This document shows, one piece after another, positions 1-64,000 of a stretch of 64,000 nt of DNA. The stretch is from Atopobiaceae bacterium. Lineage in GTDB: Bacteria > Actinomycetota > Coriobacteriia > Coriobacteriales > Atopobiaceae. Under the pieces are notes generated by a model, which saw only the letters and a list, made by a program, of their open reading frames with translations, searched no databases and was not told the origin of the DNA. Every line of letters starts with the position of its first letter. Position 1 is the first letter of the stretch. Made by a program: the position numbers and the translations under genes. The DNA lies in assembly GCA_022483015.1 (NCBI GenBank), contig JAKVOB010000001.1, positions 2,132,902 through 2,196,901 of the forward strand, written 5' to 3'.

Positions 1-983
1 GCCCCGCCGGACTCCTCGGCGACGAGCGTGCCCAAGGTCGAGAAGTCCAGGCCGTAGTTGTGGTTCTGGGCCGTGACCTCGACCATGCCCGAGAGGAGGT
101 TCATGACGGGCTGGTTGCCGCCGTGATGGCCGTACGGGAGCTTGTCGATGGTGGCGCCCGTGGCCTGGCAGATCATCTGGTGGCCCAGGCAGATGCCGAA
201 CAGGGGCACCTTGCCGATGAGCGAGGCCGCCACGGCCGCAGGCTCGGGGACCTCACGAGGGTCGCCAGGGCCGTTCGAGAGGAAGACGCCGTCGGGCTCG
301 AGCGACATGATCTCCTCCGCGGAGGTGTCCCAGGGGACGACCGTCACGTCCAGGCCGGCGTTGGCCAGGCCGTGCACGATGCCGCGCTTCTCGCCGCAGT
401 CGAGCGCGACCACATGGAGGCGCTTGCGAGGGTTGTCGGGGTCGAGGCGGGGGTCCACGTCATAGCGGTCGGCGCACGAGACGTCGGCCACCCAGTTGTG
501 CGAGGAGATCGAGGGGCTGGTGCGCACACGCTCGACGAGGTGGGCGGGATCGAGGTCCACCGTGGATATCGCGGCGCGCATGGTACCCTGCTCGCGCACG
601 CGGAGCACGAGCTCGCGGGTGTCGACGCCCTCGATGGCCACGATGCCGGCCTTCTCGAGGAAGTCGGGGAGGCTCTGCTCGGACTGCCAGTTGTTGGGGG
701 TGTGGCACATGTCGCGCACGACCACGCCCGCCAGCGCCGGGCGCTCGGCCTGCATGTCGGCCGCGCAGACGCCGTAGTTGCCGATCTGTGGATAGGTGAA
801 GAGCACGATCTGTCCGGCATAGGAGGGGTCGGTGATGACCTCCTGGTAGCCGGAGAGGCTCGTGTTGAATACGATCTCGCCAAAGGTCTCGCCCTGGGCG
901 CCTACCGAGAGGCCCTCCAGGCAGGTGCCATCCTCCAGGGCTATGAGCGCGTGGGGGGTGTCGTGCGCCAACAGTGAATTCAC
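1..983 (-). CDS. carA: Carbamoyl-phosphate synthase small subunit (partial, C-terminus outside window)
   Basis: Glutaminase subunit of carbamoyl-phosphate synthase. It releases ammonia from glutamine for the large subunit in pyrimidine and arginine synthesis. About 327 residues are present. The N-terminal CPSase small-chain domain opens with ALEDGTCLEG and contains FNTSLSGYQEVITDPSY. The class I glutamine amidotransferase part carries LSNGPGDP and the nucleophile elbow FGICLGHQ (Cys near residue 265). The catalytic His/Glu lie beyond base 1, so the gene is cut by the window. The GTG at 983 is chosen because GAGAGGG lies about 9 nt upstream and the protein begins at the usual place. carB would be expected just beyond the left edge, which is inference. 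Confidence 0.95.
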   Translation of the reverse strand, partial: MNSLLAHDTPHALIALEDGTCLEGLSVGAQGETFGEIVFNTSLSGYQEVITDPSYAGQIVLFTYPQIGNYGVCAADMQAERPALAGVVVRDMCHTPNNWQSEQSLPDFLEKAGIVAIEGVDTRELVLRVREQGTMRAAISTVDLDPAHLVERVRTSPSISSHNWVADVSCADRYDVDPRLDPDNPRKRLHVVALDCGEKRGIVHGLANAGLDVTVVPWDTSAEEIMSLEPDGVFLSNGPGDPREVPEPAAVAASLIGKVPLFGICLGHQMICQATGATIDKLPYGHHGGNQPVMNLLSGMVEVTAQNHNYGLDFSTLGTLVAEESGG

Positions 984-1035
984 GGGTTTTGTCCCTCTCT
1001 TCCCTTGCAGGTATCCCGTACCGGCTTAAAGGTCT

Positions 1036-1111
1036 GGGACAGTATACGCGCATCTGCATGGCGGCGGGGCCCTCCTTCGTAAGGCCGACACAACGAGTCC
1101 GTATACTGCCC
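1036..1111. promoter_or_regulatory. Divergent promoter region with inverted TATACT boxes
   Basis: Between carA (minus) and the membrane protein at 1138 (plus) lies an imperfect inverted repeat. GGACAGTATACG at 1037-1048 faces CGTATACTGCCC at 1100-1111. Each arm holds a TATACT -10 hexamer reading outward: 1046-1041 for carA and 1102-1107 for the plus gene. No good -35 box is seen for either. The leaders would be about 50-60 nt for carA and about 25 nt for the plus gene. The symmetry could mean shared regulation. No PyrR-type attenuator was recognised in the carA leader. Confidence 0.45.
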
Positions 1112-1137
1112 AAGAAAAGCGTCCATAAGGAGACCCA

Positions 1138-2154
1138 GTGCCGACAGACCATCTTGACCAGACCGACCACACGAGCGATTCGTCAGCGGATGCGGCACGG
1201 CAGGCAGCGGGGTCGCAGGACGCCCGTGCCACCGATGCGGCCGACACCACCCAGGTGCCGGTGCAGAAGGTCATCATCAAGGAGGTCCCCAAGAAGGAGA
1301 CGGGCCTTTCGGTCTCGCAGATCGTGGCGCCGGCGCTGGCGGCCCTCACGAGCTTCCTCATGTCGTCGCAGATCGGCATCGCCGGCTCGGTCATCGGCGT
1401 GGTCGTGGGCTCCATCGTGGCCACGGTCTCGTCCCAGGTCTACAAGCACGTGCTCAACGCCTCGGCCGAGAAGATCCGCGACATCGCCTCGACCGACGAC
1501 GCTGGCACCCCCGACGTCACCACGCGCCTGGCCGACGCCGCCCACGAGACGGACGCGTCGCAGTCCCCCTATGTCACGGCATCCGCCGACCAGACCACCA
1601 GGCTCAAGCGCGCCGACCCCTCCCGGATCGCCTCGGAGGCCGATGCGACCCAGGTCGCCGCGGAGAACGGCGCGACGCGCGTGGCACCGGCCAGCGTCCG
1701 TGCCGCCGCCGCGACGCGCGAGAGCAAGGCCACGACCCGCAAGGTCATGATCGTGGGCATCATCGTGGCCATCGTGGCCGTCCTGGCCACGGCACTCGTC
1801 ATCAACCTCGCCACCTCGGGCGAGGGCATCGGCACCAAGACCGACCCGATCTTCTCGCCCGCGTCCACGACGGCCCAGACGGCGGCGGCCAGCACCGACC
1901 ATGCCGCCGCCACGAAGGGCGCGCCCTCGGCGAGCGCCTCGGCGACCTCGCAGGAGGCGGCCACCGGCTCTCAGACCCAGGAGGCGGCGACGGGCTCGCG
2001 GGATGACTCCACGACGGGCTCCTCGGCGCAGACGCAGGGCACGACGGCCAAGACCCAGGAGTCAGCGACCACCTCGGCGGCCAGCACCGCGGCCGCGTCC
2101 ACATCCGTATCGAAGACGGCGTCGGGAGCCGCAGCCGAGACGTCCTCGAACTAG
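1138..2154 (+). CDS. Hypothetical membrane protein with Thr/Ala/Ser-rich exported tail
   Basis: 338 residues of unknown function. The GTG start at 1138 is set by AAGGAGA 5 nt upstream. A polar N-terminus (about 1-55) is followed by a hydrophobic glycine-rich stretch at about 60-100 (IVAPALAALTSFLM, then GIAGSVIGVVVGSIVATV). A charged linker is followed by a clear transmembrane helix at about 203-225 (VMIVGIIVAIVAVLATALVI). The last 110 residues are low-complexity Ala/Thr/Ser/Gln, typical of a wall-spanning or disordered exported tail. No catalytic motif was recognised. It has its own promoter opposite carA and stands alone. Confidence 0.8.
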   Translation: MPTDHLDQTDHTSDSSADAARQAAGSQDARATDAADTTQVPVQKVIIKEVPKKETGLSVSQIVAPALAALTSFLMSSQIGIAGSVIGVVVGSIVATVSSQVYKHVLNASAEKIRDIASTDDAGTPDVTTRLADAAHETDASQSPYVTASADQTTRLKRADPSRIASEADATQVAAENGATRVAPASVRAAAATRESKATTRKVMIVGIIVAIVAVLATALVINLATSGEGIGTKTDPIFSPASTTAQTAAASTDHAAATKGAPSASASATSQEAATGSQTQEAATGSRDDSTTGSSAQTQGTTAKTQESATTSAASTAAASTSVSKTASGAAAETSSN

Positions 2155-2206
2155 TCGAGAAGGGCCTCCCGGCCGGCCCTGCGTGCCCCTCGGGCGAAAC
2201 GTGTCC

Positions 2207-2758
2207 CTATCGCTCGGCCTTGAAGACGAACTTCACGAAGAACGTGAGCGCGAAGATGATGACCCCGATCGCAAGCCCGAGGACGAGCAGGTCCTGGACG
2301 GGCTCACCCTTGAGCACGAGGCCCAGGAAGTAGACGGCCAGCATGACCACGATGACGGCGATGAGACGCTCCTTGAGGTCGTCGAAGTCATGGAACTCGA
2401 GCCAGCTGGGCAGGGGCACCTTGTCGGTCACGAAGAGCGTGAACATGCCCAGCGACAGGATGTAGAGCGCCACGGCGAGCAGGAACAGGTCGGCGTACTC
2501 CACGTACTCGGTGGCCAGCACGACCGGTCCCTCGGCCTCGGCCACGACCTCGATCGTCGAGACCATGACGTCGAGGAACGTCTCTACGGCGAGCACGACC
2601 GCGCAGATGAACAGGCCCACGGCCGGCACGCCCGCGATGAAGCGGGTCCAGCCGGCGACCTTGCGGGCGACCTTCTTGGCCTCGGGGTCGTTGCCGGCAT
2701 CCCCCTGCAGGACCTCGTCGCTCGGCTCGGGGTTGATGTCGTCGTCGTTCTCTACCAT
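2207..2758 (-). CDS. UPF0114/YqhA-family membrane protein
   Basis: A small integral membrane protein resembling the YqhA/UPF0114 family, whose function is unknown. Hydrophobic helices are visible at about 40-65 (FIAGVPAVGLFICAVVLAVE), 85-115 (ADLFLLAVALYILSLGMFTLF), 130-150 (LIAVIVVMLAVYFLGLVL) and 155-178. The family-like segment LPSWLEFHDFDDLKERLIAVIVV sits between helices 2 and 3. I prefer the ATG at 2758 (MVENDDD) because GGAG lies 5 nt before it. An in-frame ATG at 2770 would add four residues with a weaker ribosome site. It is a single gene between two transcription units. Confidence 0.82.
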   Translation of the reverse strand: MVENDDDINPEPSDEVLQGDAGNDPEAKKVARKVAGWTRFIAGVPAVGLFICAVVLAVETFLDVMVSTIEVVAEAEGPVVLATEYVEYADLFLLAVALYILSLGMFTLFVTDKVPLPSWLEFHDFDDLKERLIAVIVVMLAVYFLGLVLKGEPVQDLLVLGLAIGVIIFALTFFVKFVFKAER

Positions 2759-2904
2759 GAGGGCTCCCATCGGTGATATCCCAGAAACGCACCCATCCTA
2801 CCCCTTGCCGGGGCCGGACGGGTGCGTCATGAGGCTGTTTCTCTTGCCTGGGCCGGCGTGCGGCGACTCGCGGGGGCGAGGCGCGCCCACAGGTAGACCG
2901 GGTC

Positions 2905-3927
2905 CTAGACCAGGTACTCGGCGATCTGGACGGCGTTGGTGGCGGCGCCCTTCCTGATCTGGTCGCCGCAGCACCAGAACGTGAGGCTGCTCACGCCCTC
3001 GGGGGCCGAGATGTCCTCGCGGATGCGCCCCACGTAGACGAGGTCCTGGTCAGAGGTGTCGAGCGGCATGGGATAGGCGAGACGGGCCGGGTCGTCGACG
3101 ACCTTCACGCCCGGGGCCGCCTCGAGCGCGGCACGTGCCTGGTCGGGGGTGATCGGACGGTCGAACTCGCAGGTGATCGACTCGGAGTGCGACCTCATCA
3201 CGGGGACGCGCACGCAGGTGCAGTTGACCGCGAGGTCGGGCAGGTGCATGATCTTGCGCCCCTCGTTGCCCATCTTCATCTCCTCGGAGGTGTAGGCGTT
3301 GTCGCCGAAGCCCCCGATCTGCGGGATGACGTTGCAGGCGAGCTGGTAGGAGAACGCCTTGGGGGCATCGACCTCACGCCCCTCGCCGATGGCGGCCGTC
3401 TGGGCCTGGAGCTCGCGGAGGCCCGGGATGCCGGCGCCCGATGCGGCCTGGTACGTCGAGACGATCATGCGCCTGAGGCCCGCCACCTGGTGCAGCGGCC
3501 AGGCGCAGACCAGCCCGATGATGGTGGCGCAGTTGGGGTTGGCGATGATGCCGTGGTGACCCGCGATGTCCGCGGCGTTGATCTCGGGGATGACGAGGGG
3601 GACGTCCGCGTCGAGGCGGAACGCGTGCGAGTTGTCGACCACGGTGGCGCCCGCCGCCACGGCCTGGGGCAGGAGCTCCTTGGCGAGGTCGTCGCCCACG
3701 GCGCCCAGCACGATGTCCATGCCCTCGAAGGCGGCAGGGGTCGCCTCCTGGATGGTGACGTCCTCGCCGCGGAAGCGCACCGTCTTGCCGGCGGAGTGGG
3801 CCGACGCGAGCGGCACGAGCCTGGCGACCGGGAAGTCCCTCTCCTCGAGGCAGGTGAGCATCTGGGTGCCCACGGCACCCGTGGCCCCCAGTATGGCGAC
3901 GTTCACCTTGCGCGCTCCCTCGCTCAT
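2905..3927 (-). CDS. asd: Aspartate-semialdehyde dehydrogenase
   Basis: Reduces L-aspartyl-4-phosphate to aspartate semialdehyde with NADPH, the second step of the aspartate pathway to lysine, threonine and methionine. 340 residues, normal length. It has an N-terminal dinucleotide motif (ILGATGAVGTQML), the active-site cysteine in ANPNCATI (Cys near 133), and SGAGIPGL and RVPVMRSHSESI downstream, as in the bacterial Asd family. The ATG follows the lysC stop directly (TAGATG), so it is the last gene of the hom-lysC-asd operon and is probably translationally coupled to lysC. Confidence 0.97.
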   Translation of the reverse strand: MSEGARKVNVAILGATGAVGTQMLTCLEERDFPVARLVPLASAHSAGKTVRFRGEDVTIQEATPAAFEGMDIVLGAVGDDLAKELLPQAVAAGATVVDNSHAFRLDADVPLVIPEINAADIAGHHGIIANPNCATIIGLVCAWPLHQVAGLRRMIVSTYQAASGAGIPGLRELQAQTAAIGEGREVDAPKAFSYQLACNVIPQIGGFGDNAYTSEEMKMGNEGRKIMHLPDLAVNCTCVRVPVMRSHSESITCEFDRPITPDQARAALEAAPGVKVVDDPARLAYPMPLDTSDQDLVYVGRIREDISAPEGVSSLTFWCCGDQIRKGAATNAVQIAEYLV

Positions 3928-5253
3928 CTACTGCACCTTCTTCTCTTCGACAAACGCCCCATAGATGGCCTTGATCGCAGGCTCGAAGTTCTTGTTGTCC
4001 ACGCCCAGGATGATGTTGATCTCCTGGGAGCTCTGCGTGATCATGCGCACGTTGATGCCGGCGTCGCCCAGGGTCTTGAAGAGGCGGCCCGACGTGCCGG
4101 GGCGTGCGCTCATGTTGCGGCCCACGACCGAGATGAGGGCGAGCTCGTCGATGACCTTGACCTCGTCGGGCTGGACCTCCTTCTGGATGTCGGCCACGAT
4201 CGAGTAGATCTTGTCCTTGACGTCGGCGCCGTTGACCACGATGCCGAACGAGTCGATGCCCGTGGGGACGTGCTCGATCGAGATGCCGTAGCGCTCGAAG
4301 ATCGAGAGGGTGCGCCTGAGCGTGCCCACGGCGTCCGACATGTGGGTCTTGGCCACGTGCACGGAGAGGAAGTCACGCTTGCCGGCGACGCCGGTGATGA
4401 GGGGCTCGTCCTCCCCCTCCTCGGCCGTCTCGCGGATGATCGTACCCTCGGCCTCGGGATGGTTGGTGTTGAGGATCGCGATGGGGATGTTGGCCTCCCT
4501 CACGGGGAAGACCGCCTCCTCGTGGAGGACGTTGGCGCCCATGTAGGACAGCTCGCGCATCTCGTCGAAGGTGATGCGCCTGATGGCGCGCGGATGGTCG
4601 ACGATGTGCGGGTCTGCCGAGAGGAACCCCGAGACGTCGGTCCAGTTCTCATAGAGGTCGGCGTCGAGGGCGCGGGCGATGATGGAGCCCGTGATGTCGC
4701 CTCCCCCGCGTGAGAGCAGGCGGATCTCGCCGTCGACGGTGGCTCCGTAGAAGCCGGGCATGACGAACTCGCCGGCGCGGACCACGGCCTCCTGGACCCG
4801 GTCGACCGTGCGGGACATGTCGATGGTCCCGTCATGGTGGAAGACCACCACGTCAGCCGCGTCCACGAAGGGAAGCCCCAGGTACTCGCTCATGAGCTGG
4901 GCGGTGAACCACTCGCCGCGGCTCACGATGTACTCCTTGGACCAGCCCTTGATGCCAGCCGCGAACTCGTCGAAGCGCTCGGACATGGGATACGACAGCC
5001 CGAGGTCGTCCGCGATGTCCACGAAGCGCTTCTTGATGTCGTTCAGCAGCGGCTCGCAGTCCACGTGGTAGGTGCGGTGCGCCACCACGAGGTAGAGCAG
5101 GTCGGTGATCTTGTTGTCCTGGGAGTCGCGCTTGCCCACGGCCGACACCACCACGAAGCGACGCGAGGGGTCAGCCTCGATGATGGCCTTGACCTTTCTG
5201 AACTGGTCCGCGCTTGCGACGGAGGAGCCGCCGAACTTGGTGATCTTGATCAT
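3928..5253 (-). CDS. lysC: Aspartate kinase
   Basis: Phosphorylates L-aspartate with ATP, the entry step of the aspartate family. 441 residues, the monofunctional length. The amino-acid kinase domain begins ITKFGGSSVASADQFRKV and holds VSAVGKRDSQDNKITDLLY and the substrate loop LLSRGGGDITGSIIARAL. Two ACT domains follow at about 300-435. The second includes SVVGRNMSARPGTSGRLF and the effector-contact segment VRMITQSSQEINI, so feedback inhibition by lysine and/or threonine is likely, though the effector cannot be read from sequence. It sits 8 nt after hom and abuts asd. Confidence 0.97.
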   Translation of the reverse strand: MIKITKFGGSSVASADQFRKVKAIIEADPSRRFVVVSAVGKRDSQDNKITDLLYLVVAHRTYHVDCEPLLNDIKKRFVDIADDLGLSYPMSERFDEFAAGIKGWSKEYIVSRGEWFTAQLMSEYLGLPFVDAADVVVFHHDGTIDMSRTVDRVQEAVVRAGEFVMPGFYGATVDGEIRLLSRGGGDITGSIIARALDADLYENWTDVSGFLSADPHIVDHPRAIRRITFDEMRELSYMGANVLHEEAVFPVREANIPIAILNTNHPEAEGTIIRETAEEGEDEPLITGVAGKRDFLSVHVAKTHMSDAVGTLRRTLSIFERYGISIEHVPTGIDSFGIVVNGADVKDKIYSIVADIQKEVQPDEVKVIDELALISVVGRNMSARPGTSGRLFKTLGDAGINVRMITQSSQEINIILGVDNKNFEPAIKAIYGAFVEEKKVQ

Positions 5254-5261
5254 GTTGTCCC

Positions 5262-6395
5262 CTAGAGAGTCGTCGGAATGCAGGCCATGAACGCCGACGG
5301 GTCGTCGGCGACGATCGTTCGCATGAGCTTGTGGGCGGCATCGGCCGTGAGTCCCTTGTAGCGCTTCGAGCCGATGCCGAAGGCGGTGCCCCCCTGCGGG
5401 AAGGCGGCCGTGGTGCGGATGACGTAGTCGCCCGTGAGCAGCTCCGGGTCATACGTGATGGAGGGGTCGAGGTCGAAGGTGAGCTGGTTGCCGTCCCTGC
5501 AGTCCAGGAGGTCCTGCACGCAGGCGTTGCCCGTGGGCAGGCTCCCCGCGCCCTGGCCGTAGAACTTGAGCGGCCCCACCGTGGCGCCCTCGAGCGTGGC
5601 GATGTTGAAGTTGTCGGGGACGTTCGCCTCGAGCGAGTCCGACGGCACGAGCACCGGCTCGACGGCCACGGCATAACGCCCGTCCCGGCAGATGCCGCGC
5701 GCGAGCAGCTTCACGCCGTAGCCCTCGTAGGCATAGTGGGCGAGGTCGGCGGCCGTGAGGTTGCGGATCCCGAAGACGGGCAGGTCGCGAATGCAGTCGC
5801 AGCCGAAGGCGAGGCTCGCCGTGATGATGCACTTGTTCGCGACGTCGATGCCGTCGATGTCGGCCGAGGGGTCGCGCTCGGCATAGCCGAGCTCCTGCGC
5901 GCGTGAGAGGGCCTCCGAGAAGTCCTCGTCGTTCTTCTTCATCTGGTCGATGATGAAGTTGGTCGTTCCGTTGAGGATCCCCGAGAAGGAGTCGATGGCG
6001 TCGATGCGCTTGACCTTGGCGATGCTCGCGAGCCAGGGGATGCCGCCGCCGCAGCTGGCCTCGACGTACAGGCCGGCGCCGGACGCCTTGGCGGCGCCCA
6101 CGAACTCGCCCAGGTGGGCGGCGACGACGGCCTTGTTGGCGGTGACCACCGAGATGCCCCGCTCGAGTGCCTGCATGATGAAGGTATGTGCCGGCTCCTG
6201 GCCGCCCATCGCCTCCACGATGACGTCGAGGCCGGGCTCGGCAAGGATCTCGTCGTAGGACGAGGTCTTGCGAGGCTCGTCACATTCCTTGGGAAGACAG
6301 AGGATCTTGGCGATCTCTATCCCGAGGTCGTGGGTCTCGACGATGCGGCCGATGCCGCTGCCGACGGTGCCATAGCCAAGGAGTGCGATGCGCAT
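5262..6395 (-). CDS. hom: Homoserine dehydrogenase, short form without ACT domain
   Basis: Reduces aspartate semialdehyde to homoserine. 377 residues. The nucleotide-binding start is ALLGYGTVGSGIGRIV, followed by VVTANKAVVA and the catalytic family signature around SFSGILNGTTNFIIDQM, then GYAERDPSADIDGIDVANK. The protein ends at MACIPTTL, about 50-60 residues short of the common Gram-positive form, which carries a C-terminal ACT domain for threonine feedback. That domain is absent here. First gene of the hom-lysC-asd operon, divergent from thrC. Confidence 0.96.
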   Translation of the reverse strand: MRIALLGYGTVGSGIGRIVETHDLGIEIAKILCLPKECDEPRKTSSYDEILAEPGLDVIVEAMGGQEPAHTFIMQALERGISVVTANKAVVAAHLGEFVGAAKASGAGLYVEASCGGGIPWLASIAKVKRIDAIDSFSGILNGTTNFIIDQMKKNDEDFSEALSRAQELGYAERDPSADIDGIDVANKCIITASLAFGCDCIRDLPVFGIRNLTAADLAHYAYEGYGVKLLARGICRDGRYAVAVEPVLVPSDSLEANVPDNFNIATLEGATVGPLKFYGQGAGSLPTGNACVQDLLDCRDGNQLTFDLDPSITYDPELLTGDYVIRTTAAFPQGGTAFGIGSKRYKGLTADAAHKLMRTIVADDPSAFMACIPTTL

Positions 6396-6422
6396 GCTGT
6401 GCCTTTCGGTACGGGTCTGGAC

Positions 6423-6450
6423 TTGCCGGTTCGTGACGTGCGGGTATCAT
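6423..6450 (+). promoter_or_regulatory. Candidate promoter of thrC-thrB
   Basis: TTGCCG at 6423-6428 and TATCAT at 6445-6450 are separated by 16 bp and lie 47 nt before the thrC GTG. The hom start is at 6395 on the opposite strand, so this short intergenic region must also hold the hom-lysC-asd promoter, which I could not place. No riboswitch or leader-peptide attenuator was recognised. Confidence 0.5.
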
Positions 6451-6497
6451 GAGTGCAAATTGGGCGTTCCTGCGCCCCCGTGACGAGGAGCGGACAG

Positions 6498-7982
6498 GTG
6501 ACAATGTTCTACCACAGCACACGGTCGTGCAACCAGAACGTAACAAGCAAGAAAGCTATCCTCACAGGCATCGCGCCGGACGGCGGCCTCTATGTGAGCG
6601 ACGCCGTGGGAGAGGTGCGCCTCGACCTCGCCGCCGTGTGCGCCCAGGGCTTCCACGCCAACGCCCGTCTCGTGCTGGGCACCCTCCTTCCCGACTACAC
6701 GGCCGACGAGCTTGCCACCTGCGTCGACGCCGCCTATGGCGACCAATGGTCTGCGCCCGAGATCACGCCGGTCACGCCTCTGGGTCCCGACTGGCTCCTC
6801 GAGCTCTACCACGGTCCCACGAGCGCCTTCAAGGACGTGGCGCTCCAGATGCTCCCCCAGCTCATGCGCGTGGCACGTCCCACGGACGGCCCGCAGGTCA
6901 TGATCGTGACCGCCACCTCCGGAGACACCGGCAAGGCGGCGCTCGCGGGCTTCGCCGACGTCGACGGCTTCGGGGTCACCGTGTTCTACCCGGCCGGCAA
7001 GGTCTCCGACATCCAGCACCTCCAGATGGTCACCCAGCCGGGCTCCAACGTGTCGGTCTGCGCCGTCACGGGCACGTTCGACGACGCCCAGACGGCCGTC
7101 AAGCGCTGCTTCGCCGACCGTGACCTGGCCGGGCGCCTGGCAGGGACGGGCGTGGCCCTCTCGTCAGCCAACTCGATCAACGTCGGCCGCCTGGTACCCC
7201 AGGTGACCTACTACTTCGACGCCTACGCGCAGCTCGTCCGCTCGGGAGCCGTGAGGCCCGGCGACGACGTCGACTTCTTCGTGCCCACCGGCAACTTCGG
7301 TGATGTGCTCGCCGGCTTCTACGCCAAGCGCATGGGCCTTCCCGTGCGCCGCCTCGAGGTCGCCTCGAACGCCAACGACGTCCTCTACGACTTCATCCGC
7401 ACCGGCATCTACGACCGCCGCCGCCCCTTCGTGAAGACCATCTCGCCCTCGATGGACATCCTCGTGTCGTCCAACCTCGAGCGCCTGCTCTACTACGTGT
7501 CCGACGGTGACGCGGAGCTCGTGTGCCACCTCATGTCCGACCTGTCCGAGAAGGGCGCCTACACGGTGCCGTCACATGTCATGGACCGCCTCCGCGAGAC
7601 CTTCGGCTGCGGACGGGCCGACGACCAGGCCACCGAGCGGACCATCCGCTCCACCTGGGCCGACGAGCACGTCCTCATCGACCCGCACACCGCCGTGGCA
7701 AAGACCGTGCTCGATGCCACGCCGGCCGGCGACTGCGCCCGCGTGTGCCTCTCGACGGCAAGCCCGTACAAGTTCTCGGCCGACGTGGCGTCGGCCCTCG
7801 GCGTCGACACGCAGGGCATGGACGGGTTCGCCTGCATGGACGCCCTGGCGGAGCTCACCGGCATCACGCCGCCGGCCGCCCTGTCGCAGCTGCGCGACGC
7901 GCACGCGCGCTTCTCGGACACCTGCGCCGCCGACGGCGTCGCCTCCTACGTGGAGTCCGCCTGCGCAAGGACGTTCGCATGA
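6498..7982 (+). CDS. thrC: Threonine synthase
   Basis: PLP enzyme converting O-phosphohomoserine to threonine. About 494 residues, the length of the long (class I) form. It opens with FYHSTRSCNQ, as in that class. The PLP lysine lies in HGPTSAFKDVALQM, and the phosphate-binding region contains TATSGDTGKAAL. NSINVGRLVPQVTYYF and VPTGNFGDVLAGFYAKRMG are also conserved. GTG at 6498 is preferred because GAGGAG ends 7 nt before it. ATG at 6504 is the alternative, and any longer reading lacks a ribosome site. Its stop overlaps the thrB start by ATGA. Confidence 0.96.
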   Translation: MTMFYHSTRSCNQNVTSKKAILTGIAPDGGLYVSDAVGEVRLDLAAVCAQGFHANARLVLGTLLPDYTADELATCVDAAYGDQWSAPEITPVTPLGPDWLLELYHGPTSAFKDVALQMLPQLMRVARPTDGPQVMIVTATSGDTGKAALAGFADVDGFGVTVFYPAGKVSDIQHLQMVTQPGSNVSVCAVTGTFDDAQTAVKRCFADRDLAGRLAGTGVALSSANSINVGRLVPQVTYYFDAYAQLVRSGAVRPGDDVDFFVPTGNFGDVLAGFYAKRMGLPVRRLEVASNANDVLYDFIRTGIYDRRRPFVKTISPSMDILVSSNLERLLYYVSDGDAELVCHLMSDLSEKGAYTVPSHVMDRLRETFGCGRADDQATERTIRSTWADEHVLIDPHTAVAKTVLDATPAGDCARVCLSTASPYKFSADVASALGVDTQGMDGFACMDALAELTGITPPAALSQLRDAHARFSDTCAADGVASYVESACARTFA

Positions 7983-8893
7983 CCCCTGGGAACGACGGCA
8001 CGACAGAGGCTCCCCTCCAAGGCCTGCGCGTGGGCGTGCCCGCCACGTCGGCCAACCTCGGCGTCGGGTATGACTGCCTGGGCATGGCCCTCGACCTGGT
8101 GGCCACCTTCTCGTTCGAGCGCGCCGGCGAGGTCGCCATCACGGGCTGCGAGGAGCGCTTCCGTGGCACGGATAACCTCGTCTGGACCACGATGCTCACG
8201 ACCTATGCGGCGCTTGCGGCCGACCCGGTGCCCGCGCACATCGACATCGACTCCCCCATCCCGCTCTCGGGCGGCCTAGGCTCGTCTGCCACCTGCGTCG
8301 TTGCCGGCGTGATGGCCGCCATGGAGCTCTGCGGCTCAGGCTACGACCGCATCCGTGCGCTCGACATCGCCACCCAGATCGAGGGGCATCCCGACAACGT
8401 GGCCCCGGCCGTCCTCGGTGGGCTCGTCAGCTCGTTCGTGGACGACGGCGACGTCTGCTCCACGCGCTATGACGTGGCACCAGAGCTCCGCTTCGTCGCT
8501 ATCGCGCCCCCCTACGAGGTCCGCACCGATGACGCACGTCGCGTCGTGCCCACCACCGTCGACACGTCCACGGCCGTCTGGCAGATGGGCCGCTGCGTGG
8601 CCACCGTCCATGCGCTCGAGACGGGCGATGCGGCCCTTTTGGGCCATGCCTGCGCCGACCGGCTCCACGAGCCCTACCGCGCGCGGCTCATCCCCGACTA
8701 CGACGTGCTCCGCACCACGGCCCTCGAGGCCGGCGCATCCGCGTTCTTCATCTCGGGCTCGGGCTCGACCTGCATCGCCGCATGCGACGGGGACACCGAG
8801 GCCACGTCCGTCAGCCAGGCGTTCGCGGCCTGCCGTCCCGGCTTCTGGTGTGCCACGCTGCACGCCGCCAACGAGGGCGCACGGATCCTCTAG
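7979..8893 (+). CDS. thrB: Homoserine kinase
   Basis: GHMP-family kinase phosphorylating homoserine to O-phosphohomoserine, the substrate of the preceding thrC product. 304 residues. Family markers are VPATSANLGVGYDCLGMAL at the N-terminus, the ATP loop PLSGGLGSSATCVVAG at about residue 91, the central IEGHPDNVAPAVLGGL, and the C-terminal FISGSGSTCIAA motif. The ATG at 7979 overlaps the thrC stop (ATGA), so translation is coupled. With hom, lysC and asd on the other strand, all five steps from aspartate to threonine are within 6 kb. Confidence 0.96.
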   Translation: MTPGNDGTTEAPLQGLRVGVPATSANLGVGYDCLGMALDLVATFSFERAGEVAITGCEERFRGTDNLVWTTMLTTYAALAADPVPAHIDIDSPIPLSGGLGSSATCVVAGVMAAMELCGSGYDRIRALDIATQIEGHPDNVAPAVLGGLVSSFVDDGDVCSTRYDVAPELRFVAIAPPYEVRTDDARRVVPTTVDTSTAVWQMGRCVATVHALETGDAALLGHACADRLHEPYRARLIPDYDVLRTTALEAGASAFFISGSGSTCIAACDGDTEATSVSQAFAACRPGFWCATLHAANEGARIL

Positions 8894-8951
8894 GCTGGCG
8901 CCTGCACCCACCGGCTCGCACGCGGGGCCCTGGACCCCACGAGGCCTAGCC

Positions 8952-9389
8952 TTAGCCTGCCGCCTGCGCCCTCCGCCGGGCCCTCAGGGCCCTCACGCCG
9001 CACGCGATGGCCACGCCGCAGCAGGCACCGCTGATGTCCAGGAGCACGTCGGCGACCTGGCCGGCCCTTCCCGCCACCGACAGCTGGATCGTCTCGTCGA
9101 TGGAAGGCGTCCCCACCACGAGCACGGCGAGGCCCACGATGCTGCGCGGGCTCACGCGGCTCGGCCTGAGCGCGACCGTGCCGAGGATGCCCAGGACGAG
9201 GTACTCCGTGAAGTGCGCGGTCTTCCTCACGATGAAGTCCATGGTGGAGACGTCGGTCACGCCGAGGCCGGCGAACAGCCCCGACAGCACGCGCACGAAG
9301 GCGAGGCTCTCGGCATCCGAGTCCGGGCCGCTCACGAGCGAATGTCCCCATATGAAGCAGACCCACAGCACGACGAGGGCCACCCGCAC
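8952..9389 (-). CDS. VanZ-like membrane protein
   Basis: 145 residues with an N-terminal hydrophobic segment (ALVVLWVCFIWGHSLVSG) followed by the VanZ core. DFIVRKTAHFTEYLVLGIL and SIDETIQLSVAGRAGQVADVLLDISG match the family's conserved K-x-x-H-x-x-E and D-E-x-x-Q positions. VanZ proteins are small membrane proteins. VanZ itself raises teicoplanin resistance, but most relatives have no known role. The start is a GTG at 9389 with no strong ribosome site, so the N-terminus is uncertain. It lies 59 nt after the stop of the preceding minus-strand gene and could be co-transcribed with it. Confidence 0.82.
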   Translation of the reverse strand: MRVALVVLWVCFIWGHSLVSGPDSDAESLAFVRVLSGLFAGLGVTDVSTMDFIVRKTAHFTEYLVLGILGTVALRPSRVSPRSIVGLAVLVVGTPSIDETIQLSVAGRAGQVADVLLDISGACCGVAIACGVRALRARRRAQAAG

Positions 9390-9448
9390 GATGCGGATGG
9401 CCCTGGAGCGTGTGGGGTCCTTCTCGGTGGTGTCCGTGGTGCCCTCCC

Positions 9449-10891
9449 CTAGGCCTGCTGGGCGATTTCCTCGTCATCGAACCCAAGCTCGACGAGGGTC
9501 TCCTCGGAGAAGTGCGCGGGCACGTACCCAGGCCGGGCATGCCGCGGCATCATGCGCGTCGGGCGTCTGATCTCGGCGGCCGTGCCTCCCTCGATGACAT
9601 GCAGGTACTCGCGTGCGTTGGCGCGGACGGCATGCGAGGAGTTGCGCGAGAACTCGTCGTCGATGAGGTAGTCCACGTAGGAGTCGGTGTCGGTCACGTC
9701 AGGCCTGCCCGCAGGCACCCTGAACGGGATGAACTGGGTCTCGGACTCGAGGTCGTCGGGCTCGTCGATGGCATTGGCCTCTGAGTCGTCGGTGAAGTCG
9801 ATGACGTCCTCGGCAGAGGCGCCCTTCTGCGCCTGCTCGACCTTCTCGTCCAGGGCGGAGAGCGCCGACTCCCAGGCGTCCTCCTTGGCGTCGTTCCAGA
9901 CGCGCTCCTCCGGGAAGACCGACTCGTCGATGTCGGAGAGGCGACTCTGGATGCCGGCGGCACGGTCGTGCGCGATGCGGGCGGCGCCGGCGATGTCGGG
10001 GTTCACCACGTCGGCGTGCTCGAAGGTCACGGGTGGCTGCGCGGGGGTGGCGGTCGTGCCGAGGAGGTCCTCGCCGGGCAGCGTCGAGGCCTCGACGCCG
10101 AGGCCGGGGATGAGCTCGGCGATCATGCCGGCACGCGACTCGGCACGCGAGAGGCCCGTCTTGGAGTCATGGTCGAGGGCATCGTCCCACCAGCTGGTCC
10201 CCACGTCACCCACGCTGCCGTCGGCACGCTCGATGACGGGCAGGCCGTCCATCTTGTCCTGCTCGATATGGCTCGACAGGACGTCTGCCACGCGCGTGGC
10301 GATGCTGGCACGCCGCGCGCGATGGCTCGACGCGTCGTCGCGGCTCGACGGCGAGTAGGGCATGTCAGCGGCCGGGACGGCTGCGGGACGCGAGGTCGAA
10401 TAGGGTGTGCCGGCTGCTGGTGCGTATGCAGGCTGCGATGCCGAGGCAGGTGCGGGACGTGTCGCGGGAGCCTGTGCGGGCACCTGCGCCACGCGGATTG
10501 AGCCCGTGGCCTCCCAGTCGGCGGTGGACGCATGGCTCGGGGCGGACGACGTCCGGGCGACCCTCGCGTGGGCCGGACGAGGCGTGGCCTGCGCATGTGC
10601 GGCACGGCCGCCGGTGACGGGAAGGGCGTTCGTCGCGTCCTCGTCGGGCGACACGGCATGCTCGCCCGGGTGCTGGGCCTTGGCAGCCCTCCCGACCACG
10701 AACACCACGCCGGCCGACACGATCGCGCCGGCACCGCAGCCGATGGCGAAGGGGGCCACCGCTCCCATGACGTCCGAGACGACGCTCGTAGCGGGCTCGG
10801 TCGCGGCGTAGGCGACGGTCGGCCACGCAAGCGCGGCACCGGCACCAAGAAGACCTGCATATGTCGCGGGACGCCTAGGCGTATCGCTCAT
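9449..10891 (-). CDS. Hypothetical exported/membrane protein
   Basis: 480 residues of unknown function. The N-terminus has a signal-like segment ending near AYAAT (residues 1-30), then a second hydrophobic helix at about 43-67 (AVAPFAIGCGAGAIVSAGVVFVVG). Residues 80-190 are Ala/Pro/Ser-rich low complexity. The rest is acidic and mostly helical, with no recognised domain (ASIATRVADVLSSHIEQDK, then SWWDDALDHDSKTGLSRAESRAGMIAELIPGLGVE). The ATG at 10891 follows AGGAGGAGG. It looks like a lineage-restricted protein with one membrane anchor and a large soluble part. Confidence 0.75.
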   Translation of the reverse strand: MSDTPRRPATYAGLLGAGAALAWPTVAYAATEPATSVVSDVMGAVAPFAIGCGAGAIVSAGVVFVVGRAAKAQHPGEHAVSPDEDATNALPVTGGRAAHAQATPRPAHARVARTSSAPSHASTADWEATGSIRVAQVPAQAPATRPAPASASQPAYAPAAGTPYSTSRPAAVPAADMPYSPSSRDDASSHRARRASIATRVADVLSSHIEQDKMDGLPVIERADGSVGDVGTSWWDDALDHDSKTGLSRAESRAGMIAELIPGLGVEASTLPGEDLLGTTATPAQPPVTFEHADVVNPDIAGAARIAHDRAAGIQSRLSDIDESVFPEERVWNDAKEDAWESALSALDEKVEQAQKGASAEDVIDFTDDSEANAIDEPDDLESETQFIPFRVPAGRPDVTDTDSYVDYLIDDEFSRNSSHAVRANAREYLHVIEGGTAAEIRRPTRMMPRHARPGYVPAHFSEETLVELGFDDEEIAQQA

Positions 10892-11285
10892 GTCTCGTTC
10901 CTCCTCCTACGCACGGCCGAAAGTCCGTACAAGCGGAACGTAGATGGCATACGACACGTCTGTTGTTTCCTGTGGGTGTCCCACGTGGAGAGGTGCCAAC
11001 GGTCTGGTGTGTGTCATCTGCGTGTACCGTTGAAGCTGATAATCCCGAAGCGGCGATTACTTCTGTAGTCTACCCAAACCTGCAGGATATTCAAGTGGGA
11101 ATCCGCAAACGTGCAGCATTCGGCTCTGCTGCGTCACGCTGCGATGGCCATGTCCCTTCGCGGCCGGTTCTTCTCGCCTGCGTTCGGCAGGAGCGAGCCC
11201 CCCCCTGCTCGGAGAGGGGCCGGCGGATCGCCGCAGGGAGGTGGCCCGACTTGCCCGAAGGTCTGCGCCGACCGGCACGCAGCAC
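10892..11285. other. 394-bp intergenic region without a recognised gene
   Basis: No convincing coding frame, tRNA or riboswitch was recognised. It separates the HAD gene (its 3' end at 11286) from the exported protein starting at 10891. On the minus strand, ATGCTGCACGTTTGCGGATT at 11106-11125 loosely resembles a sequence upstream of carD near 16050-16070. Confidence 0.4.
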
Positions 11286-12125
11286 CTAGCCGAGAAGGGC
11301 CTCGAGGTAGCGGCCGACCCCTGCCTCGCCGCAGGGGTCGCAGACGTGGTCTGACGCGGCCATGGCCTCGGCCGTCGCGTTGCCCATGGCCACGCCGTCA
11401 CCGGCGGCCTCGAGCATGGACACGTCGTTGGACGAGTCACCGAAGGCCACCGACTCGCCCACCGGGATGCCCAGGTGCCCGCAGAGCCACACGAGCGCAG
11501 AGCCCTTGGTGGCAGCGGCATCGGTGACCTCGATGTTGACGGGGCACGAGCTCACGCGCACCAGCGACGGGTCGGCGTCGACCACCTGCTCCACGAGCGC
11601 ACGGTCGGCCGGGTCCCTCCAATAGATGGTCACGCGCTGCACGTCATGGGCCTGCTCCAGGATCTGGGGGACCGAGATGTCGACCGGGGTGCGCATGGCA
11701 CGCAGGGCCGCCAGGAAGGCGGGGTCGAGGTCGAACAGGCCGAGCCGGTCGTAGCGCGAGCGCTCAGAGAAGACATGGTCGTCCGCGAACACGTCGAAGG
11801 TGATGTCGAGGTCCTTGACCCTCTCGTAGAGCGCGAGCGTGCGGGAGGCACCCAGCAGCTGCCTGTGGATGGTACGGACGGGGCGCGCTCCCCCAGCCGC
11901 GCGCTCGCCGAGCTCGTAGACGACAGCGCCCCCGCCGCCCACCACATGCCCCACCGAGGGGTGGTCGAGAAGCACCTGCGGCACGCCCACAAGGGGACGT
12001 CCCGTGCATGGGACGAACTCGAGGCCGCGCGCCGCCATGCGGTCGAGGGCCTCGAGGTTCCTCTTCGGTATGGACTTGTCCGGCGCGAGGAAGGTGTCGT
12101 CGAGGTCCGCGAAGGCGATGCGCAT
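11286..12125 (-). CDS. Cof-type HAD-superfamily phosphatase
   Basis: 279 residues. HAD motif I is FADLDDTFLAPDKS at the very N-terminus (nucleophile Asp about residue 7), with the second Asp two residues on. Motif II is PCTGRPL and motif IV is VAFGDSSNDVSMLEAAGDGVAMGNA, with the lysine of motif III in DAAATKGSALVWL. The C2-type cap and overall length fit Cof/YbjI-like sugar-phosphate or nucleotide phosphatases; the substrate is unknown. ATG 12125 is chosen because motif I must be N-terminal; longer readings run back into gltA. It lies 5 nt after the gltA stop, so it is co-transcribed. Confidence 0.92.
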   Translation of the reverse strand: MRIAFADLDDTFLAPDKSIPKRNLEALDRMAARGLEFVPCTGRPLVGVPQVLLDHPSVGHVVGGGGAVVYELGERAAGGARPVRTIHRQLLGASRTLALYERVKDLDITFDVFADDHVFSERSRYDRLGLFDLDPAFLAALRAMRTPVDISVPQILEQAHDVQRVTIYWRDPADRALVEQVVDADPSLVRVSSCPVNIEVTDAAATKGSALVWLCGHLGIPVGESVAFGDSSNDVSMLEAAGDGVAMGNATAEAMAASDHVCDPCGEAGVGRYLEALLG

Positions 12126-12130
12126 GGGCA

Positions 12131-13642
12131 CTAGCCTTCCCCCTCGACGCCCGTCCCCGACTCGTCCGTCGGGCACGGCTGGTCGTTGGTGCAGACATGA
12201 CCACGCTCCGCGAGCGGGACGTAGGTACGGCCCTCCATGACGGAGCGATACGCGGGCCGGATGATCCTGCTCGCGCCGTAGAGCTCCTCGAGGCGATGGG
12301 CCGTCCAGCCCGAGAGCCGCGCGATGGCGAAGATGGGCGTGAAGAGGTCCTGCGGGATGCCCAGCATGGAGTAGACGAACCCCGTGTAGAGGTCGATGTT
12401 GGCGCACATGGGCTTGGAGGTGCCGCGGACGTCGGACACGATGCCCGGGGCCAGGCGCTCGATGCCCTCGATGAGGTCGAGCCGGTCGTCCATGCCCTTC
12501 TCGCGGGCGAGCTTCCGGGCGTAGCGCTTGATGAGACGGGCGCGCGGGTCGCTCAGGGTGTAGACGGCATGCCCCATGCCATAGACGAGGCCCGTGTGGT
12601 CGAAGGCCTCGCCACGGGCGATCTGGTAGAGGTAGTCGGAGAGCTTGGTCTCGTCGGACCAGTCGCTGACGTGGTCCGCCACGTCGTCGATCATGGCGCC
12701 GACCTTGGCGTTGGCACCCCCGTGCTTGGGACCCTTGAGCGAGCCCATGGCGGCCGCGTAGGCCGAGTAGGCGTCGGTGCCCGAGCTCGAGAGCACGCGG
12801 CAGGCGAAGGTCGAGTTGTTGCCGCCGCCGTGCTCGGCGTGGAGCATCAGCATGACGTCGAGCATCATGGCCTCGTCGCGCGTGAAGCCGGCATCGCCGC
12901 GGAGCACGTCGAGGACCGTCTCGGCCATGGAGTAGCCGTCACAGACCGGGGGGATGCGCAGCTCGGTCTGGTTGTCGTCGGCGACCTTGGCGGCGTGGGC
13001 GATGGCGGCGATGCGGGGCAGACGCCCCAGGAGCGAGATCGCGACGTCGATCTCGTGCGTGGGCGAGGTGTCGTCGGGGGTCTCGTCGAAGGCGTAGAGC
13101 AGGAGCGTCGAGCGCGCGAGCACGTTCATGATCGAGCTCGAAGCCGTGGTGCGCGGGAAGAGGCCGAGGTAGCCCACGGGCAGCGCACGCCTCGCGTCGA
13201 TGCGGGCGTTGTAGTCGTTCAGCTGCTCGGTGGTGGGAAGGCTGCCCGTCACCAGGAGGTACGAGACCTCCTCGTAGCCGAACCTGCCCTCCGACTGCGC
13301 CGCGTCCACGAGGTCGCGCAGCTTGTAGCCGCGCATGGTGAGCGTGCCCTCGTCGGGCAGGGTCTTGCCGTCGACCACCTTGTAGCCATGGACGTTCGAG
13401 ATGGTGGTGAGTCCCACCAGGACGCCGGAGCCGTCGGCGTTCCTGAGGCCGCGCTTGACGTCGTACTCGGAGAAGAGCTCGGGCGGGACCTTCTCGACCT
13501 CGGCGGAATAGAGTCGCTCGGCCTCGGGAGGAATCCCCAGCGCCTTCGACGGCATGGGGCTCACGTCGAGGGCGTGGCCGAGTGCCGACGTGTCAATGGA
13601 CTTGAGGACTGCGTCGAAGCGCCGCTTGCGGCTGATCGCCAT
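12131..13642 (-). CDS. gltA: Citrate synthase (anaerobe type)
   Basis: Condenses acetyl-CoA and oxaloacetate to citrate. 503 residues, longer than the usual 370-430 because of an N-terminal extension and a polar tail. Active-site regions are HAEHGGGNNSTFACRV, GSLKGPKHGGANAKVG (second catalytic His), MGHAVYTLSDPRARLIKRYA and CANIDLYTGFVYSMLGIP (catalytic Asp), followed by LFTPIFAIARLSGWTAH. The GHAVY form in place of GHRVY is common in clostridial-type enzymes. GGAGGAGG precedes the ATG by a few bases. It heads a two-gene unit with the HAD phosphatase. In an anaerobe it probably serves glutamate synthesis, which is inference. Confidence 0.95.
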   Translation of the reverse strand: MAISRKRRFDAVLKSIDTSALGHALDVSPMPSKALGIPPEAERLYSAEVEKVPPELFSEYDVKRGLRNADGSGVLVGLTTISNVHGYKVVDGKTLPDEGTLTMRGYKLRDLVDAAQSEGRFGYEEVSYLLVTGSLPTTEQLNDYNARIDARRALPVGYLGLFPRTTASSSIMNVLARSTLLLYAFDETPDDTSPTHEIDVAISLLGRLPRIAAIAHAAKVADDNQTELRIPPVCDGYSMAETVLDVLRGDAGFTRDEAMMLDVMLMLHAEHGGGNNSTFACRVLSSSGTDAYSAYAAAMGSLKGPKHGGANAKVGAMIDDVADHVSDWSDETKLSDYLYQIARGEAFDHTGLVYGMGHAVYTLSDPRARLIKRYARKLAREKGMDDRLDLIEGIERLAPGIVSDVRGTSKPMCANIDLYTGFVYSMLGIPQDLFTPIFAIARLSGWTAHRLEELYGASRIIRPAYRSVMEGRTYVPLAERGHVCTNDQPCPTDESGTGVEGEG

Positions 13643-13727
13643 GGAACCTCCTCCGGCTTGTCGATTCCCCCATACATACCCATCCGCCTGCCACCCAACC
13701 AGATGGGGAGGGGTGGGAGGAGATGCG

Positions 13728-14021
13728 CTAGAGGCGGTACATGAACTTGAAGACTTCCTCGCGCTGGAGCGTGATCTGGACCCCGAGCTCGCCCGATAGC
13801 GCTTCCGTGCCCGAGTGGAGGTCGGCGAAGCTGGCGTCGGCCGCCGAGAGGTCCACGAGCATGGTCATCGTGAAGGTACCTTGGAGGATGGTCTGCGAGA
13901 TGTCGAGGATGTTGACGTCGTGCTCGGCGAGGAGCCCGCACACGGCAGCGACGATGCCCGGACGGTCACCTCCGAGGACGGTGATGATGGCACGGTCCTT
14001 GCTGGCATCGCTTGAAGCCAT
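13728..14021 (-). CDS. ACT domain-containing protein (UPF0237-like)
   Basis: 97 residues. A single ACT domain opens as AIITVLGGDRPGIVAAVCGLLAEH, continues NILDISQTILQGTFTMTMLVDLS, and ends with a short segment VQITLQREEVFKFMYRL. This is the layout of the stand-alone UPF0237/Gcv-regulator-like ACT proteins, thought to bind a small ligand; the ligand is unknown. The ATG at 14021 has AGGAGG 5 nt upstream; longer readings are GC-rich artefacts. It lies 85 nt upstream of gltA on the same strand, so it may be the first gene of that unit. Confidence 0.88.
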   Translation of the reverse strand: MASSDASKDRAIITVLGGDRPGIVAAVCGLLAEHDVNILDISQTILQGTFTMTMLVDLSAADASFADLHSGTEALSGELGVQITLQREEVFKFMYRL

Positions 14022-14129
14022 TGATCCTCCTGCGACGATCGCACCGCCGCACCTGGGCGGCATCATGGTGCGCGGACAATGTGGCAATGATAGCCTATTG
14101 ATAAGAACAGCGGGTAAACGTGGCGCCGT

Positions 14130-14135
14130 TATACA
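14130..14135 (+). promoter_or_regulatory. Possible -10 box of the alcohol dehydrogenase gene
   Basis: TATACA at 14130-14135 lies 47 nt before the ATG at 14183, in the 161-bp divergent gap to the ACT-domain gene. No matching -35 box at normal spacing was seen, so this is only a candidate. Confidence 0.3.
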
Positions 14136-14182
14136 TCGAGACGAAACATCGGTGTGGATGGCGCATGTCAGGGGGGACGCGC

Positions 14183-15370
14183 ATGGATACGTTCGAGTGG
14201 GTCGTGCCGACGCGGTTCGTGTTCGGGCGCGGGGTCGAGGACGGGGTCGGTGCCTGGGCGACGCGGACCGGGCACACCTCGGCGCTCCTCGTCTACGGCG
14301 GGCACCATGCCCAGGCGGAGGGCCTCGTCGCGCGCGTGCGCTCCTCCCTGGAGGGTGCGGGTCTCGCATGCTGCGAGCACGGCGGCGTCCGTCCCAACCC
14401 CGAGGTCGGCTCCGTGCGCGAGGCCGTGCGCCTGGCCCGCCTCCACCATGTCGACCTCGTGGTGGCGCTCGGGGGCGGCTCGGTCATCGACTGCTCGAAG
14501 GCCTGCGCCATGGGGGTCCTCCACGACGGCGACGTATGGGACCTCTTCGACAAGCCCCATCCCGCCGCGCCCACGGGTGCGCTCGACGTGGCCGCCATCC
14601 CGACCATCCCCGCCTCTGGCTCCGAGGCGAGCGACTCCTGCGTCATCTCGTGCGACGAGCGGGGCCTCAAGAGCTCCTGCCACGGGGACCTCATCCGTCC
14701 CAAGGTCGCCTTCCTCGACCCCGAGCTCACGCTCGAACTGCCGCCCTACCAGACGGCGGCAGGCATCACGGACATATGCGCCCACATCTTCGAGAGGTTC
14801 TTCTCGGCCACGGGAGAGGTCGCCACGACCGACGGCATCTCGCTGTCGCTGCTGAGGTCCGTGCGCGCGGCAGCCTTCCGCGTGATGCGAGACCCGCACG
14901 ACTACGACGCGCGCGCCCAGGTCATGTGGGCAGGCACCCTCGCACACGACGGCCTGTGCTCGGCGGGGCGCGCGCAGGACTGGGCGAGCCACGGCCTGGA
15001 GCACGAGCTCTCGGCGATGAGGCCCGAGGTGACCCATGGCGCGGGACTGGCCGTGATCTTCCCCGCCTGGATGCGCTACTGCGCCAGCGAGCACCCGGAG
15101 CGCCTCTGCGAGCTGGGCCGCGAGGTCTTCGGGCTCGTGCCCACGGGCGACGCGGCCGCGGACGCAGCTTCGGCCATCGACGCCACGCAGGACTTCTTCT
15201 GCTCGCTTGGCATGCCACGCTACCTGGATGACCTCGGCTTCGTTCCCGACGACGTCGAGCGGTTCCTGCCCGGGCTCGCCATCAACAAGGGGACGGAGTT
15301 CGGCAGCTTCAGGCGGCTCGGCGCCGAGGACGCCCGCAGGATCTACCTCTCGGCGTTCAGGCCCTGCTAG
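14183..15370 (+). CDS. Iron-containing alcohol dehydrogenase (YqhD/BDH type)
   Basis: 395 residues of the group III alcohol dehydrogenase family (butanol dehydrogenase/YqhD-like), NAD(P)H-dependent aldehyde/alcohol interconversion. It opens FEWVVPTRFVFGRGVED. The nucleotide loop is ALGGGSVIDCSKACAMG, and TIPASGSEASDSCVIS and RPKVAFLDPELT follow. Metal ligands are visible as the Asp and His of ITDICAH, then SHGLEHELSA and THGAGLAVIFP. ATG 14183 is preferred because a GGGGGG run lies just upstream; an in-frame ATG at 14165 adds six residues. The role is probably fermentative redox balance or aldehyde removal; the substrate cannot be told from sequence. Confidence 0.92.
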   Translation: MDTFEWVVPTRFVFGRGVEDGVGAWATRTGHTSALLVYGGHHAQAEGLVARVRSSLEGAGLACCEHGGVRPNPEVGSVREAVRLARLHHVDLVVALGGGSVIDCSKACAMGVLHDGDVWDLFDKPHPAAPTGALDVAAIPTIPASGSEASDSCVISCDERGLKSSCHGDLIRPKVAFLDPELTLELPPYQTAAGITDICAHIFERFFSATGEVATTDGISLSLLRSVRAAAFRVMRDPHDYDARAQVMWAGTLAHDGLCSAGRAQDWASHGLEHELSAMRPEVTHGAGLAVIFPAWMRYCASEHPERLCELGREVFGLVPTGDAAADAASAIDATQDFFCSLGMPRYLDDLGFVPDDVERFLPGLAINKGTEFGSFRRLGAEDARRIYLSAFRPC

Positions 15371-15428
15371 CGGCTGGACCTCCGCCGGCGTCGACATTCG
15401 CGCAGCGCCCGAGGCCCGAAGGACATGA

Positions 15429-15456
15429 GAGGACCCCGCACGGCGGCGGGGTCCTC
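15429..15456. terminator. Bidirectional hairpin between convergent genes
   Basis: A perfect 11-bp stem, GAGGACCCCGC at 15429-15439 with GCGGGGTCCTC at 15446-15456, and a 6-nt loop. It lies between the ends of the alcohol dehydrogenase and carD genes. There is no long T run, so termination efficiency is uncertain, but position and symmetry fit a shared terminator. Confidence 0.65.
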
Positions 15457-15492
15457 GGACCTTGCACTATGGGAGGGATGCGAGCGAAGCCC

Positions 15493-15975
15493 CTAGGCCT
15501 CTTCCTGCTCGAAGCGCTGCTCGACGTCCTCGGGGGTGACCTCGAGGGCCACGGCAAGCTCCGAGAGCGAGCGCTCGCGGGCCTCCTTGAGGATGCGCTC
15601 GTAGACCACGGGCGGCTTCTTGTTGTTTGCCTTGACCTCGTCGATGCGGTGACGGAACGTCTTCACGATGCGGACTGAGTCACGGCAGCTGCCACGCTTG
15701 ATCTCTGACTTGAAGTGCTCCTCCTCGAGCGCGTTGGACTTGTCGCGGAACTCGTCCAGGCCCATGGAGGGGTAGTCCTCGATGAGGGCCGTGGCCTCCT
15801 CGGCAGAGAGGATGGGACGGAGGCGCTGCTCGTTCGAGACCGGGAAGCTGATGAGCATGGGATTGCGCCCGCGCACGGGCATGAGCTTGTAGACGGCCAT
15901 GGGATCATCCTCGACCGCCTCGACCTTGCAGACGCCCTGACCGGGATGGACGATGTACTCACCAACTGAAAACAT
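15493..15975 (-). CDS. carD: CarD-family transcriptional regulator
   Basis: 160 residues. The N-terminal CarD/TRCF RNA-polymerase-interaction domain reads FSVGEYIVHPGQGVCKVEAVED and continues YKLMPVRGRNPMLISFPVSNE. The C-terminal half is helical and charged (LDEFRDKSNALEEEHFKSEI to LSELAVALEVTPEDVEQRFEQEEA). CarD proteins bind the RNA polymerase beta subunit and promoter DNA and modulate open-complex stability, often at rRNA and stress promoters. ATG 15975 has GGAG 7 nt upstream. A longer in-frame reading to 16074 crosses the likely promoter and is not supported. Confidence 0.9.
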   Translation of the reverse strand: MFSVGEYIVHPGQGVCKVEAVEDDPMAVYKLMPVRGRNPMLISFPVSNEQRLRPILSAEEATALIEDYPSMGLDEFRDKSNALEEEHFKSEIKRGSCRDSVRIVKTFRHRIDEVKANNKKPPVVYERILKEARERSLSELAVALEVTPEDVEQRFEQEEA

Positions 15976-16002
15976 GCATGCTCCTCTCAGACGCGTGTGT
16001 AG

Positions 16003-16008
16003 ATTGTA
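16003..16008 (-). promoter_or_regulatory. -10 box of carD
   Basis: On the minus strand TACAAT (16008-16003) lies 27 nt upstream of the carD ATG, giving a leader of about 20 nt that includes GAGGAG. The -35 region is not consensus. Confidence 0.5.
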
Positions 16009-16115
16009 GCACGATTGGCTCGTTTTTCGCCCCTTCGCCGACTGGGGGGTTGCGAAATCCACACGTTGATGCATAGTGAGTAGTTTTGCTCATGCCCACG
16101 GGCAACCGAGAAGAA

Positions 16116-16147
16116 CGACCCGCCCCTACCGCTTGGCGTAGGGGTCG
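16116..16147 (-). terminator. Probable rho-independent terminator of the VanZ-RDD gene
   Basis: On the minus strand CCCCTAC (16144-16138) pairs with GTAGGGG (16129-16123) across an 8-nt loop. An outer CGAC/GTCG clamp and then TTCTTCT follow. The hairpin overlaps the last codons and stop of the gene ending at 16126. Confidence 0.55.
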
Positions 16148-17583
16148 TCCGCCGAGCGAGGCCCGAAGGCATCGTCCGCGGCAGGGGGAGCCGCCTGCGG
16201 AGGGGCCGCGACGGGCCCGCCTGAAGGACGCGAGGCCGCTGGCACGGCGGACGCTCCCCCATCCCCGACGTAGGGCGCGCGACGGCCACGGAGGCCATAG
16301 GGGTCGTCGTCGGCAGGCGCGACCGGCGCCTGGACCTGCTGCCGGGGCGCCTGGGACTGCGGCGTCTGGGACACCTGGGCCCGGGGCTCGGGCTCCTGGG
16401 ACTGCCGCCCCTCCCGCAGCTCGTCGACCATCGCGCAGGACATGACGCACGTCCCCGAGAAGGTGCCGCAGAGCAGCTTGAAGGCATGCCCCGAGAGGCG
16501 CGCCGCCACGGCGCGCAGCAGGACCAGGCCCATCCACACCATCTGCAGGGCCCATGCGAGCGAGACGATGTCGTCGCCGCTCACGCCCTCGACGCCCGAC
16601 GAGGGGGCCAGGGCGGTGACCCAGAGCGGCCCCATCAGCGCGAACCAGACGAGCAGCCCGTAGCGTCCCACGAGGCAGTACCAGGGCGCCCGCGACCCGT
16701 CCGTGCGCACCACGCGCATCCGCAGGAGCCGCTGCCCCAGCGTCTGGCCTCCTGTGACGGCAGGGACCAGCATGAACTCCACGCCCACGCAGGCAGCGAG
16801 CACCAGCAGGGACGAGACGTCCGACAGGCTGGGCATCTGCTCCACGGCCACGCCTGCACGCGTGTATGCCACGAGGGCCCAGACGCCCACGAGGATCCCC
16901 ACCACCAGGAAGTCGAGGCAGAAGGCGAGGAGGCGACGCGTGAACGACGGCAGCATCCCACGCTCGGTCGCCCGCTCGTTGACCTCACGGATGTCCGGCA
17001 GCAGGTGGCACAGCGGCAGCGCCAGCTGGAAGCCCAGCAGCGCCCCCGTGGTGTTGCAGATGAGGTCGTCCACGTCGAAGAGGCGGTACGGGTGGTCGTA
17101 GATGCCGTAGAGGCCGCTGTACTGCGTGAGCTCGAAGAAGAGAGACACGGCGAAGCCCAGCGCGATGACCTGCCACCACCTGCGATGGAAGAGGTAGTGC
17201 GCGAACGCCCCCAGCGGCATCAGGAGGGCGACGTTGAAGAGGATCTGGTAGACGTACGAGGTCCTGAGTGCCGAGAGGAGCCCGCGCTTGGTCGTCCAGT
17301 CGACGTTCACGTAGGCAAGGACGTCATGCAGCTCCTTGAAGGGGACGAGCTGCGGGGTCGCGGCCGTCGCCACATAGGCGGTATGGTCGGCAGGCAGAGG
17401 CAGGATGATGAGGTAGTAGGCACAGATCGCATACAGGATGAACGAGAAGACCACGAAGGTCTTCCAGAGCGGGATCGACCCGTAGCGACGGTACTCGAAG
17501 ACCATGTACGGCACGAGGCAGGCGAGCGCGATGGCAGGGAACGCCAGGAAGCCCGACTTGATGACGGCAAGGTACGAGGACAA
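16126..17583 (-). CDS. VanZ-RDD fusion membrane protein with disordered C-terminal tail
   Basis: 485 residues. Residues about 5-205 form a VanZ-like multi-helix domain (VPYMVFEYRRYGSIPLWK, FELTQYSGLYGIYDHPYRLFDVDDLICNTTGALLG). Residues about 215-320 form an RDD domain (LPSFTRRLLAFCLDFLVVGI, TGGQTLGQRLLRMRVVRTDG). The last 90 residues are Pro/Gln/Ala-rich and cytosolic. The start is probably the TTG at 17583: GGGGG lies about 7 nt upstream, and the next ATG would truncate the first helix. Function is unknown; VanZ-RDD fusions are known in Gram-positives, with a suspected role in envelope or small-molecule export. Confidence 0.85.
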   Translation of the reverse strand: MSSYLAVIKSGFLAFPAIALACLVPYMVFEYRRYGSIPLWKTFVVFSFILYAICAYYLIILPLPADHTAYVATAATPQLVPFKELHDVLAYVNVDWTTKRGLLSALRTSYVYQILFNVALLMPLGAFAHYLFHRRWWQVIALGFAVSLFFELTQYSGLYGIYDHPYRLFDVDDLICNTTGALLGFQLALPLCHLLPDIREVNERATERGMLPSFTRRLLAFCLDFLVVGILVGVWALVAYTRAGVAVEQMPSLSDVSSLLVLAACVGVEFMLVPAVTGGQTLGQRLLRMRVVRTDGSRAPWYCLVGRYGLLVWFALMGPLWVTALAPSSGVEGVSGDDIVSLAWALQMVWMGLVLLRAVAARLSGHAFKLLCGTFSGTCVMSCAMVDELREGRQSQEPEPRAQVSQTPQSQAPRQQVQAPVAPADDDPYGLRGRRAPYVGDGGASAVPAASRPSGGPVAAPPQAAPPAADDAFGPRSADDPYAKR

Positions 17584-17853
17584 GCAGACCCCCGGTTGAC
17601 GTGGACGGCGAGACCTACGACGCGAGTCCCGGTGGCAGAGGCCACGCCTTGATTATACGACCGCTCCCCCATGCCCACCCGAACCCGACGGACGACCACC
17701 TGTCTGCCTGGGTTTTCAGCTCACCTGCGACCTTATGCTGGTTGCGTCATGGCCATTCGGCCACGCTTGTGCTTCAGATTACTTAAAACTGCTGTTAGTA
17801 CCCTGTTTTTAGCGTTACTGGAAGATGGTGTCGCAGCAGCGAGAGGAGCCCTG

Positions 17854-19589
17854 ATGAGAACCACTGTCACGGGAGGGGCCAAGACACCCCGAATGGCTCA
17901 CGACCGTCTGCGCATCGCCGCGGCACTCGTCATGTCAGGCGCGCTCGTGCTCGCGCAGTGCCCCGCCATCGCCTACGCCGACGAGGGCGGTGGCAGCCAG
18001 GGCCAGGCGTCAGGCGGTGCCCCTCCCGACATGCCCTCCGGCCAGGGTGGCTCGGGTGGAGGCGCCAACACGATGGCGTTCGACTACTCGGGCACCTACT
18101 CGGGCGCCAAGACGGCCGACGGCCAGGACGTGTCCTCGTCCGACGAGGCCATCGATGCGACCACGGCCGGTCAGAACACGGCCCTTGCCCAGAACGGCGG
18201 GACGCTCGACCTCTCGGGCGACACGCTCACCAAGTCGGGCGACGACTCCGACAGCGACACCTGCAACTTCTATGGCGCCAACTCCATCGTCCTCGCCGTG
18301 GGCGACAAGAGCACAGGCCTACCTCACGGACTGCCAGCTCTCGGCCTCGAGTGCCGGGTCGAACGGGCTCTTCTCGACCGATCGGCGCCACCCTCTATTC
18401 ACAGGGCGGCACGATCTCGACGACCGCGGACAACTCGCGCGGCCTCGACGCCACCTACGGGGGCAGCATCGTCGCCGACGACCTGGACGTCTCGACCCAG
18501 GGCGGCCACAGCGCCAGCGTGGCGACGGACCGCGGCGGCGGCGACGTCTCGCTCACGGACTCGACCATCTCGACCGCGGGCGACGGCAGCCCGCTGCTCT
18601 ACTCCACCGGCGACATCGAGGTCTCGGGCGTCACCGGCACGGCCAGCGACAGCCAGATCTGCGCCATGGAGGGCCTCAACACCGTCCTGGTGAACGACTC
18701 CACCCTCGAGAGCACCCATGACGGCACGTCCGGCTCGGACCCCATGGCCGACGGCATCATCATCTACCAGTCGACCTCGGGTGACGCCGCCTCGACCACC
18801 GGCGAGGCCGCCACGTTCTGTGCCACCGGGTCCACGCTCAAGAGCGCCATCACGTCGGGCTCGATGTTCTACCTCACCAACACGACGGCGAACATCGTGC
18901 TCAAGGGCACCACGATCGACTTCGACTCCTCCGCGGCGAACCTCCTCACGGCCGAGGGCAACGACTCCAACAGCTGGGGAACGGCAGGCTCCAACGGTGC
19001 CACGGTGAACTTCACCGGCATCGGCGAGACGCTCGCGGGCACCATCTCGGCGGACACCATCTCGACGGCGAACGTCTACCTGCTCAAGGGAACCACCTGG
19101 ACGGGCGCCACGAGCATCACGCAGAACGCCGCCGGCTCCGCCTCCAAGGCCCCGATCACGGTCAACGTCGACGGCAGCTCGACCTGGGTCGTCACGGCGG
19201 ACTCGACCGTCTCCAACCTCAACGTGGCCTCGGGCGGCGCCATCGTGGACGAGGACGGCAACACCGTCTCCATCGTGGTCAACGGCGAGACCCTGGTGCA
19301 GGGCACGGGCTCGACCACGGTGACGGTCACCGGAAGCTACTCCGCCAGCGTCAGCACGGGCTCTGCCAACGAGGTCACCTCCTGCAGCATCGACCGCTCG
19401 GGCTTCGACGAGCACTACGGGACCTCGACGACCTTCGAGATGGGTTCGGGCACGGCCGCGACCACCCAGGCAGCCACGACCACCCAGACGCCCGCCACGG
19501 CTGCGACCACCACCTCCACCGAGGCTGGCACGGGCTCGTGGTGGGACGGCGTCGTGAGCTGGTTCCAGGGGCTGTTCGGCCTCTCGTAG
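17854..19589 (+). pseudogene. Frameshifted secreted surface protein (two single-base insertions)
   Basis: It begins at ATG 17854, with GAGAGGAG 5 nt upstream, and has a signal peptide ending near IAYADE. A Gly-rich linker is followed by a Ser/Thr/Asp-rich beta-repeat protein. The frame is broken twice. AGCACAGGCCTAC has an extra A at about 18315, and ACCGATCGGC an extra T at about 18382. Removing both restores a continuous product through TAYLTDCQLSASSAG, NGLFSTDGATLYSQGG and GGSIVADDLDVSTQGG, ending at FQGLFGLS with no LPXTG anchor. It resembles right-handed beta-helix adhesin-like proteins. It could be a true pseudogene, a phase variant or a sequencing error. Rare upstream promoter signals were not placed. 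Confidence 0.75.
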
Positions 19590-19625
19590 GGAGGCTGCCC
19601 GCCCGTCCTTCTCGACTGGTCGATT

Positions 19626-19666
19626 GTGGCCCCACCGCCCCCGCCATAAGGGTACGATGGGGCCAC
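19626..19666 (+). promoter_or_regulatory. Hairpin in the fic upstream region
   Basis: GTGGCCCCA (19626-19634) and TGGGGCCAC (19658-19666) form a 9-bp stem with a 23-nt loop, 22 nt before the Fic ATG. A TACGAT -10-like box sits at the base of the second arm (19653-19658). It may be an operator, or a terminator for the upstream gene; there is no T run. Confidence 0.35.
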
Positions 19667-19688
19667 ACAACACACGAAAGGGGACGTC

Positions 19689-20444
19689 ATGGAACTCGTT
19701 GAACTCTACCAGGGCATCTGCGAATGGTGGGGCGAGCTCGGCGAGGAGAAGCGCAATCGCGAGGTCAAGGGCTTCGCTCCCAACTTCGCCTACAACTCCG
19801 CCCGCATCGAGGACGAGGCCGTCGAGAAGGACACGGTGGCAGAGGTCTTCTCGTCAGAGTCCGTGACCGACTACTCCGGCAGGCTCTCCACGATCAACCT
19901 CATCCAGGACCAGCTCGACGCCCTCTCGCGCCTGCGCGGCGACGTCGACCGCGAGCGCGCCTTCGACGAGTCGCTCGTGCTCGAGGCCCACGCGTCACTC
20001 ACCTGGGGCACCTACTCCCCCACGCAGCTCGCCGACGGCGAGCGTCCCGGCACCTACAAGCTCGGCGACTACCTCGTGCCGGGGGCGCCTGAGGTGGGAG
20101 CTGCCGCAGAGGACGTCCCCGGGCTCGTCTCCGACCTGTGCCATGAGGTCAACGACACCCTCCCCGACCTCACCCGCGGCAAGGCGCTCACGGTCGCGAG
20201 CTACTTCCACTGCTCGTTCGAGACGATCCATCCCTTCTCGGACGGCAACGGCCTCACGGGCCGCGAGCTCATGAACTACGTGCTGCTTGCCGGCGGACAT
20301 CCGCCCGTGATCATCTACGAGGGCGACAAGGGTGCCTACTTCGAGGCCCTCGAGGCCTTCAACGCCCAGGGGGACCTGAAGCCGTTCAAGCGCTTCCTCA
20401 TGGCCGAGGCCATCAAGACCTGGCGCGAGCGCGTGAAGGCATAG
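19689..20444 (+). CDS. Fic-domain protein with an altered Fic motif
   Basis: 251 residues. Fic proteins usually transfer AMP from ATP to a hydroxyl of a target protein. The central motif reads HPFSDGNGLTGR. The family consensus HxFx(D/E)GNGRxxR has Arg where Leu stands here, while the catalytic His and second Arg are kept. An N-terminal segment NSARIEDE resembles the inhibitory helix motif (S/T)xxxE(G/N) of class II Fic proteins. The flap region is GERPGTYKLGDYLVPG. ATG 19689 has AAAGGGG upstream. It stands alone, next to palindromic repeats. It may be catalytically changed or inactive. Confidence 0.85.
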   Translation: MELVELYQGICEWWGELGEEKRNREVKGFAPNFAYNSARIEDEAVEKDTVAEVFSSESVTDYSGRLSTINLIQDQLDALSRLRGDVDRERAFDESLVLEAHASLTWGTYSPTQLADGERPGTYKLGDYLVPGAPEVGAAAEDVPGLVSDLCHEVNDTLPDLTRGKALTVASYFHCSFETIHPFSDGNGLTGRELMNYVLLAGGHPPVIIYEGDKGAYFEALEAFNAQGDLKPFKRFLMAEAIKTWRERVKA

Positions 20445-20489
20445 GCGTCACCGAGAAGGACGTTCGACGACGGAATGGCATCTACCATG

Positions 20490-20668
20490 AGCGACCCTGG
20501 TGGGCAAGCGCCTCCAGGGTCGCTTTTGACAGGCAACGTCGGCCGCGTCACGCATTGCCTGTCGATAGCGACCCGACTGCGTGGCTGGCGGCCCCTCCAG
20601 GGTCGTTTTTGACAGGCAACGTCGGCCGCATCACGTATTGCCTGTCGATAGCGACTCGACTGCGTGGC
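20490..20668. repeat. Tandem palindromic repeat, two 58-bp copies at 83-bp period
   Basis: Copies lie at 20517-20574 and 20600-20657. Each starts GGGTCGC/T, has CAGGCAAC and later ATTGCCTG as inner arms, and ends GCGACCC or GCGACTC, so each can fold into a long hairpin. The 25-bp spacer ends CCTCCA. An orphan GCGACCC at 20490-20496 looks like the tail of an earlier lost copy. The layout (58-bp core, 83-bp period) equals that of the array at 37293-37683, with diverged sequence. Confidence 0.85.
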
Positions 20669-20685
20669 CCAGCCGCAACCAAGGC

Positions 20686-22035
20686 CTATTGCACTAAGTA
20701 GGCGAGCACATTGACGACAGAGCATGATGCCAGCGCACCCAAGGCTACAAGCACCGTAGATTTCTGATTTCGGGTCAACTCGTCCGAAGAGCGTCCGACC
20801 GCATAGAGTATGGCCATGATTATGGCGAAGTCCATGAAGATGAACGTTCTGCTGCTGGATGCAAACAGTGATGGAGAGAATCCCAAGCAGACTCTCGATC
20901 CCAAGCCTCCACCGAGTATCACGAGGTTGATGAATGAGTCCCAGGTCCATCCATAGATAATCAGTACACTGACGGCAAGTGCGACCACGACCAGTACTTG
21001 CAGACCCAGCGAGCCCATGCTCCTCTCCCCGATCTGTAGATTCTGACACATAAACGTTGAAACGGCGAGATAAGGCCAACTCACAGTCGCCGCGGACGTC
21101 ATCCAACTGGAAATGACCTCGGCACCAAGGGGAACAAGCGAGATAAGCCGCGCAACGGGCGATTGGGTCTTTCGAAAGACAAGTATGACTACCATCACGC
21201 AAAGAATGAGAAACAAGATATTGCCCTCATAGACATATCGGTTCATCGTACTGGCGAATCCCAGGTACAGTTTATGAAGTGTAGAGAACGAAGAAAACTC
21301 AGGAAGCCAATAGGCTGTGTTTGCGGCCGTACGAGCTGCGTTTCCGGGACAGGTCAGCGCCACCACGCACTCCAACATTGCTATCCCTGTCTCACAGGCG
21401 ACGAGTGCCGATGCCCTATGTCTGCGGACCGTCTCGAGGAATACGATTAGTCCACCCACAGCCATTATCGCCCCAAGCTGCTCCTCGTTCGATGCGAACA
21501 AGGTCGCGATGATACAGAGAGAGGATTTCCAGAGTGAGGTCTTATGGCCCAGCAGGGCATCCCTGTAAGACACAAAGACGTAAAGCCCACACGAGAGCGT
21601 CCACGTATAAGGAATAGTCGTAGGTATCCAGCCTGCAGTATCCATGTCGACATAGGAGTAACAAAGGATAAGGATTACAATGACCCATGAGATATAGCTC
21701 TTGTGACTTGCGTTGAACAGACTCGAGAGGGAGGTATAGATGAACACAGCAACCATTATGTCGAGCATGGCCCAAAGCAGCGGGACATGCACCAATGTCA
21801 CGGTAAAAAGTTCGATAATGCTGCGCGACGTCCAAGTCGAGAAACGCATAGCGGTAAATTCTATGATGTTCTGATTGTCCAAGAACCCAAGGAAGTCACC
21901 AGAATCACCCGTCGTAGTATTCATCATGAGGTGAAGTACCACCGACACTCCGACCAGTAAACACAGGGGTGCCGACACATGGGACCTGCTTACTAGGGAA
22001 GACTTTGCTATATGGTTTGGCAACTGATAGCACAC
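20686..22035 (-). CDS. Low-GC multi-spanning membrane protein (DUF6056-like)
   Basis: 449 residues with about ten hydrophobic helices. Examples are LCLLVGVSVVLHLMMN, SYISWVIVILILCYSY, NILFLILCVMVVILVF and GLQVLVVVALAVSVLII. The loop TCPGNAARTAANTAYW resembles the PGNxxR motif of DUF6056 proteins, often found near glycan-assembly genes; no function is established. Base composition is far lower in GC than all neighbours, and codon use is different, pointing to transfer. The GTG at 22035 follows GAAAG. The gene and its low-GC flanks lie between copies of the palindromic repeat. It may be a GT-C-like glycosyltransferase. Confidence 0.78.
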   Translation of the reverse strand: MCYQLPNHIAKSSLVSRSHVSAPLCLLVGVSVVLHLMMNTTTGDSGDFLGFLDNQNIIEFTAMRFSTWTSRSIIELFTVTLVHVPLLWAMLDIMVAVFIYTSLSSLFNASHKSYISWVIVILILCYSYVDMDTAGWIPTTIPYTWTLSCGLYVFVSYRDALLGHKTSLWKSSLCIIATLFASNEEQLGAIMAVGGLIVFLETVRRHRASALVACETGIAMLECVVALTCPGNAARTAANTAYWLPEFSSFSTLHKLYLGFASTMNRYVYEGNILFLILCVMVVILVFRKTQSPVARLISLVPLGAEVISSWMTSAATVSWPYLAVSTFMCQNLQIGERSMGSLGLQVLVVVALAVSVLIIYGWTWDSFINLVILGGGLGSRVCLGFSPSLFASSSRTFIFMDFAIIMAILYAVGRSSDELTRNQKSTVLVALGALASCSVVNVLAYLVQ

Positions 22036-22229
22036 CTTTCATATGATGTATGAATCCCAGAAAGGCAAAACCGCATGAGCCATGGTTCCTGTAAAACTCA
22101 TTGTCGTGGGACCCCATAACGGGCATTAAACAGGAATGATATCATCACGTCCAGCATATTGTCATGTCAACCGAGGCGGCCCATAGGCCCCTCGACGGCC
22201 ACGAGACATGAAGAGGAGCACCTGCACGT
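22036..22229. other. Low-GC upstream region of the DUF6056-like gene
   Basis: About 190 bp of AT-rich sequence continuing the composition of the membrane-protein gene. No gene or strong promoter was recognised. It ends where the half repeat begins at 22230. Confidence 0.4.
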
Positions 22230-22272
22230 GGCAACGTCGGCCGCGTCACGTATTGCCTGTCGATAGCGACCC
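22230..22272. repeat. Truncated copy of the 58-bp palindromic repeat
   Basis: Positions 22230-22272 match the last 43 bp of the copies at 20517 and 20600, from GGCAACGTCGG through ATTGCCTGTCGATA to GCGACCC, in the same orientation. The first 15 bp (GGGTCGCTTTTGACA) are missing. It bounds the low-GC segment on its right side. Confidence 0.85.
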
Positions 22273-22282
22273 GCGGCAGGAC

Positions 22283-22993
22283 CTACCGCACGGCCTCCAC
22301 GCCGCCCAGGGGCACGACGTCCCAGAACAGGGCTCGATGGTCGGGCGGGATCACGGCATCGAGGTGGTGGTGGCCGAAGTACCACTGCCGATACTGCAGG
22401 CGATGCTCGAGGCCGTCGAACCAGTCCGTGAGCGCGTCCGGTCCCTGCCAGACCGGGCCCTCGGGATAGATCGCGCCGAGCACCCTCGTGGCACAGCAGT
22501 GGGTGATGACGTAGTCCACCGTCCAGGCATGCTCGGCGAGGCTCGCCGTGGCAAGGTCGTACTCCTCCTCGCTCGGCAGCTCGCCCGGCCACCAGCTCTG
22601 CCCCTCGACGCGGTACTGTCGGTCGATGGAGGTGGCACCACCCATCACGAAGACCGAGCTCCCGCAGATGTCATAGACCTGGCCGCGCTCGAGGTGGAGG
22701 ACGCTCGGTGAGAGCACGTGCACCGGGGCGCCATGCCAGAGGCGCTCGGGAAGCTCGGCGATGGCAGGGTGGTTCTCGTGGTTGCCGTCGACGAAGAGCG
22801 TGGTCCAGGGGCGAGCCTCGAGCCACTCGCGCCAGTAGAGCTCCTCCGGGGTGAAGTCCCACACCAGGCCGAAGTCACCGGCGATGATGAGGTAGTCGTC
22901 CTTGGTGAGGGTGCGCCCCAGCGGGAACTCCTCCGAGCCGAGCCTGTGGATGTCGACGCCCCCGTGGAGGTCACCTGTGACGAAGGCGGCCAC
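22283..22993 (-). CDS. Metallophosphoesterase (calcineurin-like)
   Basis: 236 residues with all five metallophosphoesterase motifs: GDLHGG at residues 7-12, GDFGLVWDF near 40, GNHENHP near 70, the ITHCC histidine near 165, and YFGHHHLD near 210. These bind a dinuclear metal centre. Substrate is unknown; a phosphodiester or phosphoprotein is possible. The ATG at 22993 lies directly after the degV stop at 22994, so the two genes form one unit. The stop is just inside the half repeat at 22230-22272. Confidence 0.9.
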   Translation of the reverse strand: MAAFVTGDLHGGVDIHRLGSEEFPLGRTLTKDDYLIIAGDFGLVWDFTPEELYWREWLEARPWTTLFVDGNHENHPAIAELPERLWHGAPVHVLSPSVLHLERGQVYDICGSSVFVMGGATSIDRQYRVEGQSWWPGELPSEEEYDLATASLAEHAWTVDYVITHCCATRVLGAIYPEGPVWQGPDALTDWFDGLEHRLQYRQWYFGHHHLDAVIPPDHRALFWDVVPLGGVEAVR

Positions 22994-23938
22994 CTAGTTG
23001 CTTCGGACCGTGGCCGCGATCTTGTCGGACACCGAGGCGCCCTCGCGGCGGTCGGGTCCCCAGAAGCAGCACGAGACCATGCCGGCGCCCACGTGGCAGC
23101 CGATGGTGGGACCGATGTTGGTCTGGAGGAACATCGTGGACTCGTCGTAGTGCTTGATGAGGTCGATGAGACGCTCGGCGTCGTGCGGGCAGTCGGCGTT
23201 GCCGATGGCCGCGATGGCCGAGAACATGTCGGTGTTGTGGGTCTTCTCGTAGAACTCGGCCATGCGGCGCAGGCCCTTCTTGCGGCCGCGCGCGAGGCCC
23301 GCCATGGCGAGCTTGCCGTCGAGGTCAAAGGTGAGCAGCGGCTTCACGTCGAGCTTGGCGCCGACCACGGCCACGCCCGCAGGGATGCGCCCACCGCGGC
23401 GCAGGGCCGAGAGGTCCTCGACCATGAACATGGTGTGCACGTAGTAGCGGGCCTCCTCGGCCCACGCGACCATCTCCTGGGCGGTGAGGCCCTTGTCGCG
23501 CTGGCGCAGCGCCTCGGCGATGACGAGGCCCTGGGGGGTGGAGCCGATCCTGAGGTCGACCACGTGGATGTCCACGTCACCGCCACGCTCCTCGCGCACA
23601 CGGTCGAGCGCCGTGCATGCCCCCTCGTAGCAGCCCGAGATGCCGCTCGAGAAGGCCAGGTAGACCGTGGGGACGCCGGAGTCGGCGGCAGTGTTGAAGG
23701 CCTCCTCGAACTCGAGCTGGGAGGGCTGGCTCGTCATGGGAGTGGCACCGTGGCGCACGGCCTCATAGAACTCGTGGGCGCTCTTGGCCTCGAACATGTC
23801 GTCCGTGCCGTGGAGCCCGCCGTCCTCCTTGCCCTCCTCGGTGTACGAGAAGTTGAGGACGGTGAGGTCGTTCTCCTTGCAGTAGTCCTCGCCGAGCTCG
23901 CAGCACGAGTCGACGATGAGGTTGCACTTGGAAGCCAT
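22994..23938 (-). CDS. DegV family fatty-acid-binding protein
   Basis: 314 residues. DegV proteins bind a fatty acid; relatives act as FakB with the kinase FakA to phosphorylate exogenous fatty acids. N-terminal NLIVDSCCELGEDY corresponds to the family's D-S-x-x-D/E-L start. TSQPSQLEFEEAF and LAFSSGISGCYEGA hold the residues that bind the carboxylate. DLSALRRGGRIPAG and DVKPLLTFD are typical of the C-terminal domain. The tail is unusually rich in Cys (IGCHVGAGMVSCCFWG). No FakA gene is in the window. It is the first gene of a pair with the phosphoesterase. Confidence 0.92.
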   Translation of the reverse strand: MASKCNLIVDSCCELGEDYCKENDLTVLNFSYTEEGKEDGGLHGTDDMFEAKSAHEFYEAVRHGATPMTSQPSQLEFEEAFNTAADSGVPTVYLAFSSGISGCYEGACTALDRVREERGGDVDIHVVDLRIGSTPQGLVIAEALRQRDKGLTAQEMVAWAEEARYYVHTMFMVEDLSALRRGGRIPAGVAVVGAKLDVKPLLTFDLDGKLAMAGLARGRKKGLRRMAEFYEKTHNTDMFSAIAAIGNADCPHDAERLIDLIKHYDESTMFLQTNIGPTIGCHVGAGMVSCCFWGPDRREGASVSDKIAATVRSN

Positions 23939-24046
23939 GAGGTGCCTTTCTCGAGGTCGGACGACTGTCAGGGCAGCGGATGGCCTTCCGGCGCCCGGCG
24001 GGTCCTTTGCGGCCCATTGTAGGCGAGGATGGTCAGGAGAGAAAGT

Positions 24047-24083
24047 ACGGCCCCCTCGAGAAGGACATCCGGGAGGGGGCCGT
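24047..24083 (-). terminator. Rho-independent terminator of the subtilase gene
   Basis: ACGGCCCCCTC (24047-24057) pairs perfectly with GAGGGGGCCGT (24073-24083) across a 15-nt loop. On the minus strand the stem is followed by ACTTTCTCTCC. It lies 20 nt after the stop at 24104. Confidence 0.8.
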
Positions 24084-24103
24084 GCGAGCGGACGGGATGG
24101 GGA

Positions 24104-27100
24104 TCAGTAGATCAGGCCATCGTTGTTGGCACGGTAGGTATGACCAGAGGTGGTGTACTGGCCTCGGAGGACGTAGCCGGCGGGCATGGTGTAATGGGCC
24201 CAGCCTGCGGTCGAGTAGCCCACGATGCAGGCGTGCGTCGTCCCGTCGACCCAGTAGCGCTGGAGGCCCTGGCCATAGGCAGACGACACGACCCAGCCCG
24301 ACGAGGGGACGAGGCCATCGTTGTTGGCGATGTAGACCTTGTTGCCCGTGGCATAGGTGCCACGCAGGACGTAGCCGGCAGGCACGGTGTAATGGGCCCA
24401 GCCTGCGGTCGAGTAGCCCACGATGCAGGCGTGCGTCGCCCCGTCGACCCAGTAGCGCTGGAGGCCCTGGCCATAGGCGGATGACACGACCCAGCCGCCG
24501 TTGGGCAGGCGACCATCGTTGTCGGCGATGTAGACCTTGCTGCCCGTGGCGTAAGTGCCGCGCACCACGTAGCCGGCGCTGGTGGCGTAGGCATAGTAGC
24601 CGGAGGCGTCCCCCGCGCCGGGGCCGATCAGCCTGCTCGTGGCGACCGCACCGCCCGAGACCCAGTAGCGCTGGAGCCCCTGGCCGAACGCGGTCGTCAC
24701 GAGCCAGCCATCGGTGATCCTTCCATCGTTGTCGGCGAGTCGCATCTTGCCGTCAGAGCACGTCGCCGCCCCTCGCAGCACATAGCCGGCGGCAGTGGTG
24801 TAATGGCCATAGCCATCGGTCGAGTAACCCTCCACGCAGGCATGGGTCGTGGCGTCTATCCAATAGCGCTGGAGGCCCTGGCCATAGGAGGACGAGACGT
24901 GCCAACCGACGTTGGGTATGCGCCCGTCATTGTCGGCGAGGTAGACCTTGTTGCCCGTGGCATAGCGGCCGCGCACCACATAGCCGTTGCTGGTGGCGTA
25001 GGCATAGTAGCCGGCGCCCTCGGAGGTGGTGACCAGCCTCGAGACGGCAAGGCTGCCGTCCTTGCCGATCCAGTAGCGCTGGTAGCCCGAGGCGCCCCCA
25101 AGGGGTGACGTGGTGCGAGTGACGACCCAGCAGCCCGAGACCCTGTAGCCGCTGGCGTTGTAGTAGCGCACCACCCCGTCCTCGGACGACCAGCCGCTCT
25201 TGTGGAGGACGTTGACCTTCTTGGTGATCGAGATGGAGGTGTCGGAGGCGAGCGTCGCCGTGACGGTGACCGTCCCGTACGACACACCCGTGAGCGTACC
25301 GCTCGAGTCGATGGTCGCGATCGACGAGTCGGACGTGCTCCAGGTCCAGGAGCCGACGGAGGGGGTCGCCGAGACCGAGAGCGAGGTCGTGCTGCCGGCC
25401 CGTACCGTGGAGGAGCCCGCGACAGACGCGGTGAAGACGGTGACCGTCTTGGTGAGGGCATAGCTTCCGTTCTCGGTGCTGGTGGCCGTGACCTTGACCT
25501 TTCCGGTGCTGCCGGCGACGAGACGCCCCGTCGACGAATCGATGGTCGCCGTGCCTCCGAGGGACGTGACCGACCACGTCCAGGCATGGCCGCTGGCCCC
25601 CGTGACCGAGTAGCTCGCGGCGCCTCCCTTGGTGACCGTCGCGGCCCCCGATATGGAGGCATCGACGACCGCGACCTGCTTGGTCAGCTTGACGGTGGGA
25701 TGCGCCACCGAGGTGGCCGTGATGGTGACGGTGCCGACGGTGCTTGCGGTGAGGACCCCGGAGGCCGCACCGATGGCGGCCACGCCCGGGTCGGAGCTCG
25801 AGTAGGACCATGCGAGACCAGAGGGGGTGCTCGAGACGGCATAGGTGGTCGAGGACCCCTTGCCTACGAGCGAGACCCCGGTGATGGAGGCATCGATGAC
25901 GGTGACGGACCTGGTGCCCGAGACGGTGCTGCCGTCCGAGAGCGTGGCCGTCGCGGTGATGTTGGCCGTGCCTGCCCTGCTGCCCGTGACGACACCGGTC
26001 GAGCCCACCGAGGCGACGGCTGTGTCGTCCGACGACCACGACCATGACGTGGGCGTGCCCTTGGTGGTGCTTGCGCCAAGGGCGAGGGTGGAGCCGAGAA
26101 GGACCCCGTCGTCGCCAGAGATGATGACCGAGCTCTGGACGGCTGCATCGGCATCGACCTCGCCGTAGCCGTACTCCTCGTCCCAGCCAGCCTCGCCCAG
26201 GTCGGTCGCCGTGGCCTCGAGCGTGCCCATGGCCTGCGTGGGGGTGAGCGAGTCGTTCTCGGCGAAGAGCAGCGCCGCGATGCCCGCCACGCAGGGGCTC
26301 GCCATGGAGGTGCCGCTCATGTAGGTATAGGTGCTCGTGCTGGAATAGTACGTGCTGTAATAGGAAGTCCCCGGCGCGGAGACGTCCTTCGTGCAGTCGC
26401 TGTCCTTCGTGGTGCCCGCGACGTTGTAGTTTGAGGAACTGGAGCGGGTGGGCGGCGTGCCGGACTGGAGGTTGATGACCGAGAGGACGGACTCGTAGTC
26501 GCCAGGCCACTCCTCGTAGGGAACGTAGAGGCCTTGGCTCACCGCTTGATTGCCTGCCGCGCAGACGGTGAGGATGCCGTCGGCCTCGGCGGCATCGATC
26601 TGCTTCATGAGGTCTTGATCGGAGGTGGGCGTGCCACCGCCACCCAGGCTCATGTTGATGACCTTGATGTCGTATGTCGACCGGTTCGCGATGAGCCACT
26701 GGTAGGCTCTGACGAGCGAGTCCGAGGTGAAGCCGCCGCTGGAGTTGGATGCCTTCACGATGACGAGGTCGGCGTTGTAGGACGTGCCCGAGGTACCAAT
26801 GCCATTGTTGGTCTCGGCCGAGACGATGCCCGCCACGTGGGTGCCGTGACCATAGTCGTCTGTCGCGTCGCTGCCGCCAGGGTAGGAGTTGTACGTGGCC
26901 ACGATGTTGTCGGCGAGGTCCTCGTGGGTGGTGAGGGCACCGGTGTCGATGACGGCGACGGCCACCTGGTGATTGGCCTTCGAGGTAGCCCATGCCTGGT
27001 AGACCTTCGTGCTGGAGAGGGCCCACTGGCGAGAGGCGTACGGGTCATTGATCGTGACGGCCTGCACCGTGGCCTCGAGCGCCTCGGCACCCGTGGTGGC

Positions 27101-28000
27101 ACTGGCGGTGGCCGCCGTGCTCGCGGCCTCGGCCGCCGTCTGGGCGGACGTCTTGGCGGCCTCGTCGGTGGCGGCAGCCTCCGTGGCGGCGTCGGTCGTC
27201 GCGGTGTCGGTCGTGGGGGCGTCGGTCGTGGGGGCGTCGGTCGTGGGGGCGTCGGTCGTCGCGGCGTCGGCGGCAGTGTCCTTCTCGGCAGTGGTGGTCG
27301 TCGTGTCGGAGGTGGCCTCCGCCTCGGCCAGGGGCTCTATCGCCGTGGTCGGGCTCGTGGCAGCCGTGAGGTCCGACGCCGTGCCGATCTGCTCGTCCAT
27401 GACCTGGTAGAGATAGTTGGGTTGGGCGCCGGCTACGACGTCAGACTCCTCGAGCTCGGCGGTGGCGGCCTCGACGCTGCTCGTGGGGGCGACGTCGACC
27501 AGGAGGTAGCCGCTCGAGATGTCGTCGGCGGTCACGGTCTTGGTCGTGACGCCGTCCATGGTGGCGAGCATGGCGTTGACCTGGTCGACCGTGACGCCAT
27601 CGGCCAGGCTGACCAGGGCCTTGCCGGCCTCGAACGAGGTGCCGGAACCCGCTGCCTCGTCTGCCGCCTGGGCGTCGTCGACGCGCTGCTGGTAGTCCTC
27701 GTCGACGACCGTGGCGGCCGCGTCGGCATCGTCGTCGACCCCCACGACGTTGCCGTCACCCGTGCCGTCGTCCACGATCACGGGCGCGGAGTCGCCCGTC
27801 GAGGCGGCCTCGGACGACTGGTCGGCCGCCTCGGTGGAGTCGTCAGTGGCGGCCTGCTCGGTGGTGGCCTGCGTGGAGGCGGAGGTCGAGCCAGCGGTGG
27901 GACGTCCCATGAGCTGCCACGCTCCGACCACGACGACGCAGGCGACGACGACCAGCAGGGCGACGAGGAGGTTGCGGTTCTTGGGGCGTCGTTCCTTCAT
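24104..28000 (-). CDS. Cell-surface subtilisin-like protease with Ig-like and wall-binding-type repeats
   Basis: 1298 residues. A signal-anchor lies at about 10-30 (LLVALLVVVACVVVVGAW). A propeptide-like region at 115-220 ends SDVVAGAQPNYLYQ. A TTDAP repeat linker follows. The S8 domain has VAVIDTG (Asp near 352), GHGTHVAG (His near 384) and SGTSMASP (Ser near 565), so the triad is complete. Four BIG2-type Ig-like repeats span about 623-930. The last 365 residues are repeats of the GWVVSSAYGQGLQRYWVDG type with NDGR/L turns, resembling glucan- or choline-binding repeats. ATG 28000 has GGAGG upstream. It is probably an exported, envelope-attached protease acting on host or surface proteins. 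Confidence 0.93.
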   Translation of the reverse strand: MKERRPKNRNLLVALLVVVACVVVVGAWQLMGRPTAGSTSASTQATTEQAATDDSTEAADQSSEAASTGDSAPVIVDDGTGDGNVVGVDDDADAAATVVDEDYQQRVDDAQAADEAAGSGTSFEAGKALVSLADGVTVDQVNAMLATMDGVTTKTVTADDISSGYLLVDVAPTSSVEAATAELEESDVVAGAQPNYLYQVMDEQIGTASDLTAATSPTTAIEPLAEAEATSDTTTTTAEKDTAADAATTDAPTTDAPTTDAPTTDTATTDAATEAAATDEAAKTSAQTAAEAASTAATASATTGAEALEATVQAVTINDPYASRQWALSSTKVYQAWATSKANHQVAVAVIDTGALTTHEDLADNIVATYNSYPGGSDATDDYGHGTHVAGIVSAETNNGIGTSGTSYNADLVIVKASNSSGGFTSDSLVRAYQWLIANRSTYDIKVINMSLGGGGTPTSDQDLMKQIDAAEADGILTVCAAGNQAVSQGLYVPYEEWPGDYESVLSVINLQSGTPPTRSSSSNYNVAGTTKDSDCTKDVSAPGTSYYSTYYSSTSTYTYMSGTSMASPCVAGIAALLFAENDSLTPTQAMGTLEATATDLGEAGWDEEYGYGEVDADAAVQSSVIISGDDGVLLGSTLALGASTTKGTPTSWSWSSDDTAVASVGSTGVVTGSRAGTANITATATLSDGSTVSGTRSVTVIDASITGVSLVGKGSSTTYAVSSTPSGLAWSYSSSDPGVAAIGAASGVLTASTVGTVTITATSVAHPTVKLTKQVAVVDASISGAATVTKGGAASYSVTGASGHAWTWSVTSLGGTATIDSSTGRLVAGSTGKVKVTATSTENGSYALTKTVTVFTASVAGSSTVRAGSTTSLSVSATPSVGSWTWSTSDSSIATIDSSGTLTGVSYGTVTVTATLASDTSISITKKVNVLHKSGWSSEDGVVRYYNASGYRVSGCWVVTRTTSPLGGASGYQRYWIGKDGSLAVSRLVTTSEGAGYYAYATSNGYVVRGRYATGNKVYLADNDGRIPNVGWHVSSSYGQGLQRYWIDATTHACVEGYSTDGYGHYTTAAGYVLRGAATCSDGKMRLADNDGRITDGWLVTTAFGQGLQRYWVSGGAVATSRLIGPGAGDASGYYAYATSAGYVVRGTYATGSKVYIADNDGRLPNGGWVVSSAYGQGLQRYWVDGATHACIVGYSTAGWAHYTVPAGYVLRGTYATGNKVYIANNDGLVPSSGWVVSSAYGQGLQRYWVDGTTHACIVGYSTAGWAHYTMPAGYVLRGQYTTSGHTYRANNDGLIY
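24172..24567 (-). repeat. 198-bp tandem repeat inside the subtilase gene
   Basis: Two units of 198 bp (66 codons), 24172-24369 and 24370-24567, are nearly identical at DNA level over most of their length. A more diverged unit starts at 24568. They encode the C-terminal aromatic repeats. The near identity implies recent duplication and likely copy-number variation between strains. Confidence 0.8.
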
Positions 28001-28012
28001 GGGAGCCTCCAA

Positions 28013-28166
28013 GGGTCTGAGGTCGGTCTCGAACGGAGACGGTTTTCGCTCCTATAGTAGGCAACCTTCGCTTCAGGTACCTCGATGGTGACTGCGAACG
28101 GTAGGTGATGCCCCAGGAAGGCGGCGGGACCTTCCGGCAGGAGGGACCCCGGTCTCAGGCCCGGAC
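28013..28166. other. Intergenic region upstream of the subtilase gene
   Basis: About 150 bp between the permease end and the subtilase ribosome site. On the minus strand TACTATAGG near 28050 gives a weak -10 (TACTAT). Several short GC-rich palindromes near the permease stop could terminate transcription, none decisive. Confidence 0.3.
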
Positions 28167-31100
28167 CTAGTCGACCGACTTCAGGCTCTCCACCATGTCG
28201 ATGGCCTTGAGCTTGCGGCGCATCGCGAGCATCACGATCACGGCGAAGACGAGCGTGAGCACGAAGGCCACCACGTAGCTCGCCGGGTGGATGGTCCGCC
28301 CGAACATGATGCGGTCGACCTCGGCCGTCACCACCACGAAGCCCTCCATGGCGGTGCCCACGGGCATCCCTACCACGGCCCCCAGCAGGGTGAGCAGGAT
28401 CGTCTCGCGGAAGATGTAGGAGTTGACCTCGCGCGGCGTGAAGCCCAGCACCTTCAGGCTCGCGATCTCGCGGGAGCGCTCCTCCACGTTGATGTTGGTG
28501 AGGTCGAACAGGACGATGAAGGCGAGCGCCGCCGCCGAGACCACGAGCACCACCATCACGATGTCCATGCTCCTGAGCATCGTGCGGTAGGACTCTATCG
28601 TCTCGTCGATGTAGCTCACGGTGCTCACGCCGGACTCGTCATGGAGGTCGGACGTGATCTGGTCGCGCGCCGTGGCGTCGTCGGTCACCGAGGCATAGAC
28701 CGTGGTGTAGGCGGGTGCGGCCTCGCCCGTGGACGCGTAGGCGTCCTTGCCGAGGTAGAGCAGGTCACCCACGTAGTTCTCGGTCACGCCCGTCACCGTG
28801 AGCTCGTGGGCCTGGCCGGTGGCGTTGCCCACGTCGTCCTGGTCGAAGAGCTCGACCGTGTCTCCCACGCCCACCCCCAGCGTCGTGGCGAGCTTCTCCG
28901 AGAGGATCACCGACGAGTCGTCGAGCGTGATGGGGTCATGGGTGAGACGGTCCCGGAAGGTGACCATGCCCGTGAAGGCGTCGCAGTCCTGCGGGATGGT
29001 GACCTGCACCACCGTCGAGTCATGGGTGGCCGAGCCCAGCTGCTTGTTGAGCGACTGCGTGCGGGCGTGGCCGTCGACGTCGCCCGTCCCGTCGAGGTAC
29101 GTCACGACCGACTGGACGTCGTCCTCGCTCGCGTCGTCGTCCAGGCCGATGGTGCAGTCGTAGTGCGAGATCTGGCCGAACTGGTTGTCGATGATGTCGT
29201 TGATGGCGTCGCGCACGCCCAAGCCCGTGAGCAGCAGGGCCGTGCATCCCGCGATGCCGATCACGCACATGAGGAGGCGCCGCTTGTAGCGGAAGAGGTT
29301 GCGGAAGGTGACCTTCCAGGTGAACGACGTGCGCCGCCACAGGGGACCGATGCGCTCGAGCAGGATCCGCTTGCCTGCCTTGGGGGCCTTGGGCTGCATG
29401 AGGGCGGCCGGGGTCTCGCGCAGGGTCGCGACCACGGCGACCCAGGTGGCCAGCAGCGTGATGCCGACGCCCGCGGCGAGCGAGAGGCCACCGAGGACGG
29501 GGTCGATGCCCAGCGGGAAGGGCTGGCTCGGGACGTTGTAGATGATGCCGTAGGCGTTCATCACGACCATGGGCAGGACCTGCGACAGCACGAAGATGCC
29601 CACGATGCCGCCGACCACGCTCGCGACGGCGGCATAGACCAGGTACTTCGACGAGATGCGCGCGGTGGAGTAGCCGAGGGCCTTGTAGCAGCCGATCTGC
29701 GTGCGGTCGGACTCGACCATGCGGGTCATGGTGGTGAGCGCCACGAGCGCCGCCACGATGAAGAAGAACAGCGGGAAGATGGCCGCGATGTTGTCCATGC
29801 GCCTGGAGTCCGAGATGTACGACTCGGCCCCGTAGTTCTGCGTGCGGTCGAGGGTGTAGATGTCAGGCTGCGAGATGTCGTCGATCTGCGCCTGGGCGTC
29901 ATCGATCTTGGCCTGGGCGTCGGCCAGCTGCGCGTCGGCCTCGTCACGGCTGGCCTGCCACTCCGCGAGGCCGGAGTCGTAGTCGGCCTGCCCGCTCGCG
30001 AGCTGGTCCCAGCCGTCGTCGAGCTGGGCGCGGGAGGAGTCGAGCGTGGCCTGCGCCTCGTCGAGCTGGGCGGTGGCGCTGGAGCGCTGTGCGTCGAGCG
30101 TGGACTGCGCGGAGGAGACCTGGGCACGGCCGTCGTCGATGGTCGCCTGCGCGGAGGAGAGCTCCGACTCGGCCTCCGTGATGCCCGACGTCAGGCTGGC
30201 GATGCCCGAGTCGAGCTGCGAGATGCCGTCGGTGAGCTTCGTCTCGGCGGAGATGGCCTCCGTGACGTCCTCGAGCTGCTCCTTGGCCGCCTCGAGCTGG
30301 GCCTCGACGGCCGCATACTCGGGCGTCCCCTCCGTCAGCGTCGCGAGCTGTGCCTCGAGCTGCGAGATCGCCGCGTCCAGCTTGGCCTTGCTGGCATCGA
30401 GCGCGTCGAGCGTGCCGGCCTGCCCCACCAACGCGTCGAGCTGCGCCTGGTAGGTGTCGCGCTGGCCCTGCAGCTCCTGCCGCTTCTGCTCGAGGCCCGC
30501 CTTGTTGGAGTTCTCCTGGTCGTCGGCATCGTAGCTCGGCGTCGAGGAGTTCCAGGACGCGAGCTGGGCGTCGAGCGTGGTCTGTGCCTCGTCGAGCTGC
30601 TCGTTCTTCTCGTCGATCGTGGCCTGGCCGCTCGCCAGCTGGTCTGCGGCCTCGGTGCGCTTCTCGGCCAGCTGGGAGACGCCGTCCGCATAGGAGGCCT
30701 CGCCGTCCTCGAGGGTCGCCTTGCTGTCCGCGAGGGTCGCCGCCGCATCGTCGAGCTGGGACTTCGCGTCATCGAGCTGCGCGTCGGCATCGGCCTTCTC
30801 CGACTCGAAGCTCGCCTTCTGGTCGTCGAGCTGCGTCTGGGCGTCGGCCTTGAGCTCGTCCTGCCGCTCCTGCTTGATCTGCGGGAGCGCGGCCTCGATG
30901 TTGTCCTTGGTCGCGTCGACCTTGTCCTGGTAGGCATCGGACCAGGCGACCTCGTCCTGGGCGCCCGCCGCCTTGACGTAGACCTCGGTGTAGGGGCAGG
31001 CGTCGGAGAAGTTGTCGTCGGTCACGTAGAGGTACTGGCCCAGGAGGCCGCTGCCCAGGGTGGTCGATCCCATGCTCGTGGACGAGATGTAGTTGGACGA

Positions 31101-31694
31101 GCTCACGAAGCCGACCACGGTGTACTCGCGCACGTCGAGGACGTCCGTGAGGTCGGAGGCGCCGTAGAGCACCGTGACCGTGTCGCCGATGCCCACGGAG
31201 CTGTCGGTGACGCGGTCGGCCGAGAGCACGCACTCCCCCTTCGCGGTCGGGAGCCGCCCGCTCTTCAGGGTCACGCGGTTGAGGTAGGAGGAGTCGGACG
31301 ACTCGACCGAGAAGCCGTCGTCGCTCACGGTGGAGTCCGTGGCCGCGTCGGACGGCAGCGTGCTGATGCGCACGGCGTACTGCTCGCTGCCCAGGCTCGC
31401 CATGACGTCGGTGGAGCGGCCCGGCATGACGGCCTCGACGCCGTCGATGCCCGAGATGTCGTCCACCAGGTTGTCCGAGAAGCCCAGGGTGGAGACGAGG
31501 CGTATGTCGTAGAGGTTCGTGCCGTCGGTGAACTCGTCGCCGGCCGAGCGCATGTCGGGGCCGCACATGCGCAGGCCCGCATAGAAGCCGCAGCCCAGGG
31601 CCACGATGCCCGCGATGGCCAGGAAGCGGCCGAGCGAGTCCGTGATCGAGCGGCGGATCTCGGTGGAGAAGACGCTATGTGGACGGCGGCCCAT
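28167..31694 (-). CDS. FtsX-like ABC transporter permease with long extracytoplasmic coiled coil
   Basis: 1175 residues. One helix lies at the N-terminus (LGRFLAIAGIVALGCGFYAG). A large extracytoplasmic region follows, whose part at about 285-605 is an Ala/Gln/Asp-rich coiled coil (LDDAKSQLDDAAATLADSKA-type heptads). FtsX domain 1 has helices at about 645-790 (FFFIVAALVALTTMTRMVESDR). A second helix-periplasm-FtsX unit starts near 815 and ends with IASLKVLGFTPREVNSYIFRE and three helices. This is the 10-helix YhaP/MacB-like permease layout found with LolD-type ATPases. The substrate is unknown; envelope remodelling or peptide resistance are possibilities. It is translated 6 nt after its ATPase gene. 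Confidence 0.9.
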   Translation of the reverse strand: MGRRPHSVFSTEIRRSITDSLGRFLAIAGIVALGCGFYAGLRMCGPDMRSAGDEFTDGTNLYDIRLVSTLGFSDNLVDDISGIDGVEAVMPGRSTDVMASLGSEQYAVRISTLPSDAATDSTVSDDGFSVESSDSSYLNRVTLKSGRLPTAKGECVLSADRVTDSSVGIGDTVTVLYGASDLTDVLDVREYTVVGFVSSSNYISSTSMGSTTLGSGLLGQYLYVTDDNFSDACPYTEVYVKAAGAQDEVAWSDAYQDKVDATKDNIEAALPQIKQERQDELKADAQTQLDDQKASFESEKADADAQLDDAKSQLDDAAATLADSKATLEDGEASYADGVSQLAEKRTEAADQLASGQATIDEKNEQLDEAQTTLDAQLASWNSSTPSYDADDQENSNKAGLEQKRQELQGQRDTYQAQLDALVGQAGTLDALDASKAKLDAAISQLEAQLATLTEGTPEYAAVEAQLEAAKEQLEDVTEAISAETKLTDGISQLDSGIASLTSGITEAESELSSAQATIDDGRAQVSSAQSTLDAQRSSATAQLDEAQATLDSSRAQLDDGWDQLASGQADYDSGLAEWQASRDEADAQLADAQAKIDDAQAQIDDISQPDIYTLDRTQNYGAESYISDSRRMDNIAAIFPLFFFIVAALVALTTMTRMVESDRTQIGCYKALGYSTARISSKYLVYAAVASVVGGIVGIFVLSQVLPMVVMNAYGIIYNVPSQPFPLGIDPVLGGLSLAAGVGITLLATWVAVVATLRETPAALMQPKAPKAGKRILLERIGPLWRRTSFTWKVTFRNLFRYKRRLLMCVIGIAGCTALLLTGLGVRDAINDIIDNQFGQISHYDCTIGLDDDASEDDVQSVVTYLDGTGDVDGHARTQSLNKQLGSATHDSTVVQVTIPQDCDAFTGMVTFRDRLTHDPITLDDSSVILSEKLATTLGVGVGDTVELFDQDDVGNATGQAHELTVTGVTENYVGDLLYLGKDAYASTGEAAPAYTTVYASVTDDATARDQITSDLHDESGVSTVSYIDETIESYRTMLRSMDIVMVVLVVSAAALAFIVLFDLTNINVEERSREIASLKVLGFTPREVNSYIFRETILLTLLGAVVGMPVGTAMEGFVVVTAEVDRIMFGRTIHPASYVVAFVLTLVFAVIVMLAMRRKLKAIDMVESLKSVD

Positions 31695-31700
31695 CGGGCG

Positions 31701-32402
<702 letters not shown>

Positions 32403-32595
32403 GCCGCCCCCCAAGCCGTGACGCGTCGCCGCCCTGCGCGACGTCTGTCGGATGGAACCGTTGTCATGATTGTGCCCGTTCGCAAGGGCTTTCCCGACGA
32501 GAAGGCCGAGCGGGGCCGCGAATCCGCATGTGCTTCTCGACATTGGGCATAAACCGCACGTATGCAGACGGGCTCGACATGGGGGCGGACGCACG

Positions 32596-33177
32596 ATGGA
32601 CAGCAAGAGGCTCACCAGGAAGAAGGTCATGCATGCCGTGCTTGACGAGGTCGACGAGGACCTCGGCGACGAGCAGGCGATCCATGACCTTCTCGACAGC
32701 AGCATCGCGCACGACACCTCGAAGAGCGCGAGCAGCTCCTACGGGCTCGGCGAGCGCCTGGCCGACAAGGTGACGAGGTTCGCCGGCAGCTGGAAGTTCA
32801 TCATCTCGTTCACCGGGGTGCTCATCGCATGGATGGTCGTGAACACGGTGCTGGCCGCCAACGCCTTCGACGCGTTCCCGTTCATCCTGCTGAACCTCGT
32901 GCTGTCGTGCATCGCCGCGCTGCAGTCGCCGTTCATCATGATGAGCCAGAACCGCCAGGAGGAGAAGGACCGACTGCGCTCCGAGAACGACTACAAGGTG
33001 AACCTGAAAAGCGAGTTCGTCCTGCGTGACCTGCACAAGAAGATGGACCACGTCCTGGGCGAGCAGAAGAGGATCGAGCAGATGCTCGAGAACATGGGAG
33101 GCGACACGAGCGATGGCACCATTTCAGCTGCCGGGACTGCACCGGAAGGCGGCCAAGGGAACACCGACGAGGGCTGA
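32596..33177 (+). CDS. DUF1003 membrane protein
   Basis: 193 residues. The DUF1003 core is WKFIISFTGVLIAWMVVNTV, then FDAFPFILLNLVLSCIAALQ, then SPFIMMSQNRQEEKDRLRSE, giving two transmembrane helices with a conserved polar stretch. The C-terminus is a charged, probably coiled-coil segment (LRDLHKKMDHVLGEQKRIEQML). DUF1003 proteins are of unknown function; cyclic-nucleotide or Mg-related roles have not been shown. ATG 32596 has GGGGGCGG upstream. The 3' end overlaps the acylphosphatase gene. Confidence 0.88.
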   Translation: MDSKRLTRKKVMHAVLDEVDEDLGDEQAIHDLLDSSIAHDTSKSASSSYGLGERLADKVTRFAGSWKFIISFTGVLIAWMVVNTVLAANAFDAFPFILLNLVLSCIAALQSPFIMMSQNRQEEKDRLRSENDYKVNLKSEFVLRDLHKKMDHVLGEQKRIEQMLENMGGDTSDGTISAAGTAPEGGQGNTDEG

Positions 33178-33574
33178 GGACGACGTGGCCGCGGAGAAGG
33201 ACCGCGTGGCCGTGGAGAAGGACCGCGTGGCTGCGGACGCGGCGCAGGCTGCGGACGCGGCACAGGACGCGGACGACGCCTCCGGCGAGGGACACGTCCG
33301 CCGCATGCACCTGATCTACGGCGGCGACTGCCAGGGTGTCGGCTTCCGCTGGAACTCGCAGCGCGTGGCCGTGGGGCTCGGGCTCACCGGCTGGGTGCGC
33401 AACCTCGACGACGGCTCGACCGAGGTCGAGATCCAGGGGCCGGACGCCAAGATCGGGCAGTTCTACACCGGCGTCGCCAAGGAGTACCAGCGGTTCAACA
33501 TGTCCCCTGTCATCAAGGAGTCCGTCGAGGTGCGGCCCGTGTCGGGCGAGACCACCTACGACATCAGGTTCTAG
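33113..33574 (+). CDS. acyP: Acylphosphatase with an N-terminal charged extension
   Basis: Hydrolyses acyl phosphates. The acylphosphatase domain (last 90 residues) reads HLIYGGDCQGVGFRWNSQRV with the phosphate-binding Arg in GVGFR, then GLTGWVRNLDDGSTEVEIQG with the catalytic Asn in VRN. The reading from ATG 33113, with GGGAGG 10 nt upstream inside the DUF1003 gene, adds about 64 residues. These include two near-repeats of AEKDRVA and an Ala/Asp-rich stretch. If instead ATG 33306 is used the protein is about 89 residues, the normal family length. I favour 33113 weakly because the frame is open and a ribosome site exists. Confidence 0.82.
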   Translation: MAPFQLPGLHRKAAKGTPTRAEDDVAAEKDRVAVEKDRVAADAAQAADAAQDADDASGEGHVRRMHLIYGGDCQGVGFRWNSQRVAVGLGLTGWVRNLDDGSTEVEIQGPDAKIGQFYTGVAKEYQRFNMSPVIKESVEVRPVSGETTYDIRF

Positions 33575-33612
33575 CGGGCACCACAGGCAGTCGGCGACGT
33601 GCGGGCAAGCGA

Positions 33613-33646
33613 GGCGGCAGGCTCCCACATGCCGGAGCCTGCCGCC
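33613..33646. terminator. 13-bp perfect hairpin between convergent genes
   Basis: GGCGGCAGGCTCC (33613-33625) pairs with GGAGCCTGCCGCC (33634-33646) around an 8-nt loop, midway between the acylphosphatase and the ABC fusion gene ends. There is no T run; position suggests a bidirectional terminator. Confidence 0.65.
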
Positions 33647-33707
33647 CTGCCGCCGCGTCGCGTCACGGGCGTCCCGCTGCCCTGCCACCCCACCGCCCCA
33701 CGCCCTC

Positions 33708-37100
<3,393 letters not shown>

Positions 37101-37292
37101 CTTGGCTCCGGGTCCGTATGGGTGCGCCGGCATGGGAATGCCAGCAGGTTGCTTTTAGTATGGCTTCAACAATCTACCCGAGAAGGGCCCGCTTAGCCCT
37201 GCCCACACGGCATACATGGACTTGAAAGTCGAGACGGACGAGAGGGGCGGGGCAGGGTCAGGGCGGGGTCGGGGCGAGGCGGGACCGCGCCG
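37101..37292. other. Upstream region of the ABC fusion gene
   Basis: About 190 bp of GC-rich sequence. On the minus strand CATACT near 37158 could be the -10 of the ABC gene, with no convincing -35. Otherwise nothing is recognised before the repeat array. Confidence 0.3.
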
Positions 37293-37683
37293 GGGTCACC
37301 CGGGGCAGGCAATGCGGGACGGCACGCACGTTGCCTGGCGACAGTGACCCGCGGCGGCGACCCGGGGGCCCACCAGGGTCACCCGGGGCAGGCAACGCGG
37401 GGCGGCACGCACGTTGCCTGGCGACAGTGACCCGCGGCGGCGACCCGGGGGCCCGCTCAGGGTCACCCGGGGCAGGCAACGCGGGGCGGCACGCACGTTG
37501 CCTGGCGACAGTGACCCGCGACGGCGACCCGGGGCCCGCTCAGGGTCACCCGGGGCAGGCAACGCGGGGCGGCACGCACGTTGCCTGGCGACAGTGACCC
37601 GCGGCGGCGACCCGGGGGCCCACCAGGGTCACCCGGGGCAGGCAACGCGGGCCGGCACGCACGTTGCCTGGCGATAGTGACCC
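37293..37683. repeat. Array of five 58-bp palindromic repeats, 83-84 bp period
   Basis: Copies are at 37293-37350, 37376-37433, 37460-37517, 37543-37600 and 37626-37683, separated by near-identical 25-26-bp GC-rich linkers. Each copy starts GGGTCAC, carries CAGGCAAC (CAGGCAAT in copy 1) and GTTGCCTG as inner arms, and ends GTGACCC, so each folds into a two-step hairpin. It lies between two divergently transcribed genes. The linkers are not unique, so this is not a CRISPR. The core length and period equal those of the array near 20.5 kb. Confidence 0.9.
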
Positions 37684-37738
37684 GCGACGGCCGTCCGACC
37701 GCCCGCACCCGCGCCCCAGACCCCACCTGCACCCCTGC

Positions 37739-37744
37739 TATACT
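37739..37744 (+). promoter_or_regulatory. -10 box immediately upstream of the SipA-like gene
   Basis: TATACT at 37739-37744 ends 7 bp before the ATG at 37752. With normal spacing the transcript would start at or next to the A of ATG, so the mRNA is probably leaderless. No Shine-Dalgarno is present, which supports this. Confidence 0.6.
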
Positions 37745-37751
37745 CGCCCGT

Positions 37752-38357
37752 ATGAACACGTCGAGACACACATCGGGCAGGCATGCCAGCCACGCCGCGG
37801 GTCAGGTGCCCGTCACCGCGACCGACCCCGCCACGCCGCAGGCGCCCAACCGCCCAGAGCCCTCGCACCCGCTGCTCCGCGACATCGGGGCGCTCGTCAT
37901 CAAGGTCGCCGTCATCGCCGCCATGTTCGTGGCCCTGTTCACCTTCGTCTTCGGGTTCTTCCGCTACGACGACGTCTCGATGAAGCCGTCCGTCAAGGCA
38001 GGCGACGCCGTGCTCTACTACCGCCTCGACCGCGACTACATCGCCGAGGACGTCTGCGTCTTCACCTACCAGGACAAGCTCACCTGCGGACGCGTGGTGG
38101 CCGTGGCCGGCGACACCGTGGACATCCGCGACAACCAACTGCTGGTCAACGGCTCCTATCAGCAGGAGACCGACATCTACTCGGACACGACGCAGTTCGA
38201 GGGCGGCCCCGAGATGCCGCTCACCGTACCCGAGGGCTCCGTCTTCGTCCTGGGTGACAACCGCTCCACGGCCACCGACAGCCGCATCATCGGCTGCATC
38301 TCGACCGACGACACCCAGGGCACCGTGATCGCGGTCATCCGTCGACGGGGAATCTGA
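37752..38357 (+). CDS. Signal peptidase I-like protein lacking the catalytic lysine (SipA-like pilus factor)
   Basis: 201 residues. One membrane helix lies at about 50-75 (VIKVAVIAAMFVALFTFVFG). The S26 fold boxes follow: VSMKPSVKAGD with the serine present, then LTCGRVVAVAGDTVDIRDNQ, and VFVLGDNRSTATDSRIIG. In active type I enzymes the third box reads YxKRVxGxPGD. Here Gly stands where the general-base Lys should be, and there is no His as in the ER type. Streptococcus pyogenes SipA, needed for FctA pilus assembly, has the same Lys-to-Gly change. The gene leads the pilus locus, so a pilus-assembly or chaperone role is likely rather than general secretion. Start ATG 37752 is set by the leaderless promoter. 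Confidence 0.85.
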   Translation: MNTSRHTSGRHASHAAGQVPVTATDPATPQAPNRPEPSHPLLRDIGALVIKVAVIAAMFVALFTFVFGFFRYDDVSMKPSVKAGDAVLYYRLDRDYIAEDVCVFTYQDKLTCGRVVAVAGDTVDIRDNQLLVNGSYQQETDIYSDTTQFEGGPEMPLTVPEGSVFVLGDNRSTATDSRIIGCISTDDTQGTVIAVIRRRGI

Positions 38358-38534
38358 CCCCGGACGCATCCACTGAGAGGCACCCGTCAGCGCCTCAGAC
38401 TGTTTTGGATACCGCACACCGATGAGCTCACGATAAAACCCCGGAATTGTGGCCTTATAGATACCAAAGGGTAGAATCTTGTTGCTAGGAAGCCGTCATT
38501 TCACGAGGGAGCGACCGAAGGCCACCGATATACC
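38358..38534 (+). promoter_or_regulatory. Terminator-promoter interval before the adhesin gene
   Basis: CTGAGAGGC (near 38372) and GCGCCTCAG (near 38391) form an imperfect stem followed by ACTGTTTTGG, a plausible weak terminator. Downstream, TTGTGG near 38446 and TAGAAT near 38472 (19-bp spacing) could be a promoter; the adhesin ATG lies about 60 nt further on. The sequence here is less GC-rich than the genes. GAAGG lies 13 nt before the ATG. Confidence 0.35.
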
Positions 38535-41500
38535 ATGAGAAGGTCATCCATAAAGAACCGTCTCATCCTCACGACCAAGCGATTCGGCTTGGGCGTGATG
38601 GCCCTTCTCGTGCTGATCTCCTGCACGCTTGGGTACCCCACAAGGAGCTACGCCGCGGCCACCGGGTCGGGCACGATCCATCTGGTAGACGGTACCAACG
38701 GCGGAGCCGAGGTCGCCACTGACGCGGACCTCGCATCGGCGAACGAGGTGCCGGCCTTACAGGCCGGGTGGGGATGGTCGTCAGCCGCCGGTACGGTCGG
38801 TGGCATGGCGCCGACCAACGCATGCGCCGTCGATGCGGTCACGCTCGACCCGGGCTCACTCAGCAAGTGGTTCTACACAGCCGGTACCACCACGACCACG
38901 ACCCCGGCAAAGCAGTCCCTCACGTTCTCGGGAGCATCGTCGGTCTCGTCGGGCACAGGCACCACCACCTTCACCAACATGACCATCAACCTCACCGGCG
39001 GCAGCCACCTGGACTGCTCGAGCGGCGGCAGCCTCGTCTTCAAGAACTGCACCATCACCATCGACGGCACCAGCTACATCACGAGCGCCGGCAGCCTCTC
39101 CCTCGACGGGTGCTCCGTCACCGGGTCCAAGGGGTCGGCGACCGACATCCAGCTCACGGGTGGCACCTGCGCCCTCACGGGCACGGACGCCTTCACCGGC
39201 TGCAGCATCGACACGGCCAAGGCCGCCTCCATCACCACCTCCGGCACTACGACGCTCACCGACTGCGCGCTCACCGGCACCACGGACCGGACCACCCCGC
39301 TCTTCTCGGTCACCGGCGGCACCACCGAGGTGGCCGGAACCACCACCATCACCGGCATCACCAACACCAATGGCGGGTCGAAGCCCGGTGGCGTCTTCAA
39401 CGTGAGCGCCGGCACGCTCAAGCTGACCGGCGGGACCATCTCAGGCTGCAACATCACCGCCCCCGGAAGCATGTCAGGCGGTGGGGCCGTCGCCTATGCG
39501 TCAGGTGGCACCATCAGCCTCACCGGCACCACCGTGAGCACCTGTGGGAGCGGTACGGCAGGGCAGTGGACCTGTGGCTCCTTCGTCCTCGGCGGGGGGT
39601 CCATGAGCATGTCCGGCGGCACCATCACTGGCTGCAAGGGCTCTCACGGCGGAGCGATCAGCATCGTCTCCGGCTCCTCCGCCTTCAGCATGTCCGGTGG
39701 CACCATCACGGGCTGCACCGCCGCCTATGACGGCGGTGCAGTGTTCGGGTACAACGGCCCCACCATAACCATGAGCGGAGGCAGTATCACCGGATGCTCG
39801 GCCGAGCGCACGGGCAGTGCCATCAGCACGCGAACCGGTGCCACGGTCAAGATCACCGGAGGATCGATCACCGGTAACACGACATACACGGGCGGCGACG
39901 CAAACGACAACGGCAAGGCCGCGATCGCTGGCTACTCCAGCGGTAACACTGGCACATACACTATCTCCGGCAACACGACCATATCGGGTAACAAGAACGC
40001 CTCGGGCGCAGCCGCGGACGTGATGGCATACTCCGCGACGTCCCTGAAGATCGACAACCTCGGGGTCTCTGCCCGGGTAGGCGTCACCTCCTCCACCGCC
40101 TCGCTGCTCACAAGCGGAGCCCAGTTCGCCGTCGCATCGTCTGGTACGGCCAGCTCGACCACCAACCTCGGCATGCTCTTCAACGACTCGGACGCCACCC
40201 TGGTAGGGACCGCAGGAACCGAGAGCATCGTAAAGTGGGACGCCCAGGCCGTCTGCAAGATCGTCGACAACGACACCACATACACATATTCGACGCTCCA
40301 AGCCGCCATCGACGCGGTCGGCAACGGCACGATCCCCACCACCGCCACCATCCAGATGCTGGTCGAGAACTACCCCATGACCACCACCCATATCATCGAC
40401 AGCACCAAGGACATCACCATCACCACCGCCGCCGAGGGCGCCACGGACGGTTACCCCTATCGAGGCACCTCGGGCACCAAGGCCACGCTCACGCGCTCCT
40501 CTACGGGCAGCCTGACGGGTTCCCTCTTCGCGATAGGCGGCTCCACCGCCGGAGCGCTCACCCTCACCGGCATCACCGTGAGTGGGGACAGTGTCGCCGG
40601 CGTGACAGCCTTGGGAGGCCTTGCCAACCTAAGTAGCGGCGGAATCCTGAACTGTGCCTCTGGTTCGACGTTCCGCGACTCCACGGTCATCGGCAGTGGT
40701 CATACCGGGGCAATCTACAATTATGGGGGAACGGTCAACCTCTCTGACGGCTCGACGATATCCAACTGCGGCGCAGCATCACCTACCGGCGCCGGAGCCA
40801 TACTCACCGCGGCATCAGGCACCCTCAACATGGGGGGCGGCACCATCACCGACTGCGGGAGCTCGACCTCGGCCGCCGTAATGCTCATGTCCCTGAATGG
40901 CACACCTTCCACCATGACCATGAGCGGCGGCACCATCACCGGCACACCGGCCAACCCCTACGGCGCGGTGTATGCGAACACGTACCGAGGCACCGGCACG
41001 GCCACCTTGAACCTGAGCGGCGGCACCATCACCGGCAACGGCAGTGCGGGCGTGGTGCTTGGGACGAACGGCAAGCTCGCCATGACCGGTGGCAGCATCA
41101 CCACCAACACAGGCGTCGGCGTGGACATCCAGTCGACTTCCTCGGCCACCATGAGCGCCGGCTCCGTCACCGGCAACAAGGCCGGCGGCGTGACCATAGA
41201 GAGCGGCGGCACCATGGCCGTCTCGGGCGCGCCTCAGGTCACGGGCAACACCGTCACGTCCTCGGGCACGACCACCAACCAGAACGTCTACCTGGCAGCC
41301 GCGGCAAGCGGCAAGCAGCTCACCGTGACCGCCGACCTCAGCGGTGCCGACCTCGGTATCTCCGTTCAGGCCGCCGACCATGCGGACGGCACGGACTTCG
41401 CCTTCGGCTCGTCCCACACCGTCACCGCCAATGAAGCCTCGCAGTTCTCGGATGACACCGGCACCCTGGCGGTCTCCCTGGACTCCACCACCAACGCCGT

Positions 41501-44500
41501 CCAGTTCGACGCGAGCAACACCTATGTCTGCAAGATCGTGGACACCTCAGGCAAAGCCACCGGCTACACGACGCTCCAAGGCGCCATAGATGCCGTGGGC
41601 ACGGGAGGCACCGCCACCATCCAGATGCTGGTGGAGAGCTACGACATATCCGCCATCCACACCATCGCCAACTCGAGGAACGTCACCATCACCACCGCCA
41701 AGACCGTGGCAGAGGGCTGCACCGACGGCTTCCCCTACCGTGGCACGGCAGGCACCACGGCCACGCTCAGGTCGACCAAGGCGAATCCCATGTTCTCCAT
41801 GAATGACTCGAACTCGACCTTGGGCTTCTCCGACATCATGGTGGACGGGAACGACATCGGTCGTATCGTCACCGTCACGGCCGGCACCCTCGACCTCGGG
41901 GATGGCACCACCTTCACCAGAGGTCGCGCCACCCAGGGATCCGCCATCTGCGCCTCGGGAGCCTCCACCAGCGTCACGATGAGCGGCAATGCCACCATCA
42001 CCGGTTGCACCAGCACCGACGCAGGAGCGATCGACCTCTTCGGCGGGTCGACCTTCACCATGAAGGACTCGAGCAGCATCCAGAACAACACGGGCAGCCT
42101 GCACGCCTCAGCCATGTTCATCCGCAACAGCACCCTCTGCAACGTCTACCTCCAGGACGATGCCACCATCAAGGGCAACACGTGCACGAACGCCAGCGCG
42201 AACTGCGCGGCCATCAACACCCATCCGGGAAGCGCGGCCATCCACCTCTCGGGCAATGCCTCGATAACCGGGAACAGCACCGCCAGTAGTGCCTCCTCTG
42301 CCAGTGCCATCTGGCTCAGGGAGAACTGCAGCCTCGACATCACCGGCAACGCATCGATCACAGGCAACACCGCCACGGCCTCGGCCACCACGGGCGGCGT
42401 GTACGCCTCGAGCAGCGCCACCATCAGCGTCCAGGGCAACGCGGTGGTCGATGACAACACCAACACGTCAGTCGAGCGCAACCTCTACACCGCCAACAAC
42501 ACCGCCATCAAGGTCACGGGAAACCTCGGCACCGACGCCAAGGTCGGCGTCTACTGCACGGGCAAGACGGCGGCAGGAGACCAGTTCGGGACCGCCACCA
42601 GCTCGGGTACGGAGGTCGCGGCGTCCACGTACGAGAACATCGACCACTTCGTGAACGACGCGAACCCCAACCTCTACGGCATGACGAAGGATGCCACGAG
42701 CTCCGCCGTCGTGTGGGGCAAGGGCACCTGCCAGATCATCCGCAACGGCGCGTACGTGGACTCCTACGAGACGCTCGCCGACGCCTGCGCAGCCGCGCAG
42801 ACCGGCGACACCATCCAGATCTACCGCAGCCACGAGCTCACGACCGCGGCCACGTTCACCGCGGGGGTCACCGGCGTCACCATCACCACCGCCCCCACCA
42901 CGCAGACGGTCGCAAGTGCCTATGCCTATGTGCCTGCCAAGGGCGACGACGCGACCACGGCCACCGTGCGACGCGCCTCCAGCTACACGGACGGGTCCCT
43001 CCTCACCATCAGCACGACCGGGGACTCGGTGGACAACGTGATCTTCGACAGCCAAGGGATATCGAGCTCTGCCAGCACCATCGCCGTGAACGAGGATGCC
43101 ACGCTCACCGACGTGACCGTGACCAACTGCGTGAGCACAGGGACGTCCGCCGCCGTGGAGGTCGCCAGCGGAAAGAGCGTGGGCCTCGCCGGCAAGGTCA
43201 GCATCAGCAAGAACGTCGACGAGAACAAGCTCGCCGCCAACGTCAGGCTCGACAGCGAGAACAGCCCCACGTCGACGGGCCTCATCAAGGTCCTCGGTGA
43301 CCTCGGCACGGGCTCCTCCGTCGGGGTCACCGTCATCGACGCCGACCATGTCTCCTACGTCCCCTGGGCGCAGGCATACACGAACTCGACCGCCACGGAG
43401 ACGTCCATCACGGTGGCGGCCGACTCGACCAAGTACTTCTTCGACGACCTGGCCCCCAAGCTCAACATCGGCGCCAACAACACGGGCAGCCACACCACCT
43501 TGAACACCTATCTCTACTTCGAGCCGCCCATGGCCTTCTCGTTCAAGAAGGTCTCGAACAACCTCGAGCAGGACCCCATCGCAGGCGTGCAGTTCCACGT
43601 CTATATGTGGAAGGGAGCCAACTCCGCGTATAACAAGACCGACTACACCAGCCGCGACACCTACCTGACCGACGCGGCGCTCGCCGGTGACACCGCGGAC
43701 TGGGAGCCCCTCACCACAGCGAACGGCAACACCAAGGTCTTCACGTCAGATGCGAGCGGCGTGGTCGACTTCGGCGACCCCACCGACGGCGGAGGCCTGC
43801 CGGACGGCATCTTCCGCGTGGTCGAGGTCTCCACGCCAGACAACCACACCAACATCACCAGCCTAGGCGGCTGGCACTTCGTGGCCGACTCGACCCAGGC
43901 CGACCCCTACAAGGTCACACTCCCAGGCACCTATTCCAACACCACGACCACCGACACCGACCCATGGGCCAACCCGCTCAAGGCGTCCACCGCGACCACC
44001 GGCGTCCTGGCCGCAAGCTACGACTCGGCTGCGGGCACCTGGGTGGTCGAGAACCAGTACGCGGACACAGTGGGCCAGCTCAAGGTCTTCGCACATGTGA
44101 CCGGCGGCTACGCGGACATGAGCAAGGCGTTCTCGTTCACCGGCAAGCTCACCGACTCCACTTCTACCACCAGGACCTTCACGGGAACCATCCGCAACGC
44201 GAGCGGCGTGTCGACTGGCACCACCATCACCTTCACCTCGGGCGTCGAGAAGACCTTCACGCTCTCGGACGGGCAGTATCTGCAGCTCGACGGTCTCGCC
44301 GCATCGACCACCAGCTTCGAGATGGTCGAGGACGCCGCGACCAACTACACGCTCTCCTTCCCCACCACGGACGGCTGGAACTCCTTCCAGGACACCACTG
44401 CGACCCTCACCACCAACGCCGTCACTCGCACGGCCTCCGGCACCATCGGTACCGGCGAGACGCGCGTGGACTTCCAGAACACCTCTGCGGACGTGCCGGT

Positions 44501-44618
44501 GACAGGCGTCCGCGGGCTCGGAAATCCCCTGCTCCTGGCAGGCATCGTCGCAGGATGCGTCCTAGGCCTCGTGCTCGTGGCCTGGACGCGTAGGCGACGT
44601 GCCAAGAGGGGTTGGTGA
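38535..44618 (+). CDS. Large sortase-anchored surface adhesin (probable pilus tip/accessory protein)
   Basis: 2027 residues. A signal peptide ends near TRSYAA (about 40). Residues 45-1600 are Thr/Ser/Gly-rich, with parallel beta-helix-type repeats (TMSGGTITGC, GGSLVFKNCTITIDG). Three modules starting CKIVDN near 573, CKIVDT near 998 and CQIIRN near 1398 each continue with Y(S/T/E)TLxxA and a DGYPYRGT-like segment. From about 1665 (FSFKKVSNNLEQDPIAGVQF) a SpaA/Cna-B-like prealbumin domain follows, and another at about 1845. VPVTG at 1987 replaces LPXTG, before a hydrophobic helix and an RRRRAKRG tail. Lies between the SipA-like and pilin genes, as Cpa-type tip adhesins do. Confidence 0.9.
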   Translation: MRRSSIKNRLILTTKRFGLGVMALLVLISCTLGYPTRSYAAATGSGTIHLVDGTNGGAEVATDADLASANEVPALQAGWGWSSAAGTVGGMAPTNACAVDAVTLDPGSLSKWFYTAGTTTTTTPAKQSLTFSGASSVSSGTGTTTFTNMTINLTGGSHLDCSSGGSLVFKNCTITIDGTSYITSAGSLSLDGCSVTGSKGSATDIQLTGGTCALTGTDAFTGCSIDTAKAASITTSGTTTLTDCALTGTTDRTTPLFSVTGGTTEVAGTTTITGITNTNGGSKPGGVFNVSAGTLKLTGGTISGCNITAPGSMSGGGAVAYASGGTISLTGTTVSTCGSGTAGQWTCGSFVLGGGSMSMSGGTITGCKGSHGGAISIVSGSSAFSMSGGTITGCTAAYDGGAVFGYNGPTITMSGGSITGCSAERTGSAISTRTGATVKITGGSITGNTTYTGGDANDNGKAAIAGYSSGNTGTYTISGNTTISGNKNASGAAADVMAYSATSLKIDNLGVSARVGVTSSTASLLTSGAQFAVASSGTASSTTNLGMLFNDSDATLVGTAGTESIVKWDAQAVCKIVDNDTTYTYSTLQAAIDAVGNGTIPTTATIQMLVENYPMTTTHIIDSTKDITITTAAEGATDGYPYRGTSGTKATLTRSSTGSLTGSLFAIGGSTAGALTLTGITVSGDSVAGVTALGGLANLSSGGILNCASGSTFRDSTVIGSGHTGAIYNYGGTVNLSDGSTISNCGAASPTGAGAILTAASGTLNMGGGTITDCGSSTSAAVMLMSLNGTPSTMTMSGGTITGTPANPYGAVYANTYRGTGTATLNLSGGTITGNGSAGVVLGTNGKLAMTGGSITTNTGVGVDIQSTSSATMSAGSVTGNKAGGVTIESGGTMAVSGAPQVTGNTVTSSGTTTNQNVYLAAAASGKQLTVTADLSGADLGISVQAADHADGTDFAFGSSHTVTANEASQFSDDTGTLAVSLDSTTNAVQFDASNTYVCKIVDTSGKATGYTTLQGAIDAVGTGGTATIQMLVESYDISAIHTIANSRNVTITTAKTVAEGCTDGFPYRGTAGTTATLRSTKANPMFSMNDSNSTLGFSDIMVDGNDIGRIVTVTAGTLDLGDGTTFTRGRATQGSAICASGASTSVTMSGNATITGCTSTDAGAIDLFGGSTFTMKDSSSIQNNTGSLHASAMFIRNSTLCNVYLQDDATIKGNTCTNASANCAAINTHPGSAAIHLSGNASITGNSTASSASSASAIWLRENCSLDITGNASITGNTATASATTGGVYASSSATISVQGNAVVDDNTNTSVERNLYTANNTAIKVTGNLGTDAKVGVYCTGKTAAGDQFGTATSSGTEVAASTYENIDHFVNDANPNLYGMTKDATSSAVVWGKGTCQIIRNGAYVDSYETLADACAAAQTGDTIQIYRSHELTTAATFTAGVTGVTITTAPTTQTVASAYAYVPAKGDDATTATVRRASSYTDGSLLTISTTGDSVDNVIFDSQGISSSASTIAVNEDATLTDVTVTNCVSTGTSAAVEVASGKSVGLAGKVSISKNVDENKLAANVRLDSENSPTSTGLIKVLGDLGTGSSVGVTVIDADHVSYVPWAQAYTNSTATETSITVAADSTKYFFDDLAPKLNIGANNTGSHTTLNTYLYFEPPMAFSFKKVSNNLEQDPIAGVQFHVYMWKGANSAYNKTDYTSRDTYLTDAALAGDTADWEPLTTANGNTKVFTSDASGVVDFGDPTDGGGLPDGIFRVVEVSTPDNHTNITSLGGWHFVADSTQADPYKVTLPGTYSNTTTTDTDPWANPLKASTATTGVLAASYDSAAGTWVVENQYADTVGQLKVFAHVTGGYADMSKAFSFTGKLTDSTSTTRTFTGTIRNASGVSTGTTITFTSGVEKTFTLSDGQYLQLDGLAASTTSFEMVEDAATNYTLSFPTTDGWNSFQDTTATLTTNAVTRTASGTIGTGETRVDFQNTSADVPVTGVRGLGNPLLLAGIVAGCVLGLVLVAWTRRRRAKRGW

Positions 44619-44689
44619 TGCCCTTGGATCCCCTCTTCGGACAGCATCGCCGCACACGCCCCGTACGACGACGCTCACATCAAATAACC

Positions 44690-44719
44690 TTGCCTTCTGA
44701 TGCGAGGAAGGGGCATACT
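44690..44719 (+). promoter_or_regulatory. Candidate promoter of the pilin gene
   Basis: TTGCCT at 44690-44695 and CATACT at 44714-44719 are 18 bp apart, leaving an 80-nt leader before ATG 44799. It suggests the abundant pilin is transcribed separately from the adhesin. The surrounding sequence is AT-richer than the genes. Confidence 0.45.
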
Positions 44720-44798
44720 TCAATAAGCTATAAGGTATGGGAGTGCTATCTGAGAAGCACGAGCGTACACGCTCACAGAGTCGGACAGAGGAGCTCAT

Positions 44799-46076
44799 AT
44801 GGATATCAAACGTAAGAGGGGACTCAAGGGCCTGATGGCCGTGACCCTCGCAGCCGTCACGGCACTGACCATCGGCACGATGGCACCAGCCACGGCGAAG
44901 GCTGGGACAACAGGAAACACCTCGACAGAGGTCGCCATCTCCAAGGACTACAAGCTGCCTTCCAACCTCACGTCCGGTAGCGCCTTTGGCGCGACCTTCA
45001 CGTATCAGTTCACGTCCACGAGCGTCAACGGTGTCGCCCCCGACACGAACAACACGATGCCCGACATCAGCGCCGTGACTATTACCCCGACCACGACGCC
45101 GGCCTTCTCCACCACTGCGAACGGCATCACGGAGTACGGCAAGAACGCGGCAGATTTCCTCCCGGTCGTTGGTACGGAAGCCACGAACTTCACTCACGCC
45201 GGTGAGTACGTCTATACCGTCTCCGAGAAAAATGGTGGCACGACGAGCACCGACGGTGTCGTGTACTCGGACGCCCAGTATCAGATTCATGTCTATGTCA
45301 TCAACGATGACACCGTCGAAGGCACGCCTAAGCTCAAGATCAGCGATGTGTCTGTCTACAAGACGGCCACGGATGACGGCACGGCTCAAAGCGGCACAGA
45401 CGTGGCGAACAAGGTCGACCCAGTCCCTGGGTCAAGCACGACCCTCGGCGGCATGGTGTTCAACAACACGTACAAGAAGGACACCAACCTCACCATCTCT
45501 AAGGCAGTCGCTGGCGCTGAGGGCGACAAGACGCACGACTTCACCTATACCGGCTTGACCCTCACCGTGCCGACGGGTGTCACTGCCCCCACAACCGTCT
45601 ACCTGAAGAAGTCGGACGGCACCTATCTGACCGGAGCCGTCTCGGGCCAGAAGATTACGTTTGCTGACTTCACCCTCTCAGATGGTGAGAGCGTGACCTT
45701 CACCGATAACAAGACCACCGTCAAGGATGTCCTCCCGGTCGGTACCACTTACACCTTCACAGAAAGTGCCACCTCCGGCTATACGCCGGTGGGCGTCGTG
45801 AGCACCGACGTCAACGGAACGGCCTCCACCCAGACGACCACGGTCGGAGCGGTTGGCACCACGTTGCCCATCGATGCCACGGCCGCGAGCGCCAATGGCA
45901 AGAACACCTTGGGCATCACGGCCGCCAACAACTCGGTAGCGGTCACCAACACCTATAAGACCGTCTCCCCCACGGGCATCATCATCCAGAACCTGCCCTT
46001 CATCATCATGGGCATCGTCGCCGTGGGTGGCATCGCGCTGCTCGCCCTCTCGCGTCGTCGTAAGAACAACGCCTAG
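44799..46076 (+). CDS. Two-domain isopeptide pilin (FctA/Spy0128-like major pilin)
   Basis: 425 residues. A signal peptide ends near ATAKAG (35). Two domains match the streptococcal pilin isopeptide type. Domain 1 has Lys in VAISKDYKLP (K49), Glu in YTVSEKNGG, and Asn in VFNNTYKK (N222/223). Domain 2 has Lys in NLTISKAVAG (K235), Glu in YTFTESATSG, and Asn in VTNTYKT (N384). Each trio would form an intramolecular Lys-Asn bond. The sorting signal is VSPTG near 389, followed by a hydrophobic helix and SRRRKNN. AGAGGAG precedes the ATG. GC is lower than around it. The pattern fits a pilus shaft protein polymerised by the adjacent sortase. Confidence 0.92.
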   Translation: MDIKRKRGLKGLMAVTLAAVTALTIGTMAPATAKAGTTGNTSTEVAISKDYKLPSNLTSGSAFGATFTYQFTSTSVNGVAPDTNNTMPDISAVTITPTTTPAFSTTANGITEYGKNAADFLPVVGTEATNFTHAGEYVYTVSEKNGGTTSTDGVVYSDAQYQIHVYVINDDTVEGTPKLKISDVSVYKTATDDGTAQSGTDVANKVDPVPGSSTTLGGMVFNNTYKKDTNLTISKAVAGAEGDKTHDFTYTGLTLTVPTGVTAPTTVYLKKSDGTYLTGAVSGQKITFADFTLSDGESVTFTDNKTTVKDVLPVGTTYTFTESATSGYTPVGVVSTDVNGTASTQTTTVGAVGTTLPIDATAASANGKNTLGITAANNSVAVTNTYKTVSPTGIIIQNLPFIIMGIVAVGGIALLALSRRRKNNA

Positions 46077-46105
46077 CACGTGAGTACCACTGCTCCAGAC
46101 TCTGA

Positions 46106-46147
46106 GAACCGCCCGGACCTGACGAACGAAGTCGGTCCGGGCGGTTC
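46106..46147 (+). terminator. Strong hairpin terminator after the pilin gene
   Basis: GAACCGCCCGGACC (46106-46119) and GGTCCGGGCGGTTC (46134-46147) form a perfect 14-bp stem with a 14-nt loop, followed by GTTATA. It would limit read-through from the pilin to the sortase, giving more pilin than enzyme. Confidence 0.75.
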
Positions 46148-46149
46148 GT

Positions 46150-46155
46150 TATACT
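46150..46155 (+). promoter_or_regulatory. -10 box immediately upstream of the sortase gene
   Basis: TATACT at 46150-46155, just past the terminator hairpin, ends 8 bp before ATG 46164. There is no Shine-Dalgarno, so the sortase mRNA is probably leaderless, as for the SipA-like gene. Confidence 0.55.
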
Positions 46156-46163
46156 CAGGTGCC

Positions 46164-47186
46164 ATGAGACCAGATTCCACATCATCCCAGACCCCACCAG
46201 CCCGCACGCCACTCTCACCAGGGAGGCGCGTGGTTCGCTTCCTCGACAACGCCGTGGACGCCCTGGTGATGGTCGTGCTCCTGGCGCTGCTCGCGTTGGG
46301 TACCTATGCGATCTGGGACACCAACACGGTCTACGCGCAGGCGGACTCCGCCAACTACCGCGTCTTCAAGCCCACCTACCCACGCTCGCAGCCCTCCTTC
46401 GAGGACCTCCAGGGCATGAACCCCGACGTCTTCGGCTGGCTCGACGTCTATGGCACCAACATCGACTATCCCCTGGTGCAAGGCACGGACGACGACTACT
46501 ACCTCACCCACGACGCGACCGGCGCCTACTCGCTCTCGGGGTCGCTGTTCCTCGACAGCCGCTGCGACACGTCCTTCTCGGGGTTCGATAACCTCATCTA
46601 CGGCCACCACATGGATGCCAACGCCATGTTCGGCCAGGTCACGGACTTCCTCGACCCCACGTTCTTCAATGAGCACCAGTACGGCAACATCTACTACGAC
46701 GGCGCCAACCACGGCATCCAGTTCATCGCCGTGATGGAGGCCGATGCCTACACCTGCGACCTCTACGACGTCCCCATCGAGGGCGAGGCCTGCACGAGTG
46801 CCTTGGCCGAGATCGAGTCATCGGCCACGAACAAGCGCGACGTCGAGGTCTCCGCGAGTGACCACCTGGTGCTCCTCTCGACCTGCGCGGACTCCAGCAC
46901 CAACGGCCGCACCATCCTCATCGGCAAGATCTATGACCAGACCTTCGACAACCCCTTCCCCGACGAGGTAGCCACCGGCAGCGGCCTCGGCAACACGACC
47001 GAGGGGCTCCTCTCGTGGCTGCGTAGCCTGCCGTGCTGGGTATGGGTTATCATCGTCCTGCTGATACTCCTGCTCATCATCCTCATCGTCTGGCTCTGCC
47101 TGAGGCGCCGTCGCCGCAGGCGGCGTGAGCTTGCGCGCGCCAGCCGTGAGGAAGATGGGCCATCCGTCGGAGACCCTGATCGATGA
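46164..47186 (+). CDS. Class B-type sortase with an added C-terminal membrane helix
   Basis: About 340 residues. A membrane helix lies at about 30-50 (DALVMVVLLALLALGTYAIW). The class B core has DVFGWLDVYGTNIDYPLVQG, SLFLDSRCDTSFSGFDNLIYGHHMD (His 148/149), LVLLSTCADSS (Cys 241) and NGRTILIGKI (Arg). A second helix at about 285-310 (WVWVIIVLLILLLIILIVW) and a poly-Arg tail give the topology typical of pilus-forming class C enzymes. In S. pyogenes M1 the pilin polymerase is also a class B-type enzyme. It should join pilin subunits and adhesin by their sorting signals. A GTG at 46080 also opens the frame but would start before the terminator. Confidence 0.9.
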   Translation: MRPDSTSSQTPPARTPLSPGRRVVRFLDNAVDALVMVVLLALLALGTYAIWDTNTVYAQADSANYRVFKPTYPRSQPSFEDLQGMNPDVFGWLDVYGTNIDYPLVQGTDDDYYLTHDATGAYSLSGSLFLDSRCDTSFSGFDNLIYGHHMDANAMFGQVTDFLDPTFFNEHQYGNIYYDGANHGIQFIAVMEADAYTCDLYDVPIEGEACTSALAEIESSATNKRDVEVSASDHLVLLSTCADSSTNGRTILIGKIYDQTFDNPFPDEVATGSGLGNTTEGLLSWLRSLPCWVWVIIVLLILLLIILIVWLCLRRRRRRRRELARASREEDGPSVGDPDR

Positions 47187-48745
47187 GCGCTGCCACGATC
47201 GATGATGCACGTGCCGCCCTGCTGGGGCACTTTGGCTACCACGACTTCCGCCCTGGCCAGTCAGAGGTGGTCTCGGCCATCCTCGCCGGCCGGGATGCCC
47301 TGGCCGTGATGCCCACCGGCGCCGGCAAGTCGGCATGCTACCAGGTGCCCGCCGCGGTGCTGGGCGGCCTCACGCTCGTGATCTCTCCCCTCATCGCCCT
47401 CATGGGCGACCAGGTGCGGGCCCTGAAGGAGGCCGGCATCCGTGGTAGCTACCTCAACTCCACCTTGAACGCGCGCCAGCAGTCCATCGTGATGCAGCGG
47501 GCGCTCGATGGCTGGTACGACATCATGTACGTCGCCCCCGAGCGCCTGGGCGACTACCGCTTCCGGCAGTTCATCTCGCAGGCAAAGGTGCCGCTGCTGG
47601 CCATCGACGAGGCCCACTGCGTGAGCCAGTGGGGGCAGGACTTCCGCCCCGCCTACCGTGACATCGCCGACTTCGTGGGGTCACTCCCCGCCCGGCCCGT
47701 CGTGGCGGCCCTCACGGCCACCGCGACCGAGCGCGTGCGCGACGACATCACCGACCTCCTCGGCCTCTCTGACCCCCTGGTGGAGGTCTCGGGCTTCGAC
47801 CGGCCCAACCTCTTCCTGGGCACGGCCGAGCTCTCCCGCCGCGAGAAGGACGCCTGGCTCGCCGGCTACGTGCGCCACCATGATGACGCCTCGGGGATCG
47901 TCTACATCGAGAGCCGAAAGGGGGTCGAGCGCGTCGCGTCGGACCTGGCCGACCGTGGCGTGGACGTGGTGCGCTACCACGCCGGCCTCAGCATCGAGGA
48001 GCGCTCCTCGGCCCGCATGCGCTTCGTGGCCGACGACGTCCGCGTGATGGTGGCGACCACGGCCTTCGGCATGGGCATCGACAAGCCCAACGTGCGCTGG
48101 GTCGTGAACATGGGCCTGCCCCTCTCACTCGAGGAGTACTACCAGCAGGCAGGACGTGCCGGACGCGACGGCGGGCCCGCCGAGTGCTGGCTGCTCTGGA
48201 ACCGCGGCGACCTGCGCACCTGCCGCTTCCTCATAGACCACGCCGAGCCCGCCGAGGGGGTCACCGCAGACGAGGCCCGTGCCGCGCTGCGCAACCGTGG
48301 GCACCTGCTCGACGGGATGCTCGCCTATGCCGAGGACGAGGACTGCCTGCGCCGCCACATCCTCGCCTACTTCGGCGAGGACCTCGACGACGTTCCCGAG
48401 ACCTGTGACAACTGCAGCTGCTGCACCGACACCGAGACGGGCGTGCTCGAGCGCACGGACGTGCGCCGCCGACCCACCGCCCGCAAGGTCGACCGCACCC
48501 GCGTGGCCGCTGCCGCCGCCGAGACGCCCGAGGCGTCCGAGACCTTCGACCGCCTGAGAGCCCTGCGCAAGCGCCTGGCATCGGAGGCGGGCGTGCCTCC
48601 CTACGTGGTCTTCTCGGATGCGACGTTGCACGCCATGGCAGCAGCGGCGCCCACCACGGCGGACGAGCTGCTGCAGGTCTCTGGCGTGGGCCCCATCAAG
48701 CTCGAGCGCTATGGGGACGCCTTCCTGGCCGAGCTGGCACGCTAG
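47183..48745 (+). CDS. recQ: RecQ-family ATP-dependent DNA helicase
   Basis: 520 residues. A 3'-5' DNA helicase for recombination and repair. Walker A is MPTGAGKSACYQ, DEAH box is AIDEAHCVSQWGQDFRP, motif III is ALTATATERV, and ATTAFGMGIDKPNVRWVVNM and QQAGRAGRDG are motifs V and VI. Four zinc-binding cysteines lie near residues 392-416 (DCLRRH to CDNCSC). A short HRDC-like domain with VSGVGPIKLERYGD ends the protein; the winged-helix part appears reduced compared with E. coli RecQ (about 610). ATG overlaps the sortase stop (ATGA). Its stop shares CTAG with the mazF stop on the other strand. Confidence 0.95.
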   Translation: MSAATIDDARAALLGHFGYHDFRPGQSEVVSAILAGRDALAVMPTGAGKSACYQVPAAVLGGLTLVISPLIALMGDQVRALKEAGIRGSYLNSTLNARQQSIVMQRALDGWYDIMYVAPERLGDYRFRQFISQAKVPLLAIDEAHCVSQWGQDFRPAYRDIADFVGSLPARPVVAALTATATERVRDDITDLLGLSDPLVEVSGFDRPNLFLGTAELSRREKDAWLAGYVRHHDDASGIVYIESRKGVERVASDLADRGVDVVRYHAGLSIEERSSARMRFVADDVRVMVATTAFGMGIDKPNVRWVVNMGLPLSLEEYYQQAGRAGRDGGPAECWLLWNRGDLRTCRFLIDHAEPAEGVTADEARAALRNRGHLLDGMLAYAEDEDCLRRHILAYFGEDLDDVPETCDNCSCCTDTETGVLERTDVRRRPTARKVDRTRVAAAAAETPEASETFDRLRALRKRLASEAGVPPYVVFSDATLHAMAAAAPTTADELLQVSGVGPIKLERYGDAFLAELAR

Positions 48746-49071
48746 ATGTCGAAGATGCCACCGATGATGTCGAGCACGGGACCCATCGTCTCCTGACCGG
48801 CACGCCCTATGACCGTATGCGGCCGAGCCTCGAGGTCGCAGGCCCTGATCTGCTCGACGCAGACCTGGCCATGGACCCCATCGCCTTCTGGCAGCGTGAC
48901 ATGCATGGGAAACGTGCTGATGGTGGACGTGATGGGACACAGCACCGTCATGCTCGACCTGAGGTTGCAGTCCAAGGTGCTCACGACCAAGGCAGGTCGC
49001 CTGTGCGCCGGCTCATGGCCCAACGACGGGCCGAAGCCGACCTCGATGATGTCACCCTGCGCGAGGGGCAT
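48742..49071 (-). CDS. mazF: MazF/PemK-family toxin (endoribonuclease)
   Basis: 109 residues. The family start GDIIEVGFGPSLGHEPAHRR is followed by PALVVSTLDCN and VLCPITSTISTFPMHVTLP, then VCVEQIRACDL, all matching the MazF/PemK fold. The conserved Thr/Ser of PITS and the N-terminal Arg region are kept. It cleaves mRNA when free of antitoxin. ATG 49071 overlaps the antitoxin stop by one base (TGATG), so the two are coupled. It converges on recQ with overlapping stop codons. Longer readings would run into mazE and lack a ribosome site. Confidence 0.92.
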   Translation of the reverse strand: MPLAQGDIIEVGFGPSLGHEPAHRRPALVVSTLDCNLRSSMTVLCPITSTISTFPMHVTLPEGDGVHGQVCVEQIRACDLEARPHTVIGRAGQETMGPVLDIIGGIFDI

Positions 49072-49376
49072 CACCACACCTCCTTGCCGACCGGCTCTCC
49101 CCACTCGAGCTCATGGGGCCGATAGTCACCCGCATAACCCTCGAAGAGCTCCCCGATGGTCGTGCGCCTGGTCCTGTGGAAGCTCTCGTGACTCGGTCGG
49201 ATCACGAGCGAGCCATCATCCTGGAGTGTGACCAGGAGCTCGTCCCCGATGTGGATTCCCATCTGGGAGCAGACCGTCTTGGGGATACGAAGCCCCTGCG
49301 AGGCACCCCATGCGGAAAGGTGGGTGTGGAGCACGCCCTCCTTGGGAACGTCCTGCCGTTGCATGGTCTGCGCCAT
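49071..49376 (-). CDS. mazE: MazE-like antitoxin (AbrB/SpoVT fold)
   Basis: About 101 residues. The N-terminal AbrB-type DNA-binding domain reads LSAWGASQGLRIPKTVCSQM then GIHIGDELLVTLQDDGSLVI, typical of MazE-like antitoxins. The C-terminal segment, RTTIGELFEGYAGDYRPHE, ending EWGEPVGKEVW, would bind and neutralise MazF. Three consecutive ATG codons (49382, 49379, 49376) open the frame; 49376 has the best spacing (8 nt) to GGAGG. The dimer should bind the palindromic operator upstream and repress the operon, as in other MazEF systems. Confidence 0.9.
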   Translation of the reverse strand: MAQTMQRQDVPKEGVLHTHLSAWGASQGLRIPKTVCSQMGIHIGDELLVTLQDDGSLVIRPSHESFHRTRRTTIGELFEGYAGDYRPHELEWGEPVGKEVW

Positions 49377-49441
49377 CATCATCGCCTCCGGGCCATAGGT
49401 ACCTCCATGTCCCTAGGATACCCTGACGCCCTCAGAGATAT

Positions 49442-49459
49442 ACGTAGGATATCCTACGT
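49442..49459. promoter_or_regulatory. Perfect palindromic operator candidate upstream of mazEF
   Basis: ACGTAGGATATCCTACGT is an 18-bp perfect palindrome 66 nt before the mazE start. A related half, CTAGGATACC, lies at 49415-49424. Together they resemble paired operator sites for an autoregulating antitoxin; the TATCCT elements could also be -10 boxes on the minus strand. Confidence 0.6.
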
Positions 49460-49558
49460 GGTCAAGAGCAGCTGCCGACCAGGGGAGTACAATCGCCCCA
49501 ACGCGTGCCGCCCTCCCCTGCGGCTGACGACACCCTCACATCCGTCCCAGGAGGCACC

Positions 49559-50161
49559 ATGGCAACGCACGTCCCCACACCGCAAGAGGCCCAGGCCATC
49601 GTCGAGAAGTATAACCAGGACCCGTTCCATCGCACGCACGCCCTCACCGTGGCCAACGTCATGCGCTGGTACGCGGCCAAGTACGACGCGGGCAACGAGG
49701 ACCACTGGTACGTGGTGGGCATGCTCCACGACGTGGACTTCGAGCTCTACCCCACCGAGCACTGCGTGGCCGGCGAGCGCCTCCTCAAGGACGAGGGCGT
49801 CGACAAGGGCGTCATCCGCTCGGCGATGAGCCACGGCTGGGGCATGACCGACGTCACCTACGAGCCCGAGTCGCAGATGGAGAACATCCTCTTCGCGGCA
49901 GACGAGCTCACGGGCCTCATCTGGGCCTCGACCCTCATGCGCCCGAGCCGCTCCACCCTCGACATGAACCTCAAGAGCCTCAAGAAGAAGTTCAAGGACA
50001 AGAAGTTCGCCGCCGGCTGCTCGCGCGACACCATCCGCGAGGGTGCGGAGCGCCTGGGCTGGGAGCTTGACGACCTTCTTGGCCAGACCCTCGAGGCCAT
50101 GCAGGCCTTCGAGCGCGCGCAGGGCGGCCTCCCGGGCGTGGAGAGGCCCACGGAGGAGTAG
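49559..50161 (+). CDS. HD-domain hydrolase
   Basis: 200 residues. HD-superfamily metal-binding residues are RTHALTVANVMRWYA (first His), VGMLHDVDF (the HD pair near 61-62), SAMSHGWGM, and a later Asp in FAADELTGLI. This is the layout of small HDIG-type phosphohydrolases, which act on nucleotides or similar phosphates; substrate unknown. ATG 49559 has AGGAGG 4 nt upstream. It has no operon partner: the HAD gene to its right is convergent. Confidence 0.88.
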   Translation: MATHVPTPQEAQAIVEKYNQDPFHRTHALTVANVMRWYAAKYDAGNEDHWYVVGMLHDVDFELYPTEHCVAGERLLKDEGVDKGVIRSAMSHGWGMTDVTYEPESQMENILFAADELTGLIWASTLMRPSRSTLDMNLKSLKKKFKDKKFAAGCSRDTIREGAERLGWELDDLLGQTLEAMQAFERAQGGLPGVERPTEE

Positions 50162-50225
50162 CCGTAGCACCGGGCACCGGGCCAGCGATGCAGGCATGGG
50201 GCATGGGCCGGACGGCCCCTCTCGG

Positions 50226-51179
50226 CTAGGCGAGCCGCGCCTCGAGCCATTGCGCCACGCCGTCGTCGCCGATCGAGGGGCATACCTCGTCCGCCGCGTC
50301 GCGGACCTGCTCGGTGCCGTTGGCGACCGCCACGAAGGTGCAGGCACGCCCCGTCATGGAGAGGTCGTTGCCCGAGTCACCGAAGGCCACGGCAGCCTGC
50401 TCGTCGACACCCAGGCGCTGGCAGAGCAGGTCGATGGCGCTCCCCTTGGTCACGCCGGCCCGCGTGAGCTCGAGCTCGTACGGGGTCATGCGGGCCACCT
50501 CGAGGTCGCCGCGGGCGAGCAGGAGCGTCTCGGCCTCGTCGCAGACAGCGACGTCCCGGAAGCTGCAGCCCAGCTTGTCCACCGGCTCATGCCGACGGGC
50601 GAGCTCCGCCGGTATGGAGTCGACGAAGTCCACGTCGCCGAGTATGTGCTTGAGCTCGGCCTCGTCCCCGGGGATCGGCACGTTGCCATCCCCCGGGGCA
50701 GTCTGGCCGGCCAGGTAGGTGAAGCTGCGGTTCTCGTAGAAGGTGACTTCGGGCACGAAGGCGTTCCAGGCTGGGTGGAGCCCCTTGACGCCATCGAGGA
50801 CGTCCATGGCCTGGTCGAGCTCGATCGGACGGCGGAGCAGGACCTCACCGTCTGCGGCCCGGCTCACACAGGCGCCGTTGACCGTGATGCGCCAGTCGAG
50901 CCAAGGCGCGGACATGAGCATGGGGCCGAGCATGTTGATGGGGCGGCCGCTCACCACGCAGAGGAGCGAGCCTGCCGCATGCGCCGCCGTGAAGGCGTCC
51001 CGCACGCGCGGCGAGATGGTGCGCCTGACCGAGTCGAGCACCGTGCCGTCGAGGTCGAACGCCACGACGCTGGGGGCGCCGACCGAGGACGCGGATGCTG
51101 ACGCGGGTATGGGTGCTGATACGACCTTGCCGGATGTCGATACGGGTGAGCCCACGATGCCCCTTCCTGACGGGACCAT
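50226..51179 (-). CDS. Cof-type HAD-superfamily phosphatase
   Basis: About 317 residues. Motif I is AFDLDGTVLDSVRRTISPRV, motif II is CVVSGRPINML, the lysine is in GVTKGSAIDLL, and motif IV is VAFGDSGNDLSMTGRACTFVAVANG. The same family as the gene at 11286, but with no close neighbour relation. The substrate is unknown. The N-terminal 30 residues (Ser/Ala-rich) are poorly conserved and the start is uncertain. ATG 51179 is used; a GTG at 51155 has a better AGGAAGG upstream. A TACAAT -10 lies at 51207-51202. Confidence 0.88.
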   Translation of the reverse strand: MVPSGRGIVGSPVSTSGKVVSAPIPASASASSVGAPSVVAFDLDGTVLDSVRRTISPRVRDAFTAAHAAGSLLCVVSGRPINMLGPMLMSAPWLDWRITVNGACVSRAADGEVLLRRPIELDQAMDVLDGVKGLHPAWNAFVPEVTFYENRSFTYLAGQTAPGDGNVPIPGDEAELKHILGDVDFVDSIPAELARRHEPVDKLGCSFRDVAVCDEAETLLLARGDLEVARMTPYELELTRAGVTKGSAIDLLCQRLGVDEQAAVAFGDSGNDLSMTGRACTFVAVANGTEQVRDAADEVCPSIGDDGVAQWLEARLA

Positions 51180-51232
51180 GCGTCCCATCGCAACGAGAGG
51201 CATTGTACCGCAGGGCATGTCAGGGCCGCGCG

Positions 51233-51970
51233 CTACGCCCGCAGCATCCGATACCCCACGCCCACGTGCGTCTGGATGAGGCGCGGATGGGCCGGGTCAG
51301 CCTCGACCTTCTTGCGCAGCGACCCCATGTGCACCCGCAGGCTCGCGAGGTCCTGCTCCTGGGTTGACCCCCATACCTCGCGCAGGATGAACTGGTGCGT
51401 GAGGACCTTGCCGACGTTCCTGGCCAGCACGCAGAGCAGCCGGTACTCGATGGGCGTGAGGTGCAGCTCGGTGCCGGCCAGCGTGGCCGTGCCGGCGGCA
51501 TAGTCGATCGCAAGGTCACCGTCCTCGAAGGTCGACGACGACGTGGCACCCGTGGCCCCCGCGGCATCGGCCTCGGCCCGCTCCAGGCGCCTGAACGTCA
51601 CGCGCAGCCGTGCCAGCAGCTCCTCCACCGAGAATGGCTTGGTGAGGTAGTCGTCCGCCCCGGCGTCGAGCGCGCAGATCTTGTCGGCATCGTCGGCCCG
51701 TGCCGAGATCACGATGATGGGGACCTGGGACCACGTGCGGACCTTGGTGATGACCTCGACGCCGTCCATGTCGGGGAGCCCCAGGTCGAGGAGGATGACG
51801 GCCGGGTCACAGCTCGCCGCCTGGGCGATCGCGGCGCGGCCCGTGGGCGCCACCTCATGGCGGTAGCCGTGCACGTCCAGCGTGGTCACGATGAGGTTGC
51901 GCACCGCCGGGTCGTCCTCGACCACCAGGAGCGTCGGCGCTGGCATGACCTGTGGGTTCCTCTCGTCCAT
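51233..51970 (-). CDS. kdpE: KdpE response regulator
   Basis: 245 residues, OmpR family. The receiver domain has acidic pocket LVVEDDPAV, phospho-acceptor Asp in ILLDLGLPDMDG (near residue 63) and lysine in YLTKPFS. The C-terminal winged helix has LTPIEYRLLCVLARNVGKVL and THVGVGYRML. Partner of KdpD, it activates kdpFABC when potassium is limiting or turgor falls. ATG 51970 is preceded by GAGGAGG at 7 nt. The usual kdpD stop would lie at 51973-51971, abutting this start, so the two were evidently translationally coupled before the kdpD frameshift. Confidence 0.95.
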   Translation of the reverse strand: MDERNPQVMPAPTLLVVEDDPAVRNLIVTTLDVHGYRHEVAPTGRAAIAQAASCDPAVILLDLGLPDMDGVEVITKVRTWSQVPIIVISARADDADKICALDAGADDYLTKPFSVEELLARLRVTFRRLERAEADAAGATGATSSSTFEDGDLAIDYAAGTATLAGTELHLTPIEYRLLCVLARNVGKVLTHQFILREVWGSTQEQDLASLRVHMGSLRKKVEADPAHPRLIQTHVGVGYRMLRA

Positions 51971-54797
51971 CTATGCCTCCTCGAGCGGCAGCGTGAAGCT
52001 GAAGCGGGCACCGTGCGGCGCGTCCAGCGGTCAAGGCATGCGCGGCTCCTGCAGCAGGAGCGTGCGTGCCATCTGCCGCCGCGCCCACGTTCGATGCCTC
52101 GATGGTACCCCCGTGCGCCTCGACTATGGACCGGCAGAGCGCCAGGCCCAGGCCTGTGCCCCGGCGGGCGTCGGCACGACCGCTCCCCTCCTCGCCCTGG
52201 CCGCCCACGTAGAAGCGCTCGAAGAGGTGCGGCAGGTCGGCCGTGGCGATGCCGGGGCCGTCGTCGGTGACGTCAACGCGGGCCATGCGGCCGTCGCGCG
52301 TGCACGTCACCTGGATGCGGCTGCCGGCCGGCGTATGCTGCACGGCGTTGTTCACGAGGTTCACCAGCACCTGGACCACGAGGCGCGCGTCCATGCGGCA
52401 GACGAGCAGCTCGCCGTCGTCCACGGCAAGCTCGTGGGCGGCCACGTCCCTGCTCACATGGCGCATGGTCTCGTCGACCACGTCGCCGAGCAGCTCGGGC
52501 TCCAGGTGGAGCTCGACCTCCCCCTCCTCGATGCGCGTCATGGCCAGGAGGTTCTCGACGAGGTTGCCCAGCCAGAGCGAGTCGTCGTAGATGTCGCCCT
52601 CGAGGCGCGCCACCGCCTCAGGCGCGAGGTCGGCCCCGTCGGAGAGGAGCACGCTCGCGTTGCCGGTGATGGAGGTCAGGGGCGTCCTCAGGTCGTGCGA
52701 GACGGACCGCAGCAGGTTGGCGCGGAGCTGCTCGTTGCGAGCCACCACGGCCGCCTCCTCGCGCTCGGCCAGCGCCGCCTCGCGCTCGAGGGCCAGGGCC
52801 GTCTCGCCCAGGATCGAGAGCACGATGCCCTGCTCGGCGGGGGCGATGGCCTCGGTCCCCACCAGGATCCCCACCACACCGAAGACCTGCTCGTCCTTGC
52901 GGACGGCCAGGTAGAGGCAGGCGGCGCTGCCCAACGTGTCGGTGCCCGCGCCGGCGCGCTTGTTGTTCTTGAATACCCAGGCGGCCACGCCGCGCTCACG
53001 CTCGTCGAGGCAGGGGCTGTCAGCGTCGGTACCCGCGAGGTCCTGCGCCGTGGCCGCGGCGCCGTCGGCAGCAGCCAGGAAGAGGCGGCCCGGGCCCAGC
53101 ACGCCCCTCTCGGCGGGGTAGTAGACCACGTCGCGCCGGAGCAGGCGGACGAGCTGTCGGCCCATGACGTCCACGTCCTCGGCGGCGTTCGAGGCACGCC
53201 CGAGCATCTGGTCGCACTCCAGCAGCACCTGCGTGCGCCAGGTCGAGGCCGCGGCGGCACGGGCCTGCCTGCGCACACGACGCGCCAGCGAGCTCGCGAT
53301 GGTCGCGGTGAGGAAGATGATGGCGAAGGTCACGAAGTACTGCGGGTCGAACACCGTGAACGAGTAGCGCGGGTCGGTGAAGAGGAAGTTGAACATGAGG
53401 ACGGCCGCGAGCGACATGACGACGCTCGAGACCACCCCCGGCACGACCACGGCCGTGAGCAGCACACCGAAGCCATAGAGGACGGCGATGTTGAGCACCG
53501 TGACGCCCAGGCGCTCCATGAGCAGGGCCACCACCGAGACGGCCACGAGAAGCCCCAACGCCTTGGCGACGTCAGAGGGGGTGTAGCGGTCCTCGGCATG
53601 GCGCTCGTGCCAGCGCCTGACCTGCTGGGACTCGTCGGGGATGATGTAGATGTCGAGGTCGGGCGCCAGCGCGGCGATGCGGTCGGTGAGCGGGGCCTGG
53701 TCGAGGAGGTGCCGGCGAGCGCCGCTGCGCCCCATCACGACCTTCGAGACCCCCGAGATGCGCGCGTAGTCGGCGATCTGGCGGGCGACGTCGTCGCCGT
53801 AGACGGTCTCGACCTTGGCTCCTAGCTGCTCGGCCAGACGCATGTTGGCCTTGAGCCGCTCGGCCGCCTCGCCGGTGGCGGGGCCGTCGTCCCCCTCCAC
53901 GAGCAGGGCCGTGAAGCGGGCGTCGAAGGCGCGCGCCATGCGGGCCGCCGTGCGGACGATGCGCCCGTTTGAGGGGGCGCCCGACAGGCAGGCCAGCACA
54001 TGCTCGCCGGTGTAGTAGGCATCGGGCCCCGCGGCGCGGACGCGCTCGACCATACGGTTCACGCGGTCGGCGCAGCGCCTGAGGGCGATCTCGCGCAGGG
54101 CGGTGAGGTTCTTGACGTCGAAGAAGTTCTCGAGGGCGCGCTCCGCCCCCTCGCCGCGGTAGACCTTACCCTCGCGCAGGCGGCCGATGAGCTGGTCGGG
54201 CTCGATGTCGACGAGCTCCACCTGGTCGGCGTCGTCGAAGACGCGGTCGGGGATGCGCTCGGTGACGACCACTCCCGTGATGGCGGCCACGCGATCGTTC
54301 AGGCTCTCGAGGTGCTGGACGTTCACCGTGGTGTAGACGTCGATGCCCGCCTGGAGCAGCTCCTCCACGTCCTGGTAGCGCTTGGCATGGCGGCACGTCG
54401 GGTCGTTGGTGTGCGCCAGCTCGTCCACGAGCGCGAGCCGGGGGTGCCGGCCGAGAAGCGCGTCGAGGTCAAGCTCGTGCACGTGGATGCCGTTGTGGTC
54501 CACGTCCAACGGTGGCAGGGTCTCGAGGCCGGCCACGAGCCCCTGGGTCTCGGGCCGGCTGTGCGGCTCTATGTAGGCGGCGACCACATCGATGCCCGCA
54601 CGCTGGGCCTCATGGGCGGAGCGGAGCATCGCATAGGTCTTGCCGACGCCGGGGGCATAGCCGAAGAAGATCCTGAGGTGGCCGCGCGCACCCGGTGCGC
54701 CCGCGCCGTCCGGGAGGCTGGCCGCCTCGTCGCGGTCGAGCTCGATGGCACGCAGGATCCGGTCAGGGTCACGCCGTGCCTCGATGTCGTCTTCCAC
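51855..54797 (-). CDS. kdpD: KdpD sensor histidine kinase, frameshifted near its 3' end
   Basis: As written the frame runs to 51855, 980 residues. The N-terminal KdpD domain has FGYAPGVGKTYAM, a Walker-like loop. A UspA-like domain covers about 240-370. Four helices (DUF4118) follow at about 400-500, then GAF, the HisKA box VSHDLRTPLTSITG (His near 700), and the ATPase with NLVNNAVQHTP, DGPGIATADLPHLFERFY and GTGLGLALC. After SNVGAAADGTHAPAAG the frame breaks near 52025-52040. In another frame the expected end GARFSFTLPLEEA is intact and stops at 51971. The present tail overlaps kdpE by 116 bp. GTG 54797 has GGAGGG at 7 nt. Confidence 0.9.
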   Translation of the reverse strand: MEDDIEARRDPDRILRAIELDRDEAASLPDGAGAPGARGHLRIFFGYAPGVGKTYAMLRSAHEAQRAGIDVVAAYIEPHSRPETQGLVAGLETLPPLDVDHNGIHVHELDLDALLGRHPRLALVDELAHTNDPTCRHAKRYQDVEELLQAGIDVYTTVNVQHLESLNDRVAAITGVVVTERIPDRVFDDADQVELVDIEPDQLIGRLREGKVYRGEGAERALENFFDVKNLTALREIALRRCADRVNRMVERVRAAGPDAYYTGEHVLACLSGAPSNGRIVRTAARMARAFDARFTALLVEGDDGPATGEAAERLKANMRLAEQLGAKVETVYGDDVARQIADYARISGVSKVVMGRSGARRHLLDQAPLTDRIAALAPDLDIYIIPDESQQVRRWHERHAEDRYTPSDVAKALGLLVAVSVVALLMERLGVTVLNIAVLYGFGVLLTAVVVPGVVSSVVMSLAAVLMFNFLFTDPRYSFTVFDPQYFVTFAIIFLTATIASSLARRVRRQARAAAASTWRTQVLLECDQMLGRASNAAEDVDVMGRQLVRLLRRDVVYYPAERGVLGPGRLFLAAADGAAATAQDLAGTDADSPCLDERERGVAAWVFKNNKRAGAGTDTLGSAACLYLAVRKDEQVFGVVGILVGTEAIAPAEQGIVLSILGETALALEREAALAEREEAAVVARNEQLRANLLRSVSHDLRTPLTSITGNASVLLSDGADLAPEAVARLEGDIYDDSLWLGNLVENLLAMTRIEEGEVELHLEPELLGDVVDETMRHVSRDVAAHELAVDDGELLVCRMDARLVVQVLVNLVNNAVQHTPAGSRIQVTCTRDGRMARVDVTDDGPGIATADLPHLFERFYVGGQGEEGSGRADARRGTGLGLALCRSIVEAHGGTIEASNVGAAADGTHAPAAGAAHALTAGRAARCPLQLHAAARGGIDGREEPTGHASADAPGGRGRPGGAQPHRDHAGRARLPP

Positions 54798-54830
54798 GGT
54801 CGTCCCTCCTCCCGGCCTTGCGGCCGACGG

Positions 54831-54862
54831 GTGCTGGCAGGGCATAGGCACCCTGCCAGCAC
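54831..54862 (-). promoter_or_regulatory. Perfect hairpin between kdpC and kdpD
   Basis: GTGCTGGCAGGG (54831-54842) and CCCTGCCAGCAC (54851-54862) form a 12-bp perfect stem with an 8-nt loop, 33 nt upstream of the kdpD GTG. TACAGT on the minus strand (54866-54861) just precedes it. It could be the 5' leader of a kdpDE-specific transcript or a processing/attenuation site that separates kdpFABC from kdpDE expression. There is no T run. Confidence 0.5.
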
Positions 54863-54967
54863 TGTACTCCCCTCGCGCCCCGACAGGGCCCCTCGGCAGG
54901 GCGGACGTGGCCTCAGGACTTGCCAGCGCGCTGGCGTGACGGCCACATGGCGACCGCCGGACGCCTC

Positions 54968-55579
54968 CTACCTGCCGAGCGCCGCGTCGATGGCGAGGTT
55001 CACGCCGAGGACGTTCACGCGCTCCTCGCCCAGGACCCCCAGCAGGCGCCCCTGGGTGTTCTGCGAGATGATCTGGCGAACGGCGTCCTCAGAAAGGCCG
55101 GTGGCGCTGGCGATGCGCGGCACCTGGTACTCGGCCGCCGCCGGCGAGATGTCGGGGTCGAGCCCTGAGCCGGACTCGCTCACAAGGTCCACGGGCACGG
55201 CGTCGTCGCCGCGGGCAGGGTCTGCCGCACGGATGGCGGCCACACGCTCAGACACGGTCTGGCCGTAGGACTCGCTCGCGGGCGAGACGTTGGAAGGCGA
55301 GCCGTAGGCCACGGCGTTGCCGCTCGCGTCCGTGTAGCTGGACGTGTCGGAGCTGGTCTCGGGCCGGCCCCAGAGGTGCCCCGCATCCGTGAAGTCCTGG
55401 CCGAGCAGGGCGCTGCCCACCTCCTGGCCGTCCTTCTCGATGATCGAGCCGTTGGCCTGGTACGGGAAGCACACCTGCCCCACGAGGGTCACCACGGCCG
55501 GGTAGGCCACGCCGAGCGCCAGGGTGGCGACGGCGAGGACCGCCAACGCCCGAGGAAGCATCTTGACGAAGGTTCTCAT
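54968..55579 (-). CDS. kdpC: Potassium-transporting ATPase subunit C
   Basis: 203 residues. One N-terminal helix (ALAVLAVATLALGVAYPAVV) anchors a soluble domain. Conserved parts are SALLGQDFTDAGHLWGRPE, SNVSPASESY, then SGSGLDPDISPAAAEYQVPR and the C-terminal GVLGEERVNVLGVNLAID. KdpC stabilises the KdpFABC complex and affects ATP affinity. It starts 12 nt after the kdpB stop, with GGGGAG as ribosome site. A 170-bp gap separates it from kdpD. Confidence 0.96.
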   Translation of the reverse strand: MRTFVKMLPRALAVLAVATLALGVAYPAVVTLVGQVCFPYQANGSIIEKDGQEVGSALLGQDFTDAGHLWGRPETSSDTSSYTDASGNAVAYGSPSNVSPASESYGQTVSERVAAIRAADPARGDDAVPVDLVSESGSGLDPDISPAAAEYQVPRIASATGLSEDAVRQIISQNTQGRLLGVLGEERVNVLGVNLAIDAALGR

Positions 55580-55591
55580 AGCACACTCCCC

Positions 55592-57814
55592 TTATGCCAT
55601 ACCGACAGCGACGAGCACGATGTCGATGAGCTTGATGAACACGAACGGGACCACGAACCCGCCCAGGCCGTAGACCAGGAGGTTGCGGCTCAGGAGCTTG
55701 GAGGCCGCCACCTCGCGGTACCTGACGCCCTTGAGTGCCAGCGGGATCAGCGCCACGATGACGAAGGCGTTGTAGATGATAGCCGCGAGCACGGCGGACT
55801 GGGGCGAGTGGAGCCCCATGACGTTGAGCGCCTGGAGTCCCGGGTAGAGCGTGGTGAACAGCGCCGGGATGATGGCGAAGTACTTGGCGACGTCGTTGGC
55901 GATGGAGAAGGTCGTGAGCGAGCCGCGGGTCATGAGCAGCTGCTTGCCTATGCGCACGATGTCGATGAGCTTGGTGGGGCTCGAGTCGAGGTCCACCATG
56001 TTGCCGGCCTCCTTGGCGGCCTGCGTGCCGGTGTTCATGGCCACGGCCACGTCCGCCTGGGCGAGCGCCGGGGCATCGTTGGTGCCGTCGCCGGTCATGG
56101 CGACCATGTGGCCCTCCGCCTGGTAGCGGCGGATGGTCTCGAGCTTGCCCTCGGGCGTGGCCTCCGCGAGGAAGTCGTCCACGCCGGCCTCGGCGGCGAT
56201 CGCCGCGGCGGTGGTGGGGTTGTCGCCCGTCACCATGATGGTGCGGATGCCCATGCGGCGCAGGTCGGCGAACTTCTCCGCCACGCCCGGCTTGATGATG
56301 TCCTTGAGCGCGATGACGCCCAGGACCACCTGGTTCTTGGTGACGACGAGCGGGGTCGCCCCCTGCTGGGCTATGGCCTGGACGGCACGGTCGCACTCGG
56401 CCGAGAGCCGCACGCCCGCAGGCTCGAGGTAGTGGGCCACGGCGTCGGCCGCGCCCTTCCTGACCTCGTCACCGGCATAGTCGATGCCGCTCATGCGGGT
56501 CTTGGCCGAGAACTCGATGAAGGTCGCCTTGTCGGGGTCGATCTGGGGACGGGCCAGGCCGAAGCGGTCGGATGCCAGGGCCACGATGCTCCTGCCCTCG
56601 GGTGTCTCGTCGGAGAGGCTCGAGAGCTGGGCCGCGGCGGCGAGCTCGCCCACGTCATGGCCGTCCACGGCCACGAACTGGTCGGCACGACGGTTGCCGA
56701 GCGTGATGGTGCCCGTCTTGTCGAGCAGCAGCACGTCCACGTCGCCGGCGGCCTCGATGGCGCGCCCGCTCATCGCGAGCACGTTGGCCTGGTTGAGCCG
56801 GCTCATGCCCGCGATGCCGATGGCCGACAGCAGCGCCCCGATGGTGGTGGGGGCCAGGCACACGAGCAGCGCCACGAGCGTGGTGACCGAGCTGGGATTG
56901 GCCACGCCCGCCTGGCGGGCCGAGAAGTCCGAGTAGGTGTAGAGGGCCATGACCACGAGGATGAAGATGATGCAGAGGGCCACGAGGAAGATCTGGAGCG
57001 CGAGCTCGTTGGGGGTCTTCTTGCGGCTGGCACCCTCCACCATCGAGATCATCTTGTCGAGGAAGCTCTCGCCAGGGTCGTTCACGACCTCGACCACGAT
57101 CTGGTCTGAGAGCACGGTGGTCATGCCCACGACGGAGCTGCGGTCGCCGCCGGCCTCGCGGATGACGGGGGCCGACTCGCCGGTGATGGCGGACTCGTCC
57201 ACCGAGGCGGCGCCGTCGACGATGGTGCCGTCGGCGGGGATCTGCTCGCCGGCATAGACGACCACGCAGTCGCCCTTGCGAAGGTCGCAGGAGTTGACGT
57301 TGACGATGCGGTCGAGCGCGTCCGGACCGGGAACCTTGTGGGCCTCGAGGTCGCGCTTGGAGGCACGGAGGGCATCCGCCTGGGCCTTGCCACGTCCCTC
57401 GGCCAGGGCCTCGGCGAAGTTCGAGAAGAGCACCGTGAGCCACAGCATGACCACGATGGCCAGGACGTAGCCGGAGGGGGCGTCCGAGATGCCCGCGAGC
57501 GAGAGGAGCCACAGGGCGCTCAGCAGGACCGCCGAGACGTACACGAGGAACATCACGGGGTTCTCGAGCTGGGTCCTGGGCGCGAGCTTGGCGAACGCCT
57601 GGGCGACCGCCTTCATGGCCTGGCCTCCCTTGGGGGCGTCGTCCTGGTCGTGGTGATGCGTGTGGTGCTCGCCCTCGGGGATGGCCGCAGGGTCCGCAGC
57701 GACCGCGTGGCCCCTGTGGGTCACAGGTGCGACGCCGGAGACCGCCTGCGTGTTCCTCTCGGCAGATGCCAAGATGGTCGGATGGTCGATGGTGCTGGTG
57801 ATGAGTTCTGCCAT
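55592..57814 (-). CDS. kdpB: Potassium-transporting ATPase subunit B (P1A-type)
   Basis: 740 residues. P-type ATPase that energises potassium uptake through KdpA. TGES loop: [16 protein letters not shown]. Phosphorylated Asp in [13 protein letters not shown] (about residue 365). Nucleotide-domain and hinge motifs: [32 protein letters not shown] and [21 protein letters not shown]. Regulatory-serine region is the TGES loop. The N-terminus carries a 50-residue extension with a His cluster ([12 protein letters not shown]) before the usual [16 protein letters not shown] 57814 has GGGAGG at 8 nt. It sits 14 nt after the kdpA stop. Confidence 0.97.
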
Positions 57815-57828
57815 GTGAGACACCTCCC

Positions 57829-59646
57829 TTATGCCGCGCTGCCGAGGAACTCGGCAACCGGTCCGAGTGAGAGCGCCGGGAAGAAGCTCAGGGCGCCGAT
57901 GAGGATGACGATGAAGACGAGCAGGAACACGAACATGGGACCGTCTGTCTTGAGGGTGCCGGACGTGGCGGCGACGAGGCGCTTGCCCGAGAGGTTCCCG
58001 CCGATGGCGAGGACGCTGACGATGGGCACGAACCGTGCGAACATCATCACGACGCCGAGCGAGAGGTTCAGGAACACCGTGTTCGCGTCGAAGCCGGCGA
58101 AGGCCGAGCCGTTGTTGCCACCGGCCGAGGAGTACGTGTAGAGCAGCTCTGACAGGCCATGTGCGCCAGAGTTGTTGAGGCTGGCCGCCACCTGGGGAAG
58201 CATGGCCGCGACGGCCGAGCCCACCAGTATCGCGACGGGCGTGGCGAGGCAGGCGATGACGGACCACTTCATCTCGAAGGGCTCGATCTTCTTGCCCAGG
58301 AACTCGGGCGTGCGGCCCACCATGAGGCCAGCCACGAAGACCGTGAGGATCGCGAAGGCGAGCATGCCGTACAGGCCGCAGCCCACCCCGCCGAAGACGA
58401 CCTCGCCCAGCTGCATGAGCAGCATGCACGCCATGCCCGCGAGCGGGGTCAGCGAGTCGTGCATGCAGTTGACCGAGCCGTTGGAGGCCGCCGTGGTGAA
58501 GGCCGCCCACGTGGAGCTCGAGGCGATGCCGAAGCGGACCTCCTTGCCCTCCATGTTGCCGCCGGCCTGGCCCGAGGTGCCCAGGTAGACCGCACCGTTC
58601 TGAGAGAGCTGCAGGGTCCCGGCCTGCTCGTTCACCGCGATGACGGCAAGCGCCACCACCAGGCACACCCCCATGGCCGCGAATATGGCCCAACCCTGTC
58701 GCCTGTTCCCCACGGACAGGCCGAACGAGAAGCACAGGGCGGCCGGGATGAGCAGGATCGCGATCATCTCGATGAGGTTCGTGAGCGCGTTGGGGTTCTC
58801 GAGCGGGTTGGCGGAGTTCGTGCCGAAGTAGCCGCCGCCGTTGGTGCCGAGCTGCTTGATGGCGACCTGGCTGGCAGCGGTGCCCGCGGGCACGAGCTGC
58901 TCGGTGACGATGGTGGCGCCCTGGACCTGCTGGCCGTCCACGTAGACGGTGCCGTCCTGGGTGTCTATGGTTGCCCCCTGGAGCTGGTTGCCCGAGGCAT
59001 CCAGCGCGATGGGCTCGTCGAGCCTGACGTACCGGTCGGCACCTGTGGACTGCGGCACGCCTGCGGCCACGAGCACCACGGCCATCACGAGGGCGATGGG
59101 CAGGAGCACGTAGAGCACGCCGCGCACGAGGTCGACCCAGAAGCTCCCGAGGCCCTCGTGCCTGGTCCGGACGAATCCGCGGATGAGGGCGAAGAGCACG
59201 CCCATGGCCACGGCAGGCGTGACGAAGTTCTGGACGGCCAGGCCCGCCGCCTGGGCGAACCAGCTGAGCGACGCCTCGCCCGAGTAGGCCTGCCAGTTGG
59301 TGTTGGTGACGAAGCTGGCAGCGGTGTTGAAGGCGAGGTCCCAGCTCATGCCAGCCACGTGGTTGGGGTTGCCGGGCAGGACGTTCTGGAACACGAGGAT
59401 GCAGAAGAGCGCGACGAAGCTCACCACCGAGAAGGCCGCGACGCAGGCGAGGTAGCGCCTCCAGTCCATCTCCTCGGCGCGGTCGATGCGGAGCAGCCTG
59501 AAGGTGCCCCGCTCCACCGGCCCGAGCACAGGCGACAGGACGACCCTCTCGCCCATCATGACGTGCTTGATGTAGCCGCCCAGGGGGTACGCGAGGCCCA
59601 CCAGGATGGCCAGGTACAGCGCATACTGCATGACGACTGCGAGCAT
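57829..59646 (-). CDS. kdpA: Potassium-transporting ATPase subunit A
   Basis: 605 residues. The channel-like subunit that selects and conducts potassium. Ten or so helices are seen. The filter loops include [40 protein letters not shown], and later [20 protein letters not shown], as in the SKT superfamily. It begins [23 protein letters not shown] 59646 overlaps the kdpF stop (TGATG) and lies 9 nt after GGAGG. A longer reading to 59769 would pass through kdpF in another frame. Confidence 0.97.
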
Positions 59647-59732
59647 CACCGATCGCCTCCCATGAGGATGTGGACGTAGTAGACGAGCAGGGCCCCGGCT
59701 ATGAGGGCCGCGACGATGAGGACGGTTTGCAT
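59646..59732 (-). CDS. kdpF: KdpF small membrane subunit (28 residues)
   Basis: A 28-residue open frame directly upstream of kdpA, starting [20 protein letters not shown] and ending MGGDR. It is one hydrophobic helix with a short polar end, the size and character of KdpF, which sits in the membrane beside KdpA and stabilises the complex. GGGAGG lies 7-8 nt before ATG 59732, and its stop overlaps the kdpA start (TGATG). Position, ribosome site and helix support the call; sequence conservation is always low in KdpF. Confidence 0.85.
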
Positions 59733-59881
59733 TGCCCCACCTCCCTTTCCTGAACCCATGGTGCGGCACAGGACGTTAAGCCGGGATAAAGGTGGGGCCG
59801 CTGGCGTAAAGATGGGATAAAGTCGCAGGTGGAGGCTGCGAAGGTACAGGGGGTGCGGGCGACGGCGGTAGGTTGGGCTGT
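59733..59881 (-). promoter_or_regulatory. kdp operon upstream region with candidate KdpE sites
   Basis: On the minus strand CTTTATCCCATCTTTACGCC (59822-59803) and a further CTTTATCCC (59790-59782) lie 50-90 nt before kdpF. The TTTAT-N6-TTTAC-N-CC arrangement resembles the E. coli kdp site bound by KdpE. TAACGT (59778-59773) is a possible -10. Direct repeats of GGATAAAG give the same signal on the plus strand. Confidence 0.4.
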
Positions 59882-59998
59882 GGGCGGGTGGTGCTTCTCG
59901 ACAGCAGCAGGTTGGGCGATGGACGCGGGCGGGAGGTGCTTCTCGACAGCAGCAGGTTGGGCGATGGACTCGGGCGGGTGGTGCTTCTCGACAGCAGC
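59882..59998. repeat. 45-bp tandem repeat, 2.6 copies
   Basis: Units begin GGGCGGGTGGTGCTTCTCGA at 59882, 59927 (one change) and 59972; the third stops after 27 bp. A partial unit (AGGTTGGGC) lies before the first. The length is a multiple of three, and frames stay open on both strands, but no ribosome site or protein family supports coding. Confidence 0.75.
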
Positions 59999-59999
59999 G

Positions 60000-60086
60000 T
60001 TACACAAGCCGACGTGTTCGGCAGAGATCCGTTACACGAGTGGCCCTCTTCGGCAGGATGCTGCCGAACCCGAGGGGTTGTGTAAC
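60000..60086. repeat. Three copies of a GTTACAC...TTCGGCA element
   Basis: Two direct copies start at 60000 (GTTACACAAG, then TTCGGCAG at 60018) and 60031 (GTTACACGAG, then TTCGGCAG at 60049), 31 bp apart. A third is inverted (TGCCGAAC at 60062 to TTGTGTAAC at 60078-60086). TTCGGCAG at 60049-60056 and CTGCCGAA at 60061-60068 form a hairpin with loop GATG. The cluster lies between the trkA pair and kdp. Confidence 0.65.
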
Positions 60087-60283
60087 ATCACGCGCGATCC
60101 AGTCACCAATCGATGCCGTGACGCAGTCGAGAAGGACAAGCAGTCAAGAAGGACAGAGGGGGCGAGCCGGCTCGCGCCGACCCGCCCCCTCATGTGTGCC
60201 CGCACTCCCCTGGCCAGCAGTCGCTGGCCTCTGGCTGCGTGCCTCTGGCCGCATCGACGCCCGCAGGCGCCGCACGACCGCCC
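60087..60283. other. Spacer between repeat cluster and the TrkA gene
   Basis: About 200 bp; no gene recognised. GACAAGCAGTCAAG and neighbouring short repeats are present. A terminator for the TrkA gene would be expected here; the GAACCC/GGGGTT-like pairs near 60065-60080 are the nearest candidate. Confidence 0.3.
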
Positions 60284-60943
60284 TTATGCGAACAGGCTCC
60301 TGATGCCCGCACGCCCGAGGTCACCCGTGAAGATGATGACCTGGTCGTGGTCGCTCAGCCTCGTGTCGCCGCGTGGCACGAGGATGTTGCCCCCACGCTC
60401 GACGGCGACGACCGACGTGTCGTTGGGGAACGTGAGCTCCTTCAGCGTCTTGCCCGAGACGGTCGAGTTGGGCTTGACCTCGACCTGCACGATGGCATGG
60501 TCGCCACGCCCCAGCTTCATGAGGGTGAAGACGTCTCGCATGTCCATCTCCTCGCGCGAGAAGCGCGCGATGATGTCAGCCTGGTTGACGCCCACATCCA
60601 CGCCCATGCCAGGCGTGAACATCCAGTTGTTGGCTGGGCTGTTGACGCGCGCGACCGTACGTCCCACGCCATACTCCATCTTGGCGAGCATGGAGGCGAC
60701 GAGGTTGACCTCGTCGAGTCCCGATGCGGCCACGAGCACGTCGCAGGTGAGGATTCCGGCCTTCTCGAGCGTGGCAGGCTCGGAACCCGACCCCTCGATG
60801 ACGGTGCAGCCCGGGCAGGTGCGGCGCAGACGCTCCACGACCGCAGGCCTGAGCTCGATGATGGTCGGCTTCTGGTCGTCCTCCGAGAGCAGCGTCGCGA
60901 GGTAGGAGCCTATCTTGCCGCCGCCGACGATGATGATGTTCAT
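60284..60943 (-). CDS. TrkA-family potassium channel/transport regulator
   Basis: 219 residues. An RCK (TrkA-N) domain opens IIIVGGGKIGSYLATLLSED, with the acidic residue at strand 2 (IIELRP) typical for NAD(H)/nucleotide binding. VLVAASGLDEVNLVASMLAK follows. The TrkA-C domain is at about 140-215 (VKPNSTVSGKTLKELTFPND, DHDQVIIFTGD). Gates potassium uptake by a TrkH/KtrB partner, which is not in this window. ATG 60943 has GGAAGGGG upstream. It follows the other TrkA gene by 13 nt. Confidence 0.93.
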   Translation of the reverse strand: MNIIIVGGGKIGSYLATLLSEDDQKPTIIELRPAVVERLRRTCPGCTVIEGSGSEPATLEKAGILTCDVLVAASGLDEVNLVASMLAKMEYGVGRTVARVNSPANNWMFTPGMGVDVGVNQADIIARFSREEMDMRDVFTLMKLGRGDHAIVQVEVKPNSTVSGKTLKELTFPNDTSVVAVERGGNILVPRGDTRLSDHDQVIIFTGDLGRAGIRSLFA

Positions 60944-60956
60944 GGTGGCCCCTTCC

Positions 60957-61610
60957 TTAGTCGGTGAGTCCGAGCATGGTCTTGAAGCGACGAGCCGAGG
61001 TCGAGGCGACGGCCGCGAAGAGGACATCGCCATGCTGGAGCTCGGTTCCCTGCGTGGGGATGAACGTGTCGTTGCCACGCATGATGGCCACGACCATGAC
61101 CTCCCCCAGTGCCGTGATCTCGCGAACCTGCTCTCCCTCGAGCAAGTGCGGCAGGTCCACGCGCACGACCTCGACGTCGCCGTCCCCCATCTGGAAGACG
61201 CCGTCGAGCTGATGGTAGGTGAGCAGCTGGCAGGCACGGGCGATGCCCCACTCGGTGGTGGAGATGGCCTGGATGCCCAACCTGCGATAGGCCTCGGCCT
61301 TCGACATGTCATAGAGGCGAGCGATGACGCGTGGCACGTGGTAGACGCTGCGTGCGATCTGAGCCACGACGATGTTGGCCTCGTCCGAGGCGGTGCAGGC
61401 GATGACGGCGCTCACGCGGTCGATGCCGGCCTGCGCGAGGACGTCTCGGTCAAAGCCCACGCCGGCGATCTTGGTGCCTGAGAAGTCGTCAGGCAGCGCG
61501 TCGAGCTTCTCCTGGTCCCGGTCGATCACGCACACGTGGTTGCCCTGGGCGCAGAGCTTGGTGGCAAGCCCGCTCCCCATGCGTCCCATACCTACGATGA
61601 TGACGTCCAT
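60957..61610 (-). CDS. TrkA-family potassium transport regulator
   Basis: 217 residues. The RCK domain opens VIIVGMGRMGSGLATKLCAQ with VCVIDRD at strand 2, then AVIACTASDEANIVVAQIAR and VIARLYDMSKAEAYRRLGI. The TrkA-C domain ends with FIPTQGTELQHGDVLFAAVA. The pair of single-RCK proteins resembles the actinobacterial CeoB/CeoC arrangement. It lies 12 nt after the cation ATPase stop, so the ATPase and both regulators form one transcript. Which protein they gate is unknown from the window. Confidence 0.93.
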   Translation of the reverse strand: MDVIIVGMGRMGSGLATKLCAQGNHVCVIDRDQEKLDALPDDFSGTKIAGVGFDRDVLAQAGIDRVSAVIACTASDEANIVVAQIARSVYHVPRVIARLYDMSKAEAYRRLGIQAISTTEWGIARACQLLTYHQLDGVFQMGDGDVEVVRVDLPHLLEGEQVREITALGEVMVVAIMRGNDTFIPTQGTELQHGDVLFAAVASTSARRFKTMLGLTD

Positions 61611-61622
61611 GTCAGCTCACCC

Positions 61623-64000
61623 TCACCTTTCTGGGGCCGGCTGCGGGGTCGAGCCCGCGGCGGCCTTGCGCTTGTGGATCGAACGGACGATGGCCTTGCG
61701 GCACTCCTCGAGCGCGAGGACGACCACAGGCAGACAGCACAGGAACAGGTAGTCGCTGAGCTCCAGCGGACTCGTGTGGAACACGGACTGGAACGGCGGG
61801 AACAGCGTGATGAACACGATGAGGCAGATCTCGAAGATGATACCGATGTTGACCTGCTTGTTCGAGAAGAGCCCGACCTTGAACACGGACTCCGACACCG
61901 TACGGCAGTTCCAGACCTCGCCGATCTGCGAGAAGACGATGGCCGCGAGGCACATGGTGGTCGCGCGCACGTACGTGGCATCCAGGTCGGCACCCACGCC
62001 GAACATGGTCTGTCCCGGCGTCCAACCGGCCTGGACCTGGGCGAAGACGTAGGCGGCCATCGAGGCGGCGGCACCGATCATGCCGTACCAGAGGAAGGCC
62101 TTGACCATCGTCTTGCGGTCGAGGATGTGCTCGTTCGGGTCGCGAGGGGGCTTGTCCATGACGCCCTTCTCGGGCGGCTCGGTCCCCAGGCCCAGGGCCG
62201 GCAGCATGTCGGTGCCCAGGTCGATGGTGAGGATCTGCATCGTGGTCAGGGGCAGCGGAACCGCGCCGCCGCTGAACAGGTAGACGGCCGACGGGACGGC
62301 CTCGGGCACGTTGGAGTTCAGGATGTAGGTCATGAACTTGCGGATGTTGGCGTAGACCGCACGCCCCTCCTCGATGGCAGACACGATCGAGGCGAAGTTG
62401 TCGTCTGTGAGGATCATGTCCGCGGCCTCCTTGGCCACGTCCGTGCCCGTGATGCCCATGGCGACGCCGATGTCGGCCTTCTTGAGCGCCGGCGAGTCGT
62501 TCACGCCGTCGCCGGTCACGGCCACGATCTCGCCCATCTCCTGGAGGGCGTTGACCACGCGGAGCTTCTGCTCGGGGGCCATGCGGGCGAAGATGACCTC
62601 GCCTGCCAGGTCGCGCTTGAGCTGGTCGTCGTCCATCTTGGCCAGGTCCACGCCCGAGATGACGTTGACGTCGTCGCCGTCGACGATGCCGATGCGGCGG
62701 GCGATGCTCTCGGCCGTGAGGCCGTAGTCGCCGGTGATCATGACCACGCGGATGCCGGCGCGATGGCACTCGGCCACGGCGGAGGCGACCTCCGGGCGCG
62801 GCGGGTCAGCCATGACGTCGAGGCCCACGAAGGTGAGGTCGCTCTCGATGGTCTCGGGCGTGTAGTCGCTCATCGACTCGGGGATGGACGTGTCGCCTGC
62901 CGCCAGCGGCCTGTAGGCGAGCGCGAGCACGCGCAGGCCGTCCTTGGCGTAGCCGTCGTTGGCCGCCATGATGCGGTCACGCATCTCGTCGGTCATCGGC
63001 TTGACCTCGCCCGCGATGCGGACCTTGGTCGAGAGGCGCACGACCTCGTTGGGGGCACCCTTGCAGAACGCCACGCGCTTGGCGCCGTCGAGCGGCTCGC
63101 GCAGCTGGTGGATGGTGGACATGCGCTTGCGGCGGCTCTCGAAGGGGAGCTCGCGCACGCGCGGGGTCTCCTCGGCCTGGTCCGCCAGGTCGATGCCGGC
63201 CTTCTGCGCACTCGTGAGCAGGCAGGCCTCGGTGGGGTCGCCCAGCACGGTATAGCGGCCGCCCTCGACCTCGGGGTCGAGCAGGCGCGCGTTGGAGCAC
63301 AGCGCCGAGCCCACCACGAGGATCCGGAGGTCCTCGTCCTTGTCGGCGGTATAGGTGGTGCCGTCAGACTCGATCGTGCCGTCGGGGCCGTAGCCCACTC
63401 CGGTGACCTCGTACTCGCGCGACGGCGTCCAGAGGTGGTTCACCGTCATCTCGTTCTGGGTCAGGGTGCCGGTCTTGTCGGTGCAGATGACGCTCGTGGA
63501 GCCCAGCGCCTCGACGCTCGAGAGCTTCTTCACGAGGGCGTTGCGCTTGCTCATGCGCTGCACGGCCATGGCGAGCGACAGCGTGACCGTGGGCAGCAGC
63601 CCCTCGGGGATGAAGGCCACGATCATGCCGAGCGCGAAGATGAACGACGAGGTCCAGACGTTCTTCACCACGAGGATGTCGAGCAGGAAGAAGATCACGC
63701 CCATGGCAAGCGCGAAGGCGGTGACCTGCTTGGTCACGCGGTCGAGCTGCTTCTCGAGGGGGCTCTCGGCCTCCTTCATGTTCTGGGTGAGGTCAGCGAT
63801 CTTGCCGAACTCGGTGGCCATGCCGATGCGGCAGACGATGGCACGGCCGTTGCCCTCCGAGACCGACGTGCCTGCATAGACCAGGTTGGGGATCTCGGCC
63901 GCGGCCAGCCCCTCCTCGAGCACGGCATCGGCGGTCTTCCGCACGGGGTTGGACTCGCCGTTGAGCGTGGACTGGTTGACCTGCAGGTCGGACACCGAGA
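61623..64000 (-). CDS. P2-type cation-transporting ATPase (N-terminus outside window)
   Basis: At least 792 residues are present; the gene enters from the right edge, just before the TGES loop (STLNGESNPVRK). The phosphorylated Asp lies in VICTDKTGTLTQNEMTVNHL. Helix 4 reads IVAFIPEGLLPTVTLSLAMA and is followed by KRNALVKKLSSVEALGSTS, close to Na,K-ATPase-like P2C pumps. KGAPNEV, MADPPRPEV, MITGDYG and TGDGVNDSPALKKADIGVAMG are standard. The C-terminal Cation_ATPase_C helices end near RSIHKRK. The ion could be Na+, K+ or Ca2+; co-transcription with TrkA proteins favours monovalent ions (inference). Confidence 0.93.
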   Translation of the reverse strand, partial: SVSDLQVNQSTLNGESNPVRKTADAVLEEGLAAAEIPNLVYAGTSVSEGNGRAIVCRIGMATEFGKIADLTQNMKEAESPLEKQLDRVTKQVTAFALAMGVIFFLLDILVVKNVWTSSFIFALGMIVAFIPEGLLPTVTLSLAMAVQRMSKRNALVKKLSSVEALGSTSVICTDKTGTLTQNEMTVNHLWTPSREYEVTGVGYGPDGTIESDGTTYTADKDEDLRILVVGSALCSNARLLDPEVEGGRYTVLGDPTEACLLTSAQKAGIDLADQAEETPRVRELPFESRRKRMSTIHQLREPLDGAKRVAFCKGAPNEVVRLSTKVRIAGEVKPMTDEMRDRIMAANDGYAKDGLRVLALAYRPLAAGDTSIPESMSDYTPETIESDLTFVGLDVMADPPRPEVASAVAECHRAGIRVVMITGDYGLTAESIARRIGIVDGDDVNVISGVDLAKMDDDQLKRDLAGEVIFARMAPEQKLRVVNALQEMGEIVAVTGDGVNDSPALKKADIGVAMGITGTDVAKEAADMILTDDNFASIVSAIEEGRAVYANIRKFMTYILNSNVPEAVPSAVYLFSGGAVPLPLTTMQILTIDLGTDMLPALGLGTEPPEKGVMDKPPRDPNEHILDRKTMVKAFLWYGMIGAAASMAAYVFAQVQAGWTPGQTMFGVGADLDATYVRATTMCLAAIVFSQIGEVWNCRTVSESVFKVGLFSNKQVNIGIIFEICLIVFITLFPPFQSVFHTSPLELSDYLFLCCLPVVVLALEECRKAIVRSIHKRKAAAGSTPQPAPER

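What the first reader, a model, noticed from the sequence alone, without database searches (positions are those of the whole stretch)
37752..47186. FCT-like pilus locus in an actinobacterium
Four neighbouring genes encode a signal-peptidase-like protein, a 2 kb-residue anchored adhesin, a two-domain isopeptide pilin and a class B-type sortase. This is the set that builds the S. pyogenes M1 pilus (Cpa, SipA, FctA/Spy0128, SrtC), with the SipA-like gene moved to the front. Established knowledge: in that system the polymerising sortase is class B-like and SipA is essential. Seen here: the same families and the same active-site loss. The lower GC of the pilin suggests transfer.
Basis: partly seen in the sequence, partly recalled or inferred. 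Interest (0 to 1): 0.72.

Follow-up and report, generated by a model that had tools for sequence, protein, structure and literature searches.

The report
Streptococcus-style pilus locus in gut actinobacterium
A gut-type actinobacterium carries the genes for a covalently built surface hair (pilus) made by the same unusual machinery that streptococci use, and its genome also holds several spare tip proteins and a spare base protein elsewhere, which suggests that one hair shaft may be fitted with interchangeable tips.

Summary
PDB searches give GAS SipA, pneumococcal PitB and the 4y4q/Spy0129 sortases. Trees put the sortase inside the pilus-SrtB clade, away from housekeeping SrtB. Both K/E/N triads, a candidate cross-linking lysine (K205) and the sorting threonine are >=90% conserved in 65 pilins.

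Corrections: SipA has lost only the catalytic lysine (Gly113); Ser76 remains. Pilin GC is weak evidence of transfer. The tip is a beta-helix, not Cpa. The closest shaft is PI-2 PitB rather than Spy0128. The locus type is widespread: about 21 of 200 Coriobacteriia sampled, plus Clostridia, Bifidobacterium, Propionibacteriaceae and streptococci.

New here: the adhesin sits between sipA and pilin, unlike the other 71 loci holding all three genes. The genome has one pilin but four unlinked proteins sharing its tip-type tail (three are adhesin paralogues) and an unlinked base-pilin homologue. One shaft with several tips is plausible but untested. Verdict: known machinery in a new lineage, with variant architecture.

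The parts
37752..38357 (+). sipA-like gene, 201 aa, one N-terminal TM (res. 48-67), signal peptidase fold without catalytic lysine
   Evidence: TIGR02227 2.6e-31; best PDB 4n31 GAS SipA 7.9e-22
37977..37979 (+). SipA Ser76, position of the signal peptidase nucleophile (retained)
   Evidence: alignment
38088..38090 (+). SipA Gly113, position of the signal peptidase general-base lysine (lost)
   Evidence: alignment
38535..44618 (+). anchored adhesin, 2027 aa: signal peptide, right-handed beta-helix, DUF7601 (res. 1847-1983), VPVTG-TM-Arg tail; proposed pilus tip
   Evidence: Pfam, ORF, hydropathy
44493..44507 (+). adhesin sorting signal VPVTG (res. 1987-1991)
   Evidence: sequence
44799..46076 (+). 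two-domain shaft pilin, 425 aa, N-terminal FctA-like and C-terminal DUF7601 domain
   Evidence: PDB sequence and fold searches, model pLDDT 84
44943..45467 (+). N-domain isopeptide triad K49 / E143 / N223 (codons within this span)
   Evidence: conservation and alignment to solved bond of 7W7I
45411..45413 (+). pilin K205, candidate intersubunit lysine
   Evidence: K in 73 of 77 pilins; function inferred
45501..45950 (+). C-domain isopeptide triad K235 / E322 / N384 (codons within this span)
   Evidence: conservation
45963..45977 (+). pilin sorting signal VSPTG (res. 389-393)
   Evidence: sequence; T392 in 71 of 77 pilins
46080..47186 (+). class B pilus sortase, 368 aa, N- and C-terminal TM segments; HH176-177, C269, R277
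   Evidence: TIGR03064 1.3e-49; PDB 4y4q 6.9e-58, 3psq 5e-36; pilus clade
46884..46886 (+). sortase catalytic Cys269 (LSTC)
   Evidence: sequence

Best explanation
The locus encodes a covalent, sortase-polymerised pilus of the SipA/class-B-sortase type in an Atopobiaceae (Coriobacteriia) bacterium. Pilin and adhesin precursors are exported and held in the membrane by their C-terminal TM and Arg/Lys tails (inferred from sequence). The class B sortase cleaves after Thr in VSPTG (pilin) or VPVTG (adhesin) and joins that Thr to a lysine, most likely K205, of the next pilin (inferred from conservation and from Spy0128 K161-T311). The SipA-like protein does not cleave peptides, because it lacks the general-base lysine; it acts as a scaffold or chaperone for polymerisation (inferred from GAS). 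The adhesin caps the tip. Each shaft subunit is locked by two intramolecular Lys-Asn bonds. Wall anchoring probably uses an unlinked base pilin (G000:C1 about 860.7 kb, LVKTGD signal) and another sortase, such as the class B-like enzyme at 542 kb.
For: Family and PDB matches for the SipA-like protein, pilin and sortase, domain matches for the adhesin. Pilin model pLDDT 84; Foldseek best PitB 7.5e-24, then the Spy0128 family, with C. diphtheriae SpaA far weaker. Sortase clade containing Spy0129 and SrtG1 but excluding S. aureus, B. anthracis and Listeria SrtB and the genome's own other class B-like sortase, 99/94 support. Among 77 pilins both triads are complete in 63 and K205 is present in 73; K49, E143, K205, N223, K235, E322, N384 and T392 are all conserved in >=90% of 65 pilins. 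Lys lost in 83 of 86 SipA-like proteins, Ser kept in 31; of the 84 left after two extra weak-scoring genes are set aside, none keeps both. 69 of 72 loci read sipA-pilin-sortase. In GAS, SipA is required for polymerisation and has no peptidase activity (PMC4049620; PMC7900414).
Against: No expression, polymer or microscopy data. Whole-length TM-scores to Spy0128 are modest (about 0.3 on the query). K205 as nucleophile rests on conservation and loop position only. No base pilin in the operon.
Confidence: 0.87

Rival explanations
1. A class B sortase that merely anchors the two surface proteins singly to the cell wall, with no polymer; the SipA homologue is a vestigial signal peptidase.
For: Class B sortases of S. 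aureus, B. anthracis and Listeria anchor single proteins (established knowledge). No polymer has been shown. SipA keeps its serine.
Against: Sortase sits in the pilus clade with Spy0129 and SrtG1. Pilin has the shaft architecture and a conserved loop lysine. SipA-pilin-sortase linkage is kept in 69 of 72 loci. The lysine is lost in 83 of 86 SipA-like proteins, which is not what random decay of one gene gives.
Confidence: 0.08
2. The SipA-like protein is still an enzyme that uses Ser76 with another base, and processes the adhesin or pilin.
For: Ser76 is in the signal peptidase motif SMKP; 31 of 86 relatives keep it.
Against: The lysine is Gly; Ser is not kept across the family; in GAS the equivalents are not needed and no cleavage is seen (PMC4049620).
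Confidence: 0.05
3. The locus was recently transferred from Firmicutes, as the low GC of the pilin suggests.
For: Pilin GC3s 0.80, sortase 0.85 and adhesin 0.875 are below most window genes; nearest sortases by path are Clostridia and Coriobacteriia are scattered in the tree.
Against: sipA GC3s is 0.93; relatives' pilins are also often the lowest-GC gene of their locus; the nearest clade includes the same-genus genome G200; branch lengths are long (0.6-0.8). Old transfer is possible, recent transfer is not shown.
Confidence: 0.2
4. The unlinked adhesin paralogues are ordinary wall-anchored proteins, not alternative pilus tips.
For: No biochemical link; DUF7601 occurs in many genomes without SipA-type pili; the genome has other sortases.
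Against: They share head, stalk and tip-type sorting signal with the linked adhesin and match the pilin profile through the signal and TM; other anchored proteins seen here have PxTGD-type signals; CafA is a precedent.
Confidence: 0.5

Closest known systems
Pneumococcal/oral streptococcal pilus islet 2 (PitA-SipA-PitB-SrtG1-SrtG2)
   Same: Best structural match of the shaft (PitB, Foldseek 7.5e-24) and best sequence match of the sortase (4y4q, 6.9e-58; in the tree 4y4q is nearly identical to the S. oralis sortase beside SipA and a PitB-type pilin). SipA homologue in the locus.
   Different: Tip is a beta-helix protein, not the VWA protein PitA. sipA lies before the adhesin. One pilus sortase instead of two.
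GAS FCT-2 (M1) pilus: Cpa-SipA-Spy0128-Spy0129-FctB
   Same: Same functional roles for four genes; Spy0129 falls in the same sortase clade; Lys to Gly in SipA; two-domain isopeptide shaft; VPTG-like signals for shaft and tip.
   Different: No Cpa-type adhesin, no FctB in the operon, Ser kept in SipA, different gene order, different neighbours.
Clostridium perfringens VR-10B necrotic enteritis pilus (PMC8088525)
   Same: Class B sortase, signal peptidase homologue and pilins in one operon, with fibres seen by microscopy outside streptococci.
   Different: Three pilins (CnaA, FimA, FimB) in the operon. Not compared by sequence here.
Actinomyces oris type 2 fimbriae with CafA (PMC5478893)
   Same: Precedent for an unlinked tip protein that uses another shaft's sortase, as proposed here for the unlinked paralogues.
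   Different: Class C sortase SrtC2, no SipA known to me, different shaft family.

Membership tests
SipA/class-B-sortase pilus (GAS FCT-2/3/4, PI-2, VR-10B) | Pilus-clade class B sortase with His-Cys-Arg site | tested here: met
   TIGR03064 over cut-off; HH176-177, C269, R277; inside pilus clade with Spy0129 and SrtG1
SipA/class-B-sortase pilus (GAS FCT-2/3/4, PI-2, VR-10B) | Adjacent signal peptidase homologue without an intact Ser-Lys dyad | tested here: met
   Lys position is Gly113; Ser76 kept; best PDB match GAS SipA
SipA/class-B-sortase pilus (GAS FCT-2/3/4, PI-2, VR-10B) | Two-domain shaft pilin with two Lys-Glu-Asn triads and a VPTG-like signal | tested here: met
   K49/E143 align with K52/E139 of 7W7I; both triads conserved; VSPTG. 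Geometry itself not measured
SipA/class-B-sortase pilus (GAS FCT-2/3/4, PI-2, VR-10B) | Lysine nucleophile for intersubunit linkage, equivalent to Spy0128 K161 | tested here: inconclusive
   K205 conserved in 73 of 77 in the loop before N223; equivalence to K161 not shown residue by residue
SipA/class-B-sortase pilus (GAS FCT-2/3/4, PI-2, VR-10B) | Base pilin in the operon (FctB type; absent from some streptococcal loci) | tested here: not met
   recQ follows the sortase; a base-pilin homologue lies unlinked at G000:C1:860685-861215
SipA/class-B-sortase pilus (GAS FCT-2/3/4, PI-2, VR-10B) | Covalent polymerisation dependent on SipA and sortase | not testable with these tools
   needs immunoblots and mutants
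S. pyogenes FCT locus proper | Cpa-type tip adhesin | tested here: not met
   Adhesin matches only Beta_helix and DUF7601 in Pfam
S. pyogenes FCT locus proper | FCT neighbourhood (rofA/nra regulators, fibronectin-binding proteins) | tested here: not met
   Flanked by an ABC transporter gene (33708-37133) and recQ (47183-48745)
Class C sortase pilus (SpaA type) | Class C sortase and SpaA-type shaft | tested here: not met
   No class C model at E<=0.1; SpaA structures are only weak Foldseek matches

The most novel reading that the evidence does not exclude
One pilus shaft and sortase serve a genome-scattered set of interchangeable tip adhesins. The genome has a single full-length pilin but five other proteins whose C-termini match the pilin profile through the sorting signal and membrane segment: the window adhesin, three unlinked paralogues of it, and one protein with a different head. 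The base pilin is also unlinked. The odd gene order would then be one tip paralogue that has moved into a sipA-pilin-sortase operon.
Probability: 0.4. Interest if true: 0.65.

Novelty: new variant of a known kind. Interest (0 to 1): 0.5.

Why it matters
What SipA does is an open question in streptococcal pilus biology. The family assembled here shows what evolution keeps (the fold, loss of the general-base lysine, co-location with pilin and sortase) and what it lets drift (the serine), which argues for a binding or scaffold role rather than residual catalysis. It extends SipA/SrtB pili to many gut Actinobacteria and Clostridia, for which no description in Coriobacteriia was found in the open-access papers searched, with swappable tip heads on a common DUF7601 stalk. 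The multi-tip idea is directly testable in one strain.

Tried and rejected
DUF7601 as a marker of pilus systems: rejected, 83 of 200 Coriobacteriia have it, most without a SipA-type hit; only the sorting-signal type separates them, in a small sample. Pilin GC as proof of transfer: rejected. The 83-bp repeat upstream of sipA as a pilus-specific control element: rejected, it is a dispersed genomic family. Promoter or terminator signals inside the locus: no sigma-70-like site found and no terminator on the coding strand; the stem after sipA (38360-38415) is not unusual. Near-identical DNA on plasmids: no match. A 19-member SipA alignment was too diverse as a scan query, so the sortase was used. 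The first pilin model was poor (pLDDT 64); a 65-sequence alignment fixed it.
Full report
OBSERVATION. The four genes are present on the + strand as described: 37752-38357, 38535-44618, 44799-46076, 46080-47186. They are flanked by an ABC transporter gene on the other strand and by recQ, whose ATG overlaps the sortase stop codon. The window is bases 2132902-2196901 of a 2.28 Mb single-contig genome. Its family code in the genome search also holds an uncultured Olsenella (G115, same locus as L133), and its genus code holds an Atopobiaceae bin (G200, same locus as L097), so the host is taken to be an Atopobiaceae, class Coriobacteriia (inference from shared loci).

WHAT EACH PROTEIN IS. Gene 1 is a signal peptidase homologue whose best solved relatives are GAS SipA and LepA (7.9e-22, 2.1e-20). 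Gene 2 has a signal peptide, a right-handed beta-helix, a DUF7601 domain near the C-terminus and a VPVTG-TM-Arg tail. Gene 3 is the shaft: the single-sequence PDB search finds PitB, and the profile of 17 relatives finds Spy0128 at 3e-38. With 65 aligned pilins the model has pLDDT 84, and Foldseek ranks PitB first (7.5e-24), then Spy0128 and its relatives, with Corynebacterium SpaA near 1e-4. Gene 4 is a class B sortase over the curated cut-off with no class C model hit, closest to 4y4q (6.9e-58) and to Spy0129/3psq (5e-36).

ACTIVE SITES. In SipA the lysine position is Gly113 and the serine is kept as S76. GAS SipA has Asp48 and Gly85 (PMC4049620). Across 86 SipA-like proteins the lysine is absent in 83 (53 Arg, 22 Gly, 6 Ala, 1 Leu, 1 Ser), while serine is kept in 31. 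The two with both residues are extra, weaker-scoring genes in L065 and L100. The counts are not corrected for relatedness. This fits a family that keeps the fold but not catalysis.

PILIN CHEMISTRY. K49 and E143 align with Lys52 and Glu139 of the solved S. oralis PitB bond listed in PMC12617251. Of 77 pilins, 63 keep both K/E/N triads, 73 keep K205 in the loop before N223, and 71 keep the sorting Thr. In the separate 65-pilin alignment those residues are all conserved in at least 90% of sequences. In Spy0128, K161 in the omega loop is joined to T311 of the next subunit (PMC7900414), so K205 is the candidate nucleophile here.

SORTASE PHYLOGENY. A quick 125-row tree and a careful 67-row tree agree. 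Pilus sortases, including Spy0129 and SrtG1, form a clade (97*, and 99/94) that excludes S. aureus, B. anthracis and Listeria SrtB and the host's own class B-like sortase at 542 kb. The window sortase groups with its same-genus relative and one Eubacteriales bin (96* in the quick tree, 92/85 in the careful one). Coriobacterial sequences are scattered among Clostridia. Some past transfer is likely, but not specifically recent.

DISTRIBUTION AND ORDER. About 21 of 200 sampled Coriobacteriia genomes have a SipA-type hit clearly above ordinary signal peptidases (my reading of the score gap). A scan of named genomes with one peptide pattern gave 80 loci in Clostridia, Erysipelotrichia, streptococci, Bifidobacterium panos, Propionibacteriaceae and Coriobacteriia; many are metagenome bins. 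Of 72 loci with sipA, pilin and sortase in one run, 69 read sipA-pilin-sortase, 49 have a large adhesin just upstream of sipA, and only the window has the adhesin between sipA and pilin (a few near-duplicate loci are counted). L160, a distant Coriobacteriia genome, has a similar sipA-first order with a diverged sortase. Tip heads differ between loci (beta-helix, VWA with GBS104-like Ig, List_Bact repeats) while the DUF7601 stalk module recurs in tips and shafts.

UNLINKED PARTS. In the host genome the pilin profile finds exactly one full-length pilin (315 bits) and five other proteins that match through the sorting signal and TM: the window adhesin and genes in L176, L177, L178 and L179. The first three unlinked ones are paralogues of the window adhesin (E 1.7e-194, 1.5e-96 and 4e-223; up to 60% identity over 436 residues) with VPVTA, VPVTG and VVATG signals; L179 has another head and VVPTG. 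Other anchored proteins seen in this genome carry PxTGD-type signals. A homologue of the same-genus base pilin lies unlinked at 860.7 kb with an LVKTGD signal. In the same-genus genome G200 the pilus operon has no adhesin, and an adhesin orthologue (48% identity) sits about 290 kb away. None of the roughly 17 DUF7601 proteins with readable tails from genomes without a SipA-type hit has a tip-type signal. CafA of Actinomyces oris is a known unlinked tip that uses another shaft's sortase (PMC5478893). Hence the proposal that one shaft can carry several tips, at probability 0.4.

SHOWN AND INFERRED. Shown: gene content, family relations, residue conservation, gene order, paralogues and their signals. 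Inferred from streptococci: polymerisation, SipA dependence, tip position, base anchoring. Not shown: expression, fibres, what the tip binds.

VERDICT. By machinery this belongs to the SipA/class-B-sortase pilus kind. It is not an FCT locus in the strict sense, because Cpa, FctB and the FCT neighbourhood are missing. Its architecture (beta-helix tip, adhesin inside the operon after sipA, unlinked base and tip paralogues) is a variant. No description in Coriobacteriia was found in the open-access papers searched; subscription papers were not searchable.

Noticed in passing
window 37293-37691: 83-bp tandem repeat, 4.8 copies, directly upstream of sipA; 45 matches to it are dispersed around the genome.
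   Followed up: partly
G000:C1 about 2091228-2096293 (L055:5229-10294): A 1418-aa anchored SpaA/DUF11/pilin-domain protein followed by a divergent class B-like sortase with FGHN and LSTC motifs: a second sortase-substrate pair.
   Followed up: partly
window 20686-21930 (-): Unusually low-GC gene (0.51, GC3s 0.58), 414 aa, no Pfam match, with short sequences resembling the dispersed repeat on both sides; looks like an island.
   Followed up: partly
L065 and L100 (Lacrimispora celerecrescens; Clostridiales bin): A second signal peptidase homologue with Ser and Lys both present lies upstream of the adhesin in the pilus cluster.
   Followed up: no
L050 and L052 pilins: The N-domain isopeptide Lys and Glu are lost together while Asn stays: apparent loss of one bond.
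   Followed up: no
window adhesin DUF7601 domain, residues 1847-1983: The triad lysine position is Ala in the window adhesin but Lys in its paralogues L176 and L178, so this last stalk domain may lack its bond.
   Followed up: partly
G000:C1 about 461004-470393 (L175:3005-12394, -): A roughly 3130-aa open frame with at least five DUF7601 matches.
   Followed up: no
L120 (Erysipelotrichaceae bin): Two tandem pilus cassettes with two pilus sortases.
   Followed up: no
window 47183-47186: recQ start codon overlaps the sortase stop codon (ATGA), so recQ may be translationally coupled to the pilus operon.
   Followed up: no
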